A stretch of 64,000 nt of DNA, taken from positions 1,054,001 to 1,118,000 of the forward strand of contig NZ_AZUI01000001.1 in the NCBI RefSeq assembly GCF_000526995.1, read 5' to 3'. The position numbers and the translations under genes are program-made. Shown piece by piece: positions 1 through 64,000 of this stretch (positions are counted from its first letter, which is position 1; each line of letters begins with the position of its first letter). Under the pieces are notes generated by a model. It ran no database searches. It worked only from the letters and a program-made list of their open reading frames with translations, and was not told where the DNA came from. This DNA comes from Lacrimispora indolis DSM 755. GTDB lineage: Bacteria; Bacillota; Clostridia; Lachnospirales; Lachnospiraceae.

Positions 1-153
1 AATCCCTACAAATTTCTGAGGATTTACCCCATCCCATTTGGTCAGGGAAATCCACAATCCATTGAGAGCGGGAAAAAACAGAAACAGCCCGAAAATCACC
101 AGAGTCGGCGCCAGCAAAAGGTATGGAAACACTTTCTGTTCAAAACTTCTCAT
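1..153 (-). CDS. Sugar ABC transporter permease, N-terminal fragment (cut by window edge)
   Basis: Reading the minus strand from the ATG at 153-151 gives 51 codons beginning MRSFEQKVFPYLLLAPTLVI and continuing through a hydrophobic first membrane helix to a WISLTKWDGVNP stretch. That opening, with a LAPTLxxFGLFxFFPxxxGxxxSLT pattern, is typical of MalF/UgpA-type permeases of carbohydrate ABC importers (established family knowledge). A GGAGG site stands about 8 bases before the start. The gene runs off the left edge, so its partners (second permease, binding protein) cannot be seen. It is a separate unit from rpoBC, being downstream of the rpoC terminator on the same strand. Confidence 0.75.
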   Translation of the reverse strand, partial: MRSFEQKVFPYLLLAPTLVIFGLFLFFPALNGLWISLTKWDGVNPQKFVGI

Positions 154-260
154 TCTCTTTACCTCCTCTTTTTCACAATTATACCATGAGGTTCCAAAGA
201 AAAACTTTGTTTTCTTGTGCAAATACCACAAAATATTGCCAAAATAAAGAGCCTGCTTTG

Positions 261-381
261 CAAACTCCTGCGCCTGCGGCGGTCCCACTGGGATATCTTC
301 CGCTTACGCCGCAGTGCGCATCCACAGAGGAGTGTTTTTATTTTACAAGGGTGTTCAGAGAACTTTCCTGTAAAATAAAAA
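261..381. repeat. Nested inverted repeats between rpoC terminator and ABC permease
   Basis: Two inverted repeats lie in this 270-base gap. The first pairs ACTCCTGCGC-CTGCGGCG (about 264-281) with CGCCGCAGTGCGCA...GAGGAGT (307-333). The second pairs GTTTTTATTTTACA (334-347) with TGTAAAATAAAAAC (369-382). The second right arm overlaps the T-rich tail of the rpoC terminator. No coding potential was recognised. It could be a decayed small mobile palindrome or extra terminator structure. Confidence 0.5.
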
Positions 382-412
382 CGCCCCTGGCAGTCTGATC
401 CTGCCAAGGGCT
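374..412 (-). terminator. rpoC intrinsic terminator
   Basis: On the minus strand, just past the rpoC stop, the stem CCCTTGGCAG / CTGCCAGGGG with a short loop is followed by CGTTTTTATTTT. This is a standard Rho-independent terminator closing the rpoBC operon. Confidence 0.85.
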
Positions 413-422
413 ATCTTACATC

Positions 423-3400
423 TTATTCTGCTGTCTCGTTCTCGTCAATATCCAAAACCTCTTCCGCCTCATCAAAGCCATCGTCTGTCAGCAGAATCTC
501 TTCATCATCCTCTGACAGGGTGATCTCATCCTTATCATCGAAAGCGGAATCTGTATTCAATCCGATGGTGCGGTAACGCTTCATGCCGGTACCGGCCGGA
601 ATCGGCTTACCAATGATTACGTTCTCTTTAAGACCGATCAAGTGGTCCACCTTGCCGTTGATGGCAGCTTCAGTCAGAACCTTTGTGGTCTCCTGGAAGG
701 AAGCTGCGGATAAGAAGGAATCAGTAGCCAGAGATGCTTTTGTGATACCAAGCATAACCTGCTTTCCTTCTGCCGGGTTCTTTCCTTCCGCAAAAAGGGA
801 GTCGTTTAAATCATTGTAATCCAGAACATCCATGGAGGTTCCCGGAAGCACATCACTGTCTCCGCTTTCCTCGATCTTAATCTTCTTAAGCATCTGTCTT
901 ACGATCATCTCAACGTGTTTATCATTGATTTCAACACCCTGTAAACGGTATACACGCTGTACTTCCTGGATCATATAATCCTGGACAGCGCGGACGCCTT
1001 TGATCTTTAAGATGTCGTGAGGGTTCACACTACCTTCGGTCAGCTCATCGCCGGCTTCAAGCACCTGGCCATCCTGAACCTTGATCCTGGATCCGTAAGG
1101 AATCAGGTAGGTCTTGGAATTGCCGGTCTCATTCTCGGTCACAATGATCTCCCGCTTTTTCTTGGTGTCCTTAATGGTCACCACGCCGCCGAATTCTGCG
1201 ATGATCGCAAGACCCTTTGGCTTACGTGCTTCAAAAAGTTCCTCAACACGGGGAAGACCCTGTGTGATATCGCCGCCGGCAACACCGCCGGTGTGGAAGG
1301 TACGCATGGTAAGCTGGGTTCCAGGCTCACCGATGGACTGGGCAGCGATGATACCGACTGCTTCGCCTACCTGAACCGGCTGTCCTGTAGCCATGTTCGC
1401 TCCGTAACATTTTGCACACACGCCCAGATGGGATTTACAGGTTAAAACGGTACGGATCTTTATGGAATCACGTCCAAGCTTCTTTAACACATTCATAACC
1501 GCAGCAGCTCGCTTTGGCGTACACATGTGATTTGCCTTTACAATAACTTCCCCTGTATCCGGATCAGTAATGGTTTCTGCAATGAAACGGCCTGTAATAC
1601 GTTCCTCCAGGCTTTCAATGGTTTCCTGGCCGTCTGTAAAGGCCTTGATCTCCATAAACGGCGTATCCTTACCTTCGCAGCAGTCGATCTCACGGATAAT
1701 AAGATCCTGGGAAACGTCTACCAGACGTCTGGTTAAATAACCGGAGTCAGCAGTACGCAAAGCTGTATCAGAAAGTCCTTTACGGGCTCCATGAGCGGAG
1801 ATAAAGTACTCCAAAACGTCAAGACCTTCACGGAAATTGGACTTGATAGGAAGCTCAATGGTATGACCGGTAGTATCAGCCATAAGTCCACGCATACCTG
1901 CCAGCTGCTTGATCTGCTTATCAGAACCACGGGCTCCGGAATCAGCCATCATATAGATGTTGTTGTATTTATCAAGTCCTGTCAACAGATCATGGGTCAG
2001 CTGGTCGTCGGTCGCTTTCCATGTGTCAATTACTTCTTTATAACGCTCTTCCTCCGTAATAAGACCGCGGCGGAAGTTCTTTGCAATCTGGTCAACCGTC
2101 GCCTGAGCGTCAGAGATCAGCTTCGGCTTGCTTTCCGGTACGGTCATGTCGGAGATGGATACGGTCATAGCCGCTCTTGTAGAGTACTTATAACCGATGG
2201 CCTTGATATCATCCAAGGTCTCTGCAGTCTGAACTGCGCCATGGACATTGATGACCTTTTCAAGAATCTGCTTTAACTGCTTCTTTCCAACATGGAAGTC
2301 AACTTCCATTAAAAGCTCGTTGCCTGGAACGGATCTGTCAACAAATCCCAGGTCCTGAGGAACGATCTCATTGAAAATGAAACGGCCTACAGTTGATTCC
2401 ACGGCTCCTGTCTTTACGGTTCCATCAGGCATCCTCTTGCTCACCCTGGCTTTAATTCTGGAATGAAGGGTAACTGCCTGGTTCTCATAAGCGAGAATGG
2501 CTTCATTCACGCTCTTAAATACCATTCCTTCACCCTTGGCCCCCGGTCTTTCCTGGGTCAGGTAATAAATTCCCAAAACCATATCCTGGGAAGGAACTGC
2601 CACAGGACCGCCGTCAGAAGGCTTTAATAAGTTGTTTGGTGATAAGAGAAGGAAACGGCATTCTGCCTGGGCTTCCACGGAAAGCGGCAGATGAACCGCC
2701 ATCTGGTCTCCGTCAAAGTCGGCGTTGAACGCAGTACAAACCAATGGGTGAAGCTTAATGGCTTTACCTTCTACCAGGATCGGTTCAAATGCCTGGATAC
2801 CAAGTCTGTGAAGGGTAGGCGCACGGTTTAACATAACCGGATGCTCTTTAATAACATCTTCCAGCACATCCCATACCTCTGTCTGAAGACGCTCTACCAT
2901 CTTTTTTGCATTCTTTATATTATGAGCGGTTCCGTTGGAAACCAGCTCCTTCATAACAAAAGGTTTAAACAGCTCAATAGCCATTTCCTTTGGAAGACCG
3001 CACTGGTAGATCTTAAGCTCCGGTCCTACTACGATAACGGAACGTCCGGAATAATCCACACGCTTACCTAAAAGGTTCTGGCGGAAACGTCCCTGTTTTC
3101 CCTTTAACATATCGGAAAGGGACTTTAAAGCACGGTTTCCAGGTCCGGTTACCGGCCTTCCACGTCTGCCGTTGTCAATGAGGGCATCCACCGCTTCCTG
3201 AAGCATACGCTTTTCGTTGCGGACAATGATGTCCGGAGCGCCCAGCTCCAACAGACGGGCAAGACGATTGTTACGGTTTATAATTCTTCTGTATAGATCA
3301 TTTAAGTCTGAGGTGGCAAAGCGGCCGCCGTCAAGCTGTACCATAGGACGGATATCCGGAGGAATTACCGGAACAACCGTCATGATCATCCACTCCGGTA

Positions 3401-4085
3401 AGTTGCCGGAATTACGGAATGCCTCTACCACTTCCAGTCTCTTGATGATCCTGGCACGTTTCTGGCCTGTGGCTTCCTTTAACCCCTTCTTTAACTCCTC
3501 AGAGTCCTTTTCAAGATCAATGGACTGCAAAAGCTCCAGAATGGCTTCCGCACCCATTCCCACACGGAAGGTGCCGTAGCCGTATTTTTCTATTTCTTCC
3601 CGGTATTCCTTTTCTGATAAGACCTGCTTATACTGCAGTCCCGTATTACCGGCTTCCAGCACCACATAAGATGCGAAATACAGCACCTTTTCCAGGGTCC
3701 TTGGAGAAATGTCCAGGATCAGACCCATACGGCTGGGAATCCCTTTAAAATACCAGATATGAGAAACAGGAGCGGCCAGCTGGATATGGCCCATACGTTC
3801 CCTGCGGACACTGGCCTTCGTTACTTCAACGCCGCACCGGTCACAGATAACGCCTTTGTACCGGATCTTCTTATATTTACCACAGTGGCATTCCCAGTCC
3901 TTGCTCGGTCCAAAGATCCGTTCGCAGAACAGACCGTCTTTTTCCGGCTTTAAGGTCCTGTAGTTGATAGTCTCCGGCTTTTTCACTTCACCATGGGACC
4001 ATTCCAGGATCTTCTCCGGAGATGCCAAACCGATCTTAATGGCATCAAATGTCATTGGGTGGTAAGTTTCATTATTTTCAGGCAT
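423..4085 (-). CDS. rpoC: DNA-directed RNA polymerase subunit beta'
   Basis: Largest RNA polymerase subunit, 1220 residues, a usual length for Firmicutes. Visible landmarks in order: the N-terminal zinc site with Cys66, Cys68, Cys81 and Cys84; the catalytic magnesium motif NADFDGD at 454-460; the bridge-helix/trigger-loop region in the middle; and a second Cys cluster ([11 protein letters not shown]) in the C-terminal half. The protein ends in an acidic tail rich in D and E. Start ATG with a purine-rich site before it. It lies 18 bases after rpoB and is co-transcribed with it, ending at a strong terminator. Family assignment is certain. Confidence 0.99.
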
Positions 4086-4103
4086 GCGCGGTTCTCCCTT
4101 CCA

Positions 4104-7100
4104 TTATTCTTCGTCTGAATCCTCAAATTCCACGTCATCGAAATCCTCAAAAGAATCTTCGACAACGTCTACCTCCTCATCTTCATCGACGGTTACCAGT
4201 TCATCATCCTTAAATTCCTGCTTCTGATAACCTAAGTCACTAAAGGATTCTTCTTCCCGGTAATGCCTGTCGCCCTCGATGATGGATCTTAAATCTGTTT
4301 CTTCGTAATCGGTACTTTCCGCGATCTGAACCTCCGTATTGTCATCACGCAGCACTCTTACATCAAGCGCCAGAGACTGAAGCTCTTTTAACAATACCTT
4401 GAAGGATTCCGGAATTCCCGGCTCAGGAATATTATCGCCCTTTATGATGGCCTCGTAAGTTTTTACACGCCCTACCACATCATCGGATTTCACGGTCATG
4501 ATCTCCTGCAGTGTGTAGGAAGCACCATAGGCCTCCAGAGCCCAAACCTCCATCTCTCCGAAACGCTGGCCGCCGAACTGGGCTTTACCTCCGAGAGGCT
4601 GCTGGGTAACCAGAGAGTATGGTCCTGTGGAACGGGCATGGATCTTATCATCAACCAGATGATGCAGCTTCAGATAGTGCATGTGGCCGATGGTAACCGG
4701 GCTGTCAAAAAACTCGCCGGTACGGCCGTCACGAAGACGGACCTTACCGTCACGGTTAATGGGAACGCCCTTCCACAATTCCTTGTGTTCCAGGTGATCG
4801 CCCAGATACTGAATGACCTCAGGCTTTAATGTTTCACTATATTTTTCCTGGAAATCCTCCCACTCCGTATTTACGTAGTCGTTGGCTACATCCAGGGTAT
4901 CCATAATATCAATCTCGTTTGCTCCGTCAAATACAGGAGTTGATACGTTAAATCCAAGAGCTCTTGCTGCCAGGCTTAAATGGATCTCAAGCACCTGCCC
5001 GATGTTCATACGGGACGGCACGCCCAAGGGGTTCAACACGATGTCAAGAGGGCGGCCATTTGGAAGGAACGGCATATCTTCTACCGGAAGCACCCGGGAA
5101 ACAACACCCTTGTTTCCGTGACGGCCGGCCATCTTATCACCTACAGAGATTTTTCTCTTCTGGGCAATGTAAATGCGGACAGTCTGGTTTACGCCTGGTG
5201 AAAGCTCATCGCCGTTTTCTCTTGTAAATACTTTTGCATCCACAATAATTCCGTAAGCACCGTGAGGAACCTTTAAGGAGGTATCACGGACTTCTCTTGC
5301 TTTTTCGCCGAAGATTGCGCGCAGCAGCCGTTCCTCTGCAGTCAGTTCTGTCTCTCCCTTAGGAGTGACCTTACCAACCAGGATATCACCGGCACGGACT
5401 TCTGCACCGATTCTTATGATTCCTCTTTCGTCAAGATCCTTTAAGGCATCCTCGCCCACTCCCGGAACATCTCTGGTGATCTCTTCCGGTCCTAATTTGG
5501 TATCACGGGCTTCCGCCTCATATTCTTCGATATGGACAGAGGTATAAACATCCTCCTGAACCAGCTTCTCGCTTAAGAGAACCGCATCCTCGTAATTGTA
5601 ACCTTCCCAGGTCATGAACCCGATCAGGGGGTTCTTGCCAAGAGCGATCTCACCGTTCTGAGTGGACGGGCCGTCTGCAATGACTTCTCCCTTTTCCACA
5701 TGGCTGTTCTTATATACGATTGGCTTCTGGTTATAGCAGTTTGACTGGTTGCTTCTCTTAAATTTGGTCAGGCGGTAAATATCCTTTCCGCCGTCAGAAT
5801 CTCTCTTGATAATAATTTCATTGGAAGCGGAACGCTCCACAACACCGGCATTTCTGGCAACAACGCAAACACCGGAGTCTACCGCCGCCTTGGATTCCAT
5901 GCCGGTTCCTACTACAGGAGTCTCTGTTGTTAACAGGGGCACGGCCTGACGCTGCATGTTGGATCCCATGAGGGCACGGTTTGCATCGTCGTTCTCAAGG
6001 AAGGGGATCATGGCAGTTGCAACGGAAAATACCATCTTAGGAGAAACGTCCATGAGGTCAATGTTTTTCCTCTGGAACTCGGAAGTTTCTTCACGGAAAC
6101 GTCCGGAAATATTCTTATGAACAAAGTGACCGGCCTCATCCAAAGGCTCATTTGCCTGGGCAACCACGAAGTTATCTTCTTCGTCAGCTGTCAGGTAAAT
6201 AACCTCATCAGTGACCACCGGGTTCTGGGCATTGGTCTTATCCACCACACGGTAAGGAGCTTCTACAAATCCATACTGGTTTACTCTCGCATAGGTAGCA
6301 AGAGAGTTGATCAGACCGATGTTAGGACCTTCCGGCGTCTCAATGGGGCACATGCGGCCATAATGGGTATAGTGAACGTCCCGGACCTCAAATCCGGCAC
6401 GGTCTCTGGAAAGACCGCCAGGTCCCAATGCGGACAGACGTCTCTTATGGGTCAGCTCTGCCAGAGGGTTGTTCTGATCCATAAACTGTGACAGCTGGGA
6501 GCTTCCGAAGAACTCTTTCACAGCCGCTGTGACAGGTTTGATATTGATCAGGGACTGGGGCGTAATGCCATCCATATCCTGTGTTGTCATACGCTCCCGG
6601 ACCACTCTTTCCATTCTGGAAAGACCGATGCGGTACTGGTTCTGTAAAAGCTCGCCTACGGCCCGGATTCTACGGTTTCCTAAATGGTCGATATCATCAG
6701 CCGTACCCACCTCTTCTTCCAGATGCATGTTGTAATTGATGGATGCCAGGATATCTTCCTTTGTGATATGCTTTGGAATCAGCTCGTTTATATTTCTGTG
6801 AAGGGCATTCTTAAGAGCCTCCTCATCCTCGCTTCCAGCTTCTGCCAGGATTTTTTCAAGGGCAGGATAGAATACTAATTCTGTAATACCTGCATCCTTG
6901 GGATCAAAGTTTACAAAAGAAGTTAAATCTACCATTAAGTTGGAAAGGACCTTCTGCTTGCGCTCCACTCCTTCCAGCCACACAAAAGGAACAGCCGCAT
7001 TCTGAATATCGGTCGCAAGCTGCTTGTCTACTGTAGTTCCAGCCTCTGCCAGGATTTCGCCGGTCGTGGTATCCACCACATCCTCAGCAAGAACATGGCC

Positions 7101-7970
7101 TGTGATACGGTTTTTGAAATGAAGCTTTTTATTGAATTTATATCTTCCGACCTTTGCAAGATCGTATCTTCTGGGGTCAAAAAACATACTATTTAACAAA
7201 CTTTCAGCACTATCAACAGATAACGGTTCACCTGGGCGGATCTTTTTATATAACTCCAATAAGCCATCCTGGTAATTATCGGACGTATCCTTACCAAAGC
7301 TGGCTAATAATTTCGGTTCCTCGCCGAACAGTTCAATAATCTCTGCGTTAGTGCCAAAGCCCAGGGCACGGATCAGCACGGTTACCGGAACCTTTCTGGT
7401 TCTGTCCACGCGCACGTAGAAAATGTCATTGGAGTCTGTTTCATACTCCAGCCATGCACCTCTGTTTGGAATTACCGTACAGGCATAAAGCTCTTTTCCT
7501 ACCTTGTCATGTTCGATACCATAATATATACCTGGGGAACGTACCAACTGGCTTACAATAACTCGCTCGGCACCGTTAATCACAAAGGAACCGGTATCTG
7601 TCATAAGCGGAAGATCACCCATGAAGATCTCATGTTCATTAATTTCATCTTTATCTTTATTGCAAAGCCTTACCTTTACCTTTAAAGGAGCCGCATAGGT
7701 TGCATCTCTTTCCTTGCATTCTTCTATTGTGTACTTGATATCGTCCTTACATAATGTAAAGTTGACAAACTCAAGACTTAAGTGTCCCGCAAAGTCTGCA
7801 ATCGGAGAGATGTCTTCAAAGACTTCCTTTAATCCTTCATCAAGGAACCACTGATAGGAATTCTTTTGAATCTCAATCAGGTTTGGCATCTCAAGCACTT
7901 CTTTTTGTCTTGAGAAGCTCATTCTCAGGCTCTTACCGGCTGGGACCGGACGCATTCTGCTTTTCTCCAT
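4104..7970 (-). CDS. rpoB: DNA-directed RNA polymerase subunit beta
   Basis: Second-largest RNA polymerase subunit, 1288 residues. The rifampicin-pocket segment reads [20 protein letters not shown] followed by [10 protein letters not shown], i.e. the common drug-sensitive form with no known resistance substitution. The C-terminal region keeps the [21 protein letters not shown] signature and then carries a roughly 60-residue, very acidic tail. Start ATG ([15 protein letters not shown]). Unlike the frequent rplKAJL-rpoBC arrangement, no L7/L12 gene precedes it here: upstream lies a divergent small membrane-protein gene, and rpoB has its own consensus promoter at 8063-8091. Confidence 0.99.
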
Positions 7971-8012
7971 TGACGTTTCACCCCTGTTTTCTTTCTAATC
8001 ATTTCTGTTTTT

Positions 8013-8037
8013 GGGCATAAATGTACCTTTAAGGCAC
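8013..8037 (-). repeat. Divergent copy of the ATACCTTTATGCC leader element before rpoB
   Basis: In rpoB sense the leader contains GTGCCTTAAAGGTAC then ATTTATGCCCAAAA. This matches the first hairpin (GCC...GGT) and conserved core of the leader repeats found before murI, ppiB, licD and rfbH. The second hairpin is weak here. It lies about 45-65 bases before the rpoB start, inside the 5' leader made from the promoter at 8063-8091. Confidence 0.5.
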
Positions 8038-8062
8038 ACAAATCCACAATAGTGCACATTCC

Positions 8063-8091
8063 ATAATATCACGACGTTGTCAAGGTGTCAA
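8063..8091 (-). promoter_or_regulatory. rpoB promoter (sigma-A type)
   Basis: Minus strand -35 TTGACA (8091-8086), 17-base spacer and -10 TATTAT (8068-8063). It predicts an rpoB leader of about 85 bases. Its -35 box is only 11 bases from the -35 of the divergent promoter. Confidence 0.85.
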
Positions 8092-8102
8092 GCATTTTTT
8101 AC

Positions 8103-8131
8103 TTGTATTTTCCAAGAAAACGTGTTATACT
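8103..8131 (+). promoter_or_regulatory. Promoter of the small membrane-protein gene
   Basis: Plus strand -35 TTGTAT (8103-8108), 17-base spacer, -10 TATACT (8126-8131). Back to back with the rpoB promoter. Confidence 0.75.
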
Positions 8132-8179
8132 ATTGCAGATAGGCCCAATTTACAAAATGAACTATTGGAGGTATTCCCG

Positions 8180-8629
8180 GTGAGCACATTTTTAAACGTA
8201 TTATTAGTGATTCTTTTCATCGCAGCCGTGGCTCTGGCAGTCCTTTATTTTCTTGGAAGAAAGCTGGAAAAGCGTCAGGTGGAACAGCAGCAGGCATTGG
8301 AAGCTGCGGCACAGACCGTGTCCATGCTGGTGATCGATAAAAAGAAGATGAAGCTAAAGGATGCAGGGCTTCCTAAGATCGTGTATGAACAAACCCCAAA
8401 GTATATGCGCCGCACAAAACTGCCCATTGTAAAGGCAAAGGTTGGCCCAAAGGTTATGACACTGATCGCTGACGCCAAGGTGTTCGAGGTGCTTCCGGTT
8501 AAAACAGAAGCTAAGGTTGTGGTAAGCGGTATCTACATAACCGAGATCAAGAGCCTTCGGGGCAAAGCGGTTCCTCCGGCGCCGAAAAAGAAGACATTCT
8601 TGGACAGGTTTAAGAAGATCGGAAAGTGA
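8180..8629 (+). CDS. Small single-span membrane protein of unknown function
   Basis: About 149 residues from the GTG at 8180, chosen because GGAGG at 8167-8171 is 8 bases upstream; the in-frame TTG at 8165 overlaps that site. The N-terminus holds one strong membrane helix (about residues 3-24, LNVLLVILFIAAVALAVLYF). A helical Q/E/A-rich linker follows, then a basic cytosolic domain with many K residues and a V-rich beta-like segment (VEAKVVVSGIYITEIKSL region), ending in KKKTFLDRFKKIGK. I do not recognise a named domain. Divergent from rpoB with its own promoter and terminator. Membrane location is inferred from sequence; no function is proposed. Confidence 0.75.
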   Translation: MSTFLNVLLVILFIAAVALAVLYFLGRKLEKRQVEQQQALEAAAQTVSMLVIDKKKMKLKDAGLPKIVYEQTPKYMRRTKLPIVKAKVGPKVMTLIADAKVFEVLPVKTEAKVVVSGIYITEIKSLRGKAVPPAPKKKTFLDRFKKIGK

Positions 8630-8701
8630 GATTTCTGTATTCACTGATACATGGATACCCGTTTTTTAGAAAGTGATCTGTATTATAAAAAGATCTGTGC
8701 A

Positions 8702-8743
8702 GAATGCCGGAGCGCGATTTTAATCGCATTCCGGCATTTTTTG
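8702..8743 (+). terminator. Intrinsic terminator after the small membrane-protein gene
   Basis: Stem GAATGCCGGA / TTCCGGCATT enclosing a second small stem (GCGATT / AATCGC), followed by TTTTTT. Strong plus-strand terminator. Confidence 0.85.
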
Positions 8744-9053
8744 TTGATAAAGCACAGTTTTGGCCGTCATATTTTGTCCGGCCGGTTCATGGCCGGGAAG
8801 TAACCCACGAAAAGCTCCGGCCCCGATTCCTCATATTATATTAGGAAGAAACCCTGTCCTTTTTCCAGTTCTTAGGAACATGCCTCATTCATTTCTGTTT
8901 TAATTATTTCATCTATGCTGTTCTATTGTCATCAAAAAGAGATTACAGTTTTCTTTTAATTTATCTCAAATCCAATATTAATCTAAACTTTAATGCATAT
9001 TTCCGGCGAATACCATTATCATAGTTGTTTTCAATTAAATTTTAAAAAACCAA
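8744..9053. other. Gene-free stretch upstream of sod
   Basis: About 310 bases without a supported gene. The first 100 bases are unusually GC-rich, with the small palindrome CCGGCCGG and GGCCGGTTCATGGCCGG. A short open stretch on the minus strand (reading GPELFVGYFPAMNRPDKI) is flanked by stops and has no start or ribosome site, so it is not called. The remainder is AT-rich spacer. Confidence 0.4.
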
Positions 9054-9112
9054 TTGACAAAACCGAACATATGATATACAATTAAACCACAAGGTAGTTA
9101 GTCAATACTAAC
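9054..9112 (+). promoter_or_regulatory. sod promoter with downstream palindrome
   Basis: -35 TTGACA (9054-9059), 17-base spacer, -10 TACAAT (9077-9082). About 15 bases downstream of the -10, GTTAGT-CAAT-ACTAAC (9097-9112) forms a perfect 6-bp palindrome that could be a repressor site. It does not match a PerR box. Confidence 0.65.
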
Positions 9113-9166
9113 CTCATTAAAAGATAACCAATTCAATATAAATTTAGCAATGAAAGGAGAATTACT

Positions 9167-9787
9167 ATGTTTAATCAAATACAATTATCTTACGCATATG
9201 ACGCTTTAGAACCCCATATCGATGCTCTCACAATGGAGACTCATTATTCCAAGCATCATGCAGCTTACACCAAAAACTTAAATGACGCTGCTGAGAAGGC
9301 CGGTGTTGCAGATAAAGAAATCACCTCCCTGCTCTCTTCTCTGGACAGCATCTCCGACGAAGCGCTCAGGAAGGCGATACGCAACAATGGCGGAGGTTTC
9401 TATAATCATAACCTCTATTTTTCCACCATGAGTCCTGACGGCGGCGGCGAACCTGACGGTTTCCTTAAAGATGCCCTGGAAAAAGCTTTTGGAAGCTTTC
9501 CTGACTTTCAGAATCAGTTAAGCGGCCTGGCTGCCGGCCAGTTTGGATCAGGCTGGGGCTGGCTGTCAGCAAACCGTGATGGCAGTCTGGTGCTTTCCGC
9601 CAGTGCCAATCAGGACAACCCTCTCATGGAAGGCAAAGGTTTTGTTCCTATTCTTGGCATTGATGTTTGGGAACACGCCTACTACCTGAAATATAAGAAT
9701 CTTAGAGCCGACTATATCAAGGCATTTTTCAATGTAATTGATTGGAAGGCCGTTGCTTCTAACTATGAAAACATAATGAAAGGTTAA
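9167..9787 (+). CDS. sod: Iron/manganese superoxide dismutase
   Basis: Cytosolic enzyme that dismutates superoxide to oxygen and hydrogen peroxide. 206 residues, the usual length. The four metal ligands are present: His26 (in HYSKHH), His81 (in FYNHNLYF), Asp166 and His170 (in DVWEHAYYLKY). Start ATG with AAAGGAG before it. It is followed after 16 bases by dps, so the two form an oxidative-stress operon: SOD makes peroxide and Dps uses peroxide to oxidise iron. Whether Fe or Mn is used cannot be read from the motifs alone. Confidence 0.96.
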   Translation: MFNQIQLSYAYDALEPHIDALTMETHYSKHHAAYTKNLNDAAEKAGVADKEITSLLSSLDSISDEALRKAIRNNGGGFYNHNLYFSTMSPDGGGEPDGFLKDALEKAFGSFPDFQNQLSGLAAGQFGSGWGWLSANRDGSLVLSASANQDNPLMEGKGFVPILGIDVWEHAYYLKYKNLRADYIKAFFNVIDWKAVASNYENIMKG

Positions 9788-9803
9788 GAAAAGGAGGAAT
9801 ATA

Positions 9804-10244
9804 ATGAGCAAGAATTTATTTGAAAAACTTAATGAGTATCTGGCTAACCAGCAGGTCATGTATATCAAGCTTCATAACCTGCACTGGTATGTGAAAGGCC
9901 GCAGCTTCTTCACTCTCCATGCAAAGCTGGAAGAGCTGTATGACCAGACTGCACAGGTCATGGATGACGTGGCAGAGCGGCTTCTGGCCTTGGGCGGTTC
10001 TCCTGTAGCCAGCCTAAAGGAGGCACTGGCTCTCTCTTCCGTGAAAGAGCTGGAGGACGTTCCTATTTCATCAGATGAAACCATTAAAAGCCTGATCTCG
10101 GATGTGGAATACTGGATCCGGGATACAAAAGAAATTGTTAAGCTGGCCGAGGACGATGATGATGGAGCTACCGCTGATCAATTTAACGGTTATCTGGCTG
10201 AATACCAGAAGCTTCTGTGGATGCTGAAATCATATATGAGCTGA
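9804..10244 (+). CDS. dps: Dps-family ferritin-like DNA/iron protection protein
   Basis: 146 residues. Dps proteins form 12-mers that oxidise and store iron with peroxide and protect DNA (family knowledge). The interface ferroxidase ligands are visible: His27 (HNLHWYVKG), His39 (FTLHAKLEELYD), Asp54 and Glu58 (QVMDDVAERL). These match the Listeria Dps ligands with a constant 4-residue offset. Good ribosome site (GGAGG) before the ATG. Second gene of the sod-dps operon; ends at a strong terminator. Confidence 0.95.
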   Translation: MSKNLFEKLNEYLANQQVMYIKLHNLHWYVKGRSFFTLHAKLEELYDQTAQVMDDVAERLLALGGSPVASLKEALALSSVKELEDVPISSDETIKSLISDVEYWIRDTKEIVKLAEDDDDGATADQFNGYLAEYQKLLWMLKSYMS

Positions 10245-10257
10245 GTTTATGAAAATC

Positions 10258-10306
10258 AAAAAATGCCGCTTCCTGCAGTAGTTTCGTCAGGAAGCGGCAT
10301 TTTTTG
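10258..10306 (+). terminator. sod-dps operon terminator
   Basis: Perfect stem ATGCCGCTTCCTG / CAGGAAGCGGCAT flanked by A and T runs on both sides, so it works in both directions. Confidence 0.9.
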
Positions 10307-10321
10307 CATTGAATTCTTTAT

Positions 10322-10374
10322 AAAAACAGGGCCGTTGCCCCAGGTTGATTTCTCAACAATGGTACAACGGCCCC
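10322..10374 (-). terminator. Terminator of the cell-wall-binding protein gene
   Basis: Minus strand stem GGGGCCGTTG / CAACGGCCC (arms at 10365-10374 and 10329-10337) followed by TGTTTTTA. Confidence 0.8.
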
Positions 10375-10410
10375 AGAAAAGCACCTGAAATTATTTCATT
10401 TAATAATGAA

Positions 10411-12111
10411 TTAATCTTCTACAAATACAGCTGTGATTGTTTTGTTGCTTTCAACTTTGTAGCAACGATCATCGCCGTCTTTTGCTTTGCTCTTGCTCTT
10501 CTGAACATTACCAGAGGTATTAACCAGTCTATATACTACAGTTTTATTACCTTCTGTCTTGTCTGCGGACTTAATCTCATAATACTCGTCATATCCGGTT
10601 TTGTTTATTTTCTCAAACTCTACGCCTTCATCATCTAAGAACCGCTCTGTTGTCAGAAGCTTAATTTCTGTATATTCTCCATCAACTGTCGTAGCCTTAA
10701 CTACAGAATACTTGTCGTCCTTATCAGCCTTTAACAGCATACCTCCAAGATAATACTTGTCATCATCTACGCCAAATTTACCCTGTCCCTTTGAGCTTCC
10801 GGACTTATTGAATAAGAACTGGAAAGAATCTCCGTCAATGGTAACATTCTGCTTGCCGGTCTTCATAGCACCGTCATCGCCGCCACCAAAATAGTAGAGT
10901 TTGTATTCTGCATCCTTATACAGACCAGATACATTTTCCTTGAATTCATCCTCAGTATCAAAGTTGTAAGCAGCTAAGTCATCATCACCTGCAACGTCTG
11001 CAATGTCAGTTGTGCTGTTGCCAACAAACTTAATGGCAACCAGACCATCCTTCATTACGCCGTAGGCATCAAATGCATACTTTTTGCCATTAATGGTCTT
11101 GATTTCAGATGCAACTAATTTACCATCCTTATCAGAATAGTACCAGTTATTCTCATCATCATCATAGTCATCCCTGCTTAAATAAGAATCAGGCACAACC
11201 TGGAACCAGCCTTTTGTTACTCTGGCGCCATCTTCAGGACTTCCATAATATCTGAATCCTCTGGTATATACAGCATTTCCCTGGCTGGTAGTAGCAGTGC
11301 TGTCTGTTGCCTCGTTAGGAGTAGCTGACCAGTTAACCCACTCAGCATTCATACGGCCGTCTGAATCGAAGCTGTACTTCCTGCCGTTAATGGTCTTGCC
11401 CTTTTCGTCAGTCATCTTCTTACCATTGGTCTTGAAATAGAAGTAACGTGTCTGATCTTCATCATCAAATAAATTATCGCTGGAAACACCAACGTCAACG
11501 GCACTGTCATAGCTGTTATCTACGATATCCAGATACTCCCACTGACCGACTCTCTGTGCTCCATCGTTTTCATCACCGCAATAATAAATGCCATCACGCC
11601 ATTTATCATCACCAGTTACCCGATCTCCGCTATCGTCGATCCAGCCGTACAGCATTTTGCCTTCATCATCAAAAATATATTTCTTTCCGTTGATCGTCTT
11701 GAAAGAAGCAGAGTTTCCGGTGGTAGAGCTCTTATAAGCTTTTCCGTTAGATCCGAAATAATACCAGTGGTTCATGGGTTCTTCATCATCATCGTCGCCG
11801 CCGTCATAATCTTCATTCTCAACGGAAACCCACTTATTGGCTGCCATGGCGCCGTTCTCATCTACATAGTAGTAATTGTCATTGTATTCAACAACAACAT
11901 CGGTAGCCATTTCGCCGTCTTCGTTTAAGTAGAACCAGTTGTCTCCTGATTTCTGCCACTTCTCTGTCTCTAAGTCGCCGCTCTTGTCATAGTACACCCA
12001 TGTACCGTTTTCTTCCTGCCAGCCTGTTGCTGCGAAAGAAGACATGGAAGCACCTAATGCAAGCAATGCTGCTGTGGATAATACAGCAACTAATTTCGTC
12101 TGCTTTCTCAT
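10411..12111 (-). CDS. Secreted cell-wall-binding repeat protein
   Basis: 566 residues from the ATG at 12111 (GGAGAG 10 bases upstream). Residues 1-28 are a signal peptide (basic start, hydrophobic core, cleavage near SSFA-A). The mature part is a string of choline/glucan-binding type repeats (CW_binding_1-like): GWQEENGTWVYYDKSGDL, WFYLNEDGEMATD, YYYVDENGAMAANKW, and several TINGKKYxFDxxGxM units. It is rich in D, Y, W and G. No catalytic domain was recognised, so it is probably a surface-attached structural or adhesion protein. Divergent from two tyrosine recombinases, a context that invites a phase-variation question (see findings). Confidence 0.88.
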   Translation of the reverse strand: MRKQTKLVAVLSTAALLALGASMSSFAATGWQEENGTWVYYDKSGDLETEKWQKSGDNWFYLNEDGEMATDVVVEYNDNYYYVDENGAMAANKWVSVENEDYDGGDDDDEEPMNHWYYFGSNGKAYKSSTTGNSASFKTINGKKYIFDDEGKMLYGWIDDSGDRVTGDDKWRDGIYYCGDENDGAQRVGQWEYLDIVDNSYDSAVDVGVSSDNLFDDEDQTRYFYFKTNGKKMTDEKGKTINGRKYSFDSDGRMNAEWVNWSATPNEATDSTATTSQGNAVYTRGFRYYGSPEDGARVTKGWFQVVPDSYLSRDDYDDDENNWYYSDKDGKLVASEIKTINGKKYAFDAYGVMKDGLVAIKFVGNSTTDIADVAGDDDLAAYNFDTEDEFKENVSGLYKDAEYKLYYFGGGDDGAMKTGKQNVTIDGDSFQFLFNKSGSSKGQGKFGVDDDKYYLGGMLLKADKDDKYSVVKATTVDGEYTEIKLLTTERFLDDEGVEFEKINKTGYDEYYEIKSADKTEGNKTVVYRLVNTSGNVQKSKSKAKDGDDRCYKVESNKTITAVFVED

Positions 12112-12177
12112 AATTAATGCACTCTCCTTTTTCTTTTTGAAATATTTTTTCGAAATTCCTAATTGCATTACGAGGTA

Positions 12178-12183
12178 ATTATA
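12178..12183 (-). promoter_or_regulatory. Candidate -10 box of the cell-wall-binding protein gene
   Basis: A TATAAT hexamer on the minus strand, about 67 bases before the start codon. No good -35 is present 16-18 bases upstream, so the promoter may need an activator or another sigma factor. Confidence 0.4.
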
Positions 12184-12266
12184 CTTCTAATATTGGAAAT
12201 TATCGAAAGCAACGGGCATTTTATATGCATTTAATCAATATTTTTTACTAATTTTTCGAAAATTTC

Positions 12267-12295
12267 TTGATTTATTTACACATTGCTTATATACT
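12267..12295 (+). promoter_or_regulatory. Promoter of the tandem recombinases
   Basis: -35 TTGATT (12267-12272), 17-base spacer, -10 TATACT (12290-12295), about 45 bases before the first recombinase start. Confidence 0.7.
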
Positions 12296-12340
12296 TGTGT
12301 TAAACTGTTTTTGCATCATTATACGAGGAGAGAAAATGAC

Positions 12341-13204
12341 ATGATAACAGAGAGCACTGTAATTGGTTCAGAAGCAGAAAGCAAAAGTCCCGTGGAGCAA
12401 AGTCTTGATGATTTCCATGATTACCTGGAATTCAATAACATGTCTCCCAATACCATTCACGTGTATTTATTCGCAGTAAAACAATTTCTTGGCTTATATC
12501 ATGTGATCAGCCATGATAATCTCATGCTTTATAAATGCTACCTTATGGAGCATTACAAGCCTCAGACAGTAAACTTAAGAATCAGAGCTCTGAATTGTTA
12601 CATGGAGTCCTTAGAGCTGTCCTCTGCTAAAGTACTGATGATACGCGTCCAGCAAAAAACATTCCTGGAAAACGTAATCAGCCAGGCTGATTACGAATAT
12701 TTAAAAAAATGTCTGATACGTTCCGGAAACATGCTGTATTATTTTGTCATACGCTTTATGGCGGCCACAGGCGTCCGGGTCAGTGAACTGGTCCAGATCA
12801 AGGTGGAGCACGTAAAATGCGGTTACATGGATATTTACTCAAAAGATAATAAAATAAGAAGAATTTACATACCAAAAAGCCTCCGGGTGGAGGCGCTGAA
12901 ATGGCTTCATCAAATTGACAGGGTAAGCGGATACGTGTTTTTAAACCGCTACGGGGATCCTATCACACCTGCCGGAATCCGGGGGCAGTTAAAAAAATTT
13001 ACTGTCCTCTATGATTTGGATCCCACTGTGGTTTATCCTCATTCCTTCCGCCATCGTTTTGCAAAGAATTTCATTGAAATATGCGGAGATATTTCCATGC
13101 TTTCCGATATTTTAGGACATGAAAGCATTGAAACCACAAGGATCTATCTTCACCGGAGCAGCACGGAACAAAAACAGATCGTCAATCAGATTGTGAATTG
13201 GTAG
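12341..13204 (+). CDS. Tyrosine recombinase (XerC/XerD-like), first of a tandem pair
   Basis: 287 residues from the ATG at 12341, chosen over the in-frame TTG at 12311 because GAGGAG is correctly placed before it. N-terminal SAM-like DNA-binding domain (about 15-95), then the catalytic domain with all six active residues: Arg146 (ATGVRVSEL), Lys171, His234 and Arg237 (HSFRHRFAKNF), His260 (LGHES) and Tyr269. It cuts and rejoins DNA through a phosphotyrosine link (family knowledge). Six bases before a paralogue of the same length. No excisionase, phage or transposon partner is seen, so it is a stand-alone recombinase of the kind that inverts promoters or resolves DNA. Confidence 0.92.
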   Translation: MITESTVIGSEAESKSPVEQSLDDFHDYLEFNNMSPNTIHVYLFAVKQFLGLYHVISHDNLMLYKCYLMEHYKPQTVNLRIRALNCYMESLELSSAKVLMIRVQQKTFLENVISQADYEYLKKCLIRSGNMLYYFVIRFMAATGVRVSELVQIKVEHVKCGYMDIYSKDNKIRRIYIPKSLRVEALKWLHQIDRVSGYVFLNRYGDPITPAGIRGQLKKFTVLYDLDPTVVYPHSFRHRFAKNFIEICGDISMLSDILGHESIETTRIYLHRSSTEQKQIVNQIVNW

Positions 13205-13210
13205 AAAATT

Positions 13211-14056
13211 ATGGAAAATGAAGAATTACTCAATGATTATAAGAAATTTCTGAAAAAAAAGAATTTGTCAAACAATACGATTACAGCCTATGAGGGAAGT
13301 GTCCGCCTTTTTTTCAGCATGAATAAGGAAATTACGCCGGAAAACCTCCAGCGTTATAAGACCTACTTAATCACCCATTACCGCCCGGCAACCGTCAATC
13401 AACGGATCCATGCCATGAATCACTATTCGCGTTTTCTGGCAGAAACCAATGGTGAGGAATACATTTTCATTGCCTCTTACCATCTGCCTTCCGTAAAAGT
13501 CCAGCAAAAGACTTTCATGGACTCCGTTATTTCCAATGAAGACTATGAGCTTTTAAAAGAAAAATTGAAAGAAGAGAAAAACTACTTCTGGTATTTTATC
13601 GTCCGCTTTCTGGCAACTACCGGCGCCAGAGTCAGTGAGCTGATCCAAATCAAGGTGGAGCATTTAAACCTGGGGTATCTGGACCTGTATTCCAAAGGAG
13701 GAAAGGTCCGCCGCATCTATTTCCCAGATTCTCTATGCCAGGAAGCCTTAGAATGGTGCCACGGACAGGACAAGCGAAGCGGCTTCCTATTTTTAAATAA
13801 AGACGGACGTCTGATTACTCCCAGAGGCATTAATTTTCAGCTAAAGCATTTGGCAAGGCGCTATGGGATCGATCCTGATACGGTTTATCCCCATTCATTC
13901 CGCCATCGTTTTGCAAAGAACTTTTTGGCCTGTTTTAATGATATTTCTCTTTTAGCTGATTTAATGGGACACGAAAGCATTGAGACCACAAGAATCTATC
14001 TTACCCGTTCCAGTCAGGAACAGCAGCAGCTTCTTGATGAAATTATTACCTGGTAA
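13211..14056 (+). CDS. Tyrosine recombinase (XerC/XerD-like), second of a tandem pair
   Basis: 281 residues, clearly homologous to the gene before it over its whole length (shared blocks VKVQQKTF, VSELIQIKVEHL, TVYPHSFRHRFAKNF, GHESIETTRIYL). Catalytic set intact: Arg140, Lys165, His228, Arg231, His254, Tyr263. It is only 6 bases after the first recombinase and lacks its own promoter, so the pair is translated from one message. The pair looks like a local duplication that has diverged while both copies kept activity. This is consistent with recombinases that act as a heterodimer or on two related sites (inference). Confidence 0.92.
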   Translation: MENEELLNDYKKFLKKKNLSNNTITAYEGSVRLFFSMNKEITPENLQRYKTYLITHYRPATVNQRIHAMNHYSRFLAETNGEEYIFIASYHLPSVKVQQKTFMDSVISNEDYELLKEKLKEEKNYFWYFIVRFLATTGARVSELIQIKVEHLNLGYLDLYSKGGKVRRIYFPDSLCQEALEWCHGQDKRSGFLFLNKDGRLITPRGINFQLKHLARRYGIDPDTVYPHSFRHRFAKNFLACFNDISLLADLMGHESIETTRIYLTRSSQEQQQLLDEIITW

Positions 14057-14128
14057 GTAATTTTTTTGCATTTTTGTTTATTTTTACATATTTTTACGGT
14101 ATAATTCCGAAAAGGAGGATAGTATGCT

Positions 14129-15352
14129 ATGATAATTTCTTTTCGTTTTAAGAATTTCCGTTCCTTTCTGGATGAAACTTTTATTGATATGAAGGCGGTC
14201 AATTATAAAGAGCACCCAAGCCATATGGTAATGGCCGGCAACAAAAAACTGATTAAGACCCTGGCCGTATATGGTGCAAACGCCAGCGGGAAAACCAATC
14301 TTTTTCTCGCTTTTGCCAGCTTTCATTCTTTTATTTTCTGGCAGCTTTTTTCACTGAAAGACATTCCCAGAAAGCATTTTATGTCAATCCTGCAGGTCAC
14401 TGCTTTGGACAGAATTCTTCCGTTTCATATGGAGGAAACCAATTCCCTTCCAACGGAAATGGAGCTCTCCTTTATCAGCGGGCAGCGGGTTTATGAATAC
14501 GGCTTTTCCGTCTTAAAGGAAAAAATTCTCACCGAATTTCTGACAGTAGATAACCATGTGGTATTTACACGGACTGAGGATAATCTGTCCATTGGGCGCC
14601 AGTACGAAAAAGCCTTACGCCAGAAGGCAGGAATCCGCCCTCACCGGGACCGGTTATTTTGTTCCGTTTTATCATGCCTGGATATTCCCGAAATCTCAGT
14701 CATTATGGAGCCCTTTGAAACCTTCTTTTTGAAACAGATCAATTATTACTGCGATTTTCTGGAACCATTTCGGCTTGCTGGAAATCTGATCATGGATGGC
14801 AGAGCCTACAAAGCCCTTGAACACCCCGAAGCCCTCAATTATGGATTGGAACAGCTAAGAAAGCTGGGAATCCCGGCAGAGGAACTTATTATTGATAAGG
14901 GAATCCCAAAGCTGGGCTACCGGGTGAAATCCCGGGTCACCGGTAAATATGAGACCCAGTACATGGATTATACCAAGGTCTCCCTTGGTACAATGAAATC
15001 CCTTCAATTATTTATACAGATTTACTATTTGTCCAAAAAGGGTGGTATTCTGATTATTGATAACATATCAAACGAATTCCATCCGGCTGTTACAAAATTT
15101 TTTATAGACTTTCTTCAGCAGGAAAAAATCAAAAACATACAGCTGATTTTCACTACTTATGATATCTCCATATTAAACAATCAACAGTTCCGCCGTGACG
15201 AAGTGGCCTTTGTTGATATGAATGAATATCAGGAATCCAGGCTATACACCTTAGCGGACATAAAGGTCCGGTCTGACGCCAGCTTTTCCAAGGATTATCT
15301 TCTTGGTAAATATGGAGCCATCCCCCTTCTGAAAGACTGCTTTATCCAGTAA
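14129..15352 (+). CDS. AAA15-type ATPase (COG1106) with atypical Walker B and switch residues
   Basis: 407 residues. The N-terminus FRFKNFRSF and Walker A GANASGKT (49-56) are typical of SMC/RecF-like ATPases of the AAA15/AAA21 group. A signature-like SLGTMKS is at 285-291. The Walker B line reads ILIIDN (307-312), with Asn where the family normally has the catalytic Glu. The following switch segment is TTYD (342-345), with Tyr in place of the usual His. Relatives often serve in phage defence or with an RloB-like or nuclease partner, but no such partner is adjacent. ATG at 14129 follows AAGGAGG. Own -10 (TATAAT) just upstream and a strong terminator after. Confidence 0.8.
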   Translation: MIISFRFKNFRSFLDETFIDMKAVNYKEHPSHMVMAGNKKLIKTLAVYGANASGKTNLFLAFASFHSFIFWQLFSLKDIPRKHFMSILQVTALDRILPFHMEETNSLPTEMELSFISGQRVYEYGFSVLKEKILTEFLTVDNHVVFTRTEDNLSIGRQYEKALRQKAGIRPHRDRLFCSVLSCLDIPEISVIMEPFETFFLKQINYYCDFLEPFRLAGNLIMDGRAYKALEHPEALNYGLEQLRKLGIPAEELIIDKGIPKLGYRVKSRVTGKYETQYMDYTKVSLGTMKSLQLFIQIYYLSKKGGILIIDNISNEFHPAVTKFFIDFLQQEKIKNIQLIFTTYDISILNNQQFRRDEVAFVDMNEYQESRLYTLADIKVRSDASFSKDYLLGKYGAIPLLKDCFIQ

Positions 15353-15358
15353 TTGAAA

Positions 15359-15430
15359 AAGGCATAGGCAAATGTGAACTGCCCCCTGTCACTTGACAGA
15401 GATAAGTTCACATGGCATATGTCCTTTTTT
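15359..15430. terminator. Bidirectional terminator between the ATPase gene and DUF1934 gene
   Basis: Outer stem ATGTGAACT / AGTTCACAT with an inner TGTCA / TGACA stem, extended by GGCATA...ATATGCC-like flanks. T-runs follow in both directions. Confidence 0.75.
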
Positions 15431-15875
15431 AATTCAAAAGACGGATGTCCGCCGTGGCTTTGGAATGGATATCCAAAACAATATTGCATTCCGACACATG
15501 CTGGTAATTGATATCAAGAGAATAGGCTACCCGCACCTTTAAGCTGTCCTCAGCTTCATGGATCTGAATGTCCTTTGTGCTTATCCCGATCATAAGTTCT
15601 CCAAAGGGAGTGGCATAGCAGGACATATTTTTTTTATCTTTTTCAAATGTCATATGGACGCTGGCACAGCCGCGTTTAATGATATCCAGTCCTGACCGGC
15701 GGATTTTAATGGTGTTCTTGGTTACTCCTCCTGTGTCTTCCTGGATCTCATCATAGAGGATATAGTGATTGCCGTTTTTCAGGAAATAATCACCGGCAGT
15801 TATCATTTCAACTGTATTGTTGTCATCCTCTGCAATCTGCATCCCGCTGATGCTGATCAGAACATCTCTTGTCAT
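15429..15875 (-). CDS. DUF1934 beta-barrel protein
   Basis: 148 residues from the ATG at 15875 (AGGAG 8 bases upstream; the longer frame would start inside murI). The sequence shows the DUF1934/YwiB pattern: DVLISISGMQ at the start, a run of alternating hydrophobic strands, and VRVAYSLDINYQHVSECNIVLDI near the end. The family is a calycin-like barrel of unknown role, often near wall or arginyl-tRNA synthetase genes. Here it directly follows murI (the murI stop is 13 bases before its start), so it is the last gene of the ddl-murI operon. Confidence 0.85.
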   Translation of the reverse strand: MTRDVLISISGMQIAEDDNNTVEMITAGDYFLKNGNHYILYDEIQEDTGGVTKNTIKIRRSGLDIIKRGCASVHMTFEKDKKNMSCYATPFGELMIGISTKDIQIHEAEDSLKVRVAYSLDINYQHVSECNIVLDIHSKATADIRLLN

Positions 15876-15888
15876 ATTATAAACTCCT

Positions 15889-16707
15889 TTAGTACTCCTC
15901 AATGTTTATTTGCTCTGTCTCTTTTACCTGTCCCGGGAGGATAGAGGTAGCAAAACTGGTGAACTTCTCCGCCAGGTCGCTGACATAGAATCGGTATTTT
16001 TCCGGAACATTGCTTTCCTGTCCGCATAAAAGGCCTTTTTCTTCCAAAATCTGTTTTAATTCCAAAGCAGTTTCATAGGCAGGGTTTACCAAGGTCACTT
16101 CCGGTCCCATAAGCCTTCCCACAGTGGAACGCAGTAAGGGATAATGAGTACAGCCAAGTACCAGTGTATCAATATATTTTCCTTTTAATTCGCTTAAATA
16201 TCTGGAAGCGATCTCATCCGTGACGGAATCATGCAAAAGCCCTTCTTCCACCAAAGGAACCAAAAGGGGGCATGGTTTTCCAGTCACTTCAATATCTTCT
16301 TTCATTTCCTGCATCACTCTGGTGTAAACCCCGCTTCGTATGGTCCCTTCCGTCCCAATGATACCGATCTTCCCGTTTTTCGTAGATTCTACGGCGGTTC
16401 TTGCCCCCGCATGGATCACGCCCACAATGGGAATATCCACTTCCTTTTCCACTGCCTCAAGGGCACAGGCAGTGGCGGTATTGCAGGCGATCACTATCGC
16501 CTTCACATCCTGGGTCATTAAAAAGCGGATGATCTGTCTGGTAAAACGGATCACCGTGCTGCAGGATTTGCTGCCATAGGGCACTCTTGCCGTATCTCCA
16601 AAATATACAATCCTTTCATCCGGCATCTGCCGCATGATCTCACGGGCAACCGTAAGCCCGCCTACGCCGGAATCAAATACCCCTATGGGCGAATTTCTGT
16701 CTGCCAT
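15889..16707 (-). CDS. murI: Glutamate racemase
   Basis: Converts L- to D-glutamate for peptidoglycan; cytosolic. 272 residues from ATG 16707, preferred over the TTG codon just before it because GAGGAA is at the right distance. Both catalytic cysteines are present in their motifs: ACNTATA in the N-terminal half and GCTHYPLL in the C-terminal half. The N-terminal GVFDSGVGGLTV and GDTARVPYGSKS motifs are also intact. Middle gene of ddl-murI-DUF1934. The 121-base gap from ddl is filled by two copies of a 49-bp leader repeat, whose GAGGAA tail supplies the ribosome site. Confidence 0.97.
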   Translation of the reverse strand: MADRNSPIGVFDSGVGGLTVAREIMRQMPDERIVYFGDTARVPYGSKSCSTVIRFTRQIIRFLMTQDVKAIVIACNTATACALEAVEKEVDIPIVGVIHAGARTAVESTKNGKIGIIGTEGTIRSGVYTRVMQEMKEDIEVTGKPCPLLVPLVEEGLLHDSVTDEIASRYLSELKGKYIDTLVLGCTHYPLLRSTVGRLMGPEVTLVNPAYETALELKQILEEKGLLCGQESNVPEKYRFYVSDLAEKFTSFATSILPGQVKETEQINIEEY

Positions 16708-16712
16708 CAAAT

Positions 16713-16826
16713 TTCCTCTTTTCTGCCCTGTCTTTTGGGCATAAAGGTATGCCGTAAGGCGTTCCTCTTTTCTGCCCTATCTTTTGGGCATAAAGGTATG
16801 CCGTAAGGCGTTCCTCTTTTCTGCCC
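16713..16826 (-). repeat. Two and a third tandem copies of a 49-bp two-hairpin leader repeat before murI
   Basis: In murI sense each unit has a hairpin GCC-TTAC-GGC, the core ATACCTTTATGCCC, an AAAAGAYA loop, the closing arm GGGCA, and GAAAAGAGGAA. Unit starts on the plus strand are at 16713, 16762 and 16811, exactly 49 bases apart; the third is only the 16-base tail. The two full copies differ at one base. The TGCCC/GGGCA arms form the second hairpin, and the GAGGAA of the last copy is the murI ribosome site. Related copies occur before ppiB, licD, rfbH and rpoB. Confidence 0.85.
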
Positions 16827-16828
16827 GA

Positions 16829-17893
16829 CTATATCCGGAAACGGTCCATCGCATGCTCCATCAGGCGATCAACCAGTTCATCCTTATTCACTCCGGCCGA
16901 TTCCCAAAGCATGGGGTACATGCTGATGGCTGTAAATCCCGGCATGGTATTGATCTCATTGAATACCACTGTGCCGTCCTTTTTCACGAAAAAATCCACC
17001 CTTGCCAGGCCATAGCCGTCTACTGCCTGGAAAATGGCCTTGGCGGCTTCTCTCACACGCTCCGCGGCTCCTTCGGGCAGTACCGGATCTGCAACTGTTC
17101 TGGAATCAGCGTTGTAATATTTGGCATCAAAATCATAGAACTCTGCTGCGGCAAGGATCTCCCCCACTCCGGAGGCTTCCACAGGAACGCTCCCGCCTCC
17201 AAACACAGCGCATTCGATCTCCCGGCCCATGATCATCTCTTCCACCAGGATCTTGCGGTCATGGTTTGCAGCTTCCTCCAAAGCTTCTATAAGCTCCTTC
17301 CTGTCTCCTGCCCGGCTCACGCCCTTGGAAGACCCGGCATTGGAGGGCTTTACGAATACAGGGTAAGAGAATTTTTCCTCCACCTTACCTACAACTGTTT
17401 CCATATCCGATAAGTCATGGCGCATCACCGGCACATAAGCTGCCTGAGTGACTCCCAGGTCATCTACAATGATCTTTGTATATAATTTATCCATGGAAAC
17501 AGCGGATGCCAGTACACCGCAGCCCACATAGGGAATTCTCGCCAGCTCCAAAAGCCCCTGGACAGTTCCATCCTCGCCCAATAATCCATGCAGCACCGGG
17601 AATACCACATCAGCCTTAAGCACCTCTGTCTTTTCCCCATCCATTAAGATGACACCGCCCATGGTGGCATCAGGTGAAATGACAGCAGAAACATGCCCGT
17701 TTTTCCATGTGCCCTTTTCAATATCTTCCACAGAATCCGTCTTGATCCAACGGCCTTCTTCCGTAATTCCGATCAAAGCAACATCATACTTATCTCTATC
17801 AATATGGTTAATCACATTGACCACCGACATACAGGATACAATGTGTTCCGATGACTGGCCGCCAAATAATACAACCGCAGTTTTTTTACCCAT
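16829..17893 (-). CDS. ddl: D-alanine--D-alanine ligase
   Basis: ATP-grasp enzyme joining two D-Ala for the peptidoglycan stem. 354 residues. Seen: N-terminal GGQSSEH motif, HGLLGEDGTVQG, the ATP-binding KPSNAGSSKGV, the omega-loop FDAKYYNADSRT, and the magnesium-binding EINTMPGFT near the C-terminus. The omega-loop keeps the Lys-Tyr pair usual for D-Ala-D-Ala enzymes; there is no Van cluster nearby, so a resistance ligase is unlikely. First gene of the ddl-murI-DUF1934 operon, with promoter at 17934-17961, divergent from spoIIR. Confidence 0.95.
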   Translation of the reverse strand: MGKKTAVVLFGGQSSEHIVSCMSVVNVINHIDRDKYDVALIGITEEGRWIKTDSVEDIEKGTWKNGHVSAVISPDATMGGVILMDGEKTEVLKADVVFPVLHGLLGEDGTVQGLLELARIPYVGCGVLASAVSMDKLYTKIIVDDLGVTQAAYVPVMRHDLSDMETVVGKVEEKFSYPVFVKPSNAGSSKGVSRAGDRKELIEALEEAANHDRKILVEEMIMGREIECAVFGGGSVPVEASGVGEILAAAEFYDFDAKYYNADSRTVADPVLPEGAAERVREAAKAIFQAVDGYGLARVDFFVKKDGTVVFNEINTMPGFTAISMYPMLWESAGVNKDELVDRLMEHAMDRFRI

Positions 17894-17933
17894 TTTGATC
17901 TCCTTACAAATTTCTCAATTTTACAGTGTTTAT

Positions 17934-17961
17934 ATTATAGCACATATGGTTACAATTACAA
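17934..17961 (-). promoter_or_regulatory. ddl promoter
   Basis: Minus strand -35 TTGTAA (17961-17956), 16-base spacer, -10 TATAAT (17939-17934), about 40 bases before the ddl start. Confidence 0.7.
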
Positions 17962-17990
17962 ATAGATTCCAGAAAAAAGGAGGAACCCCA

Positions 17991-18638
17991 ATGAAACAGA
18001 AACGTGATCTATTTTTATGTATTACCTGTTTCCTGATTGCATTTTTGCTTACCTTATCAGACGGAAGGCAAAGTGATGAAGCACTGGCGGCACGGATCGC
18101 TCCGGAAATCCTGCGTTTTCACGTATTGGCAAACAGCGACAGCTCAGAAGACCAGAATTTAAAATTAAAAGTGCGCACCATGCTGCTCAATTCAATATAT
18201 GAGGACCTTGGAGAAAATGCATCACTTGAGGAAACAAAAGGCTATGTTCTCACCCATAAGGACAGCCTGGAGAAAAAAGCGGAACACTACATGAAAAAAC
18301 TGGGATACGATTATCCCGCACATATGGAACTGACCAATTGTTACTTTCCGACTAAAACCTATGGTGATATGGTATTCCCCTGCGGCAATTATGAGGCCGT
18401 CCGGGTAAAAATAGGCGAAGGAAAAGGACGCAACTGGTGGTGCGTCCTTTATCCTCCTCTTTGTTTCACAGATTCTTCCTATGCAGTTGTGCCGGATACT
18501 TCCAAGGAAATTTTAAGAAGCTCCATGGATGAATCTGATTATAAGAGGATCAGCCGTGAAACCCCGAAGATCCATATTCGTTTTAAGCTGGCCGACTTAC
18601 TTTTAAAAAAGCCGGAGCCTACTGTCCAGAATCCGTAA
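17991..18638 (+). CDS. spoIIR: Stage II sporulation protein R
   Basis: Forespore-made, exported signal protein that triggers SpoIIGA to process pro-sigma-E in the mother cell (established for Bacillus). 215 residues from the ATG at 17991, which has AAAGGAGG before it; the much longer open frame upstream lies over ddl and is not coding. N-terminal hydrophobic anchor (about 7-23), then the conserved core IAPEILRFHVLANSDSSEDQNLKLKVR and a C-terminal GNYEAVRVKIGEGKGRNWWCVLYPPLCF block, both diagnostic. Its last 20 bases overlap the convergent TolC-like gene. Evidence that the organism forms endospores. Confidence 0.96.
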   Translation: MKQKRDLFLCITCFLIAFLLTLSDGRQSDEALAARIAPEILRFHVLANSDSSEDQNLKLKVRTMLLNSIYEDLGENASLEETKGYVLTHKDSLEKKAEHYMKKLGYDYPAHMELTNCYFPTKTYGDMVFPCGNYEAVRVKIGEGKGRNWWCVLYPPLCFTDSSYAVVPDTSKEILRSSMDESDYKRISRETPKIHIRFKLADLLLKKPEPTVQNP

Positions 18639-19815
18639 TGATCCCGTTTACTGCCCATTGATAGGTATCATAGGCCTGATACAGGGTGTTATAAGCACTC
18701 TCCTTTGTACCCTCGGCCTGTAGAAATGCCATCTGGGCCTGGAGATAGCCCAGCTTGCTCACCATGCCAAGCTGATAGGAACGGTCCGCCTTATTCTTTT
18801 CCAGGACCGCTTTCTCATAAGAGGTACAGGCGGCGTCATAAGCCGACTTCGCCTGAAGGATTCCCTGGTAATAGGACTGCATGGCAACCGTAATATTCTG
18901 CTCTCCCTCTGAAAGACCTGCTTCCTTGGTTTTTATACCGGTGGTGGTCTGGCCGGAAGCTCCGCGGCGCTTTTCAATCAGATCGTAATTATTCCCCACC
19001 GCCTTAGCCGTGTCTGCCTCTAAGTTCAGGGAAGAAATAAGGGAAAGATCCAATTGAGGAACCCCTCCGATTTGAACCTCTGCATCTGCCGAATATCCGG
19101 TCATGAGGCATAAGGAACGTTTCAGGCCGTCAATGGTGTTATCAAGCTGTTCCAGTGATGCCTGTGCCGCCAGCACCCCTTTATTGGCTTCCAGCACATC
19201 TGCTTCCGTGGCCATCCCCTGCTGAAAGCTTAAGGACTGAGCTTCATAACCTGCCTTGCTGACATCCAGCATCTTCTGTAGCATAGCCCGGTTAGCAAGG
19301 GCGCTGTTATAGCCTATCATGATCTGACCTACGGCAGAAGAGAAGGTCTTGGAATAACGGTCAACGTTCTTCTGGACCCCTGAATCAATCCGTTTGATCA
19401 CTTTGTTCAGAGTCTCCGCACCGTCACCCAGCAACTTTGCCGTAGTTTTTAAAGTCATGTATTCCGTCATACCATCCGCAGTATCTGTGGCACCTGAATC
19501 TTTCAGGGACTTGGCATTGTCGTTAAGATCCCGGACATATATTTTTATCTCGTCATAGACATACTGCTGGTTGCTCTTCTCATTTCCTGCGGAATCAACA
19601 ATGTTCTGCAAATCAGGGTTAAAATACCTCACCCGGTCTGAAAGCTCATCAAATTCTATGGTCTGATCCTGGAGTTTGTTCCATGCCTCCTCCGTCATCC
19701 CGTCCGGAATGGAAATTACCGTCTGTCCGGGGCCTGCTGCCCCGTAAACCGGCAAGGCGGCGGATAGAGCAAGGGTCACTGCCATACAGGCAGAAAAATA
19801 ACCTTTCTTTCTCAT
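18619..19815 (-). CDS. TolC-family protein (second of tandem pair)
   Basis: 398 residues. Signal peptide at 1-26 (cleavage near VYGA). The rest is long alpha-helical segments with TolC hallmarks: SFQQGMATEADVLEANKGVLAAQASLEQLDNTI and, near the C-terminus, SYQLGMVSKLGYLQAQMAFLQAEGTKESAYNTLYQAYDTYQWAVNG, an internal repeat of the same theme. In Gram-negatives TolC forms the outer-membrane duct of efflux pumps. Here the host appears monoderm, so the role in the envelope is unclear. Last gene of the tetR-adaptor-RND-tolC-tolC operon; 3 bases after the first TolC-like gene and overlapping spoIIR convergently. Confidence 0.87.
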   Translation of the reverse strand: MRKKGYFSACMAVTLALSAALPVYGAAGPGQTVISIPDGMTEEAWNKLQDQTIEFDELSDRVRYFNPDLQNIVDSAGNEKSNQQYVYDEIKIYVRDLNDNAKSLKDSGATDTADGMTEYMTLKTTAKLLGDGAETLNKVIKRIDSGVQKNVDRYSKTFSSAVGQIMIGYNSALANRAMLQKMLDVSKAGYEAQSLSFQQGMATEADVLEANKGVLAAQASLEQLDNTIDGLKRSLCLMTGYSADAEVQIGGVPQLDLSLISSLNLEADTAKAVGNNYDLIEKRRGASGQTTTGIKTKEAGLSEGEQNITVAMQSYYQGILQAKSAYDAACTSYEKAVLEKNKADRSYQLGMVSKLGYLQAQMAFLQAEGTKESAYNTLYQAYDTYQWAVNGIITDSGQ

Positions 19816-19818
19816 ATC

Positions 19819-20970
19819 TTATAAACCTCCTGCCGAAGCCAGTCCGTTTACTGCATTATCATAATTCTGAATCGCCTGGAACAGAGTAAGCTCTGCTGTC
19901 TTTATGGCGATGTTCTTTGTGTCATAAGCATTTTTCTGCTTTATATAATCCAGCCTGCTCAAAGAGCCCAAGTCGAATTTCCTCTGGGCTGTATCCATAT
20001 TTTTACTTTCCAGTGCAAGTTCTGCTCCTGCCTGATCGTAAGCTGCCTTTGCCTGAAGAACAGCCCGGTAGCATTTTGTCACATCGGAGCCGATATTCTG
20101 TTCGTTGCTGGCAATCGTCCGGTTCAAGGTCTGTTTCGTTACATCGCCCACGGCATTTTCCAGCTTTCTCTGATTGATCTTTAAGGTATAGTTGCTGCTT
20201 AAGGCGGCTTCCTTCTCTGTGTCTGGATTCATGGCCGCAATGCGTTCCATGTTCACAGCCGGAATTTCCCGGATCTCGGGCATATCGTTGTACTTCCAGC
20301 CCAGCATGACGCAAAGTTTCTGCCTGGTCTCTTCAATAGAGGAGGTCAGCTTGTCAATAGACGCCTGGGTGCTCTGAACGCTTTCCAGGGCTCCCAGCAC
20401 ATCCGCCTGGGTCGCCATGCCCGCGCTTTGCCTTACAAGGGTGGACTGATACACAGCCTCCAAAAGCTCCAGGCTGCTTTTTGCGCTTTCCAGCTCATAA
20501 TTCTGTTGAAAATAAGTGATCATGGAAGACTGAGCCGACGCCACTAAATTGGCTTCCTCCTGGTCATAGGTAAGCTGGTATACCTTTAAATCCTCCACGT
20601 TAGAATCAGCCGCCGCTTCCGCCCGGTTGGCTCCTGCCGCATTGGATGCATCGGCATAGGGGTCATCCCCTGTGATACCGTTTCTGTAGTCGTCTGCCGC
20701 ATCCCGATAATACTGTGCATTCTGATCACTGGTGATCCTGTCATCCTTTTTCTTATCATTAATATCCAGCTGGTTTTTCTGAACCGTCACATTATATTCA
20801 CGGATCAGGCCAGCCAGTTCATCGTATTCCATCACATTGTCTCTGAGCTTTGCCCACTCTTCAGGAGTTCTTGCAAACTCCGGGCTGCCGGCCCAGGCTG
20901 TGGCCGCCGGTCCCATGACAGTAAGCACTGCCGCAAGACAACATGCACTGATCTGTTTCCATTTTCTCAT
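19819..20970 (-). CDS. TolC-family protein (first of tandem pair)
   Basis: 383 residues, paralogous to the next gene. Signal peptide 1-27 (CCLAAVLTVMGPAATAWA). Helical repeats include RQSAGMATQADVLGALESVQSTQASIDKLTSSIEETRQKLCVMLGW and KFDLGSLSRLDYIKQKNAYDTKNIAIKTAELTLFQAIQNYDNAVNG, both standard TolC (OEP) motifs. It follows the RND pump after a 133-base gap with a hairpin, so its level may be tuned separately. Two different subunits could build a mixed duct (inference). Confidence 0.87.
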   Translation of the reverse strand: MRKWKQISACCLAAVLTVMGPAATAWAGSPEFARTPEEWAKLRDNVMEYDELAGLIREYNVTVQKNQLDINDKKKDDRITSDQNAQYYRDAADDYRNGITGDDPYADASNAAGANRAEAAADSNVEDLKVYQLTYDQEEANLVASAQSSMITYFQQNYELESAKSSLELLEAVYQSTLVRQSAGMATQADVLGALESVQSTQASIDKLTSSIEETRQKLCVMLGWKYNDMPEIREIPAVNMERIAAMNPDTEKEAALSSNYTLKINQRKLENAVGDVTKQTLNRTIASNEQNIGSDVTKCYRAVLQAKAAYDQAGAELALESKNMDTAQRKFDLGSLSRLDYIKQKNAYDTKNIAIKTAELTLFQAIQNYDNAVNGLASAGGL

Positions 20971-21012
20971 CCTTAATCCTCCTCAACTGGGATTTTTATG
21001 CTGTGTTCCTGT

Positions 21013-21098
21013 TATTATTTTATCATATCATGATAATAACTTAAAATCCACTTTCTTCCAGCAGGGAACCGGATTTCCCGAAGGTCCGGCTCCCTGCC
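21013..21098 (-). other. Hairpins between RND pump gene and TolC-like genes
   Basis: Two stems in the 133-base gap: GCAGGGANCCGGA / TCCGGCTCCCTGC (21062-21098), GC-rich but without a T-run; and GTTATTAT / ATAATAAC (21013-21042). They could slow transcription or protect mRNA ends, giving a different level for the duct genes than for the pump. Confidence 0.45.
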
Positions 21099-21103
21099 GC
21101 CTC

Positions 21104-24100
21104 TTAATCTGGCAATATGGTCTTATCTGTTTTACCGCTCATAAGGGAATAGTATACCGGGAGCATGAGCAGCGACAGGATTGTGGAAGCTGTCAAACCG
21201 CCTACGTTTACCAGGGCAAGGCCCTGCATGGTCTCTCCGTTACTTCCGATGGCCATTGCCATAGGAATCATGGATACCACAGTGGTAAGGGTCGTCATAA
21301 GGATGGGGCGAAGTCTGGTAGCTCCTGCTTCAATCAAGGCAGTCCGCTTATCCATGGTAGCCCGGTATTGATTCACCGTATCCACATATAGGATTCCGGA
21401 GTTTACCACCGTACCAATGAGCATCAGGAAGCCAAGGAGGGACGGCATGCTGATGGCAACTCCCGCAGCCGCCAGGAACCCAAAGGACCCGATCAAGCTG
21501 AATGGAATGGTCGTCATGACCATCAGGGAGAATTTGGGAGATTCAAACTGGGCAGCCATAACGATGAAGATCAGAAACACAGCTGTGGCAATCGCGCTAA
21601 ACAGGTTGGAAAACTCCTCCTGCATGGATTCATCTTCACTGTTCTTTGCCCTTGTAACAATATCATCTAAATATTTGTTTACAATCTTTTCATCAATATC
21701 CTTTTTCGTTGCCTCTTTTTCTTTATTCGTTTTTACCACATCGGTAAAAGAGCCTGTTATGGTTACTAAATATTGCTTGTTCTTCCTGCTAATGGAAGTA
21801 GGGCTGTCTTCATAACCGATATCAGCGATATCCGTAAGGGCCACAGAGCCGCCGGAACTGTTTGGAATCATGATTCCCTCCACCTTATCAAGAGTATCAT
21901 AAGAATCCTTCGGATATTCCACTTTAATATCAACTTCCTGGCCGGACACATCCATGGTAGCTGCCTTTGAACCGCTGAGCATAGTGTTTAACAAACCGCC
22001 TACATTGGTAGGAACCACGCCTTCGGCCGCCGCTTTTATAGGGTCAACATGGACCTTAATGACAGGCGCCGCATTTTCTAAGTCCGAATGGACTTTGATC
22101 AGCTGAGGGGTCTGGACCAGTTCTGCCACCATCTGACTTGAAACGCTTTTCAGTTTATCCAGCTGGGAGCTTTGAAGGATTACCTCAAAATCATGTGTGC
22201 TGCTCATACTGCTCATGCTGGAGGTAGACTCCACAGTGACATTGCAGTCGGGAATCTGGTTCATTTCCTTTTTCCACTTAGTGACCACCTGATTGGTGGA
22301 CAGCTTTCTGTCACTCTCTAAATAAGCAGTCAGGGTTCCATTCTTAGCTCCGCTGAAGCTTAAACCGCTTCCACCGTAGCTGACCATATAGGATTTTAAA
22401 TCTTCCTCGCCGGTAACGATGGTTTCCAGCTTCTTTAAAATCTTATCAGCCTCTTCTACCTTAAGTCCCGGACGCATCTCAGCAGTAACGGTAATCGTCC
22501 CCTGGTCCACTTCCGGCATTAACTCAAAGCCCAGCCTTGTTGCCAGTACAAAGGACGCAATCAAAAGCAGAACTGACACGATCATAACTGTCGCACGCTT
22601 ATTAAGCAGTCTGCCTACGATTTTGCGGTAGCCGTTCTGCATTGCTTTTACAATTCCGCCCATAGGGGAATTCTGTTTTTCAATAGGACGGAACCTGCTG
22701 TAGCACAGCGGGACTATGGTAATGGCAGAAATCAGAGATGCCAGCATACAGAATACGATAGTATAGCCTAAGGGTTTAAACAGCTGGCCAGTAAGACCTT
22801 CCAAAAGCGCCAGAGGAATAAACACGACGCAGGTGGTAATCGTTCCTCCGAGAATGGACTGGAGCACGATTCCCGTGCCTTCCAGAGCCGCCTGCATATA
22901 TTCTCGGAACCCGGTGCCCTTTTGGGACCGGAAACAGCTCTCCATAACAACAATGGAATTATCCACCATCATACCTACACCCAGAACAATACTGCTCATG
23001 GTGATAACGTTTAAGGAAAAGCCCATGGCAGCCATTAAGATCAAAGACACCAGAATGGATACGGGAATGGAGCTTCCTACAATGAGAGATGCCTTGATAT
23101 CTCCAAAGAACAGGAAAATAATGATCATGGAAATGACGACAGCCATGATCATGGTATTCTTAACGCTGTCAAGGGCAGATGTGATCTGGTCGCTGGTATC
23201 GTCAACTACTATGATATCCAGGTTAGGATATTCCCTTTTTAAGGTTTCAACAGTCCTGGTCATGGACTTGGAAACATCCACCGCACTGTTTTTCTGCTGT
23301 TTATTAATGGTTAAGGTAATGGTGTCTTCCCCATTATACCGTCCGATGGCTTCCTGATTTTCAGAGGCTTCTGTAATTTCAGCTATGTCCTCCATGTAAA
23401 TGGTCTTTCCACCGCCTGCAACCACAGGAACCTTTTTAAGGCTTTCAACGCTCTTAACTTCTACCCCCGTACTGACGGATAAATCTCTCTTTCCCACACC
23501 GGTATTTCCTGCCGGATAGGTAAAGTCAGCTGCTTTGATGGCCTGGCTGATGGAATTCATATTAAGATGATACTGGTTCATCTTTTCAGGGATCAGCCGG
23601 ACGCTCACATAGCTCTTCTGGCCTCCGCTCATGTTTACGCTGGCAACGGAAGAAATTTTCTCAAATTCCGGTACGATCTTATCATTCACAAAGTTATAAA
23701 GATTGTTCTGGGATGGATCTCTAACAGCCAGAGTTACCACCGGCATGTCATTGATATTGAATTCCATAACGCTGGGAGTTTCCACGTCGTCGGGGAGTTC
23801 AACGATATCCATCTTCTTTTTCAGATCCGAATATGCTTTATTCATATCCGTACCATACTCATACTCCAGCATTACGATAGAAACATTTTCCTGGGAGCTG
23901 GACTGGACATTCTTAACGCCGGACAAGGTACCTACGGCCTCTTCCACCGGCCTGGTAACCAGGTCATTTACATCTTCGGGGTTCGCTCCCGCATAAACGC
24001 TGCTGATCAGCAGCATTGGAAAGTTCATTTCCGGTGTCAGCTCCATTTTCGAAGATAAAACAGAGGACAAACCGAAGACCAGCAGGCACAATACCGCTAA

Positions 24101-24145
24101 GACGGTGGTTATGGGCCTCTTTAAAACGAATTTTGTAATTCCCAT
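21104..24145 (-). CDS. RND-family efflux pump (HAE1/AcrB-like)
   Basis: 1013 residues, twelve predicted membrane helices in the RND pattern with two large extracytoplasmic loops. Starts MGITKFVLKRPITTVLAVLCLL, the usual RND opening. The TM4 proton-relay segment reads GMMVDNSIVVMES, with one Asp followed by Asn (AcrB has two Asp). Other blocks include YAGANPEDVNDLVTRPVEEAV and IGTVVNSGILYVDTVNQ. Drug/proton antiport is the family role; the substrate is unknown. Starts 12 bases after the adaptor gene stop, so the complex is made from one message. Confidence 0.95.
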   Translation of the reverse strand: MGITKFVLKRPITTVLAVLCLLVFGLSSVLSSKMELTPEMNFPMLLISSVYAGANPEDVNDLVTRPVEEAVGTLSGVKNVQSSSQENVSIVMLEYEYGTDMNKAYSDLKKKMDIVELPDDVETPSVMEFNINDMPVVTLAVRDPSQNNLYNFVNDKIVPEFEKISSVASVNMSGGQKSYVSVRLIPEKMNQYHLNMNSISQAIKAADFTYPAGNTGVGKRDLSVSTGVEVKSVESLKKVPVVAGGGKTIYMEDIAEITEASENQEAIGRYNGEDTITLTINKQQKNSAVDVSKSMTRTVETLKREYPNLDIIVVDDTSDQITSALDSVKNTMIMAVVISMIIIFLFFGDIKASLIVGSSIPVSILVSLILMAAMGFSLNVITMSSIVLGVGMMVDNSIVVMESCFRSQKGTGFREYMQAALEGTGIVLQSILGGTITTCVVFIPLALLEGLTGQLFKPLGYTIVFCMLASLISAITIVPLCYSRFRPIEKQNSPMGGIVKAMQNGYRKIVGRLLNKRATVMIVSVLLLIASFVLATRLGFELMPEVDQGTITVTAEMRPGLKVEEADKILKKLETIVTGEEDLKSYMVSYGGSGLSFSGAKNGTLTAYLESDRKLSTNQVVTKWKKEMNQIPDCNVTVESTSSMSSMSSTHDFEVILQSSQLDKLKSVSSQMVAELVQTPQLIKVHSDLENAAPVIKVHVDPIKAAAEGVVPTNVGGLLNTMLSGSKAATMDVSGQEVDIKVEYPKDSYDTLDKVEGIMIPNSSGGSVALTDIADIGYEDSPTSISRKNKQYLVTITGSFTDVVKTNKEKEATKKDIDEKIVNKYLDDIVTRAKNSEDESMQEEFSNLFSAIATAVFLIFIVMAAQFESPKFSLMVMTTIPFSLIGSFGFLAAAGVAISMPSLLGFLMLIGTVVNSGILYVDTVNQYRATMDKRTALIEAGATRLRPILMTTLTTVVSMIPMAMAIGSNGETMQGLALVNVGGLTASTILSLLMLPVYYSLMSGKTDKTILPD

Positions 24146-24157
24146 TTCACCGCCCCC

Positions 24158-25306
24158 TTACTGTGCAGGACCGGAAGTTTCTGTCTCGGTTCCTTCTGAT
24201 TCTGCCGTGTCTTGTGGTGTCTCGGATTCTTTTCCATTTCCGTCTGCAAGGGTGACCTTGGAACCATCATACAATTCGCTGGTCCATGTGGTCACTACCT
24301 GATCGTCGGCAGTGATGCCGCTTTGAACTTCTATGTACTCATTGTCTGCCAGCCCTACTGTCACGGCATTTTTCTTAAGAACTCCATTTGCATATGTATA
24401 AATATACGGGTTCCCGCCCTCATAATAAATGCTGTCTACCGGAACTGTCAGGACATTCTCCGCCCGCCGGGCGGTTACGTAAAGCTTAACGGAAGTTCCT
24501 GTTGCCAGGGAATCCCCGTTGGGAATGGAAGCCTTTACCTTGAACAAGCCGCTTTCCTGATCAATCATTGTGCTCACTTCCGTGATGGACGCCTCATGAT
24601 CGGTCCCATTCTTTTCCACTCTTATGGTATCTCCTGCCTTTAATCCCCCTACGATTCTCTCTGAAACATAAAAGGTCAGGGACTTTCCGCCTTCACCTGA
24701 AATAACGCAAATAGTGGTCTGAGGAGAAACCATATCATGAACGCTGACGCTAAAGCTTTCCACCCGCCCTGCAATGGGAGCGGTCACCTGGCTGCTTTCT
24801 GTCTGGATATTATATGCGATCTTGGCATTCTCGTATTGAAGTCTTGCCATCTCCGTTTTATCAACCAGAGACTGATAATCCGCTTCAGCCACATCGCCGG
24901 CTGCGTAAAGAACCGCAAGGCGGTCTAAATTCTTTCTGGCGTCCTCATAGGTGATTCTGGCGGTTTCCGCGGTGATCCGGGAGCTTTCCACCTGCTTTGT
25001 GTCGATGACACAGAGAAGCTGGCCTGCAGATACCGCATCTCCTGTCTTAACGCCTACACTTGTAACCTCCCCGGCTCCAAGGGGAGTGACATGGACAATG
25101 CTGTCCGGCTCAATCGTTCCGATTAGTTCATTGCTTAATTCAATGGTCCTGATCTCAGGTTTTTCTGCTGTTACAGCCGGCGGGACCTCCGCCACAAGCT
25201 CTTCCTTCTTTCCTTCCAGCATTCTTGGAAGGATCAGTCCTGCCACAGCCGCTACAATTACAACTGCCCCTGCAATGATGAATACTTTTTTCTTGGTCAT
25301 AGTCAA
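24158..25306 (-). CDS. RND efflux adaptor (HlyD/membrane fusion protein)
   Basis: 382 residues. One N-terminal membrane anchor (about 6-25). Then a biotinyl-lipoyl half (SNELIGTIEPDSIVHVTPLGAGEVTSVGVKTGDAVSAGQLL), a helical hairpin (about 110-165), the second lipoyl half (ITAPIAGRVESFSVSVHDMVSPQT) and beta-barrel domains; the C-terminal tail is E/T/S-rich. It bridges pump and duct in tripartite systems. Lies between tetR (17 bases before) and the RND gene. Confidence 0.94.
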   Translation of the reverse strand: MTMTKKKVFIIAGAVVIVAAVAGLILPRMLEGKKEELVAEVPPAVTAEKPEIRTIELSNELIGTIEPDSIVHVTPLGAGEVTSVGVKTGDAVSAGQLLCVIDTKQVESSRITAETARITYEDARKNLDRLAVLYAAGDVAEADYQSLVDKTEMARLQYENAKIAYNIQTESSQVTAPIAGRVESFSVSVHDMVSPQTTICVISGEGGKSLTFYVSERIVGGLKAGDTIRVEKNGTDHEASITEVSTMIDQESGLFKVKASIPNGDSLATGTSVKLYVTARRAENVLTVPVDSIYYEGGNPYIYTYANGVLKKNAVTVGLADNEYIEVQSGITADDQVVTTWTSELYDGSKVTLADGNGKESETPQDTAESEGTETETSGPAQ

Positions 25307-25323
25307 CTCCTTATTTAGCCATA

Positions 25324-25947
25324 TTAAGATTGTAATGGTTGTTTACGAATTCCATATTGCAGAATTTCTAATTTTTCCTGGAAGAGTTTCTTAATTTTTT
25401 CTTCATCTTCCGGATGGTGGTAGTACCAGCCCATGCAATGAACCAGTTCCAAGAAAATCATGGTTACTACCTTTCCAAAGGTCTCAATGCTTTCATCTTT
25501 AAGATCAGACATATCGATAGAACGGTACATCACCTCCTGCATTTCCTGCTGGGCCTGAGTATTTTCCCGGCATAAGCGGTGAGTCACACCAAACATCTTT
25601 TCACCCTCAACAATATTTTTAACCAGCTGCAATACATTTTCCTGTGTATTGGCTATGCTGTATTGCAAAAACTCTTCCGCAGTCTTCCATAAATCACCGC
25701 CGTTTCTTTCAGCACAGCTCACCCAGCCATTCTGAAATCTTTTAGCAGCCTCCTCAAAAATGTATCCCAGAACATCACGCTTATCTTCAAAATAAGTATA
25801 AAAGCTTCCTCTCGATATACCTGCGGCCTGGATTATTTTGTTGATGGATGCCTTCTCAAACGGTACTCGAGTAAACTCCTCCACCGCGGCATCGCGAATG
25901 GACATTTTTTTAGCTGTCGGAAGATGATAAAACCGATCAGTAGGCAT
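25324..25947 (-). CDS. TetR-family repressor of the efflux operon
   Basis: 207 residues. N-terminal helix-turn-helix: RDAAVEEFTRVPFEKASINKIIQAAGISRGSFYTYFEDKRDVLGYIF, the standard TetR domain (about 17-63). The C-terminal ligand-binding half is not recognisable to a ligand. Start ATG with AGGAGAGG before it. First gene of the operon and directly downstream of a 44-bp palindrome that covers the promoter, so autorepression and induction by a pumped compound is the likely scheme (inference from layout). Confidence 0.93.
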   Translation of the reverse strand: MPTDRFYHLPTAKKMSIRDAAVEEFTRVPFEKASINKIIQAAGISRGSFYTYFEDKRDVLGYIFEEAAKRFQNGWVSCAERNGGDLWKTAEEFLQYSIANTQENVLQLVKNIVEGEKMFGVTHRLCRENTQAQQEMQEVMYRSIDMSDLKDESIETFGKVVTMIFLELVHCMGWYYHHPEDEEKIKKLFQEKLEILQYGIRKQPLQS

Positions 25948-25997
25948 TTTTTCACCTCTCCTTTCTGTAACTTCATGTGAATCCGTGGAAACACATC

Positions 25998-26046
25998 AAG
26001 GTGACAATATGTCATTCATTATAATGACACGTTGTCACCTTGTCAA
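25998..26046 (-). promoter_or_regulatory. Efflux operon promoter inside a 44-bp palindromic operator
   Basis: Minus strand -35 TTGACA (26046-26041), 17-base spacer, -10 TATAAT (26023-26018): both hexamers are perfect. The palindrome 25998-26041 has outer arms AAGGTGACAA / TTGTCACCTT and inner arms TGTCAT / ATGACA. A bound dimer pair would cover the whole -10 and spacer. Confidence 0.88.
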
Positions 26047-26084
26047 GAAAGGTTATATTTATTTAATAATTTTTCCAACTCTGT

Positions 26085-26276
26085 TTATTTTTTACTGTCA
26101 AGAAGCTCCTTTAAGGCTTCATCGCTTTCCTCAATCCACACATCCTCTTCCTCTTCATTAAGGCCGAGAAACCGGGCAAGGGTTTCGGTGGTAGTGCTGT
26201 TATTCCATTCTTCAACAAAATCATCAATGGCTTCAAATTCTATCTCACCGGCCAGATATTTCTCCTTAAATGCCAT
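26085..26276 (-). CDS. Small acidic protein of unknown function
   Basis: 63 residues from the ATG at 26276 (GGAGAGGG about 8 bases upstream; the longer frame runs into gntR and is rejected). Sequence begins MAFKEKYLAGEIEFEAIDDF and ends EESDEALKELLDSKK; very acidic, helical, no membrane segment. I do not recognise a named domain. It follows gntR after 16 bases, so it is probably the last gene of ispE-gntR. Its sharp ribosome site and protein-like composition support a real gene. Confidence 0.7.
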   Translation of the reverse strand: MAFKEKYLAGEIEFEAIDDFVEEWNNSTTTETLARFLGLNEEEEDVWIEESDEALKELLDSKK

Positions 26277-26292
26277 AGGATCCCTCTCCTTC

Positions 26293-26967
26293 TCATTCCT
26301 GTTCCTTGATATTCTTTGATACGGTGATCTCCTGATTATCAATATGCTCCCGCATGGCTTCCTTAGCCTCCTGTACCTTCCGCTGTTTGACCGCCCTTAA
26401 TATGTTGTCATGTTCCAGCAAAAGGATCTGGCGCTTATCCTCATCCTTGATGTATTCCAAACGGTAACGGTACATCTGCTCTCTTAAATTATTGATCATC
26501 TGCACCAGCCTGTCATTGCAGGTGCCTTTATAAATCACGTCATGATACGCCTCATCAGTCTCCGCGATTTCCATGGCATTGCCGTCTTCAACAGCCTGCT
26601 TAAATTCCTCCTGCTTTTTTTCAAGCTCTTCCACTGACTCCTGGGTCATGCGCTGACAGGCCAGTTCAATGGCAAGCTCCTCTAAGGATCTGCGGACCTC
26701 TAAAACATCTCTTAAGCTCTTTTCAGAAATCTTTGCGACTTCCGCCCCTTTTCTGGGCACCATTAACACCAGACCTTCCAGCTCCAGCTTTCTGATGGCT
26801 TCCCTGATAGGGGTGCGGCTGACTCCAAGACGTTCCGCAAGCTGTATCTCCATAAGACGCTCTCCAGGCGCCAGTTCTCCTTTTAAAATCGCCTGACGGA
26901 GCGTATTAAAAACCACGTCCCGAAGGGGCAGATATTCATTCATATTAACCTTTAAATCATTGCTCAT
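26293..26967 (-). CDS. GntR-family regulator, FCD subfamily
   Basis: 224 residues. N-terminal winged helix (about 10-75): LRQAILKGELAPGERLMEIQLAERLGVSRTPIREAIRKLELEGLV is the classic GntR signature. C-terminal FCD domain with the metal/ligand residues in DEAYHDVIY, LEHDNILRAV and MREHIDNQ. FCD regulators usually sense organic acids or other small metabolites. Its start lies inside the ispE 3' end (11-base overlap), with GGGAGG placed before the ATG, so it is translated from the ispE message. Target genes cannot be read from here. Confidence 0.93.
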   Translation of the reverse strand: MSNDLKVNMNEYLPLRDVVFNTLRQAILKGELAPGERLMEIQLAERLGVSRTPIREAIRKLELEGLVLMVPRKGAEVAKISEKSLRDVLEVRRSLEELAIELACQRMTQESVEELEKKQEEFKQAVEDGNAMEIAETDEAYHDVIYKGTCNDRLVQMINNLREQMYRYRLEYIKDEDKRQILLLEHDNILRAVKQRKVQEAKEAMREHIDNQEITVSKNIKEQE

Positions 26968-27862
26968 TGGTAACCTCCCTGGTATTGTAAAAATTAGTCA
27001 GATAAACCTGCTTTGCAAGGTTCCTTGACTCGCCGTATCTCAATTCTTCATAAGCCCTTTCCGCGGCTCTGGGGCTGGTAAAAATGCCGAATACCGTGGG
27101 GCCGCTTCCGCTCATCAAGGCGTTCACAGCACCCAATTCTATTATCTTGTCCTTGATCTGTGCGATCACCGGATATTCCGGAATGGTAACCGTTTCAAGC
27201 ACATTTCCCAGGCGTTCCGATATCTGGTATATGTCGCGGTTGCCAATGGCTTCGATCATGCCGTCAATGTCCGGATGATCTTCCTTTCTTAAGGCAGATA
27301 CATCCAGATGTTCATAAACAAATTTCGTGGACACGCTGACCCCGGGCTTTGCTATGAGAATCTGACATTGAGGTATGTCCGGAAGGGGAGTTAAGATTTC
27401 TCCGATTCCTTCGCTTAACGCTGTTCCCCTCATCAGGCAGTAAGGCACGTCTGCCCCGATCTTTACGCCCCGTTCCATCAGTTCTTCCCTTGTCAGCCCA
27501 AGCTGGAACATCTTGTTGACCCCAAACAAAACTGCCGCCGCATCGCTGCTGCCCCCTGCCATTCCAGCGGAAACCGGGATGAACTTATTCAAGTGAATGC
27601 GGATACCGTGGAGGACGCGGAACTCGTCCATAAGGAGTTTGGCCGCCTTATAAACCAGGTTGTTTTCATTCACCGGAAGGTAATAGAGATTTGTCACAAC
27701 CTCGATTCCCGGAGTCTCTTTTAAGTAAATGTCAATCTTATCATAAAGGCCTACGGTCTGCATGATCATCCGAACTTCATGATATCCGTCTTCCCGCTTT
27801 CTCAAAACATCAAGTCCCAGATTAACCTTCCCGTATGCTTTTAATCCCAGATGTCTTATCAT
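26957..27862 (-). CDS. ispE: 4-diphosphocytidyl-2-C-methyl-D-erythritol kinase
   Basis: GHMP-family kinase of the non-mevalonate isoprenoid route: phosphorylates CDP-methylerythritol. 301 residues from the ATG at 27862; a TTG two codons upstream is less well placed. Seen: N-terminal AYGKVNLGLDVLRKREDGYHEV with the substrate residues, the ATP loop PVSAGMAGGSSDAAAVL, and the C-terminal GSGPTVFGIF motif. First gene of ispE-gntR-small acidic protein, promoter at 27928-27956. Confidence 0.96.
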   Translation of the reverse strand: MIRHLGLKAYGKVNLGLDVLRKREDGYHEVRMIMQTVGLYDKIDIYLKETPGIEVVTNLYYLPVNENNLVYKAAKLLMDEFRVLHGIRIHLNKFIPVSAGMAGGSSDAAAVLFGVNKMFQLGLTREELMERGVKIGADVPYCLMRGTALSEGIGEILTPLPDIPQCQILIAKPGVSVSTKFVYEHLDVSALRKEDHPDIDGMIEAIGNRDIYQISERLGNVLETVTIPEYPVIAQIKDKIIELGAVNALMSGSGPTVFGIFTSPRAAERAYEELRYGESRNLAKQVYLTNFYNTREVTNEQ

Positions 27863-27927
27863 AGGCAAACACCCTCACTTTTTATTTCTTCGGATTGTAT
27901 TTTTTTATTTTTTTGTATACAGTATTT

Positions 27928-27956
27928 AGTATATAACAAAATAAGAAAAAGTACAA
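27928..27956 (-). promoter_or_regulatory. ispE promoter
   Basis: Minus strand -35 TTGTAC (27956-27951), 17-base spacer, -10 TATACT (27933-27928). Confidence 0.7.
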
Positions 27957-28034
27957 GAGGTATATTCTCATATATATTTCTTGTTCTTGTTAATTTTTAA
28001 CAAAATTTTTTCTCATACTCTTTTAAATTTTTAT

Positions 28035-28062
28035 TTGACAGAAAAAATTTGTCGTGTATAAT
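28035..28062 (+). promoter_or_regulatory. glnK promoter
   Basis: -35 TTGACA (28035-28040), 16-base spacer, -10 TATAAT (28057-28062), both perfect. Transcription should begin near 28070, about 10 bases before a terminator hairpin. Confidence 0.85.
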
Positions 28063-28079
28063 GTTGATATACTGAACAA

Positions 28080-28112
28080 GGGCGTTCCAAAACTGGAACC
28101 GCCCTTTTTTTG
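28080..28112 (+). terminator. Terminator-like hairpin in the glnK leader
   Basis: Stem GGGCGTTCCA / TGGAACCGCCC with loop AAAC and one bulge, followed by TTTTTTT. It lies between the glnK promoter and the glnK start, so it would cut most transcripts at about 40 bases unless read through. The tetraloop does not match the hexaloop of ANTAR-protein targets. Confidence 0.8.
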
Positions 28113-28139
28113 TAATCAAAATAGAGGAGGATGCGCTGT

Positions 28140-28478
28140 ATGAAAAAGTTGGAAATTATTATCAAGCCAGAAAAGCTTGAAAGCCTGAAGGCTATCCTGG
28201 AAGGCTGCAAGGTCAACGGAATAATGATCAGCAACGTCATGGGATATGGCAATCAGAAAGGTTACACACAGATGTACCGGGGTACCAAATATAATGTGAA
28301 CCTGCTTCCAAAGGTTAAGGTGGAAACCGTTGTACCAAAGGAACTGGCCGATCCCATCATTGATGCAGTAGTAAAGGAAATCAATACGGGCAATTACGGT
28401 GACGGCAAGATTTTTGTTTACGATGTGCAGGATGCAGTGCGGATCAGAACCGGCGAACACGGCCGGGAGGCTTTGTAG
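28140..28478 (+). CDS. glnK: P-II nitrogen regulatory protein
   Basis: Trimeric sensor of ATP/ADP and 2-oxoglutarate that controls ammonium uptake. 112 residues from the ATG at 28140; the ATG at 28131 overlaps the GGAGG site and is rejected. T-loop residue Tyr51 is conserved (in GTKYNVNLLPK), preceded by GYGNQKGYTQMYRG. The C-terminal signature GKIFVYDVQDAVRIRTGE is intact. It sits before amtB with a terminator between, the usual pairing of sensor and channel. Confidence 0.96.
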   Translation: MKKLEIIIKPEKLESLKAILEGCKVNGIMISNVMGYGNQKGYTQMYRGTKYNVNLLPKVKVETVVPKELADPIIDAVVKEINTGNYGDGKIFVYDVQDAVRIRTGEHGREAL

Positions 28479-28532
28479 TTCCCAGAAGGAGCTGACATTT
28501 AATTTCATACAGAATGGAAATAAACTATCAAC

Positions 28533-28575
28533 GGGGATAATTGCTTTTTTAAGCGGTTATCCCCTGTTTTTATTC
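28533..28575 (+). terminator. Terminator between glnK and amtB
   Basis: Stem GGGGATAATTGC / GCGGTTATCCCC followed by TGTTTTTATT. amtB would be reached only by read-through or by its own unseen promoter. Confidence 0.8.
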
Positions 28576-28617
28576 TTGTGAAGGCAATGATTCCATCAAA
28601 AAATATTAGGAGGAGTT

Positions 28618-29835
28618 ATGATTATGGAAAATACAACTTTATTACTGAATGTTATTTGGACCATGCTGGCCGCAATTCTGGTTTATTTCATGCAGGCAGG
28701 TTTTGCCCTGGTAGAAACAGGGTTCACAAGGGCAAAAAATGCGGGGAACATCTGCATGAAGAACATGATGGACTTTGTTCTCGGAACCCTCTTCTACTTT
28801 ATCCTGGGCTTTCCCCTGATGTTTGGAGGCAATGTGGCAGGCCTTTTCGGCAATTCCGGATTCTTTAATCCCTATTCTCTGGCAGACGGAAACGGCTTAT
28901 TCAACGGTCTTCCCATTGCTGTATTCATGATTTTCCAAACCGTATTCTGTGCCACCTCCGCTACCATTGTTTCAGGAGCTATGGCAGAGCGCACAAAATT
29001 TGCTTCTTACCTGGTCTACTCGGCAGCCATCAGCGTGGTCATTTATCCCATAACCGGACACTGGATCTGGGGAGGCGGCTGGTTAGCCGACATGGGATTC
29101 CACGACTTTGCAGGCTCTACTGCAGTCCATATGGTAGGCGGCGTCTGCGCCCTGGTAGGAGCTAAAATCGTCGGCCCCCGCATTGGGAAATACAACGAAG
29201 ACGGGACTGCAAACGCAATTCCCGGTCACAACATTCCCCTGGGCGTATTGGGCGTCTTCATTCTCTGGTTCTGCTGGTTCGGGTTTAACTGCGGCTCCAC
29301 AACTGCTGCCACCACCACTCTCGGTAACATCGCCATGACAACCAACCTGGCTGCTGCCGCTTCTACTCTGGCCACTCTCCTGTTTACCTGGGTGCGTTAC
29401 GGCAAGCCTGACGTATCCATGACATTAAACGGTTCCCTGGCCGGTCTGGTAGCCGTTACTGCAGGCTGTGATGTGGTGACTCCCTACGAAGCCATCATCA
29501 TTGGAGTAATTGCTGGTTTTGCAGTGGTTCTTGCCATTGAATTCATTGATAAAAAAGCCAAAATCGATGACCCTGTGGGCGCTGTGGGCGTTCATGGATT
29601 CTGCGGACTTCTGGGCACACTGCTGACCGGTATCTTTGGGGAGGGATGCAATTTCCTGACACAGTTAGTGGGCGTTGCTTCTGTTCTGGTCTATACGTCC
29701 ATAGCGGCATTTATCATCTTTACTCTGCTTAAGAAAACCATAGGCTTAAGAGTTTCCGATCAGGAACAGCTGGACGGTCTGGATTTACATGAACACGGCA
29801 TGAACGCCTATTCAGGCTTCCGGATCGATAAATAA
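28618..29835 (+). CDS. amtB: Ammonium transporter
   Basis: 405 residues, eleven predicted membrane helices in the Amt/Mep/Rh pattern. The opening MQAGFALVETGFTRAKNAGNICMKN and the DFAGSTAVHMVGG motif (with the first pore His) are diagnostic; the second pore His is in VGVHGFCGLLG. Carries ammonium/ammonia across the cell membrane and is blocked by GlnK. AGGAGGAG lies 4 bases before the ATG at 28618 and 10 before a second ATG at 28624, so either may be used. Confidence 0.96.
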   Translation: MIMENTTLLLNVIWTMLAAILVYFMQAGFALVETGFTRAKNAGNICMKNMMDFVLGTLFYFILGFPLMFGGNVAGLFGNSGFFNPYSLADGNGLFNGLPIAVFMIFQTVFCATSATIVSGAMAERTKFASYLVYSAAISVVIYPITGHWIWGGGWLADMGFHDFAGSTAVHMVGGVCALVGAKIVGPRIGKYNEDGTANAIPGHNIPLGVLGVFILWFCWFGFNCGSTTAATTTLGNIAMTTNLAAAASTLATLLFTWVRYGKPDVSMTLNGSLAGLVAVTAGCDVVTPYEAIIIGVIAGFAVVLAIEFIDKKAKIDDPVGAVGVHGFCGLLGTLLTGIFGEGCNFLTQLVGVASVLVYTSIAAFIIFTLLKKTIGLRVSDQEQLDGLDLHEHGMNAYSGFRIDK

Positions 29836-29870
29836 TCCGCTTTTTCTCATATTTATATTACTTCCCTAAT

Positions 29871-29895
29871 CCCCCGGCAGAAATTCTGCCGGGGG
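29871..29895 (+). terminator. amtB terminator
   Basis: Perfect stem CCCCCGGCAG / CTGCCGGGGG with loop AAATT; the tail (AACTTTCT) is only weakly T-rich. Confidence 0.65.
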
Positions 29896-29940
29896 AACTT
29901 TCTAAACAGCTTTTTGGTGCCCTGTAAGCATAATAAAAGA

Positions 29941-29990
29941 GCATGTTCCAAAGCTATGGATTATATACTCATAGCCTTGGAACATGCCCT
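29941..29990. terminator. Second hairpin between amtB and the alarmone synthetase gene
   Basis: Stem GCATGTTCCAAAGCTATG / CATAGCCTTGGAACATGC (one mismatch). T-rich flanks on the plus strand and TCTTTTATT on the minus strand suit termination of the minus-strand gene at 30007. Confidence 0.65.
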
Positions 29991-30006
29991 ATCTTATTTT
30001 GCTTCC

Positions 30007-30585
30007 TCAGAGGAATTCTTCCATCTCCATCTCCATCTGCCTTAAGGCCAGGGCATATCCCTTGAATTCTTCTGCCGCCCGTTCCTTCTTTTCCCCCTTA
30101 TAGCAGATACGGTGCTCCATGCTGGCCCATAAGTCCATGGACATGGTGCGCAGCTGTATTTCTACCGGATAATATTCCATGCCGTCAGTGTGATAGACCG
30201 GAACTCCAAAAACAATGTGGAAGCTCCTATATCCGTTGGGCTTTGGGTTTGCAATATAATCACATTCTTTTATGACCACAATATCCGACTGCTTCTTTAA
30301 CAGGCATACAATGGCATAAATATCTCTTACAAAATAACAGATGACCCGGATTCCGGCAATATCCGTCAGATAGTTTCTGGCCGAATCCGCACTGGCCTCA
30401 TATCCGTTCTTCTCCAGCTTATTCTCAATACTTTCTTTTTGTTTGATTCTGTGTTGGACATGATGGATGGGGTAATTCTGATTCTTCCTTCTGTAATCTT
30501 TGTTCAGCACATCCACTCTGACACGGATATTTTTAAGTGCATCCTCATAGGGCTGGATAAAACAGAGATACTCTTCTTCAGTCAT
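30007..30585 (-). CDS. Small alarmone synthetase (RelP/RelQ-like)
   Basis: 192 residues, only the (p)ppGpp synthetase domain; no HD hydrolase, TGS or ACT domain. Motifs: DIAGIRVICYFVRDIYAIV, NPKPNGYRSFHIVF (substrate loop) and VEIQLRTMSMDLWASMEHRI with the catalytic Glu-Gln-Arg line. It makes (p)ppGpp from GTP/GDP and ATP, usually under transcriptional control in stress. Single gene with GGAGG before the ATG and its own terminator. RelP versus RelQ cannot be settled by eye. Confidence 0.92.
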   Translation of the reverse strand: MTEEEYLCFIQPYEDALKNIRVRVDVLNKDYRRKNQNYPIHHVQHRIKQKESIENKLEKNGYEASADSARNYLTDIAGIRVICYFVRDIYAIVCLLKKQSDIVVIKECDYIANPKPNGYRSFHIVFGVPVYHTDGMEYYPVEIQLRTMSMDLWASMEHRICYKGEKKERAAEEFKGYALALRQMEMEMEEFL

Positions 30586-30671
30586 ATTCCACCTCCCAGG
30601 TATTTCCTTGTCCAGTTATTAAGTATATCTTTTTTTTGTGTCCATATGGTGTCCATAGTATAAAATCCCCA

Positions 30672-30714
30672 TAAAAACAGCCGGACAGGAATGCATGAGC
30701 GGTCCCGTCCGGCT
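30672..30714 (-). terminator. Terminator of the YesL-type gene
   Basis: Minus strand stem AGCCGGAC / GTCCGGCT followed by GTTTTTAT. Confidence 0.8.
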
Positions 30715-30734
30715 GACAGCAGGAATTATTCCTG

Positions 30735-31511
30735 TCAGTCTTGTGTTTTTTGAACTTCTGATTCTTCTTTCTCTGCTGCTTCTCCCTCATGCTCATCGCC
30801 CTTTGCCATGAGAATAGTGCTTACAGGCTCGTCCTCATCTGCAAACAGGGGTCTCAGCTCATCATCATTCCTCTCCTCTTCCTTAGGCATGTACAGACTG
30901 AACACAGGAGACAGGATATAGGAATTGATGAACGCCAGCAGCGGAAAGCCAAACAGCATGAATATCATCAGCATCGGCGGCACCATGAATACGAAGGCAG
31001 CTGCTACCAGCACACCGTCAATGGCAATCATTCCGATGGTGCGGAACAAATGACGCAGGGACATGAAAAATGCATTAAAAAAGGTTCGCTTTACTGAGTT
31101 GAAAAATCTGGCCTGAAGCGGGAAAATATACGTAAAAACAGCCGCATAAATAAGAACCATTGCCAGGAACACCGTAAGCATTACGGTCCGGAATGCCCCG
31201 GAACCTGTAAACAATCTGGTGAAGAAGTATACATCGATCCCAAGGATCACTCCTACGGCCAGGAGAATGAGCCAGATCACCGTGGACTGTTTGAAATTTT
31301 CTTTAAACGATTTAAAAAAAGAGCGGATGGTGTATCCATCATCATCTCTTGCAAGTTTCAGGGTCACATAATATACGGCTGTGGTAGAAGCACCGATGGT
31401 AAAAATCGGAATGCTGCATATCAGCCACAGGATATTTAAAATAATCAAATCTCCAAATTTACCGATAAACCGCCATACCGGATTATCATAATTAAAAAAA
31501 CCAGAAAACAT
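30735..31511 (-). CDS. YesL-family (DUF624) membrane protein
   Basis: 258 residues with about five membrane helices. The opening FFNYDNPVWRFIGKFGDLIILNILWLICSIPIFTIGASTTAVYYVTLKL is the DUF624 hallmark. The last 50 residues are an acidic cytosolic tail (DEDEPVSTILMAKGDEHEGEAAEKEE), which is not part of the core domain. DUF624 proteins often lie beside carbohydrate ABC transporters, but none is adjacent here. Molecular role unknown. Confidence 0.88.
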   Translation of the reverse strand: MFSGFFNYDNPVWRFIGKFGDLIILNILWLICSIPIFTIGASTTAVYYVTLKLARDDDGYTIRSFFKSFKENFKQSTVIWLILLAVGVILGIDVYFFTRLFTGSGAFRTVMLTVFLAMVLIYAAVFTYIFPLQARFFNSVKRTFFNAFFMSLRHLFRTIGMIAIDGVLVAAAFVFMVPPMLMIFMLFGFPLLAFINSYILSPVFSLYMPKEEERNDDELRPLFADEDEPVSTILMAKGDEHEGEAAEKEESEVQKTQD

Positions 31512-31546
31512 ATGTTTTTCCCCTTCTCATAACGGCGTTAAAGGAT

Positions 31547-31575
31547 ATTATAACGGATTTGCCCTTAAAATGCAA
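31547..31575 (-). promoter_or_regulatory. Promoter of the YesL-type gene
   Basis: Minus strand -35 TTGCAT (31575-31570), 17-base spacer, -10 TATAAT (31552-31547). Confidence 0.75.
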
Positions 31576-31635
31576 ACGTTCTTTCTTATTTCACTAAATT
31601 TTTATAATTATTTTAATGATTTTTTTCTGTTGTGT

Positions 31636-31805
31636 GATATAATGAGCGCAAGAGAGCGAAGAGGAGCTTGCTCCTCGGCGCGAACGGCGAATGTTGATCA
31701 TGATTCGTAGAATCATGATATAATGAGCGCAAGAGAACGAAGAGGAGCTTGCTCCTCGGCGCGAAGGTTGAATGTTGATCATGAACCCCAGGTTCATAAT
31801 ATAAT
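31636..31805 (+). repeat. 81-bp tandem hairpin repeat carrying TATAAT boxes
   Basis: Two units of exactly 81 bases (starting 31636 and 31717) plus the start of a third. Each unit has GATATAATGAGCGCAAGAG, a perfect hairpin GAGGAG-CTTG-CTCCTC, GGCGCGAA, TTGATC and a second hairpin. The second hairpin is GATTC-GTA-GAATC in unit 1 and GAACC-CCA-GGTTC in unit 2: both arms changed together. A TATAAT hexamer recurs at each unit boundary, the last about 40 bases before the next gene. Confidence 0.85.
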
Positions 31806-31844
31806 CAATAATACTTGCAATTAATAAAGAAAGAGGTTTGAATC

Positions 31845-32546
31845 ATGACCCCATACGAGGAAAAAAGCCTAAAGGATACCCTGCGGGAAGAGCGGAACAA
31901 AATAAAAAGTATGAACCCAAAGGACAGACCCTGGTACATCTGGGAGTATTACAGGATTCCCATTATCATCGTCATCGTGGCAATCATCCTTATCTCTTCC
32001 ATTGGCTCAGCCGTCTATAACAACCGGTTTGAAACCGCCCTTTCCTGTGTCATTTTAAACAGCAGCCCAACAGGTGAAGCCGATTCTGTAGATGAATACT
32101 TTAACCAGGGCTTCCGACAGTACATTGGCCTTAAGGAGGATGCAAAGATCGATGTGGACTACTCCATGTCTCCCACCTTTGATGAATCCTCCATGAATGA
32201 ATTTACCTATGCGCAGCTGGCCAAACTCACCGCCATGATATCCAGCCAGGGACTGGATGTTATGATCGGAAAGCCGGATACCATAGACCATTTCGGGGAA
32301 ATGGGCGGGTTTTTGGACTTAAAAGAACTCCTCCCTGCCGATTTTTACGACAAGGTGAAGGAAAACCTCTATTTTGTGACCAATCAGGAAACAGGAGAAA
32401 AAATAGGTTGCGGCCTTCTCATGGAAGGTACGGATTTCTGTGAAAAAACCGGCCTCGCCATAGATACCCCGATCCTTGCAGTTATGAGCAATTCCACTCA
32501 TACAGACACATCCCTGGATCTGATCCGCTATGTGTTCGGGCAATAA
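31845..32546 (+). CDS. Membrane-anchored protein of unknown function
   Basis: 233 residues. Cytosolic N-terminus rich in charged residues (about 1-34), then one membrane helix (YRIPIIIVIVAIILISSIGSAVY, about 36-58), then an extracytoplasmic domain of about 170 residues (NNRFETALSCVILNSSPTGEADSVDEYFNQGF...). The outer part loosely recalls a solute-binding fold (MIGKPDTIDHFGEMGGFLDLKELLP), but no transporter is adjacent. I do not recognise a family. Start ATG after AAAGAGG. Its 3' end overlaps the convergent GNAT gene by 65 bases. Confidence 0.75.
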   Translation: MTPYEEKSLKDTLREERNKIKSMNPKDRPWYIWEYYRIPIIIVIVAIILISSIGSAVYNNRFETALSCVILNSSPTGEADSVDEYFNQGFRQYIGLKEDAKIDVDYSMSPTFDESSMNEFTYAQLAKLTAMISSQGLDVMIGKPDTIDHFGEMGGFLDLKELLPADFYDKVKENLYFVTNQETGEKIGCGLLMEGTDFCEKTGLAIDTPILAVMSNSTHTDTSLDLIRYVFGQ

Positions 32547-33231
32547 AGCGAAACCCCAAACCCTCCGCCAGCTTTATGGATGCATGATTTCCTTCATGGA
32601 TCCTTGCATAAATCCTCTCTGAAACAGCTGCGGCACCATAGGAAAGGATTGCCCTGCAGGCCTCCTTCCCATACCCGTTCCGCCTATATGGAGAAAAGAT
32701 GTGATATCCCAGTTCCACCGGGGTATCATTATTTTTTGCTGCCTCTAAAAATTCTTCCTGCCCGTCAAGGTCTAAATTGCAGATTCCTGCCCTTCCCACA
32801 AGCCGCCCTGTGCTATGGTCAACCAAAGCCCAGATACCGTATTCATAAAAGCCGTATTGATGCCTGATGTAAGCTGTTAAGGATTCTTTCTTTAAAAATA
32901 AAGCTTCTGGCATCCCGGCCTCAGACTCCACCGGCATAGCAGCAAAATCATGAGGCACAAACTCCCGGATCAACAGCCTCTTGGTTCTGGCAATATTCCA
33001 TGGAAGCCCCTCTTTTCTCCGGACGACCCGTTCTAGTAATCCAGCATCAATGTCTTCAGGAGCTTCCACCACATAGGCCGCAGGTGCAAGATTCTGATCC
33101 GCCCGTTGACCGTCCCATAAACCAACGATGGCCCTGCCTTCCGCAAAAGCAGAACGCAGGGCCTCATGATCATCGGATATGGTAACCTGGAAAACTTTTC
33201 CTTCTACTGTGATTTCTTGTTCCCAGGTCAT
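32482..33231 (-). CDS. GNAT-family acetyltransferase with N-terminal extension
   Basis: 249 residues from the ATG at 33231 (GGAGA upstream; the longer frame would start within ppiB). Residues 1-85 are an extension of unknown fold. The GNAT domain follows: TKRLLIREFVPHDF, then WALVDHSTGRLVGRAGICNL, the acetyl-CoA loop GYHIFSPYRRNGYGKEACRAIL (Q/RxxGxG/A motif as RRNGYG) and IHEGNHASIKLAEGLGFRF. It resembles RimJ/RimL-type enzymes that acetylate protein N-termini or small amines. Starts 4 bases after the ppiB stop, so it is co-transcribed with ppiB. Confidence 0.85.
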   Translation of the reverse strand: MTWEQEITVEGKVFQVTISDDHEALRSAFAEGRAIVGLWDGQRADQNLAPAAYVVEAPEDIDAGLLERVVRRKEGLPWNIARTKRLLIREFVPHDFAAMPVESEAGMPEALFLKKESLTAYIRHQYGFYEYGIWALVDHSTGRLVGRAGICNLDLDGQEEFLEAAKNNDTPVELGYHIFSPYRRNGYGKEACRAILSYGAAAVSERIYARIHEGNHASIKLAEGLGFRFIARTHSGSDPGMCLYEWNCS

Positions 33232-33235
33232 TTTC

Positions 33236-33754
33236 TTAGCAGGTCTCCGGTTCCGGATACTCTTCTCCAAAGGTCTCCACGGTCATGGACTGGATCTTCT
33301 GCTCTTTCATAGGGCGGTCATTGTAATCTGTTTTCACATCAGCAATTTTATTTACAATATCCATGCCTTCCGTGATCTTACCAAATGCAGCATAAGAGCC
33401 ATCTAAATGGGGAGATGCCTTGTGCATGATGAAAAACTGGGAGCCGGCAGAATCGGGGTGCATGGCTCTTGCCATGGAAAGCACTCCCTCTGAATGCTTG
33501 AATGCATTGGAAACGCCGTTCTGGCTGAACTCTCCCTTAATAGAATAGCCGGGGCCGCCTGTTCCGCTTCCCTCCGGGCAGCCGCCCTGAATCATAAATC
33601 CATTGATAACTCTGTGGAAGATCAGTCCGTTATAAAAGCCTTTCTTTATAAGACTGATAAAATTATTTACTGTGTTTGGTGCAATTTCCGGATAAAGCTC
33701 TGCTTTCATTACATCGCCGTTATCCATTGTAATCGTAACAACCGGATTTTTCAT
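33236..33754 (-). CDS. ppiB: Cyclophilin-type peptidyl-prolyl isomerase
   Basis: Cytosolic prolyl cis-trans isomerase; 172 residues, no signal peptide. Signature FHRVINGFMIQGG with the active Arg, then GSQFFIMHKASPHLDGSYAAFGKI. Near the start it has the usual PEIAPNTVNNFISLIKKGFYNGLIFHRV. First gene of ppiB-GNAT. Its leader carries two tandem copies of the two-hairpin leader repeat (33762-33868). Confidence 0.96.
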   Translation of the reverse strand: MKNPVVTITMDNGDVMKAELYPEIAPNTVNNFISLIKKGFYNGLIFHRVINGFMIQGGCPEGSGTGGPGYSIKGEFSQNGVSNAFKHSEGVLSMARAMHPDSAGSQFFIMHKASPHLDGSYAAFGKITEGMDIVNKIADVKTDYNDRPMKEQKIQSMTVETFGEEYPEPETC

Positions 33755-33761
33755 GTTTTTT

Positions 33762-33868
33762 CCCTTTCTTCTTTATTGCCCATATATTTTGGCATAAAGG
33801 TATACCTGTAAGGTATTTTCTCTTCCCTACCCGTATTCTCCGGGCTTAAAGGTATGCCTGTAAAGGCA
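33762..33868 (-). repeat. Two diverged copies of the leader repeat before ppiB
   Basis: In ppiB sense, the distal copy has hairpin GCCTTTACAGGC, core ATACCTTTAAGCCC, and a second hairpin GCCC...GGGT. The proximal copy has hairpin TACCTTACAGGTA, core TACCTTTATGCC, loop, GGGCA and AAGAAGAAAGGG. Stem 1 changed on both sides (GCC/GGC to ACC/GGT) and stayed paired. The purine tail of the proximal copy is the ppiB ribosome site. Confidence 0.8.
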
Positions 33869-34081
33869 CTTTTTGCGTCAGATTCCGCATATGGCTATAT
33901 TTTATCAAATACTCATGGGTTTGTACAGCCCCATTTGAAAACATACACTTACCGGCTTTTTCAAAAGCGCTGCTTTAGATTCCTCCTCTTTGTGATCTGA
34001 CAAAAATAGTATATATCAAACTTTTTGTTTTATTATTTGCCGATATATATAAAGTTTTTCTTTATCTTTAAAACATTTTGT
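33869..34081. other. Spacer between ppiB leader and YheO-type gene
   Basis: About 210 AT-rich bases without a supported gene. A TAAAAT -10-like box on the minus strand near 33900 may serve ppiB. Nothing else recognised. Confidence 0.4.
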
Positions 34082-34110
34082 TTGACCATATTTAGAATAA
34101 ATGATAAAAT
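34082..34110 (+). promoter_or_regulatory. Promoter of the YheO-type regulator gene
   Basis: -35 TTGACC (34082-34087), 17-base spacer, -10 TAAAAT (34105-34110). Confidence 0.7.
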
Positions 34111-34152
34111 AAAGACAATTGCAAAGCTTATAAAAGTAAAAGGAGGTGTTAT

Positions 34153-34812
34153 ATGAAATCCATTTATGATAATTGGGATTTCTGGCAAAAGTTATTAAGT
34201 ATGTTAGAAAACCAATTTGGCAATCGGTGTGAAATAATTTTACATGATTTAACGAAAGATTATGCCCACACCGTTGTGGATATTCGTAATGGCCATATTA
34301 CCGGGCGAAAGGTAGGAGACTGCGGCAGCAACCTTGGCCTGGAAGTGCTTCGCGGGGAGGTAAAAGATGGGGACCGTTACAATTATGTGGTACATACACC
34401 AGACGGAAAAATCCTCCGTTCCTCCACAATGTTTCTGTATGATGAGGACAAACGGGCAATTGGTTCTCTGTGCATTAATCTTGATATTACCCAGACCATC
34501 GCCATGGAAGGTTTTCTGCATCAATATAACGGCTATATTCCGGACGCAGAGCCTAAAAAGCAGGAAAAAGAAACATTTGCCGGTAATATCAGCGATGTCC
34601 TTGATTTTCTGATTGGACAGGCTGCAGAATTAAGTGAAAAATCAGTGGAGGAAATGAGCCGTAATGAAAAAATACGTTTTGTTGGCTATCTGGATGCAAA
34701 AGGTGCTTTTTTAATCACAAAAGCCAGCGACCGTGTTTGTGATTATCTGAAAATCTCACGATTTACCCTTTATAACTATCTGGATCTGGCCAGAACCGAA
34801 AAAAAGGAATAA
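34153..34812 (+). CDS. YheO-like PAS/helix-turn-helix regulator
   Basis: 219 residues. N-terminal YheO-type PAS domain (about 15-120; blocks CEIILHDL, GCGSNLGLEVL-like and YDEDKRAIGSLCINLDIT), then a C-terminal HTH_22 domain (about 160-215: GAFLITKASDRVCDYLKISRFTLYNYLD). Family members such as DauR repress amino-acid or aldonate-type catabolic genes. It is followed 79 bases later by an amidohydrolase, and the pair lies beside the galactonate genes, so a catabolic regulator is likely (inference). GGAGG before the ATG. Confidence 0.87.
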   Translation: MKSIYDNWDFWQKLLSMLENQFGNRCEIILHDLTKDYAHTVVDIRNGHITGRKVGDCGSNLGLEVLRGEVKDGDRYNYVVHTPDGKILRSSTMFLYDEDKRAIGSLCINLDITQTIAMEGFLHQYNGYIPDAEPKKQEKETFAGNISDVLDFLIGQAAELSEKSVEEMSRNEKIRFVGYLDAKGAFLITKASDRVCDYLKISRFTLYNYLDLARTEKKE

Positions 34813-34891
34813 GGTTAAAAACTATGAGTATTTACGAGGAACTCTGTGGATATTGGAGAGAATCAGTTTTTAATGGGAAAGGAGCCCTCTT

Positions 34892-35971
34892 ATGAATACC
34901 CCCCAAGTGGTCCGGTATTATGATGCTTCCAGAAATCAATTCTGCAATGGATTACTTCATGGAGAAGACCAGACTTATCATGTTGACCACATGAATGACG
35001 GCCCAGCAGAATCAAACCTTTTTTTAAGTCCGGGATGGATTGATATGCATACACATATTTTTGATGGTTTCGGCCTGTTTGGCACCAATGCCGATGACAT
35101 CGGTTATAAGACCGGCACCTGTCTCTTAGTGGATGCAGGAACCGTCGGAGAGTTTACATACCATGGCTTTACCACCTATGTTGCTCCGACCATACAAACC
35201 AAGTATAAACTATTTTTATGCATCAGCCCTATTGGGGTTATATTTCATCACGACTACAATGCCATGGAGTACCTTAATGGGGACCGTTGTGCCCAGTTTA
35301 TCCGGGATCACATAGACCTGATCACAGGTGTTAAGGTGCGCATGGGCAGTGAGACAATCCGGCACGAGGGCCTGGAACCCTTAAAGCTGGCAAGTGAGGC
35401 CGCCAGGAAGGCCGGGGTCCCTATGATGGTTCATGCAGGCGGAAATCCGCCCTATTTAAAGGACATGGAGCCATACTTTGAAAAAGGAGATATTATTACC
35501 CATGTGTTTAACGGGAGGGGTAAGGACTGCTGGAACCCGGACGGTACTCCTTCAACAGCCCTCCAAAAGCTGATTGATAAAGGTGTATGGCTGGATATTG
35601 GCCATGGAAGCAGCAGTTTTGATTTTCATGTATTTGAAAATGCCTTAAAGCATCCCCTTCCACACCTTCTCATGGGTACGGACTTACATCAGTCCTCAGT
35701 CAAAAAACTGGTCAAAAATATGGGCTGCCTCCTCTCAAAGTTATACGGCTGCGGTGTTCCTTTGGAGGAAATCATGTACGGAGTGACCGCCGGACCTGCC
35801 AAAGCATTGGGACTTACCGACTGGTGCGATTTACGGAATGTAAAAAATGCAACCCTTTTCCGTATCCTTGACCATACGGAAACCTATGAGGACTGTCAGG
35901 GTAATTCCCGCATTTTCCACAAAGCAATCCAACCGGACGGAGTTATTTTAAATGGAAAAGCCATGTTTTGA
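34892..35971 (+). CDS. Amidohydrolase/deacetylase-family metal-dependent hydrolase
   Basis: 359 residues, dihydroorotase-like TIM-barrel hydrolase. Metal ligands are visible: His53-x-His55 (GWIDMHTHIFDG), a probable carboxylated Lys148 (TGVKVRMG), His181 (MMVHAGGN), His204 (ITHVFNG) and Asp264 (MGTDLHQS). Relatives are annotated as amidohydrolase/deacetylase and occur with KDPG-aldolase-like genes in aminosugar-acid catabolism. That fits this neighbourhood, but the substrate is not known. GGAG before the ATG; ends at a perfect terminator. Confidence 0.85.
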   Translation: MNTPQVVRYYDASRNQFCNGLLHGEDQTYHVDHMNDGPAESNLFLSPGWIDMHTHIFDGFGLFGTNADDIGYKTGTCLLVDAGTVGEFTYHGFTTYVAPTIQTKYKLFLCISPIGVIFHHDYNAMEYLNGDRCAQFIRDHIDLITGVKVRMGSETIRHEGLEPLKLASEAARKAGVPMMVHAGGNPPYLKDMEPYFEKGDIITHVFNGRGKDCWNPDGTPSTALQKLIDKGVWLDIGHGSSSFDFHVFENALKHPLPHLLMGTDLHQSSVKKLVKNMGCLLSKLYGCGVPLEEIMYGVTAGPAKALGLTDWCDLRNVKNATLFRILDHTETYEDCQGNSRIFHKAIQPDGVILNGKAMF

Positions 35972-35982
35972 TTTCAATGCAA

Positions 35983-36026
35983 TGATATAATAAAAAACCG
36001 CACTTTGGCGGTTTTTTATTATATCA
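35983..36026. terminator. Perfect bidirectional terminator
   Basis: A 19-bp perfect stem: TGATATAATAAAAAACCGC (35983-36001) and its complement (36008-36026) around a 6-base loop. It ends the amidohydrolase on the plus strand and the IclR gene on the minus strand. The IclR stop codon (36019-36021) lies inside the right arm. Confidence 0.93.
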
Positions 36027-36801
36027 CGATTCCATTTAAATCGGCATCTTTTAACAGCCTCTCCAGTTTGATCTGAGCTTCTCTTAAAAGCCTGATGACT
36101 AAGGATTCCTTTTCCGGGTTGTATCGAAATACCGGCATGGCTATACTCATAGCGGCTATCACTTCCTCATCGCGGCGGATGGGAACTGCAATGCATCTGA
36201 CATACTGGGTGGATTCCTCGCACTCAAACGCCAGCCCGTTTCTATGGATTTCATCCAACTGGTAGCATAGCCTGTCCATCTCTGTGATCGTATGGGGAGT
36301 CAGTGCTTTTAATCCTTCCGGGTATAACCGTATGACTTCCTCTTTTGATTTTCCTGACAACAGTGCTTTTCCAATTCCCGTGGCATACGCCGGAAGACGC
36401 TGTCCTGGTGAAACCACGGAACGAACAGGTTCTGTGGAATCTACTTTGTATAGATAGAATACATCCCCTTCTACCAGTTGTGCAAAATAACAGGTTTCCC
36501 CGCATGCTTCCACGATCATCTTCATCTGGGACTGGATATCAATGGTCAGTCCGCCTCTTCTTATATAGGAGTTCCCGATTTCATAAGCCTTGTAGCCTAT
36601 CGAATAGCGTCCTGTATCCACATTCAGCGAAAGCATATGCAGTTTATAAAGCGTGTGTACAATCGGAAGCAAGCTGCTTTTGGGCGCGTTCAGTTCGGAA
36701 GCAAGCTCTGTCAGAGTCATTCCCTGGGCAGGACCTAAAGTCAGCCGCTCCAACATCTCTATGACACGCTGGGTTGCGCGATGGAATTCCTCTTTTGCCA
36801 C
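36019..36801 (-). CDS. IclR-family transcriptional regulator
   Basis: 260 residues from the GTG at 36801, chosen because GAGGGG is 7-8 bases upstream and because the longer ATG start at 36846 would overlap the -10 box. N-terminal winged helix (about 12-75: QRVIEMLERLTLGPAQGMTLTELASELNAPKSSLLPIVHTLYKLHML). The effector domain follows, with GKALLSGKSKEEV and YVRCIAVPIRRDEEVIAAMSIAMPVFRY. Probably controls the aldonate transport and dehydratase genes next to it. It has its own promoter overlapped by a palindrome. Confidence 0.93.
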   Translation of the reverse strand: MAKEEFHRATQRVIEMLERLTLGPAQGMTLTELASELNAPKSSLLPIVHTLYKLHMLSLNVDTGRYSIGYKAYEIGNSYIRRGGLTIDIQSQMKMIVEACGETCYFAQLVEGDVFYLYKVDSTEPVRSVVSPGQRLPAYATGIGKALLSGKSKEEVIRLYPEGLKALTPHTITEMDRLCYQLDEIHRNGLAFECEESTQYVRCIAVPIRRDEEVIAAMSIAMPVFRYNPEKESLVIRLLREAQIKLERLLKDADLNGIVI

Positions 36802-36837
36802 TGTTTCATTCCCCTCTCTCATTCCATAATATACCAT

Positions 36838-36872
36838 ATTGTACACACTTTTTTCCTATAGTACAAGTACTA
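36838..36872 (-). promoter_or_regulatory. iclR-type gene promoter with overlapping palindrome
   Basis: Minus strand -35 TTGTAC (36866-36861), 17-base spacer, -10 TACAAT (36843-36838). The palindrome TAGTAC-WW-GTACTA (36859-36872) covers the -35 box, suggesting autoregulation. Confidence 0.7.
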
Positions 36873-36873
36873 A

Positions 36874-37710
36874 TTATCCTTTTACCGCTCCCTGTGTCAT
36901 GCTGCTGATAAAATAACGCTGCAGGAAAATAAACAGGACCACAATGGGTAAGCTGGAAAGCAGAGAAGCCGCCATAAGGTCATTCCACATGATTTTATCA
37001 TAGCCTGCCATCTGGCCGATGGCAACCGGAAGGGTCTTCATTTTTTCTGCTGTAATGCTCAGCATGCTGAACATATACTCATTCCAGCTTTGGATGAAAG
37101 CATAAATCGTAGTGGAGACCAATCCCGGTAATGTAAGAGGAGCTACAATTCTCCAAAATATCCTAAAATGATTGCAGCCGTCAATTCTTGCCGCTTCATC
37201 CAGTTCTCTGGAAATGCTGTTAAAAAATCCATACATCATCCAGGTGCAAAACGGAATCACACTTGCAATATGCACCAGCACAATTCCGCTTCTGGTGTTA
37301 GCCAGGCCATAAATAGTCAGCAGCTTATAATATGGTACAAACAGCATAACTGCAGGAAACATCTGGGTTACAAGAATAAACATCATGATGGCCCCTTTTC
37401 CTTTGAACCGGAACCGTGAAAACCCATAACCTGCCAAGGTAGAAAAAAACACCGCAGCCAAGGTTGATGCAACGGAAATAAAAACACTGTTCTTTAGATA
37501 AGTAAAAAAAGGATATTCCGTAATGACATTCTTATATGCCTCAACAGAAAACCGTTGGGGAAATAAAGTTACCGCCGAGCTGGTCATGATTTCATTGATC
37601 GATTTCATGGATGTAGACAGCATATAAATAATTGGCATCAGAACAATCAGGCTGCCAAAGGTAAGTCCAATGTAGCAAAATCCATTGATACGTTTATTCT
37701 GTTTATTCAT
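36874..37710 (-). CDS. Carbohydrate ABC transporter permease (MalG type)
   Basis: 278 residues, six predicted helices. The EAA loop that docks the ATPase reads ELDEAARIDGCNHFRIFWRIVAPLTLPGL (about 190-218). Opening GSLIVLMPIIYMLSTSMKS is typical of MalG-like partners. Its start overlaps the previous permease gene by 8 bases (translational coupling). No ATP-binding subunit is encoded in this operon, so a shared MsmK-like ATPase must be supplied from elsewhere (inference). Confidence 0.94.
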   Translation of the reverse strand: MNKQNKRINGFCYIGLTFGSLIVLMPIIYMLSTSMKSINEIMTSSAVTLFPQRFSVEAYKNVITEYPFFTYLKNSVFISVASTLAAVFFSTLAGYGFSRFRFKGKGAIMMFILVTQMFPAVMLFVPYYKLLTIYGLANTRSGIVLVHIASVIPFCTWMMYGFFNSISRELDEAARIDGCNHFRIFWRIVAPLTLPGLVSTTIYAFIQSWNEYMFSMLSITAEKMKTLPVAIGQMAGYDKIMWNDLMAASLLSSLPIVVLFIFLQRYFISSMTQGAVKG

Positions 37711-38593
37711 CCTTTAAAAACCTCCTCTGCAGGATACTGATCACCACACAAATCAGAAATACCACCACTGCCAGCGCAGAAGACGGCCCGAAATCAAAGA
37801 ATTCAAATGCCCTCTTATAAATATCCACTGCAATTGTATTGGTAGCTCCGTTAGGACCTCCCTGAGTCAGCAGCCAGATCATGGTAACATGCTTAAACCA
37901 CCACACTACATCCAGGATCAGGGTTACTGATAAAGTTGATTTCATGCTGGGAATGGTCACATACCAGAAGGTCTGAAAATTGGTGGCCCCATCAATTCTT
38001 GCCGCCTCAATAATCTCGCCGGAAACAGTCTGCAAGCCTGCAAGAAGCTGAATCATGACCAATGGATATCCCTTCCAGATGCAGATAAAAATCAAAACTG
38101 CCAAAGACAGTCTGGGGGATCCCAGCCATGATATAGGCTCCTGCAAAACACCAAGAGAGACGAAAGCGCTGTTTAAAAAACCCATAGTAGGATTAAGAAT
38201 CCATCTCCATAAGTTTGCGACAACCACTTCCGGAAACAGCCAGGGAAGCAATAAAATAGCACGGAAGATAGTCCTTCCTTTGATTTCACGGTTAAGCATT
38301 AATGCAAATAAAAATCCAAATATAAAATGCCCTGCCACCACGCCTACGGTAAAAATCAATGTAATTTTCATGCTGGCATAAAAATTTGACTCTCCTAAAA
38401 CGGCAATATAATTTCTGATTCCAACAAAATTCCACTTATTTACAAGATTTGTTTTAAAAAAGCTGATATAAATTCCATAACAAAACGGATATAAAAGTAA
38501 TAAAGCTAACGTAATGACCGCCGGTGTTACAAAGCCATAGGCAGTGACACGGGCTTTTAACCGGTTCATTCTTTTATTCAACCCTTGGTTCAA
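37703..38593 (-). CDS. Carbohydrate ABC transporter permease (MalF type)
   Basis: 296 residues, six predicted helices, EAA loop EIIEAARIDGATNFQTFWYVTIPSMKSTL. TTG start at 38593 with GGAGG eight bases before it. Lies between the binding protein and the MalG-type permease. A terminator-like hairpin stands in the gap upstream, so permease expression is probably a fraction of that of the binding protein. Confidence 0.94.
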   Translation of the reverse strand: MNQGLNKRMNRLKARVTAYGFVTPAVITLALLLLYPFCYGIYISFFKTNLVNKWNFVGIRNYIAVLGESNFYASMKITLIFTVGVVAGHFIFGFLFALMLNREIKGRTIFRAILLLPWLFPEVVVANLWRWILNPTMGFLNSAFVSLGVLQEPISWLGSPRLSLAVLIFICIWKGYPLVMIQLLAGLQTVSGEIIEAARIDGATNFQTFWYVTIPSMKSTLSVTLILDVVWWFKHVTMIWLLTQGGPNGATNTIAVDIYKRAFEFFDFGPSSALAVVVFLICVVISILQRRFLKDE

Positions 38594-38611
38594 GCCATCG
38601 ACCTCCTGATA

Positions 38612-38650
38612 TCGCGGGAAAAACCGGCCTGCCGAAAAGCAGACCGGCCT
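38612..38650 (-). terminator. Partial terminator between binding-protein and permease genes
   Basis: Minus strand stem GGCCGGTCTGC / GGCAGGCCGG (one mismatch) followed by TTTTT. Located within the operon, it would reduce transcription into the permeases. Confidence 0.75.
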
Positions 38651-38659
38651 CCTTTCCTG

Positions 38660-39982
38660 TTAACCTTCGTTTGCTGACCCGCAAATTTTCTCTGCTCTTT
38701 CCTGAGCTTTTGCAGCCGCTTCCTCCACGGTAGACTCGCCTGTAAATACGGACTGATAGGCTTCCCCGTGCACATCGTTAATTTCACTGTAACCGGTGAT
38801 TGCCGGTGTCTCATATATGGTCTGACGGGCCTTTAAAAATCCCTCTAATTCCGGCATAGATTTAATTTCAGGATCTTCAAGAGCCTCTATTCGGGTTGGA
38901 AGGCGTCCTGTCATAACTGAAAATTCAATTTCTCTGTCTTTTTCTAACATAAACTTAATGAATTCTGCTGACTCTTTTTCGTGCTTGCCTGGAGTAATAA
39001 AATAACCGAAACCACCAGGAGTGCTGACAGATCGTTCTACTGCCGGTACAGGGAAGGAACCAAGTTTTCCTTTTAACTCCGGAACCTGGGATGTAATTGC
39101 TCCAATTGCATTAGAGCCGGTAATGAGCATAGCAGCCTTACCGGAAGAGAACAGGTTCACTGCGGTGGGATAATCCGTCTCAATCACTCCCGGAGGAACA
39201 GTCTTATAGGTCACATCCAAATCCGTATAGGCTCTTAATGCATCAATGTATTTTTGTGAACCAATATCTGTGGTCCACTTTCCTTCGGCATTCTGGGCAA
39301 ACTCATCTACGCCAAAATTACGCAGTACATACTGAAATCTGCCGGCACCGGAACCATTGTTTGTTCCTACCAGAGTAATTCCATAATTGCCGTCACCTGT
39401 TAAAGCCTTGGAGGCTTCAACCATTTCTTCCCATGTTTCAGGAACCTTCACACCCTTTTCATCGAAGATATCCTTGCGGTAAAGGACGCCGGAAGCCCCT
39501 CCAAACCATGGTATTGCATAGGCAGTTCCATCCACGCTGGCACTTGCAAGACTGGCTCCCTCAATTCCCTTTATGTAATCCTCTCCAAAAATCGGGGCCG
39601 CTTCTGCTGCAAGCCCCATATCCACAATAGTACCTGTGTCCAAAAGATTTGCCAGGAAAAAGTCAGGCATGGCATTGGAGGTCGCCAGGGTAATATACTT
39701 TTTCATCAGATCATTGGCGCTGACTCCCTCCACTTCAACCGTAATCCCATTATCCAGCGCATTAAACTCTTCAATGCACTTTTTTTCAAAGTCTCCTTCC
39801 GGAGACTCCAGAATCGTGGAAGAAATATATGTAATTGTTACATCCTCCTGTTTACCTTCCGTTTCCTTTGATTCAGACTGGCTGGGTTCCGATGCTGTGG
39901 ATGGGGAGCCGCCGCTGCATCCAGCAAGCAGGCCTGCCATTAAAACTGCCGATAAACCTAATGCAAAACCTCTTTTTCTCAT
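38660..39982 (-). CDS. Sugar/acid-binding lipoprotein of an ABC importer
   Basis: 440 residues, family 1 extracellular solute-binding protein. Lipoprotein signal with lipobox LLAGC (Cys at about 22), then an S/E-rich linker. Domain blocks include MKKYITLATSNAMPDFFLANLLDTGTIVDMG, AYAIPWFGGASGVLYRKDIFDEKGVKVPETWEEM and FSSGKAAMLITGSNA. Captures the substrate outside the membrane; the neighbouring dehydratase suggests galactonate or a related sugar acid or glycoside (inference). GGAGG before the ATG; 18 bases after the dehydratase gene. Confidence 0.94.
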   Translation of the reverse strand: MRKRGFALGLSAVLMAGLLAGCSGGSPSTASEPSQSESKETEGKQEDVTITYISSTILESPEGDFEKKCIEEFNALDNGITVEVEGVSANDLMKKYITLATSNAMPDFFLANLLDTGTIVDMGLAAEAAPIFGEDYIKGIEGASLASASVDGTAYAIPWFGGASGVLYRKDIFDEKGVKVPETWEEMVEASKALTGDGNYGITLVGTNNGSGAGRFQYVLRNFGVDEFAQNAEGKWTTDIGSQKYIDALRAYTDLDVTYKTVPPGVIETDYPTAVNLFSSGKAAMLITGSNAIGAITSQVPELKGKLGSFPVPAVERSVSTPGGFGYFITPGKHEKESAEFIKFMLEKDREIEFSVMTGRLPTRIEALEDPEIKSMPELEGFLKARQTIYETPAITGYSEINDVHGEAYQSVFTGESTVEEAAAKAQERAEKICGSANEG

Positions 39983-40000
39983 GTTCTTCCTCCTTTTTTA

Positions 40001-41152
40001 TTACCATTCAATGGGGGTTCCGTCATAAGTCTTCCACATTGGATTCTTCCAGTTATGACGGTTTTTATCTTGCTCTATCACCAGATCTTCATCCACCTCA
40101 ACTCCCAGCCCCGGGCCTGATGGAATCTGAACAAAGCCATTTTTAAAATCAAACACTTCCTTATTTTTTAAGAAATTAATTCTTGGATTGGTATCGCTTG
40201 CATCGTGGATCTCTATGCTCTGTTCCTGCAAAACAACATTAGGAGTGGCTGCATCCATCTGGATACAGGCTGAAAATGCAATGGCATCTAAGGGGCAATG
40301 AGGCGCTACTGCCACATCGTAGGCTTCTGCCATAGCGGAAATCCGCCTTGCTTCGCTGATACCTCCCGCATGAGACAGGTCTGGCTGAATGATGTCCGCA
40401 TACCCTTGCTCAAACAGCTCTTTATAATCCCAGCGGCTGTACATCCTCTCTCCAATGGCAATGGGCGCGGACGTATATTTTGCAATCTCTCTCAACGCTT
40501 CTTTATTCGTTGGTAATACCGGTTCTTCTATGAATAACGGATGAAACTGGTCCAGTTCACGTGTCAGAACCTTTGCCATAGGTTTATGGATACGTCCGTG
40601 GAAATCGATTGCCATATCCACATCATAGCCAATGGCATCACGGATGGCACCTACCTTTTCCATTAACTTGGTTACCCCACTCCATGTATCAACATAATGG
40701 GTCGCATCGGTCGGAGAAGTCTTGATCACCGTATAGCCTTCCTCCACCGCTTTTTTTGCATCTGCTGCCACCTCTTCCGGAGTATCTCCGTGAATGCTTC
40801 TGTAAACCTTAACCTTATCCTTCACACTGCCTCCCAGCATCTCATAAACAGGGGCATTGTAATATCTGCCTTTGATGTCCCACAGTGCCTGGTCAATACC
40901 GGCAATGGTGCTCATCATTACCGGGCCTCCTCTGTAAAAAGCACACCGGTACATAGTCTGCCAGTGTTCCTCAATCTTCAATGGATCTTTTCCGATAAAG
41001 TAGTCACGCCACTCCTTCACAGAGGTCTCCAAAGTAGCTGCTCTTCCCTCCACAAGGGGTTCTCCCCAGCCGCTGATACCGGCATCTGTTTCCACCTTTA
41101 ACAGAAGAAAACGGTGAGGCATAAAATAGAGCTTCATGTCTGTGATTTTCAT
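40001..41152 (-). CDS. dgoD: D-galactonate dehydratase
   Basis: Enolase-superfamily enzyme making 2-keto-3-deoxy-galactonate. Counting from MKITDMKLYF at 41152 (an ATG at 41167 is also possible), the metal ligands fall at Asp183, Glu209 and Glu235 and the acid/base histidines at His185 and His285. These are the same numbers as in the E. coli enzyme, which supports this start. Blocks DFHGRIHKPMAKVL, LFIEEPVLPTN, IAIGERMYSRWDYKELF and VAPHCPLDAIAF match GalD closely. First gene of the dgoD-binding protein-permease operon, divergent from dgoA-dgoK. Confidence 0.93.
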   Translation of the reverse strand: MKITDMKLYFMPHRFLLLKVETDAGISGWGEPLVEGRAATLETSVKEWRDYFIGKDPLKIEEHWQTMYRCAFYRGGPVMMSTIAGIDQALWDIKGRYYNAPVYEMLGGSVKDKVKVYRSIHGDTPEEVAADAKKAVEEGYTVIKTSPTDATHYVDTWSGVTKLMEKVGAIRDAIGYDVDMAIDFHGRIHKPMAKVLTRELDQFHPLFIEEPVLPTNKEALREIAKYTSAPIAIGERMYSRWDYKELFEQGYADIIQPDLSHAGGISEARRISAMAEAYDVAVAPHCPLDAIAFSACIQMDAATPNVVLQEQSIEIHDASDTNPRINFLKNKEVFDFKNGFVQIPSGPGLGVEVDEDLVIEQDKNRHNWKNPMWKTYDGTPIEW

Positions 41153-41203
41153 GTTAAACTCATCCATTCCTTTCTCTGCCTTATTATTGTTGTTCGTAAT
41201 ACA

Positions 41204-41263
41204 GAACTCAGTTCCTTATATAGCTCGCATATGTATCATAACCCATGTCTTTGTGTATGTCAA
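41204..41263 (-). promoter_or_regulatory. dgoD operon promoter and operator
   Basis: Minus strand -35 TTGACA (41263-41258), 17-base spacer, -10 TATGAT (41240-41235). About 20 bases downstream lies the perfect palindrome GAACTGAGTTC (41204-41214) in a longer block TACAGAACTCAGTTCCTTATATA that recurs at 41421-41442. Confidence 0.8.
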
Positions 41264-41379
41264 CTGCAAAAAAGTAAATTTAATAACTTTATTTGTGCAT
41301 TATTTACTTTATTATAATGTTTTAGATGAGATACTTCCGGCATTTTCTTTTATAAAAAGCATATTATCATAAAAAGCTA

Positions 41380-41442
41380 TTGACATATTCCTGTGAAAAG
41401 CCCTATAATAATTCCAGTATTACAAACTCAGTCCTTATATAA
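41380..41442 (+). promoter_or_regulatory. dgoA-dgoK promoter and operator
   Basis: -35 TTGACA (41380-41385), 18-base spacer, -10 TATAAT (41404-41409). Twelve bases downstream, TACAAACTCAGTCCTTATATAA (41421-41442) repeats the block found after the divergent dgoD promoter, so one regulator probably controls both. Confidence 0.8.
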
Positions 41443-41491
41443 GAACAACACTATTCAGAATCAGGTTATCCGCTGACAGGAGGTTATAACC

Positions 41492-42127
41492 ATGACAACT
41501 TTTGAACGAATTCGGGTCGGCCGCATTATCACTATTATCCGGGGACTCGGTCTGGATGATGCGGGTAAAACCGTAGAAGCCATACATGCCGGAGGGCTTG
41601 GCCTTGCCGAAGTCACTTTTGACCAGACGGCTGTTCCAAGCATCACCGGAAACATGATCCGGAGCCTTAGCCGGGAATTTAAAAACCGGGTATTATTTGG
41701 AGCCGGTACCGTTATGACAATGGAACAGCTTTACACCGCTTATGAAGCCGGCGCTGCCTTTATTATTTCTCCAAATTCGGATTTATCCATCATCCGGGAA
41801 ACCAAACGCCTCGGTATGCTTTCCATGCCAGGCGCCTTTACAGCAACTGAAATAGCACAATGTTATGAGGCAGGAGCCGATATCGTAAAAATATTCCCTT
41901 CCGATTCTGCCGGGCCGGATTATATCAAAGCACTCCGGGGGCCTTTGCCTCATATTCCTATAGCTGCCGTAGGCGGGGTGAATCTGGAAAATATCACTTC
42001 ATTTTTTCTGGCAGGTGCATGCTGCGTTGGCATTGGCTCCAACATTGTAGACAAGCAGGCGGTGGCACAGCATAATTTTGATGCGGTCCGCTCACTTGCG
42101 GCCGCTTATGCAGCAAAAACATCATAA
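41492..42127 (+). CDS. dgoA: 2-dehydro-3-deoxy-6-phosphogalactonate (KDPG/KDPGal) aldolase
   Basis: Class I aldolase splitting the phosphorylated keto-deoxy acid to pyruvate and glyceraldehyde-3-phosphate. 211 residues, usual length. Glu40 (GLAEVTFD) and the Schiff-base Lys133 (ADIVKIFPS) are in place; GAGTVMTMEQ and the phosphate-site AVGGVNLENI follow. KDPG and KDPGal forms are hard to separate by eye; the dgoK and dgoD neighbours favour the galacto form. GGAGG before the ATG; 5 bases before dgoK. Confidence 0.93.
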   Translation: MTTFERIRVGRIITIIRGLGLDDAGKTVEAIHAGGLGLAEVTFDQTAVPSITGNMIRSLSREFKNRVLFGAGTVMTMEQLYTAYEAGAAFIISPNSDLSIIRETKRLGMLSMPGAFTATEIAQCYEAGADIVKIFPSDSAGPDYIKALRGPLPHIPIAAVGGVNLENITSFFLAGACCVGIGSNIVDKQAVAQHNFDAVRSLAAAYAAKTS

Positions 42128-42132
42128 GAAAG

Positions 42133-43125
42133 TTGGTGCTTTCCTTGTATTACTTTTATTTTGACTCCGGTACGACTAATACACGTGCCTACCTCATACA
42201 TTGCCATCAGATCATACGCAGGGTAGACATTCCGGTTGGGTCACGGGATTCCGCACTAAAGCATGACAGAACGGTTCTTATGTTGGCATTAAAAAGACTG
42301 TATCATAAAATTCTTCAGGAAGAAAACCTTGGAGACAAGGATGTCCAGGCCATCTACATGTCCGGTATGGTTTCTTCCTCTTCCGGCATGGTTGAAATTG
42401 AACACTTATCCTTACCAGTGGATTTCAAAACCTTAAAAGACAGCATTGCAGCTTATGAAGATACAGAATTTTTCAACCGTATCATTCATATTGTCCCAGG
42501 CCTTAAAACACTTCCTCAGGGCGTGACTGCCTCATTGGATACCGTTGCCCTGGCAAACAACATGCGTGGGGAGGAAATTGAAATTTTCGGCATACTTCAC
42601 CGCTGTCCGGAGCTGGCGGCAGGCCACAGCATCATAGTGCTGCCGGGTTCCCATACACAGACAGCGTTTCTTTGTGACGGCAGGATTGAAGACATATCTT
42701 CCACCATAACAGGCGAGTTGTTCCACGCCATTGTCAGCGAGACCATCTTAGGTTCCAGTCTGACCGGAGGAATAGCCGAGGAAATTATACCTGAACTGGT
42801 ATGCATGGGATATGAAATTATTCATAAATATGGCTTTAACCGCGGGCTCTACGTGATCCGCAGCATGGACTTATTTGCAGAGTCCACTCTGGCTCAGAGA
42901 GTTTCTTATATGGAAGGGGTATTAAATGGAGGGGTTATGGATGCGATCGCTCAGATTATGAAAGATTCTTCAGGAACCATTGCCATAGCAGGTCCCCATA
43001 TGCAGTATCAAATTTTTTCTGCACTTGTAAAAAAATTTTTTCCTCAATTTCAGATCATGGAAGTGCCCGTAAGACAAGATTGTCCGTTTTCTGTGGAAGG
43101 ATTTTTAAGCCTTCTATACGATTAA
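42133..43125 (+). CDS. dgoK: 2-dehydro-3-deoxygalactonokinase
   Basis: Phosphorylates KDGal before the aldolase step. About 326-330 residues. N-terminal ATPase-type motif YYFYFDSGTTNTRAYL, then the DgoK core GLKTLPQGV, EEIEIFGIL, IIVLPGSHTQTAFLCDGRIEDISSTITGELFHAI. There is no ATG: TTG 42133, GTG 42136 and TTG 42145 are candidates; homologues begin near MYYxxxDSGTTN, which favours 42145. It has no clear ribosome site of its own and may depend on coupling to dgoA, 5 bases upstream. Confidence 0.9.
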   Translation: MVLSLYYFYFDSGTTNTRAYLIHCHQIIRRVDIPVGSRDSALKHDRTVLMLALKRLYHKILQEENLGDKDVQAIYMSGMVSSSSGMVEIEHLSLPVDFKTLKDSIAAYEDTEFFNRIIHIVPGLKTLPQGVTASLDTVALANNMRGEEIEIFGILHRCPELAAGHSIIVLPGSHTQTAFLCDGRIEDISSTITGELFHAIVSETILGSSLTGGIAEEIIPELVCMGYEIIHKYGFNRGLYVIRSMDLFAESTLAQRVSYMEGVLNGGVMDAIAQIMKDSSGTIAIAGPHMQYQIFSALVKKFFPQFQIMEVPVRQDCPFSVEGFLSLLYD

Positions 43126-43343
43126 ATGTGAAAGAAAAACGGTTATTAAAGCATTCTTTGTTCTATTCCTTTACCTGCAGAAAACAAATCTTCTCAATTT
43201 TCAGTGAAACTGTGTCATCGTTCATACTTTGTTTAAATTTCATTCAAAAACCTTTTACACAAACAACATGATTTCTTCATGTTTCATGGATATACTTTAA
43301 ATGTAAAAACAAATTGCTTATAAGATTTTTTTTCATAATACTC

Positions 43344-43447
43344 GAGCTGATAATTTATTATCAGCTCTCCTCCCTTTTTGAAACAACTTTTTGAATGGCA
43401 TATTGCATGACCAGCTCTTAAGGGCAGCCATGCAATACGCCATTTTT
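43344..43447 (+). terminator. Two hairpins after dgoK in a 370-base gene-free gap
   Basis: Gap 43126-43496. Stem 1: GAGCTGATAA / TTATCAGCTC (43344-43366) followed by a short T-run at 43375. Stem 2: AATGGCATATTGCATG / CATGCAATACGCCATT (43394-43444, one mismatch) followed by TTTT on the plus strand. The second is a good terminator. The first 200 bases of the gap are AT-rich with no supported gene. Confidence 0.7.
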
Positions 43448-43496
43448 CTATGTACATCCCATATGATCCAGAATAAGTTTTGTAATTAACTGCCTT

Positions 43497-44462
43497 CTAT
43501 AATCCCCCCAGATTCACAAGCCCCGGAAATTGGATACAGCTTTCAAAAAGGCTTGCCGCTCCCACCTGGATATTGTCATAGGTCTTAAAAAAATATTCGC
43601 AGGTAGCTGTGTTGATGAAGGCTGTATATTTCGTGTAATCATAAGTATTCAGCCTTGTTATGACAGCACCTTTTGGTATGGTAACACTTTCCATTATATG
43701 AAAACATGAGATCACCGCTTCCATCCGGTCTTGAGGTGTTGGAATAAATGATTTTAAATAAGCGGTTCTGACGAATCGCTCCGGAGATGTAAAGCCTCCC
43801 GGCAGAAGTTGGGTGCCTCCCGCCTGTCCAAATGGCGTCAATCGGACATTTCCCCAGCAAGCCTCCTCGGGCTGATAGGGCGTCGCTCCCATGTAATTTC
43901 TTAAGTTAGTCATGTGCCAGTGAAAATCAGGGCTGTTGGTCATAACACCCATTGGATTTGGAATCAATTCTATCCCCTTTTCCGTCAGCTCAATGACAAC
44001 GCACTCACCGCTGCGGTCCACCGCGATCCAGTGCAATGGTGCAACAGTCTGGGTTACCGGATCCTCAAAGCCCACGATTGAGATATTTTTTAGCATCTCC
44101 TGTAAATCATTGATATTTGCACATCTTCCCAAAATATAATGAAGAAAATCAAAGGATACTATCTGTTCCCTTGCCCCGGCCTCCGGCATGGCATCGTATT
44201 TTGCATAACCGGCAAAATAAAGGGCTGCCGCCGCAAACCCCATTTCATTTACCCCGTCAAAGAAAGCAAGAGTTTCTTCCAGTTCCTGTCCAATACCGAT
44301 AAAGCTGTAGGCATTATGGATTTTTTCCATACTTAAAACATTATCCCATTCATAATCCTTTGGAACAATGTAAATATGAGGGTCAATATCATAAGAAAAA
44401 TCCATATTTCTTCCAAAAAAAGTCTCTCCTTGCCGGGACTTTAAGGTGAGTGCTGTACACAT
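43497..44462 (-). CDS. Choloylglycine hydrolase / linear amide C-N hydrolase family enzyme
   Basis: 321 residues, Ntn hydrolase. Cys2 becomes the N-terminal nucleophile after Met removal; Arg18 and Asp21 (GRNMDF), the Asn in TNSPDFHWHMTNLRNY and the Arg in SPERFVRTAYLKSF complete the bile-salt-hydrolase/penicillin-V-acylase site. It cuts the amide of conjugated bile salts, penicillin V or acyl-homoserine lactone-like substrates. No signal peptide, so cytosolic. GGGAGG before the ATG. Gut origin would favour bile salts, but motif reading alone cannot decide. Confidence 0.92.
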   Translation of the reverse strand: MCTALTLKSRQGETFFGRNMDFSYDIDPHIYIVPKDYEWDNVLSMEKIHNAYSFIGIGQELEETLAFFDGVNEMGFAAAALYFAGYAKYDAMPEAGAREQIVSFDFLHYILGRCANINDLQEMLKNISIVGFEDPVTQTVAPLHWIAVDRSGECVVIELTEKGIELIPNPMGVMTNSPDFHWHMTNLRNYMGATPYQPEEACWGNVRLTPFGQAGGTQLLPGGFTSPERFVRTAYLKSFIPTPQDRMEAVISCFHIMESVTIPKGAVITRLNTYDYTKYTAFINTATCEYFFKTYDNIQVGAASLFESCIQFPGLVNLGGL

Positions 44463-44545
44463 ACAAACTACCTCCCATTTTGTAAACTGCTTACTTATTT
44501 ATATGGGAGCCTGTAATTTTTATGTATGTAAAATAAGAGGAAACA

Positions 44546-44588
44546 AAAGCCCGGCCAATCTGCCAAGGGGCAGACTGGTCCAGGCTTT
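44546..44588 (-). terminator. Terminator of the yyaL-type gene
   Basis: Minus strand stem AAAGCCTGGACCAGTCTGCC / GGCAGATTGGCCGGGCTTT (few mismatches) followed by TGTTT. Confidence 0.75.
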
Positions 44589-44591
44589 CAA

Positions 44592-46654
44592 TTATAGGGA
44601 CTGCAGCGCTTTTTTTAATTCCTCTATGCCTTCTACAGGCTTCATACACGCTCCGTTACGGCAGATATAATAATTACTGCCAGCAGGAGGGACCGGATAA
44701 TCCGCTGTAAAAGGAGCAGCATCTGACAGGGCTTTCTCATTCAAAGGCGTTTTTAAAAGCACACTCATCTCCGGCGTCCGGATCTTTTGTAAGTCCTGTA
44801 TTTCCTTTAATATAGAATCTTCAGCGGAAACACATACAATTTCAGTGGACGGATAAAGAATTCCCTGAAATGCCAGCAGCGAAAAACAATAGTTCGCAGG
44901 GCTTTTCTTTACCTCCTGTGTCAAAAAAGAAATCTGCTTTTCAAGAACGCTCTGCCATTTTATTTTCCCGGTCAGATGATAAAGTTTTTCCAGCACATAG
45001 GCTGCCACAGAGTTTCCGGAGGGAAGGGCTCCATCATATAGCTCTTTGGGCCGGCTGATCAGCTTATCCCTGTCATGAGCATACATATAAAAGCCGCCTT
45101 TAGCCTCATCAAAAAACAGTTCCAGCATCTTTTCCGATATTTCAGAAGCAATATTAAGATACCTTATGTCATAGGAAGCTTCATAAAGTTCCAAAAGACC
45201 AAAGGCATAGAAGGCGTAATCGTCAAGCTGCCCGTCGTGAACTGCATGGCCTTCCCTGTAGCGGATAAAAAGCCTTCCTTTATCAGAGGTCAGATTCCTC
45301 TCTATAAACTGTTGTGATTCCTTAGCTCCATTCAGACACCAGTCATCTCCCAGAACCTGATATGCTTTTGCAAGTGCTCCTATCATAAGCCCATTCCAGG
45401 AAGTCAGTATCTTATCATCTGTGTGAAGGACTGTTCTTGTTATCCGGTAATCATAAAGTTTTTTACACAAATCTTCTAATATTTTGCTTCCAGTATGGTA
45501 ATTCTCATTTTCAATGAGGTTTGGAATATTTTTTCCTTCAAAATTTCCTTTTTCTGAAATTCCAAACCATTTGCAGAATTCTTCTGCATCATCCTTAAGA
45601 ACCTGTTTGATCTCTTCTTTTTGAAAGGTATAAAACTTTCCTTCAACACCTTCGCTGTCAGCATCCTGACCGCAGTAAAATCCACCCTGCTCATCAGTCA
45701 GCACCTCCCGGATGTAGCGGATAATTCCCCTTGATACCCCGGCGTAAAGGCTGTCCCCGGTCATGGCAAATGCTTCCGTATAGGCATAAAGCAGCAGTGC
45801 ATTATCGTACAGCATTTTTTCAAAATGGGGTACCAGCCATTTCTCATCGGTGGAATAGCGGGAAAAACCGCCTCCAATGTGGTCATATATTCCGCCCCTG
45901 TACATCTGCCTAAGGGTCTTTTCCCCTGCCAGAAGAGCGTCTTTATCCTTTTCAAAATAATGATGTCTTAAGAGGAAAATCAGATTGTGGGCCATGGGAA
46001 ACTTGGGAGCACTTCCAAAGCCTCCCCATTTCTCATCAAAGGACCGTTTTAATAAGCTTGCCGCCGATAAAAACAAATCCCTTCCTGGTTCTTTTCCCTC
46101 ATTTTCTGAAGGAGTTTCTTCCTTGTTCAAATATCCGGTTATTTCATCTCCTGCTTCCAGCAGCCTGCTTTTCTCATTTTCCCAAAGCTTCCTGATGGAG
46201 GCAAGAACATCCAGCAGTCCGGCAGAGCCCCATCTTGAATATTTAGGCAGATAGGTCCCGGCGTAAAAAGGCTTTTGTTCCGGCGTCATAATGATCGTAA
46301 GAGGCCATCCCCCGGAACCGGTAAGGGCCTGACAGACTGACATATATACCGAATCAATGTCCGGCCGCTCTTCCCTGTCCACCTTTATGGCCACGTAATA
46401 CTTGTTAAGTACCTCCGCCGCCTCCTGGTCTTCAAAAGATTCATGAGCCATTACATGGCACCAATGACAAGTCAACTACAGCAGACAAGTTACGAATACC
46501 CAATAGATAGGAAAACAGGCTTATCTTCTTGCCTCGCTTTCTCAAATGCTTCTTCCCCCCATGGATACCAATTCACTGGATTATAAGCATGCTGCAGCAG
46601 GTAGGGAGATTTTTCTTTGATTAATCTATTGGGTGTTTCTTTATAATTGTCCAC
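44592..46654 (-). pseudogene. yyaL: yyaL (thioredoxin-domain, DUF255) gene broken by a 20-bp insertion
   Basis: The family protein (SSP411/YyaL, about 680 residues) starts with [23 protein letters not shown]...SIGYSTCHWCHVMxHESF. Here the first 54 codons run from GTG 46654 (after AGGGGG) through IGYS and hit a TAA at 46490-46492. The body resumes in another frame at TCHWCHVMAHESF and continues intact for 626 residues to 44592. Removing the 20 bases at 46473-46492 restores IGYS-TCHWCH in one frame. The insertion is flanked by a 7-base direct repeat ACTTGTC. The body has only a TTG with no ribosome site, so it is probably not translated. The thioredoxin CHWC motif and six-hairpin domain remain. 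Confidence 0.88.
46473..46492 (-). other. 20-bp frameshifting insertion within yyaL
   Basis: Minus strand reads TAACTTGTCTGCTGTAGTTG directly before ACTTGTCATTGGTGC. The copy of ACTTGTC and the order TGC...TGTA also occur in the following native sequence, so the insert may be an imperfect local duplication. Not a multiple of three. Confidence 0.8.
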
Positions 46655-46845
46655 AAGACCACCCCCTTTCAGAATTGCATATATTTGGAATTTACTTTTT
46701 ATTCTGATAGCGTCCCCATTTCTATCCTATATTATACTTTCTCAAATGGCGGGGTACAAGTCATTTCCGCAGACATTGTTTGAACGAACTCTTATTTCTT
46801 TACCAAGAACAAGCCGGCCTTTCCTTGTTTTCGTTTTACCCATAA

Positions 46846-46874
46846 TTGCAATAAGAGGGAGGGTAATGTATAAT
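46846..46874 (+). promoter_or_regulatory. Promoter of the lipoprotein gene
   Basis: -35 TTGCAA (46846-46851), 17-base spacer, -10 TATAAT (46869-46874), 32 bases before the start. Confidence 0.75.
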
Positions 46875-46906
46875 GTTGAATAAATGCAATAACTTAGGAG
46901 GCTGCC

Positions 46907-47776
46907 ATGAAACATTTCCATTATTCTAAGAGAGCAGTTGTTGTCCTGCTCTCATTTATGCTTCTGTCCATACTTAGTGCCTGTTCCCAAAACAACAGCC
47001 GCACTTTCACTACACCAGCCAGTTCCGAACCTTCTTCCAACGAATCTGCTTCTTCTTTGGCATCAAGCGAAAAACCGTTACAGCTATCTTCCAGTCCAAT
47101 CATTTCAGAAGATCAGACGAGCAGTGTTAAATCTTCATCCGGAGATTACAAAATGTTACTGTATACAGAAGTACCCAATAAAAACAGCACTATAAAAATT
47201 CAATATCCAAGTTTCTCCGGCAATGATTCAGATGCGTTAAACACATTAATCTATGATAAAGTGCAAAGTTTTGCAAAAATTGATACATCTCTATTCTCCG
47301 GTGATACCGGCTTAACCATTGACTATCAGTCCGCAGTTACATTGCAAAACAGTAAAATAATCAGCATTGTTTTTTGGGGATCGGGTTATGCTGAAAGCAG
47401 TGCATATCCTGCCAGTAACCTGATTCCTCTTAATATAGACCTTCAGTCTTTGAAAGAGATCACGCTCAAGGATTTATATACAACCGATGCAGATTTTGAA
47501 AAGGTGTTTTTTGATAAGGCTTTCTTCCCCACGGATCCGGTAACCTCATATGATGAAGCAAGTTTTCCGGAAATGCTTAAGCTGCAGTCGCCGGAATATC
47601 AAACAGCTGACCCTTTCAGCATACCGGATAATGTTTCCTGTTTTCTTAAGCCTGACGGCCTTGTGTTGAGTATGCCGGCTGTACATGCAACGGGATCTGA
47701 TCACTTCGAAGCTCAGCTTCAATCCAGTGATATACAGCAGTTTTATTTGCCCACACAGAATTATTGGGAAAATTGA
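46907..47776 (+). CDS. Lipoprotein with DUF4163/DUF3298-like extracellular domain
   Basis: 289 residues. Lipoprotein signal (VVVLLSFMLLSILSAC, Cys at about 26), a 45-residue Ser/Pro-rich linker, then a domain with IKIQYPSFSGNDSDALNTLIYDKVQSF, YQSAVTLQNSKIISIVFWGSGYAESSAYP and DLQSLKEITLKDLY. This layout resembles the DUF4163-DUF3298 module found on extracellular proteins of Firmicutes (moderate confidence). No enzyme domain is attached. Outer face of the cell membrane is inferred. GGAGG before the ATG. Confidence 0.75.
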   Translation: MKHFHYSKRAVVVLLSFMLLSILSACSQNNSRTFTTPASSEPSSNESASSLASSEKPLQLSSSPIISEDQTSSVKSSSGDYKMLLYTEVPNKNSTIKIQYPSFSGNDSDALNTLIYDKVQSFAKIDTSLFSGDTGLTIDYQSAVTLQNSKIISIVFWGSGYAESSAYPASNLIPLNIDLQSLKEITLKDLYTTDADFEKVFFDKAFFPTDPVTSYDEASFPEMLKLQSPEYQTADPFSIPDNVSCFLKPDGLVLSMPAVHATGSDHFEAQLQSSDIQQFYLPTQNYWEN

Positions 47777-47852
47777 TTGCTTCTGGCCTATGCAAACCTT
47801 ATTATCACAGGATTTAGTCCCATACCAGTATATTTATAAAATGCCTTTCTAT

Positions 47853-49013
47853 CTATTTATTCTTAATCCGGTTAACCCGTTCAACCAATATGATCATAAC
47901 TACAGCAAATATCATCAGGTAGAAGGGGTATAGCCGGATCGTCACGTATTCTGCTATAACTCCCATCAAAAGAGGCATAAGGGCGGCTCCCACGTAAGCA
48001 CACGCCATCTGAATGCCCATAATAGCCTGTGATAATTCTTTGCCAAAATTCTCCGGGGTCTCATGAAGCAGGCAGGGATATACAGGGGCACAGCCTATTC
48101 CGATCAAAATGAATCCTGCACACAGAAATATGTTTCCCTGAACCAGCAATACCGCCAGGATGCCCAGGATCATAATTCCCTGTCCTATGCGGATCATTTC
48201 TTTATTGGATAATTTCATGGCAGCAAAACCATTTAAAAACCTTCCAGAAGTGATGCCAAAGAAAAATAAAGAAGCCCATTTTGCCGCTGTGTCCGGTGAA
48301 ATTCCTTTTTCCATTACCATATAGCTGCTGCTCCACAGCCCAGTGGTGGATTCCAAGGCGCAATAGCAAAAGAAAGCAGCAAGGATAGGCTTTGCTCCTT
48401 TAAGCTTAAGCAATTCTTTTATGGTTAAATTCGGCTTATCCCCGGTTTCTTCCTCAGTTTCCTGACGGCTTTTCCTCCAAAGAGGAAGTGAAAATACCAG
48501 CATTGCAGTCAATACCATTTGAATAATAGAAACAGAACGGTATCCCATGGACCAGGACATGCCCCCGGTCAGGAAATGCCCCATAATGTAAGGACCAAGG
48601 GTTGCCCCGACACCCCAAAAGCAATGAAGCCAGCTCATATGCCTGGCCTTGTAATGAAGAGCCACAAAATTATTCAAGGCTGCATCCACGGAGCCGGCTC
48701 CCAATCCATAAGGAACCGCCCACAGGCACAGGGCCGGAAAAGAGGGAGAAACGGAAAATCCCCACAAGGCTGCGGCAGTCATTCCCACACTGACGGCAGT
48801 CACTTTGCCTGTACCGAATTTTTTAATAAGCCGGTCGCTGTTTAAGCTTGAAATAACAGTGCCTCCTATTATAATCGTAGAAATAATACCCGCATAGGAC
48901 AGAGGAACCTGAAGCTGCCGGTACATGGTAGGCCATGCAGATCCAAGAAGCGAATCCGGTAATCCAAGGCTGATAAAGGATATGTAGATAATGACAAGTA
49001 ATATAGATAGCAT
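47853..49013 (-). CDS. Major facilitator superfamily transporter
   Basis: 386 residues from ATG 49013 (GGAGGA upstream; the longer frame begins at a TTG overlapping that site). Twelve predicted helices; MFS loop-2 motif SDRLIKKFGTGKV between helices 2 and 3. Resembles FucP/Bmr-like sugar or drug carriers, with LPDSLLGSAWPTMYRQL at the start and HCFWGVGATLGPYIMG in helix 5. Substrate unknown. Divergent from an AraC regulator, which is the likely controller. Confidence 0.88.
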   Translation of the reverse strand: MLSILLVIIYISFISLGLPDSLLGSAWPTMYRQLQVPLSYAGIISTIIIGGTVISSLNSDRLIKKFGTGKVTAVSVGMTAAALWGFSVSPSFPALCLWAVPYGLGAGSVDAALNNFVALHYKARHMSWLHCFWGVGATLGPYIMGHFLTGGMSWSMGYRSVSIIQMVLTAMLVFSLPLWRKSRQETEEETGDKPNLTIKELLKLKGAKPILAAFFCYCALESTTGLWSSSYMVMEKGISPDTAAKWASLFFFGITSGRFLNGFAAMKLSNKEMIRIGQGIMILGILAVLLVQGNIFLCAGFILIGIGCAPVYPCLLHETPENFGKELSQAIMGIQMACAYVGAALMPLLMGVIAEYVTIRLYPFYLMIFAVVMIILVERVNRIKNK

Positions 49014-49226
49014 GTATGGTTCCTCCTGCAATATAGTTTATCTGAACTTGCAGAGCAAGTGAGGATAAAAGGGCGGCAAAATGGTGTAATAATGGTTTGC
49101 ATTTCATTTGATGTTTTGATATTATAACATGGTATATAAGTATTTTCCTATATAATACTACTAAAATCTGATATTATCCTATGATGTTCTTATTGTAGTC
49201 TCATTTAAATCCGGGAGGGATTTGTT

Positions 49227-50114
49227 TTGGAACCCTATTTGCTGTCATCTCAAAAACAGGATGTAAACCATGGAACCATCCTTTCACCCTATGCCCATTA
49301 CCACTGTATCATGCCGACGGTTTTGCCTGACGTATTGCTTCACTGGCATGTGGAAGCTGAAATAACTCTAGTTTTAGAAGGGAGCGCCATTTATAAAATC
49401 GGAGAGGAAACCTTTCAATCCCAAAAAGGGGATTTCATCTTTGTGGCTCCTAACACACTGCATTCTGTCCAGCCTTTGCCTGGCATCACCCATATTTCCG
49501 ATACCTTGGTTTTTCATCTGGACATGCTGGGATATTCTCTTATGGACCAATACAGCCTGGCTTATCTTCATCCCATATACAGCGGTTTTCTTCGCCCTCT
49601 TTCCCATATGAGCCAGGATCATCCCTTATATCCGGATTTCTCTGATTGCATCAGCCAGATCTTTCTTTGTGTAAAAAATAAAGATATGTATTTTGAAATG
49701 GCCCTAAAGGAAAAATTACACCATCTTTTTTATCTGTTATTTCAGCATCAGTGCTTTACAAATCCGGATACTGCGGTTCCCATTCCTGCACACGTTGATA
49801 AGGTAAAAAAAGCAGTAAAATATATTCAGGAGAATTATCAGAAATCCATTTCTGTCTGTGAATTGGCAGATTTATGCTATTTCAGCAAAACCCATTTCAT
49901 GAGCTTTTTCAAACAGACTGTGGGAATTACCTGCGCGGAATATATAATCCAGCACCGCCTTAAAGTAGCAGCAAGCCTTTTAAGGGCAACCGGGTTATCT
50001 ATTTCAGATATTGCTTTTGAAAGCGGATTTCACAATCTGTCCAATTTCAACCGTAAATTCAAAAGCCATTATCATGTGACACCGTTGGAATACCGCAGGC
50101 AGCAGATCATATGA
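49227..50114 (+). CDS. AraC-family regulator with cupin sensor domain
   Basis: 295 residues. N-terminal cupin (about 30-120: LHWHVEAEITLVLEGSAIYKIGEETFQSQKGDFIFVAPNTLHSV), which in this group binds a sugar or glycoside. C-terminal pair of helix-turn-helix motifs (about 195-293; SVCELADLCYFSKTHFMSFFKQTVGITCAEYI and ISDIAFESGFHNLSNFNRKFKSHYHVTPLEYR). TTG start with GGGAGGGA seven bases before it. Divergent from the MFS gene. Confidence 0.92.
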   Translation: MEPYLLSSQKQDVNHGTILSPYAHYHCIMPTVLPDVLLHWHVEAEITLVLEGSAIYKIGEETFQSQKGDFIFVAPNTLHSVQPLPGITHISDTLVFHLDMLGYSLMDQYSLAYLHPIYSGFLRPLSHMSQDHPLYPDFSDCISQIFLCVKNKDMYFEMALKEKLHHLFYLLFQHQCFTNPDTAVPIPAHVDKVKKAVKYIQENYQKSISVCELADLCYFSKTHFMSFFKQTVGITCAEYIIQHRLKVAASLLRATGLSISDIAFESGFHNLSNFNRKFKSHYHVTPLEYRRQQII

Positions 50115-50217
50115 TCCGTTATAAGAACAATAAATTTACAGCAGCCATATAGTTTTCCGGTCAATCCGCAATAAACCCGGGTGTTTTTTAGTTTCCCGGT
50201 TTCACACTAATACAGAG

Positions 50218-50253
50218 AAGGTGCGGTTCCGCATCCAGGAACCGCACCTTCAT
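50218..50253. terminator. Perfect hairpin between AraC and deformylase genes
   Basis: GAAGGTGCGGTTCC / GGAACCGCACCTTC, 14-bp perfect stem with a 7-base loop, between convergent genes. T-runs are weak on both sides. Confidence 0.65.
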
Positions 50254-50305
50254 TGTATTTTCATATTCACCCATCTGACGCCATAACAGCTAGAATAAAT
50301 AAAAA

Positions 50306-50761
50306 TCAATCTTCGTTCAATTCTTCTGCCTTATCAATAAATACGATTCCATCCAGGTGGTCTATTTCATGGCAAAGGCATTTTGCCAGAAAATCAGAAG
50401 CATGTATTTCAACTTCACAGCCATTCTCATCCAAAGCTTTTACAACAACAGATTGGGGACGGCGGACCTTCCCCCACCAGCCGGGAAAGCTTAAACAGGC
50501 CTCCGGCTCAAATTGTTCCCCTTGTGCGGATAAGACCTCCGGGTTAATAAGCTTTCTTACACCATCTCCAAGGTCAATAACAACTAATCTTCTCAATATT
50601 CCTATCTGATTGGCAGCTAATGCCCCGCCATTGGGAGTATTATGTAACGTTTCGACCATGTCATCAAGAATCGTCCGTATCCGGTCATTGACCTGTTCCA
50701 CTGGTTTGCTCTTTTTCCTTAAAATGCTGTCATCAAAGGTTCTGATCTCTCTCAACGCCAT
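50306..50761 (-). CDS. def: Peptide deformylase, atypical paralogue
   Basis: Removes formyl from nascent N-terminal Met. 151 residues. Metal-site motifs: motif 1 reads GGALAANQ (45-52) where the usual form is GxGxAAxQ; motif 2 EACLS (87-91) instead of EGCLS; motif 3 HEIDH (131-135) is intact. The catalytic Gln52, Cys89, His131, Glu132 and His135 are all kept, so activity is expected. Its start overlaps an XRE regulator gene by 29 bases. It is not next to fmt or priA, so it is likely a second, separately regulated deformylase. Confidence 0.9.
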   Translation of the reverse strand: MALREIRTFDDSILRKKSKPVEQVNDRIRTILDDMVETLHNTPNGGALAANQIGILRRLVVIDLGDGVRKLINPEVLSAQGEQFEPEACLSFPGWWGKVRRPQSVVVKALDENGCEVEIHASDFLAKCLCHEIDHLDGIVFIDKAEELNED

Positions 50762-50996
50762 TTTTTATACCTCTACTTAAATCTGCACGAGATTTCCTTT
50801 CACTTTCTTCAAATAAAAAAACACGCTCAATCGGCTCATGAAATACCTGTGCGATGTCATAAGCCAGCCAGATAGAAGGTTCATTTTTTTCTGTTTCCAA
50901 TGCATTTATAGCCTGGCGGGAAGTGCCCACAAGCTGTCCTAATTGCTCCTGGGTAATGCCAAGCTTCTCACGTAATTCCTTTATGCGGTTTTTCAT
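50733..50996 (-). CDS. XRE-family helix-turn-helix regulator
   Basis: 87 residues from ATG 50996 (AAAGGGG upstream; the longer frame crosses the promoter). MKNRIKELREKLGITQEQLGQLVGTSRQAINALETEKNEPSIWLAYDIAQVF is a standard short Cro/cI-type domain like those of YgzD-type regulators; the tail is basic. Overlaps def and precedes it in one operon. A perfect palindrome overlaps the promoter, so it probably represses itself and def. Confidence 0.9.
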   Translation of the reverse strand: MKNRIKELREKLGITQEQLGQLVGTSRQAINALETEKNEPSIWLAYDIAQVFHEPIERVFLFEESERKSRADLSRGIKNGVERDQNL

Positions 50997-51033
50997 AATT
51001 CCCCTTTCTGAATGTAATGTTAACCTTACAACC

Positions 51034-51080
51034 AGTATATGATATTTGAAAGAATATGTCAAGTTTACCTGACATATTCT
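51034..51080 (-). promoter_or_regulatory. xre-def promoter with overlapping palindromic operator
   Basis: Minus strand -35 TTGACA (51062-51057), 17-base spacer, -10 TATACT (51039-51034). The -35 lies within one arm of the perfect 11-bp inverted repeat AGAATATGTCA / TGACATATTCT (51051-51080). Confidence 0.85.
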
Positions 51081-51250
51081 GTTATGCCTTCCGGTCATTT
51101 CCTGCATAAGGTCAGAGGCATATCTCATTCACAGCCCATTTTCGCCATTCACATGAATCAAATGGCTTTTTAACAGCACATGTGGTAAACTTTAGTCAAA
51201 CATTTGAATGCAGCTTGCCGGAAATAACAAAAATTTAACGAGGTAAAGGA

Positions 51251-51745
51251 ATGGAAACTATAGAAAAGAAGTTGACTGTACTGTCACGTATTGCAAAAGA
51301 ACTGAATCAGAAAAATGTCACATGGGCCGTCGGAGCCTCTGTGCTGTTATATTTCAAAGGGATCACAAGGGAATTTCACGACATAGACATCATGGTTGCC
51401 GAGGAAGATGAGGAAACATTAAAAGGTGTTTTATTATCTTTGGGAAATCTTCAGCCGCCTGCTCCTAATACCGGCTATAAAACAAAATGCTTCCTGGAAT
51501 TCAATGTTGACGGTGTTGATGTTGATGCAATGGCTGGTTTTATCATTGTCAGCAAAGATAAGGAATACTATTTCCCTTTAAAAAAAGAAAATATCCATGA
51601 TCACACGGAGGTCCATGGAATTACAGTTCCTTTGCAGTCACTGGAGGAATGGCGTAATTACTATGAATTGATGGGACGAGTCGAAAAAGTAAAGATGATT
51701 GATGACAAAAGCCCGCTCACGGATTCCCTATCCGGCCTTGTGTAA
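51251..51745 (+). CDS. Nucleotidyltransferase-fold protein
   Basis: 164 residues. The segment WAVGASVLLYFKGITREFHDIDIMV has the GxS...DxD pattern of the Pol-beta/MNT nucleotidyltransferase fold (Gly28, Ser30, Asp44, Asp46), and a later VDGVDVDAMAG supplies a possible third Asp. Proteins like this include aminoglycoside adenylyltransferase relatives, DUF6036-type proteins and AbiEii-like toxins; no antitoxin partner is adjacent. Substrate unknown. AGGTAAAGGA stands just before the ATG. Confidence 0.7.
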   Translation: METIEKKLTVLSRIAKELNQKNVTWAVGASVLLYFKGITREFHDIDIMVAEEDEETLKGVLLSLGNLQPPAPNTGYKTKCFLEFNVDGVDVDAMAGFIIVSKDKEYYFPLKKENIHDHTEVHGITVPLQSLEEWRNYYELMGRVEKVKMIDDKSPLTDSLSGLV

Positions 51746-51773
51746 GCGGGCTGACTTCATTCATTTTCAGGTA

Positions 51774-52367
51774 TTATTTTCGGAATAATAAAATTTCGTC
51801 TATTAAGCCATATTCCTTTGCCTGCTCAGCCGTCATATAATAATCCCGTTCCATATCCTCCTGGATCTTTTCCAGCGGCTGGCCTGTAAGCCTGCAGTAT
51901 ATCTCATTAAGCTTTCCTTTTGTTTTTTCAAGCCACTCACTGTGGATTCTGATATCCGTAGCCTGTCCCTGCAGGCCGCCGGATATTGACGGCTGGTGGA
52001 TCAGCACTTCACTGTTTTTCAGCGCAAAGCGTTTGCCCTTTTTCCCTGATGCCAGAAGCAATGAGGCCGCACTTCCCGACTGGCCTATGCTGATGGTGGA
52101 AACATCACACTTGATGTAGTTCATGGTATCCATGATGGCGAGCCCATCCGTTACGGAACCGCCGGGACTGTTGATATAAAAGTTAATATCCTTATTGCAG
52201 TCAGCAGATTCCAAAAACAGCATCTGCGCTATGATCAGGCTTGCCGTGTCATTTGTCACCGAGCCGTTAAGCATGACAATACGGTCATTTAACAGTTTGG
52301 AAAAAATATCATAAGAACGCTCTCCGTGGGTTGTCTGTTCAATTACCATGGGGATAAGATTGTTCAT
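51774..52367 (-). CDS. clpP: ClpP-like protease subunit, variant paralogue
   Basis: 197 residues from ATG 52367 (GGAGGT just upstream). Catalytic triad Ser99, His124 and Asp175 is present. The residues around the serine read [15 protein letters not shown], where standard ClpP has IGxAASMGAFLLAxG. The rest is well kept ([45 protein letters not shown]). Degrades proteins with a Clp ATPase. No clpX or tig nearby, so it is likely an accessory ClpP that may form mixed rings (inference). Confidence 0.9.
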
Positions 52368-52386
52368 ATTGACCTCCATGGGCCGT

Positions 52387-52776
52387 TTATGCGGCCATAT
52401 TTGTGATTTTATTAAAGCGGCTGCTGAGACTGATCACATCATCTGTATTGATGCCATGCCTTCTCCGGTATTTCCCCGGCGTCAGCCCATAAATCTTAAA
52501 AAAAGCCCTTGAAAAGGATTCCTGAGAAGCATACTGATATTCCAGAGCAATATCAATGATCGGCTTTTCTGTCCGGATAAGCTCTTCCGCGGCTTTTTCC
52601 ATCCGCCTTCTGGTTATATATCTGGAAACGGATTCCCCTGATAGTTTGTGAAAAATTCTATGATAGTGATATTTTGACAGATAAGCCTTTTTTGCAAGAT
52701 CGTCAAGATCGATCTTGCTGTTTAAATTCTCCTCAATATAGTTAAGTGAATCCCGCACTTTTGAATGATAATCCAT
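52387..52776 (-). CDS. Short AraC-family regulator (DNA-binding domain only)
   Basis: 129 residues, almost entirely the double helix-turn-helix domain: [49 protein letters not shown] and [33 protein letters not shown]. Similar to the DNA-binding half of Rob/SoxS/MarA-like proteins. No sensor domain. GGAG before the ATG. Lies 19 bases before the ClpP gene on the same strand, so it may be in one operon with it. Confidence 0.88.
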
Positions 52777-52983
52777 ATACCTGCTCCTTTCCCAAAATAT
52801 ATTATCATTATATACTCTCCAGAGAATTAATTCTTGATAATCTTTGCTTAAATTTGCCGGTTTTTTTCACCATATACACAGAACCTTTCAATCCACTCCT
52901 GACATGAACTGTGGTATTGTGTCCATGCGTATGGTATGATAACTGCAAACGGAAACCCTGAGCCAATAAGGAGAAGCAATTTT

Positions 52984-53255
52984 ATGAACCTTGAAATAAC
53001 CGGCAAAATTAAAGAAGAAGAAGATAAGGAAACCATTTACCAGGGCTTATTGAGCTATAATTTAGCCAAATTGGCAGTAAGCTTTTAAAACAGGCAGAAG
53101 AAACGGCAAAAGAACGAGGATGTCAGTATGTATTTCTGGATACGTTCAGTTTTCAGGCGTCTGTCTTCTATGAAAAGCAGGGGTACAAAAATGTGTTTAC
53201 ATTAGAAGAATATCCTGTAACAGGAAAACGATATTATTTTACTAAAACTTTGTAA
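52984..53255 (+). pseudogene. GNAT acetyltransferase remnant with internal deletion
   Basis: The ATG at 52984 (after AAGGAGAAG) opens MNLEITGKIKEEEDKETIYQGLLSYNLAK and stops after 34 codons. In another frame, from about 53071, the C-terminal half of a GNAT domain follows: IGSKLLKQAEETAKERGCQYVFLDTFSFQASVFYEKQGYKNVF, ending at a TAA at 53253-53255. The join between YNLAK and IGSKLL lacks roughly 50-60 residues of a normal GNAT protein, so there is an internal deletion with frameshift. Not functional as a full enzyme. Confidence 0.8.
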
Positions 53256-53305
53256 AAACCATTCATAATGTCATTTGTTTCAATAAACGGGAGGAGGAAA
53301 CATCA

Positions 53306-54217
53306 TTGAAGAACGTTCATAGAATAGAATTCCACACAGGGAGCAAAGAAGAATTGTTGCCTGATTTTACACCTGATTTTCCATACATTGCCTCCTGCTC
53401 CCAATTGGATCAATTCATGGGACGTTTTGTTCCGTGGCATTGGCATAAACCCGTGGAACTGTTCTACATGGAAAGCGGGAAAATGGAATATTGTACGCCA
53501 AAAGGAACGGTAATATTTCCCGCAGGTTCCGGCGGAATGGTCAATTCCAATGTGCTTCACATGGCAAGGCCTCAGGCGGAATCAGAAAAAAACATTCAGC
53601 TCCTTCATCTTTTTGACCCTTCTTTCATAGCCGGGCAGCAGGGAAGCCGCATCGAGCAAAAATACGTTACTCCAATCACCGCAGCCCCTCAGATTGAAAT
53701 CATCGCACTATATCCTAGTGACCCGGTACAGGGAAAAATTTTAGATACCATTCATGAATCTTTTCATCTTTCTGAGAATGATTTTGGATACGAAATAAAA
53801 TTGCGGGAGACATTATCTGACATCTGGATTCAGCTTCTCGCCGTGTCCCGCCCCCTGTTAAAGGAAAAGGGAGATTCCGGCAAAACAAATGATAAAATAA
53901 AATCAATGATGGTCTTTATCCATGAGCATTATGGAGAAAAGATCTCAATTCCAGAGATTGCCGCCTCCGCTTTTTCCAGCGAACGGGAGTGCTTCCGGAT
54001 ATTCCATGACTGCCTGCACATGACGCCGGTGGAATATATGAAAACCTACCGTTTACAAATGGCCTGTCAAATGCTGGCAAACACCAGGGAAACGATTACG
54101 TATATAAGCCATGCATGCGGATTGGGAAGCAGCAGCTACTTTGGAAAGGTCTTTCGGGAGTACATTGGCACCACGCCCCTGGAATACCGCCGCAGATGGC
54201 AGAATAATGATATATAA
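53306..54217 (+). CDS. AraC-family regulator with cupin sensor domain
   Basis: 303 residues, TTG start at 53306 behind GGGAGGAGG. N-terminal cupin (about 35-100: FVPWHWHKPVELFYMESGKMEYCTPKGTVIFPAGSGGMVNSNVLHM), then double helix-turn-helix at the C-terminus (about 205-300: KISIPEIAASAFSSERECFRIFHDCLHMTPVEYM and ITYISHACGLGSSSYFGKVFREYIGTTPLEYRRR). Target unknown; no divergent partner apart from the decayed GNAT gene upstream. Confidence 0.9.
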   Translation: MKNVHRIEFHTGSKEELLPDFTPDFPYIASCSQLDQFMGRFVPWHWHKPVELFYMESGKMEYCTPKGTVIFPAGSGGMVNSNVLHMARPQAESEKNIQLLHLFDPSFIAGQQGSRIEQKYVTPITAAPQIEIIALYPSDPVQGKILDTIHESFHLSENDFGYEIKLRETLSDIWIQLLAVSRPLLKEKGDSGKTNDKIKSMMVFIHEHYGEKISIPEIAASAFSSERECFRIFHDCLHMTPVEYMKTYRLQMACQMLANTRETITYISHACGLGSSSYFGKVFREYIGTTPLEYRRRWQNNDI

Positions 54218-54348
54218 CGGCAGAAATAATATATTTATTCAAGTGAGATTGCACTATAATGATACCTGTAAGGGTGATAGGGCAATCTTTTTTTTAAATT
54301 CATTGCTGTCACCATATGACCACTGTTTTTTACAATGGAGGAGTTGTA

Positions 54349-54588
54349 ATGGTAAAACTGAATGTCTTGAATATGGATAACTTTTTACAGACAGTAAATT
54401 CGTGCAGTGACGCGGTCAATTTGCTGTACCCGGACGGGAGAAAAGAAAATATCAACAAACAGTATGGAATCCAGAACGAGCTGCTGCATAAGTACAGGGA
54501 AAATAAAAATTGCCTTTGTCTGTCACTGGATATTCCGTCTCCAAAGGATTACATGAGCATTATCTCATACTACACTGGAGATTGCTGA
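54349..54588 (+). CDS. Small conserved-looking protein of unknown function
   Basis: 79 residues from the ATG at 54349, which has GGAGGAG six bases before it; an ATG 33 bases further upstream has no ribosome site. Sequence MVKLNVLNMDNFLQTVNSC, then DAVNLLYPDGRKENINKQYGIQNELLHKYRENKNCLCLSLDIPSPKDYMSIISYY. Soluble, mixed alpha/beta; no named domain recognised. Its good ribosome site and protein-like composition support it. Ends before a terminator shared with the convergent AgcS gene. Confidence 0.7.
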   Translation: MVKLNVLNMDNFLQTVNSCSDAVNLLYPDGRKENINKQYGIQNELLHKYRENKNCLCLSLDIPSPKDYMSIISYYTGDC

Positions 54589-54616
54589 CAATTTGCTTGC
54601 AAGTATTTCATCATAA

Positions 54617-54646
54617 GGGGGTCTGACCGTTTTTGGTCAGACCCCC
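54617..54646. terminator. Hairpin between convergent genes
   Basis: Stem GGGGGTCTGACC / GGTCAGACCCCC with loop GTTTTT, perfect 12 bp. Lies between the small gene and the AgcS symporter gene. Confidence 0.7.
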
Positions 54647-54668
54647 TCCCCATTTACAGGCAGATGTT

Positions 54669-56039
54669 TTACAGTGCCTGTCTTTCTGTATTTCCAGGAA
54701 CCGTTACCTCCTTCATCAGGAAGAACAGGGCAATGATATTGGGAAGGGCCATCAGCCCATTCCAGATATCGGAAAATTCCCATACAGTCTCCAGCTTTGC
54801 CAGGCACCCAAGGAATACGGCCCCCAGATAAAGCAGGGTATAAACCTTTCCTCTTAAAATGCGCTGTAAGACATAGAAGGATCCGCGTTTTTTTAGGCTT
54901 TCCGCTAAATATACGGCAGCCTGGCGCCCCAGATAGTACCATGCAATGATGGTTGCAAAGGCAAAAATCAGCATGGCGCCTGATACCACATATTCTCCCA
55001 AGGTGCCTAAGCGTTTTGAAAAGCAAAATGCTGTCAAAGCCGCCCCGTCATAGCCGGAACCCGCGGCATCCCCTTCCGTCATGCACAGGATCACAAAGGC
55101 TGTCATGGTACAGATCAAAATGGTGTCAAAAAACACTTCAAACATGGCCCACATTCCCTGCTGTTCCGGAGTCGTATCCTCTGCCGCGCCGTGAAGGACT
55201 GCCATACTTCCAAGCCCTGCCTCATTGGAAAATACTCCCCTTGATACGCCGTATTGCAGGCTTTTGCTGATTTGATAGCCTGCTGCCCCGGAAAAGACGG
55301 ATACCGGGCGGAAGGCATCCTGGAGAATACATTGAAATATGTATGGAATCTGATCGTAGCAGGACATGATCACAACCATGGAAAACAGCATATAGGCTCC
55401 GGCTGAAATGGGAATCAGTCTTTCGGAAACAAAAGCAATCCTTGAAATCCCCCCCAGAATCACCAATAACACGATTCCCGTAAGCAAAATCCCGATGGGA
55501 ACCGGCGGAAGGCCAAAGGAGTATTCAAGAGTTTCCGCAATGGAATTGGACTGTACCATGCTCCCCATTCCAAGAGAAACCATGATACAGAGAAAGCTGT
55601 ATATCATGCCAAGCACAGGAAGCTTAAGCCCCCGTTCCAAATAAACCATTGGCCCGCATATCCAGGCGCCGTTTCGGTCCTTGTAACGGTAACGGATCCC
55701 CAGCATGGTCTCCGCATAACCTGTCATCATGCCGATTGCGGCAGAAACCCACATCCAGAATATGGCTCCAGGCCCGCCGGCCGTCAGTGCGGTAGCCACA
55801 CCTGCAATATTCCCGGTCCCAATAGTAGCTGCCAGAGCCGTACAGGCTGTCTGGAATTTCGTCACTTCCCCCTTATCTTCCGCCTCATCCTCCTGTATAC
55901 TTCCAATGGTCTTTTTCCACCAAAAAGGGAATTTTCTGATCTGAAAAAATCTGGTTTTTACCGTAAAAAAGATCCCGGTCCCCAAAAACAAAACCAAAAG
56001 CCACGGCCCCCATACCAGTTCATGTACACGATGTATCAT
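54669..56039 (-). CDS. Alanine/glycine:cation symporter (AgcS family)
   Basis: 456 residues, about eleven predicted helices. Diagnostic blocks: FQTACTALAATIGTGNIAGVATALTAGGPGAIFWMWVSAAIGM (the AgcS signature), ETMLGIRYRYKDRNGAWICGPMVYLERGL and GVSRGVFSNEAGLGSMAVLHGAAE. Takes up alanine or glycine with sodium or protons. GGAG before the ATG. Single gene on the minus strand. Confidence 0.95.
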   Translation of the reverse strand: MIHRVHELVWGPWLLVLFLGTGIFFTVKTRFFQIRKFPFWWKKTIGSIQEDEAEDKGEVTKFQTACTALAATIGTGNIAGVATALTAGGPGAIFWMWVSAAIGMMTGYAETMLGIRYRYKDRNGAWICGPMVYLERGLKLPVLGMIYSFLCIMVSLGMGSMVQSNSIAETLEYSFGLPPVPIGILLTGIVLLVILGGISRIAFVSERLIPISAGAYMLFSMVVIMSCYDQIPYIFQCILQDAFRPVSVFSGAAGYQISKSLQYGVSRGVFSNEAGLGSMAVLHGAAEDTTPEQQGMWAMFEVFFDTILICTMTAFVILCMTEGDAAGSGYDGAALTAFCFSKRLGTLGEYVVSGAMLIFAFATIIAWYYLGRQAAVYLAESLKKRGSFYVLQRILRGKVYTLLYLGAVFLGCLAKLETVWEFSDIWNGLMALPNIIALFFLMKEVTVPGNTERQAL

Positions 56040-56134
56040 AAGATCAGCTCCTGAACGCTCTCCTTAACACATATTCGTCCCAACCGCCCAGTATGAAAAT
56101 TTCCAATCATTTTTATACAAAATAAAATTGACTG

Positions 56135-56143
56135 TGGTATAAT
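56135..56143 (+). promoter_or_regulatory. Extended -10 promoter before the structured leader
   Basis: TGGTATAAT (56135-56143): an extended -10 (TGN plus TATAAT) with no clear -35. Predicts a start near 56150 and a leader of about 245 bases before the phospholipase-like gene. Confidence 0.6.
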
Positions 56144-56167
56144 CTTCATATAAGCAATGAGCAGTGC

Positions 56168-56232
56168 GAATTAGAACACAAAAAAATTTTCGTCGTGCCC
56201 GCACGTAAGAAAATTTTTTTGCGTTCTAATTC
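56168..56232. repeat. Long hairpin (24-bp stem)
   Basis: Arms 56168-56191 and 56209-56232 pair over 24 bases with one mismatch (GAATTAGAAC...TTTTC / GAAAA...GTTCTAATTC). The loop holds a further CGTGC / GCACG stem. Lies in the predicted leader of the next gene. Confidence 0.88.
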
Positions 56233-56266
56233 ATAGGGCGAATGCCCGTGAGCGAACGAATCCGCA

Positions 56267-56366
56267 GGATTCGCGAGTTGCACTGCGGATTCACGAGCTG
56301 CACTGCGGATTCGCGAGCTGCACTGCGGACTCGCGTGCTACAATAAGTATCCACGAGCTGCACTGC
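56267..56366. repeat. Five 20-bp tandem repeats
   Basis: Units start at 56267, 56287, 56307, 56327 and 56347. Consensus GGATTCGCGAGCTGCACTGC; units 1-3 differ at one or two bases, unit 4 is degenerate in its second half and unit 5 in its first. Directly before the array, GAATCC-GCA-GGATTC forms a hairpin. Located between the long hairpin and the start at 56395. Confidence 0.9.
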
Positions 56367-56394
56367 ACCCCCCAAAAAATACGAGGTGAACAAT

Positions 56395-57375
56395 ATGCCC
56401 GGTTTTACCACTCACTATCTGCTGGGAGTCAAAGTTTTTAATGACATGCCCAACACCCCTTTAAAGCGTATAATCTCCAAATACCGCTGGCTATATCAGC
56501 TAGGCCTTCAGGGACCGGATATGTTTTTTTACAATATACCCATTCTTCGTCACAGGGATTACCGCAACGTAGGCTCCTATATGCATGAAAACCATGTACA
56601 CGATTTTTTTGTTTCCTGCCTAAACCATTTATCCCAAATCGAGTCCAAGCAGCAAAGAGAGCAGGCCATTTCCTATATGAGCGGCTACTTCTGCCATTAC
56701 ATCGGCGACTCCATCTGCCACCCTTACGTGTACGGCAGGATCGAATATGACGTAAAAAACTCCGGCAACTATCATCACGGGCTACATGCCATGCTGGAAA
56801 ATGATATTGATGCACTGCTATTAATGAAATACAAAAGGAAAAAGCCATCTCAATTTAACCAGGCCGCCACCATCTGCTTAAACGGCCAGGAGATGCAGTT
56901 CATCTCCAGCTTTTTGTCAGTATGCATCAACGAAGCCTACTACCCGTTAAACTACCGAAATAACTTCCGGGTAACCTCCAAGATGGTATCCCGGTCCATT
57001 CTGGCGATGCGTTTAGGCTGCCGGACCCTTGCAGATCCCTCCAGCCGCAAGAAAAACAGCATTGAATTCATGGAATCTCTTTTTCTGCGCACGCCCCTTG
57101 CTTCCCGGAAGCTGGTTACAGACATTCCGCCGGATCCTGTTGTCACCATGAATTTAAACCATGAAACCTGGTGTAATCCCTGGAACCGCCGCCTTGCCTC
57201 CCAGGCCTCCTTTCCGGAACTCTTCCACCAGTCCATGGCCAAATGCAGTGACGTGTTCTATCTTCTGAACGAAGAACTGACCTCAACGGTCCCCCTAAAA
57301 AGCCTGGACCACAATAAGCTTTTAAAAGAGCTTGGCAATTATTCCTACCACAGCGGTCTGTCAGTTGACCCATAA
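56395..57375 (+). CDS. Zinc-dependent phospholipase C family protein
   Basis: 326 residues from ATG 56395 (GAGGTGA 8 bases upstream; a GTG three codons earlier overlaps it). N-terminal half matches the Zn_dep_PLPC pattern: GFTTHYLLGVKVF, LQGPDMFFYN, HENHVHDFF and MSGYFCHYIGDSICHPYVYGRI, rich in His and Asp that would bind zinc. No signal peptide, unlike secreted clostridial PLC, so this is the cytosolic or membrane-associated branch found in many Lachnospiraceae. Substrate unknown. Preceded by a long structured leader. Confidence 0.85.
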   Translation: MPGFTTHYLLGVKVFNDMPNTPLKRIISKYRWLYQLGLQGPDMFFYNIPILRHRDYRNVGSYMHENHVHDFFVSCLNHLSQIESKQQREQAISYMSGYFCHYIGDSICHPYVYGRIEYDVKNSGNYHHGLHAMLENDIDALLLMKYKRKKPSQFNQAATICLNGQEMQFISSFLSVCINEAYYPLNYRNNFRVTSKMVSRSILAMRLGCRTLADPSSRKKNSIEFMESLFLRTPLASRKLVTDIPPDPVVTMNLNHETWCNPWNRRLASQASFPELFHQSMAKCSDVFYLLNEELTSTVPLKSLDHNKLLKELGNYSYHSGLSVDP

Positions 57376-57405
57376 CCGTATACATGAGAACAAGCATAAA
57401 TAAAA

Positions 57406-57458
57406 AACATGGCTGAGGCCCGGTTTTCATACCACGTCCTCATCCATGTTTCTTTTTT
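57406..57458. terminator. Bidirectional terminator between PLC-like and lipoprotein genes
   Basis: Stem AAACATGG-CTG-AGG / CCT-CAT-CCATGTTT with T-runs on both sides (TTTTTTATTT on the minus strand, CTTTTTT on the plus strand). Confidence 0.75.
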
Positions 57459-57472
57459 CCGCTCTCTGCAAA

Positions 57473-58063
57473 CTATTGGTCTGACTCCGGCTCTTCGGTT
57501 TCTTCAGTCTCTTCATCTGCCTCTTGATCCTCAGTGGCAGGCTCCATGATAACTGCACCTTCCTTTGGAACAATTTTTTCATCAGATCCCTTAGGGATGT
57601 CCATATCCACCAGCCAGTACTTTTCTTCCTTCATCGTGTAGTCCGGCATTACGATAAGACGCAGATCATAATCCTTGAAAAATCCGCCGTAAGAGGTATC
57701 GCTTGATTTTTCAAAGGAAAAATCCTGCATAGCCGCTTCATCATTTAAGAACCGAACCGCCGCATCGGCAAAAGTGACTGCCTCTTCGGGAGTGGTTCCT
57801 TCTTTTACAATCAAAGTCAAATCAATGCTTTTCTTCTCCTGGTCCACGCTGTAATTGACACTTAGCGCCATAGGATAATTTTCGTTGTCCACAAATTCCT
57901 CGTCCATATCATTTCCAATCTGAGTCCAATCCAGAACAATCCCTTGCTGAGTTTCAAAAACAGGCTCCGCCGGACCTCCAGAAGCAAGAATATTGCTTTT
58001 CGTACAGCCGGTCAGCAACATCACCGACATTGCGCATATCATTAGAGCTTTGTTCTTCATCAT
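57473..58063 (-). CDS. Lipoprotein of unknown function
   Basis: 196 residues from ATG 58063 (GGAGGAG upstream; a second ATG follows directly). Lipobox LLTGC with Cys at about 20. The domain of about 150 residues begins WTQIGNDMDEEFVDNENYPMALSVNYSVDQEKKSIDLTLIVKEGT and is followed by a highly acidic C-terminal tail (EDQEADEETEETEEPE). No named family recognised. Predicted to be tethered on the outer face of the membrane. Single gene. Confidence 0.75.
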   Translation of the reverse strand: MMKNKALMICAMSVMLLTGCTKSNILASGGPAEPVFETQQGIVLDWTQIGNDMDEEFVDNENYPMALSVNYSVDQEKKSIDLTLIVKEGTTPEEAVTFADAAVRFLNDEAAMQDFSFEKSSDTSYGGFFKDYDLRLIVMPDYTMKEEKYWLVDMDIPKGSDEKIVPKEGAVIMEPATEDQEADEETEETEEPESDQ

Positions 58064-58159
58064 AATCTCCTCCTTATTGAACATCTAACATTATATCTGA
58101 TGTGCTCTCTTTTTTGTAGTGGTTTATGCAAAATGTCAGAAAATCTTCACATTTAATTC

Positions 58160-58188
58160 TTGCATTTTCTGGGTATCCATGGTATTAT
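58160..58188 (+). promoter_or_regulatory. Promoter of the BCCT transporter gene
   Basis: -35 TTGCAT (58160-58165), 17-base spacer, -10 TATTAT (58183-58188). Confidence 0.7.
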
Positions 58189-58241
58189 GTTCAATATTGG
58201 TATCAAACTTATCTTTTTGAACACTTTAGGAGGTTACATAC

Positions 58242-59765
58242 ATGGACCACAATGAGAAAAAAGCTTTGTTAAAAAAGCTGGACTGGATAACAACCCTGAT
58301 TCCTTTTATAATCATCATCCTTTTATGCCTTGTTTTTACTATAAGTCCCGGTGGGTCTGCAAATACTCTGGCTGCTATCCGTGCATTCTTGGGGGATGAA
58401 CTGGGAAGCTACTATCTTATTATCGGGCTTTTTACCTTTCTGTGCTCCCTGTATATTGCGTTTTCCAAATATGGTTCCATCAAGCTGGGAAACTTAGAAA
58501 AGCCCCAGTATTCAAACTTCAAATGGGGTACCATGATGTTTACCGCCGGTCTGGCTGCTGACATCCTGTTCTATTCCCTTTGCGAATGGATTCTCTATGC
58601 AGGGGAGCCCCATATTACAGATCTGGGCACCATGCAGGATTGGGCCTCCACCTACCCGCTGTTTCACTGGGGCCCTATTCCCTGGAGCTTCTATATGATA
58701 CTGGCAGCGGCGTTCGGCTTCATGCTTCATGTAAAAAAACGGACAAAACAAAAATACTCGGAAGCCTGCCGCCCGCTTTTAGGACGCCATGTAGACGGAT
58801 TTTGGGGAAAGCTCATTGACTTAGTCGCAGTATTTGCCTTATTGGCCGGTACTGCAACCACCTTTTCTCTGGCAACTCCCCTCCTTTCCATGGCTGTCAG
58901 CAGGGTAACCGGACTTCCGGAATCCAGGCTGCTGACCATTGCAATCCTGGTCATCATCTGTATCGTTTACACGGTCACGGTTTACTATGGGATGAAAGGG
59001 GTTGCAAAACTGGCGGCTTCCTGTACCTACTTATTCTTTGGCTTACTCCTCTATGTGCTGATCGGCGGCGGAGAAGCCAGATATACCATTGAAACGGGAA
59101 TTACGGCAATTGGAAACCTGACCCAGAACTTTATTGGCCTGTCCACCTGGACCGATGCCCTGCGAACCTCTTCCTTCCCCCAGAACTGGACCATCTTTTA
59201 CTGGGCTTACTGGATGGTATGGTGTGTGGCGACCCCCTTCTTTATCGGAACCATCAGCAAAGGACGTACCATTAAACAGACCATACTCGGAGGATATATC
59301 TTTGGACTTTCCGGAACCTTTACCTCCTTTATTATATTAGGAAATTACAGCCTTGCTCTCCAAACCAAGGGAGTGCTGGATGTGCTGGGCATTTACACAT
59401 CAACCGGAAACCTATACCAGACCATTATGGCCATTTTTGAGACTCTGCCCTTTGCAAAGCTGGGGCTGATCCTTTTGGCACTCACCATGATCGCATTTTA
59501 CGCAACCTCCTTTGATGCCCTGGCAATCGTCGCTTCCTCCTATTCCTACAAGGAGCTTCCTGAGGATGAGGAGCCGGATAAGCATGTAAAGCTGTTCTGG
59601 TCCGTGCTTTTAATGCTGTTTCCCATTGCTCTCATATTTTCTGAGAATTCCATGGCCAATTTGCAAACCGTTTCCATTATTGCAGCGTTTCCCATAGGAA
59701 TTATCATTCTTCTAATTATTTTCAGTTTCTTTAAGGATGCAAAGGAATATTTGAACAATAAATAG
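58242..59765 (+). CDS. BCCT-family (betaine/carnitine/choline) transporter
   Basis: 507 residues, twelve predicted helices. The aromatic box region reads WTIFYWAYWMVWCVATPFFIGTISKGRTI (family motif WTxFYWAWWxxWxPFVGxFIARISRGRTI), with Cys-Val-Ala-Thr replacing the usual Ser-Pro-Phe-Val stretch. It also has YYGMKGVAKLA and GTATTFSLATPLL. Imports a trimethylamine-type compound (betaine, carnitine or choline). GGAGG before the ATG. No partner choline or carnitine enzymes are adjacent. Confidence 0.92.
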   Translation: MDHNEKKALLKKLDWITTLIPFIIIILLCLVFTISPGGSANTLAAIRAFLGDELGSYYLIIGLFTFLCSLYIAFSKYGSIKLGNLEKPQYSNFKWGTMMFTAGLAADILFYSLCEWILYAGEPHITDLGTMQDWASTYPLFHWGPIPWSFYMILAAAFGFMLHVKKRTKQKYSEACRPLLGRHVDGFWGKLIDLVAVFALLAGTATTFSLATPLLSMAVSRVTGLPESRLLTIAILVIICIVYTVTVYYGMKGVAKLAASCTYLFFGLLLYVLIGGGEARYTIETGITAIGNLTQNFIGLSTWTDALRTSSFPQNWTIFYWAYWMVWCVATPFFIGTISKGRTIKQTILGGYIFGLSGTFTSFIILGNYSLALQTKGVLDVLGIYTSTGNLYQTIMAIFETLPFAKLGLILLALTMIAFYATSFDALAIVASSYSYKELPEDEEPDKHVKLFWSVLLMLFPIALIFSENSMANLQTVSIIAAFPIGIIILLIIFSFFKDAKEYLNNK

Positions 59766-59845
59766 TAAGGCAAACAGCATAGTATCTTTAGAAATAAAAA
59801 GATGCAAACATAATACAAAAAACAACTGCAAGCAACGATAAAAAC

Positions 59846-59900
59846 AAAGATGCGCATTGAAATGGCTTTTTTATTAGCCTGCTCCATGCGCATCTTTTAT
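59846..59900. terminator. Bidirectional terminator between BCCT and LicD genes
   Basis: Stem AAAGATGCGCAT / ATGCGCATCTTT with an inner GGC / GCC stem; T-run TTTTATTT on the plus strand and TTGTTTTT on the minus strand. Confidence 0.8.
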
Positions 59901-59924
59901 TTAAACTCTCTTTGCAGCTCTATT

Positions 59925-60764
59925 TTAATGATATATCTTAATTTCCATGCTGGAATGGGAAGGCACCCGCTTTTCCTCTGGCGGGAGCTTCTTATAATCC
60001 CCGTAGATCCAGGTTAGAACCTCATTCCAGCCCTTTGGAGCCATCAGCATAGTATCTTCAAATTCCAGATCAACGGTTTCTTCACACCATTCCTTTTTCA
60101 GTGTCACATAAAGATAATCCGGCTGATAATTGCTGTAATACCGAAGACCGCTCTTTCCCGTCTGGTCTTTGACCGCTGCCTTGTGCTGCAGCTTTCTTAA
60201 AACTTTCATTGGTATCATTTTTCCAACAAAGGACAGTACGCCGATAACGATTTTATTGACCAGGCTGTACTTCTTAAAATCCAGACGGTAACGGTGACCC
60301 ATAGCCATACCGTAGATCACGGTATGAAGAAGACGGGTAAACGCTGAGGCTGCTTTGCCTTCAGGAAGTTCATCAATGGTGAATAAATCCACATACAGAT
60401 GGTTTAATTTACCTTCATAAAACCTCATCTCTTCCGAATCTTCATGAGTCCGGCTGTTTTTATAGATGATCCTGGCCGTAAAGTCATAAAAACCAGTTCC
60501 GCCTCTCAAATCCTTTGGTTCAAGAAGCTCCAGCCCTTCCGGAAGCTCCCGGCGAACCACCTTTAAAAAGGCATCGTAATTGGAACGGGTAAACGCCACA
60601 TCCGCATCATCGTCCCAGGGAATAAAGCCTTTGTGCCTTACTGCGCCTAAAAGTGTTCCTGCATCCAGAAGATATTTAATCTTGTATTTCCGGCAGATAC
60701 GGTCAATCTCCTTTAAAATAGCCAGATTCGCCTGATGTACCTCCGTTAAATCGTATTCCCTCAT
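59925..60764 (-). CDS. LicD-family phosphotransferase
   Basis: 279 residues from ATG 60764 (AAGAGGAA upstream, part of the leader repeat). LicD nucleotidyltransferase-fold motif: YLLDAGTLLGAVRHKGFIPWDDDADVAFTRSNYDAFL (about 28-65) with the DDDAD catalytic acids. LicD proteins transfer phosphocholine or similar groups onto surface glycans. It lies at the end of rfbF-rfbG-rfbH, so it probably decorates the same glycan. The cell-wall-binding repeat protein at 10.4-12.1 kb is the kind that could bind such decoration (inference only). Confidence 0.9.
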   Translation of the reverse strand: MREYDLTEVHQANLAILKEIDRICRKYKIKYLLDAGTLLGAVRHKGFIPWDDDADVAFTRSNYDAFLKVVRRELPEGLELLEPKDLRGGTGFYDFTARIIYKNSRTHEDSEEMRFYEGKLNHLYVDLFTIDELPEGKAASAFTRLLHTVIYGMAMGHRYRLDFKKYSLVNKIVIGVLSFVGKMIPMKVLRKLQHKAAVKDQTGKSGLRYYSNYQPDYLYVTLKKEWCEETVDLEFEDTMLMAPKGWNEVLTWIYGDYKKLPPEEKRVPSHSSMEIKIYH

Positions 60765-60769
60765 GTTTC

Positions 60770-60818
60770 CTCTTTCCTGCCCACGCTTCCTGGGCATAAA
60801 GGTATACCCTATACTTCC
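60770..60818 (-). repeat. Leader repeat copy between rfbH and licD-type gene
   Basis: Sense strand: GAGCCTGTAGGAAG, then GGGTATACCTTTATGCCC, loop AGGAAGCGT, GGGCAGGAAAGAGGAA just before the LicD ATG. The second hairpin TGCCC / GGGCA is perfect, and the rfbH stop codon lies in the first part. Confidence 0.8.
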
Positions 60819-62158
60819 TACAGGCTCAGCGCCTCCTTAATGGTCATTGCCATAAAATCGATCATTTCATCAGTCATTCCCGGATATACACCTACCCAGA
60901 AGGTATCCTCCATGATCCGGTCTGTATTAGTCAGTTCTCCAACGATCCTATATCCTTCCCCGGACCCTCTCATCTGGTCAAAGCAGGGATGTTTTGTTAA
61001 ATTCCCGGCAAACAGCATCCTTGTCTGGATTCCTCTGGATTCCACATACTGCACCACCTGGTTCCTGTTTACCCCCTCCTTACAGGTTATCAAAAAGCCG
61101 AACCAGCTTGGCTTGGAGCCAGGACATGCCTCAGGAAGGATGAGCTTATTGGCAGCATCTTCAAGTCCTTTATAAAGGCGGTCAAAATTATGGCGTCTCC
61201 GCTCCACAAAGGATGGAAACTTCTCAAGCTGGGCGCAGCCTACAGCAGCCTGCATGTCAGTTGCCTTTAAATTATAGCCGAAATGGGAATAAACGTATTT
61301 ATGGTCATAGCCCACGGGAAGCTCCCCGTACTGGCGGTCAAACCGGTGACCGCACAAGTTGTCACGTCCGGAAGGGCAGACACAGTCCCTGCCCCAGTCC
61401 CGGAGGGAACGGATAATTTTATTCAGCAAAGGATTGTTGGTATAAACCGCACCGCCCTCTCCCATTGTCATGTGGTGAGGCGGATAAAAGCTGGAAGTCC
61501 CTATATCACCGATGGTGCCGGAGAAACGCTCCTCTCCGTTTATGGTATAGGTTGTTCCCAGGGCATCGCAGTTGTCCTCAATAAGCCATAACTGATGCCT
61601 GTCGCAAAACGCCTTAACAGCAGAAAGATCAAAGGGATTACCCAGGGTATGGGCGATCATAACTGCTTTTGTCTTTTCAGAACGTGCCGCCTCAAGCATT
61701 TCCACATTCATGTTATACTGTGGAATGGTAACATCCACAAATACGGGAACTGCCCCATACTGGATCATAGGGGTCACCGTGGTGGGGAACCCGGCCGCTA
61801 CGGTGATCACTTCATCACCGCGCCTGATCTGGCGTTCCTTTAAAAGCGGTGAAGTAAGGGTCATAAATGCCACCAGATTTGCCGATGAACCGGAATTTAC
61901 AAGAGAACAGAACTTAACGTGCAAATACTGCGCCAGTTTTTTCTCAAATTCATCGGTATACCGCCCGGATGTGAGCCAGAACTCCAGAGAGCTGTCCACC
62001 AGGTTCACCATTTCCTGATGATCGTACACACGGGAAGCGTAAGAAATACGGTCCCCTTCCTTAAACGGGTCTTTCTTGTTGTGGTAAGTACCGCAATATT
62101 CCTTTACCAGAGAAAGGATTTCCTCCCGTGCCTCTTTTTCTGTCTTGTTCTCAAACAT
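60818..62158 (-). CDS. rfbH: CDP-4-keto-6-deoxy-D-glucose-3-dehydratase (E1)
   Basis: 446 residues. Looks like an aminotransferase but the PLP lysine is replaced by His: SSFYPPHHMTMGEGG (His228/229), so it uses PMP for C3 dehydration. Iron-sulfur ligands C-x-C-x7-C at Cys259, Cys261 and Cys269 plus Cys197 are in place. Leads to 3,6-dideoxyhexoses (paratose, abequose, tyvelose or ascarylose) with a separate reductase (E3), which is not in the window. Follows rfbG with a leader repeat between. Confidence 0.95.
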   Translation of the reverse strand: MFENKTEKEAREEILSLVKEYCGTYHNKKDPFKEGDRISYASRVYDHQEMVNLVDSSLEFWLTSGRYTDEFEKKLAQYLHVKFCSLVNSGSSANLVAFMTLTSPLLKERQIRRGDEVITVAAGFPTTVTPMIQYGAVPVFVDVTIPQYNMNVEMLEAARSEKTKAVMIAHTLGNPFDLSAVKAFCDRHQLWLIEDNCDALGTTYTINGEERFSGTIGDIGTSSFYPPHHMTMGEGGAVYTNNPLLNKIIRSLRDWGRDCVCPSGRDNLCGHRFDRQYGELPVGYDHKYVYSHFGYNLKATDMQAAVGCAQLEKFPSFVERRRHNFDRLYKGLEDAANKLILPEACPGSKPSWFGFLITCKEGVNRNQVVQYVESRGIQTRMLFAGNLTKHPCFDQMRGSGEGYRIVGELTNTDRIMEDTFWVGVYPGMTDEMIDFMAMTIKEALSL

Positions 62159-62167
62159 TCTTTATTT

Positions 62168-62221
62168 TCCTCATTCCTGCTCGTATTTTTGCATAAAGGG
62201 ATACCCGAAGGGTGCTTCCTC
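62168..62221 (-). repeat. Leader repeat copy between rfbG and rfbH
   Basis: Sense strand: hairpin ACCC-TTC-GGGT, core ATCCCTTTATGC, loop, GCAGGAATGAGGAA before the rfbH ATG. Stem 1 gained a pair (ACCC/GGGT), and stem 2 shifted to TGC / GCA, both still paired. Confidence 0.75.
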
Positions 62222-62232
62222 TCAAACTCATT

Positions 62233-63309
62233 TTAATTGAAAAACTCTTTTATCTGAAGGTCCATAAATGCCGGCATGTCCGCCCCATCCAAATAGGCTT
62301 TGGTCCATTCCACGGTCTTTTCCACCGCTTCCTTCACCCCATACCGGGGATACCAGCCAAAGACCTTTTTGATCTTGGAGCAGTCCAGCTTTAAAAAGCC
62401 GGCCTCATGAGGGCCTCCTTCAAACTTGTCGATCCATTTGATACCCTGGCCCCATGCCTCACAGAACAAATCCGCCAGCTCCCCGGTTGTCACGCAGTCC
62501 CTGTCATCAGGACCTACGTTATAATATCCCTGGAACTTTGAATCTTCATACTGCTTCATTGCTATGGTCATATAAATGGCCAAAGGTTCCAGCACATGCT
62601 GATACGGCCTTGTTGAATGAGGATTTCTTACAATGATATCCTGTCCTGCTGCTGCCGCTCTGATACAGTCGGGAATGATCCTGTCATTGGCAAAATCTCC
62701 TCCTCCGATCACATTTCCTGCACGGGATGTGGAAACAGCCGCACGTCCGTCGGAAAAAAAGGACTTGGCATAGCTGTGGGTTACCAGCTCGGAGCAGGAT
62801 TTGCTGTTAGAATAAGGATCATAACCATCTAAGGGGTCTGTTTCCCGGTATCCATACTCCCATTCTTTATTTTCATACACTTTATCCGTTGTAACATTTA
62901 AAAAGGATCTGACAGAAGGGGTCAGGCGCAGGCATTCCAGTATGTTGACCGTTCCCATAACATTCGTCTCATAGGTATAAACAGGATCCTTATAGGAGTC
63001 CCTGACAATGGGCTGGGCAGCCAGATGGAACACGATTTCCGGCTCCTCCTGGAAAAACACCTTTTTTAAATGCTCCAGGTCCCGCACATCTCCGATTATA
63101 GAATTCATAACGCGGGAAAGTCCTGCCACTTCAAATAAGTTTGGGTCCGTGGGGGGCGTCAGAGAATATCCCGTTACCGATGCCCCGGCCTTAACAAGGA
63201 GCTGGGTGAGCCAGGTTCCTTTAAAGCCGGTATGCCCTGTGACCAGGACTTTTTTCCCTTTATAAAAATCACAAAATTCACTCCACTTGATACTCGTCCA
63301 ATTTGTCAT
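62233..63309 (-). CDS. rfbG: CDP-glucose 4,6-dehydratase
   Basis: 358 residues, extended short-chain dehydrogenase. NAD site VTGHTGFKGTWL (about 22-33), HLAAQPIVRDSY, catalytic TTDKVY and YDPYSNSKSCSE (YxxxK). Converts CDP-glucose to CDP-4-keto-6-deoxyglucose, the substrate of RfbH. Its ATG is one base after the rfbF stop codon (TGATATG), so the two are translationally coupled. Confidence 0.95.
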   Translation of the reverse strand: MTNWTSIKWSEFCDFYKGKKVLVTGHTGFKGTWLTQLLVKAGASVTGYSLTPPTDPNLFEVAGLSRVMNSIIGDVRDLEHLKKVFFQEEPEIVFHLAAQPIVRDSYKDPVYTYETNVMGTVNILECLRLTPSVRSFLNVTTDKVYENKEWEYGYRETDPLDGYDPYSNSKSCSELVTHSYAKSFFSDGRAAVSTSRAGNVIGGGDFANDRIIPDCIRAAAAGQDIIVRNPHSTRPYQHVLEPLAIYMTIAMKQYEDSKFQGYYNVGPDDRDCVTTGELADLFCEAWGQGIKWIDKFEGGPHEAGFLKLDCSKIKKVFGWYPRYGVKEAVEKTVEWTKAYLDGADMPAFMDLQIKEFFN

Positions 63310-63310
63310 A

Positions 63311-64000
63311 TCAGTTCTCCCAAATCTTCCAGGGTGCCTGTCCGGACTGCCACAAATCTTCCAGCTTCTTCATTTCCCGCTGGGTGTCCATGCACTGCCA
63401 GAAACCGGTGTGATGGAAGCTCATAAGCTGCCCCTCTGCCGCAAGACTTTGCAATGGCTCCTTTTCAAACACAGTGGCATCATCCTTTAAATAGGAAAAG
63501 ATTTCAGGATTCAGGATCATGAAGCCCCCGTTGATCAGGCTGTTGTCCGCCTCATCCTTTTCCCTGAAGGAACGGACCACATCACCTTCATCAATATCCA
63601 GAACACCCTTTAGCTGGGCAATATTAACGGTGGTCATGGTAGCGGTCTTTCCATGGCTCTGATGAAACTCCAACAAAGTCTTTAAATCCACATCGCAGAC
63701 TCCGTCTCCGTAGGTCATCATAAAGGGCTCATCCCCGATGTAAGGCTGAATGCGCTTTATACGGCCGCCGGTCATGGTATTTAACCCCGTATCCACCAGG
63801 GTCACTTTCCATGGTTCTGAATAATTATTATGTACCTCCATCTTATTGTTGGCAAGATCAAAGGTCACATCGGATGTATGAAGAAAATAATCCGCAAAAA
63901 ATTCCTTTACCACATACTGCTTATATCCAAGGCATATGACAAAATCGTGAAATCCATATTGGGAATAATACTTCATAATGTGCCACAAAATAGGCTTTTC
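63311..64000 (-). CDS. rfbF: Glucose-1-phosphate cytidylyltransferase, C-terminal part (cut by window edge)
   Basis: 230 codons visible; the N-terminal nucleotide-binding part lies beyond 64000. The frame continues unbroken to the edge (EKPILWHIMKYYSQYGFHDFVICLGYKQYVVKEFF). Seen: MMTYGDGVCDVDLKTLLEFH (metal/substrate Asp), NGGFMILNPEIFSYL and FHHTGFWQCMDTQREMKKLEDLW, all RfbF hallmarks. Makes CDP-glucose from CTP and glucose-1-phosphate, first step of the pathway completed by rfbG and rfbH. Confidence 0.94.
   Translation of the reverse strand, partial: EKPILWHIMKYYSQYGFHDFVICLGYKQYVVKEFFADYFLHTSDVTFDLANNKMEVHNNYSEPWKVTLVDTGLNTMTGGRIKRIQPYIGDEPFMMTYGDGVCDVDLKTLLEFHQSHGKTATMTTVNIAQLKGVLDIDEGDVVRSFREKDEADNSLINGGFMILNPEIFSYLKDDATVFEKEPLQSLAAEGQLMSFHHTGFWQCMDTQREMKKLEDLWQSGQAPWKIWEN

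Follow-up and report, generated by a model that had tools for sequence, protein, structure and literature searches.

What is the two-hairpin sequence that stands twice over between ddl and murI in the 64-kb stretch of Lacrimispora indolis DSM 755 DNA analyzed here (the window), and does it belong to the genes that it precedes? A preliminary description had proposed an undescribed cis-acting RNA or intercistronic repeat, with copies on the coding strand just before the ATG of murI (two, at a 49-bp period), ppiB (two), licD and rfbH, and a weaker copy before rpoB. Six good unit copies lie in the window, all on the minus strand and ahead of those four genes. The ddl-murI array (16713-16826, minus strand) was recovered as a tandem repeat by TRF and gave two covariance-model matches with the expected period, one to the downstream copy, which adjoins murI and carries the Shine-Dalgarno (SD) sequence used by this gene (16710..16766, 65.5 bits), and one to the upstream copy, located after the ddl stop codon (16759..16815, 59.8 bits). 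The remaining copies were each borne out by a model match: the ppiB-adjacent unit (33763..33820, 68.3 bits) and a second unit ahead of it (33814..33873, 50.2 bits), a single unit with an imperfect hairpin 1 between rfbH and licD (60764..60818, 56.8 bits) and a single unit with a shortened hairpin 2 ahead of rfbH (62164..62219, 59 bits). As described, the last copy before each gene ends at the ATG or within about 10 bases of it. The rpoB-leader copy (8013-8037) was discarded as non-significant, with an nhmmer E-value of 0.63 and no place among the model matches at E ≤ 0.1. Among the window genes, glutamate racemase and RfbH scored above the NCBIfam cut-offs, and the LicD family, the cyclophilin-type isomerase and the RNA polymerase beta subunit above those of Pfam. 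The window also holds a tandem pair of 81-bp units (31635-31796) that share 88% identity and are unrelated to the hairpin repeat, and a 20-bp unit (GGATTCGCGAGCTGCACTGC) repeated five times in tandem (56267-56366) shortly upstream of an ORF listed at 56386.

The unit is composed of a core of about 40 nt with two hairpins and an 11-12-nt purine-rich linker that contains the SD sequence. Its consensus, GGAAACACCCTnCGGGTATACCTTTATGCCCAAAAAnCATGGGCAGnAAAGAGGAAA, was taken from an alignment (A1) of 64 of the 67 units of the window's genome, chosen with near-complete stem arms and leaving out three structural variants; the covariance model (R1) was built from the same 64 units. The core is laid out as ACACCC-nnn-GGGT-ATACCTTTA-TGCCC-(about 9 nt)-GGGCA, that is, hairpin 1 (ACCC/GGGT), the conserved ATACCTTTA and hairpin 2 (TGCCC/GGGCA), with the purine-rich SD as tail, and a direct reading shows the consensus to be free of stop codons in all frames. 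There is also a longer subtype (82-83 nt; L034, L044, L045), which has extra hairpin sequence ahead of its last hairpin; examples among the model matches of the window's genome (G000, contig C1) lie at 2828818-2828899, 3196248-3196330 and 2351811-2351892, and there are others. At one orthologous junction (group 41), the longer type is present in G005 and G006 where the window's genome has the short unit.

Genome-wide (6.38 Mb), 54 occurrences of the exact 13-base core compare with a single one of a reversed-word control; at least one of the 54 (L001) is a chance match within coding sequence, without the hairpins. At least 146 model matches at E ≤ 1 were obtained among the best 150 candidates scored, with E-values down to 4.7e-19. 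The 64 distinct arrays that we examined comprise 36 single, 23 double, 3 triple and 2 quadruple ones, and this multiplicity of dispersed non-coding copies in one genome is that of MITE-like small interspersed repeats. The placement claimed in the window, in sense and before start codons, holds across the genome. In a strict test demanding coding sequence downstream and non-coding sequence upstream, 35 of the 64 arrays passed in sense and none in antisense, compared with 4.8% of random positions (3052/63,000) and 20.5% of GGAAA sites in non-coding sequence (93/453), and since the test misses proven cases (murI, mutL, polA, der) the figure of 35 is an underestimate. When an in-frame stop within 30 codons upstream was used instead, 31/64 passed in sense and 6/64 in antisense, with 6.4% of random positions; a looser start-codon test (57/64 sense, 13/64 antisense) was disregarded, given that it lets through 35% of random positions. 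Furthermore, 45 of the 64 arrays have a long sense frame that terminates within the element or at most 120 nt before the first core, in keeping with positions between the genes of an operon. Among the exceptions are a copy that forms the end of a transporter-like frame (L003), one at 4384717 with no clear gene (L166) and one inside a frame (L046). No common function was found among the identified downstream genes.

The orthologous junctions of murI, polA, der and mutL were read across the genus. Before murI, 5 of the 24 genomes with a match are occupied, 2 hold remnants and 17 are empty; the polA junction is occupied in 7 and empty in 15 of 22 genomes, and that of der occupied in 7 and empty in 17 of 24, with a split der match in the empty genome G024. 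For mutL (24 genomes with a match) we counted 6 occupied and 11 empty junctions, 6 that hold remnants or diverged copies and 1 with an unreadable start. An empty murI junction consists of the ddl stop codon, GGAGCAGATATT with the native SD, and the murI ATG; the native SDs of the other empty junctions are GAAAAAGGAGCAGGTGCC before mutL, AAGGAGATATAAT before der and AGGAGAACAG before polA. In occupied genomes the repeats are located at this native SD; of the 6 genomes occupied before mutL, 5 have the native GGAGCAGGTGC after the last unit, G018 being the exception. The native SD of der lies within the last codons of the upstream gene, which encodes a DUF512 radical-SAM-like protein. At empty sites this protein ends in SYxGYELKEI in all 16 genomes read, 6 of them with three extra residues overlapping the der start; at occupied sites it has a different tail that runs into the element (7/7 genomes).

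The number of units per junction ranges from 0 to about 4 across species, and the same turnover of copy number was found among the listed members of 46 further junction groups (a few of which represent one locus twice), 34 of them occupied in at least two genomes. In groups 3 and 41 the type of unit at one site switches between species, neighboring units at one site are often near-identical, and the murI copies of G006 and G017 are decayed or gone. All the empty sites among those read belong to species other than that of the occupied ones. Judged from these junction sequences, the repeat is an insertion and not an old inherited leader. Diverged, older-looking relatives or remnants are present in Lacrimispora genomes lacking the exact core (L376, L379 and L381 in G022, and the mutL junctions of G001, G002, G022 and G023). 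G018 has two murI matches about 2 kb apart (L202 and L210; contig C8, 854122-854937 and 856899-857645) with identical upstream sequence.

In clean copies, an 11-nt direct repeat is found on either side of a core of mostly 40-41 nt: GGAAAGAGGAA (L005), GGAAAGAAGAA (L006), TCCACAATGAA (L333) and AAAAAGAGGAA (L046, within a coding frame). We compared the left and right 11-mers of each locus with shuffles that dealt the flanks out among loci. In a stricter version, with one base of play and with remnant-like left flanks dropped by admittedly crude filters, the mean match was 7.81 vs 6.67 at family-level loci (27/40 kept; 0/1000 shuffles as high), with 6 loci vs 0.8 in shuffles matching at 10 or more of the 11 positions, and 6.56 vs 6.27 in Lacrimispora arrays (98/129 kept; 1/1000 shuffles as high), with 11 arrays vs 3.0 at 10 or more (0/1000 as high). 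With the phase fixed, the mean was 6.40 vs 5.58 at 35 of the 40 family-level loci, some of them remnant-like (0/2000 shuffles as high), and 4.95 vs 4.78 in 112 of the 129 Lacrimispora arrays, where the largest of 2000 shuffles reached 5.16 and the difference is not significant. We read the small average effect in Lacrimispora as ageing, which the enzyme-free spread considered below would likewise predict. Two single cases accompany the statistics. At L297, the left 11-mer GTTATAATGAA contains the stop codon of the upstream frame, a glycosidase whose solved relatives align only up to residue 461 of 517; the strictest filter dropped this locus because the bases preceding the repeat resemble the arm of a unit. 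At L046 (G000:C1 5970258-5970315), a unit with AAAAAGAGGAA on both sides lies in frame within a 330-codon flavoprotein-type frame (FAD_binding_5), where repeat and core amount to 17 added in-frame codons and no start codon follows the unit. No homologue of this gene without the insertion was found at the cut-offs used in 25 genomes of the genus and 397 of the family, and the Protein Data Bank alignments shown stop before the insertion.

Taken together, these results point towards a mobile short repeat of Lachnospiraceae that probably inserts at SD-like purine tracts, since insertion at native SDs, direct repeats, tandem turnover, decay and the lack of a gene theme amount to the behavior of a mobile repeat. 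The core of about 40 nt would be the part that moves, and several sites have it inserted at an SD. About 11 nt of the target seem to become duplicated on insertion, and this duplication is supported both statistically and by single cases. As the duplicated target usually ends in GAA, the right-hand duplicate would retain an SD near its native distance from the ATG. Arrays would then gain and lose units of 49-52 bp between the 11-nt repeats, probably by unequal exchange, because copy number differs between species and neighboring units are near-identical. In the transcript, the two hairpins are predicted to separate the SD from the upstream stop codon, so that genes that formerly touched or overlapped may become translationally uncoupled with the SD still usable; such uncoupling is a likely side effect of the insertion. 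Computed SD accessibility gave mixed values with and without the unit (0.77 vs 0.39 for murI, 0.59 vs 0.64 for mutL, 0.75 vs 0.70 for der), in comparison groups that pool empty sites, remnants and additional occupied genomes; that of polA consists of one sequence.

How the unit spreads bears on a first alternative, in which no dedicated enzyme takes part and copies arise at SD microhomology through template switching or recombination. We regard it as a tenable possibility, albeit one that we do not favor. A AAAGAGGAAA-like sequence is common to the unit linkers and the native SDs, and both the near-identity of neighboring units and the switches of unit type between species (groups 3 and 41) are what such exchange would produce. 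Against it, a fixed stagger is suggested by the direct repeats of the clean cases (TCCACAATGAA, GGAAAGAAGAA), which are host-specific and have a length near 11 nt. Two options are live for the spread of the repeat, one being recombination at SD microhomology and the other an enzyme with an 11-nt stagger. The strict sense orientation is compatible with recognition of RNA. No transposase, reverse transcriptase or other mobilizer could be linked to the repeat. Our estimates for the mobile repeat, for enzyme-free spread and for the regulatory role discussed next overlap and are not meant to sum to one.

The paired changes in the stems, on which the preliminary description had based its case for a folded RNA, were borne out on larger sets. 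In A1 (64 copies of the window's genome), 29 cells changed on both sides of a stem, compared with 11.7 in shuffles, and in A2, an alignment of 48 distinct copies from other Lachnospiraceae genera fitted to the model, 64 cells compared with 13.8, although the choice of near-complete arms biases the paired percentage of A1 upwards and, together with the fitting of A2, makes the pairing percentages lean towards structure. One pair of stem 2 appears in A2 as CG, UA and GC in 19, 16 and 10 copies, and the paired stems are also visible by eye in the sequence-only nhmmer read-out of the A2 loci. The count of pairs that show any double change, in turn, was not above shuffles, being matched in 280/500 of them for A1 and 80/500 for A2. 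Moreover, RNAalifold recovered neither stem from A1 and returned instead four pairs of an alternative middle hairpin in columns that hardly vary, an outcome that counts against the two-stem structure in that alignment. This middle hairpin (GGGYAT/ATGCCC), which would form a switch with the two stems, was rejected as a candidate: 92.1% of its cells pair, but its covariation score stays at shuffle level (0.111 vs 0.109), and its mean pair probability over 35 arrays was 0.21, compared with 0.68 in stem 2 and 0.36 in stem 1. For 53 last units folded together with their flank, the energy gave a weak signal (mean z of -1.23 vs mononucleotide shuffles, 55% below -1).

Divergence after insertion was measured on terminal units at orthologous sites, with the window's genome as reference (29 loci, 58 genome pairs). 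It amounted to 30.3% in loop 2, 25.6% in loop 1 and 19.7% in the tail, to 16.3% and 18.2% in the arms of stem 1, to 10.5% in the 3' arm of stem 2, which lies outside the search word, and to 5.2% in the SD, while the values for the 5' arm of stem 2 (7.7%) and the core (8.0%) are biased, both lying within that word. Such slow change points either to constraint or to a conserved source from which units are copied again and again, and the constraint on stem 2 of these units suggests that there may be some function after insertion. On these grounds it can be proposed that the repeat is a selected cis-acting regulatory RNA, whose hairpins and ATACCTTTA linker would bind a protein or a small RNA and so tune translation or processing of the downstream gene. 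The covariation of both alignments and the contrast between loop 2 and tail on the one hand and stem 2 3' arm, core and SD on the other speak for it. We nonetheless consider this reading plausible but less likely than not: the repeat is absent at the same genes in sister species, copies decay or vanish, as those of murI in G006 and G017, the identified genes share no function and one copy (L046) lies within a coding frame; besides, the pairing figures lean to structure with the number of double-change pairs at shuffle level, and re-copying from a conserved source would also slow the change of core and stems. Selection on the stems could have its source in the mRNA, the transfer mechanism or both. 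Of the original proposal, then, a dispersed, sense-oriented two-hairpin intercistronic repeat at the ribosome-binding site, with covarying stems, stood, and the cis-acting regulatory RNA is left as its less likely part, as the orthologous sites behave like those of a mobile repeat.

The repeat was also sought in databases and in other genomes. The claim that it belongs to no named RNA family held, as Rfam gave no match at the gathering score in the window, and the 4 matches at E ≤ 1 in six further loci lie off the repeats. In the literature, the word sets used, several of which gave no results, retrieved no description of it. The exact core is present in 12 of 25 Lacrimispora genomes; model matches were found in 25 of 200 sampled Lachnospiraceae genomes (best 27 candidates scored per genome) and, in a class-wide sample (best 14 scored per genome), in 3 of 391, all of them Lachnospiraceae. 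Short dispersed hairpin repeats in bacterial genomes are often of the REP/BIME type, and PF01797, the Y1 (RAYT) transposase domain, is present in 20 of the 25 Lacrimispora genomes. An element of that type moved by a Y1 transposase is nevertheless very improbable here, since no PF01797 match at E ≤ 0.001 was obtained in either the window's genome or G005, both rich in exact cores (54 and 40); target duplication is not a known feature of Y1 transposition. Chance or convergent hairpins close to start codons have next to no probability: within the window the loose core word is just mildly enriched (33 occurrences with up to 3 mismatches vs 21.3 expected, reached by 2/100 shuffles), but the 54 exact cores against 1 for the control and the model E-values down to 4.7e-19 refute this reading.

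If the repeat is indeed mobile, a tiny element would be exploiting a target that is present at most genes and survives insertion, which would explain its presence before murI, mutL, polA, der, obgE, dapB and rplB in Lacrimispora and before rplB (L333), rpsK, encoding ribosomal protein S11 (L307), and dnaK (L294) in other genera. We tentatively put forward, as a bolder proposal that may well prove too strong, a mobile element of a new class, for which the SD itself serves as integration site, each insertion rebuilding a working ribosome-binding site and being tolerated even before essential genes, and whose spread would uncouple operon genes and add an RNA leader of variable copy number. The junctions that carry 0 to about 4 units in related species, before genes some of which formerly overlapped, are natural replicates in which the cost or benefit of translational coupling is directly testable. 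They also raise the question of what delivers a hairpin of 40 nt to SDs in a single orientation.

Several described systems invite comparison with this repeat. REP/BIME elements with their RAYT are likewise short dispersed intergenic hairpins, whereas the present repeat carries an SD, sits before start codons and resides in a genome without a Y1 match. Rickettsia palindromic elements can fuse in frame with genes, as the L046 copy and the one ending the L003 frame seem to do; however, the available part of their description gives them as about 150 bp and integrated in genes, compared with 40-52 bp and mostly intercistronic sites here (PMC10969869). The pneumococcal BOX, RUP and SPRITE repeats are described as small, interspersed, MITE-like and structured when transcribed, with a variable number of BOX modules and target duplications reported for BOX and RUP (PMC3049150). 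According to the sections of that account at hand, they are over-represented between convergent genes and have terminal inverted repeats, with BOX elements of 67-637 bp, whereas the repeat described here occupies ribosome-binding sites (PMC3049150). Going by those portions of their descriptions that were available, none of these systems, nor the following one, matches this repeat. The closest described case found is that of the TAACTGA direct repeats of marine Beggiatoaceae, which are tandem, mostly forward and at most a few bases from start codons (PMC4679880). They are a heptamer with little SD character, in whose description, as far as available, no two-hairpin unit or target duplication appears, whereas the present repeat has two hairpins and an SD; like it, they show no theme among downstream genes, a patchy distribution and a copy number that varies between relatives (PMC4679880).
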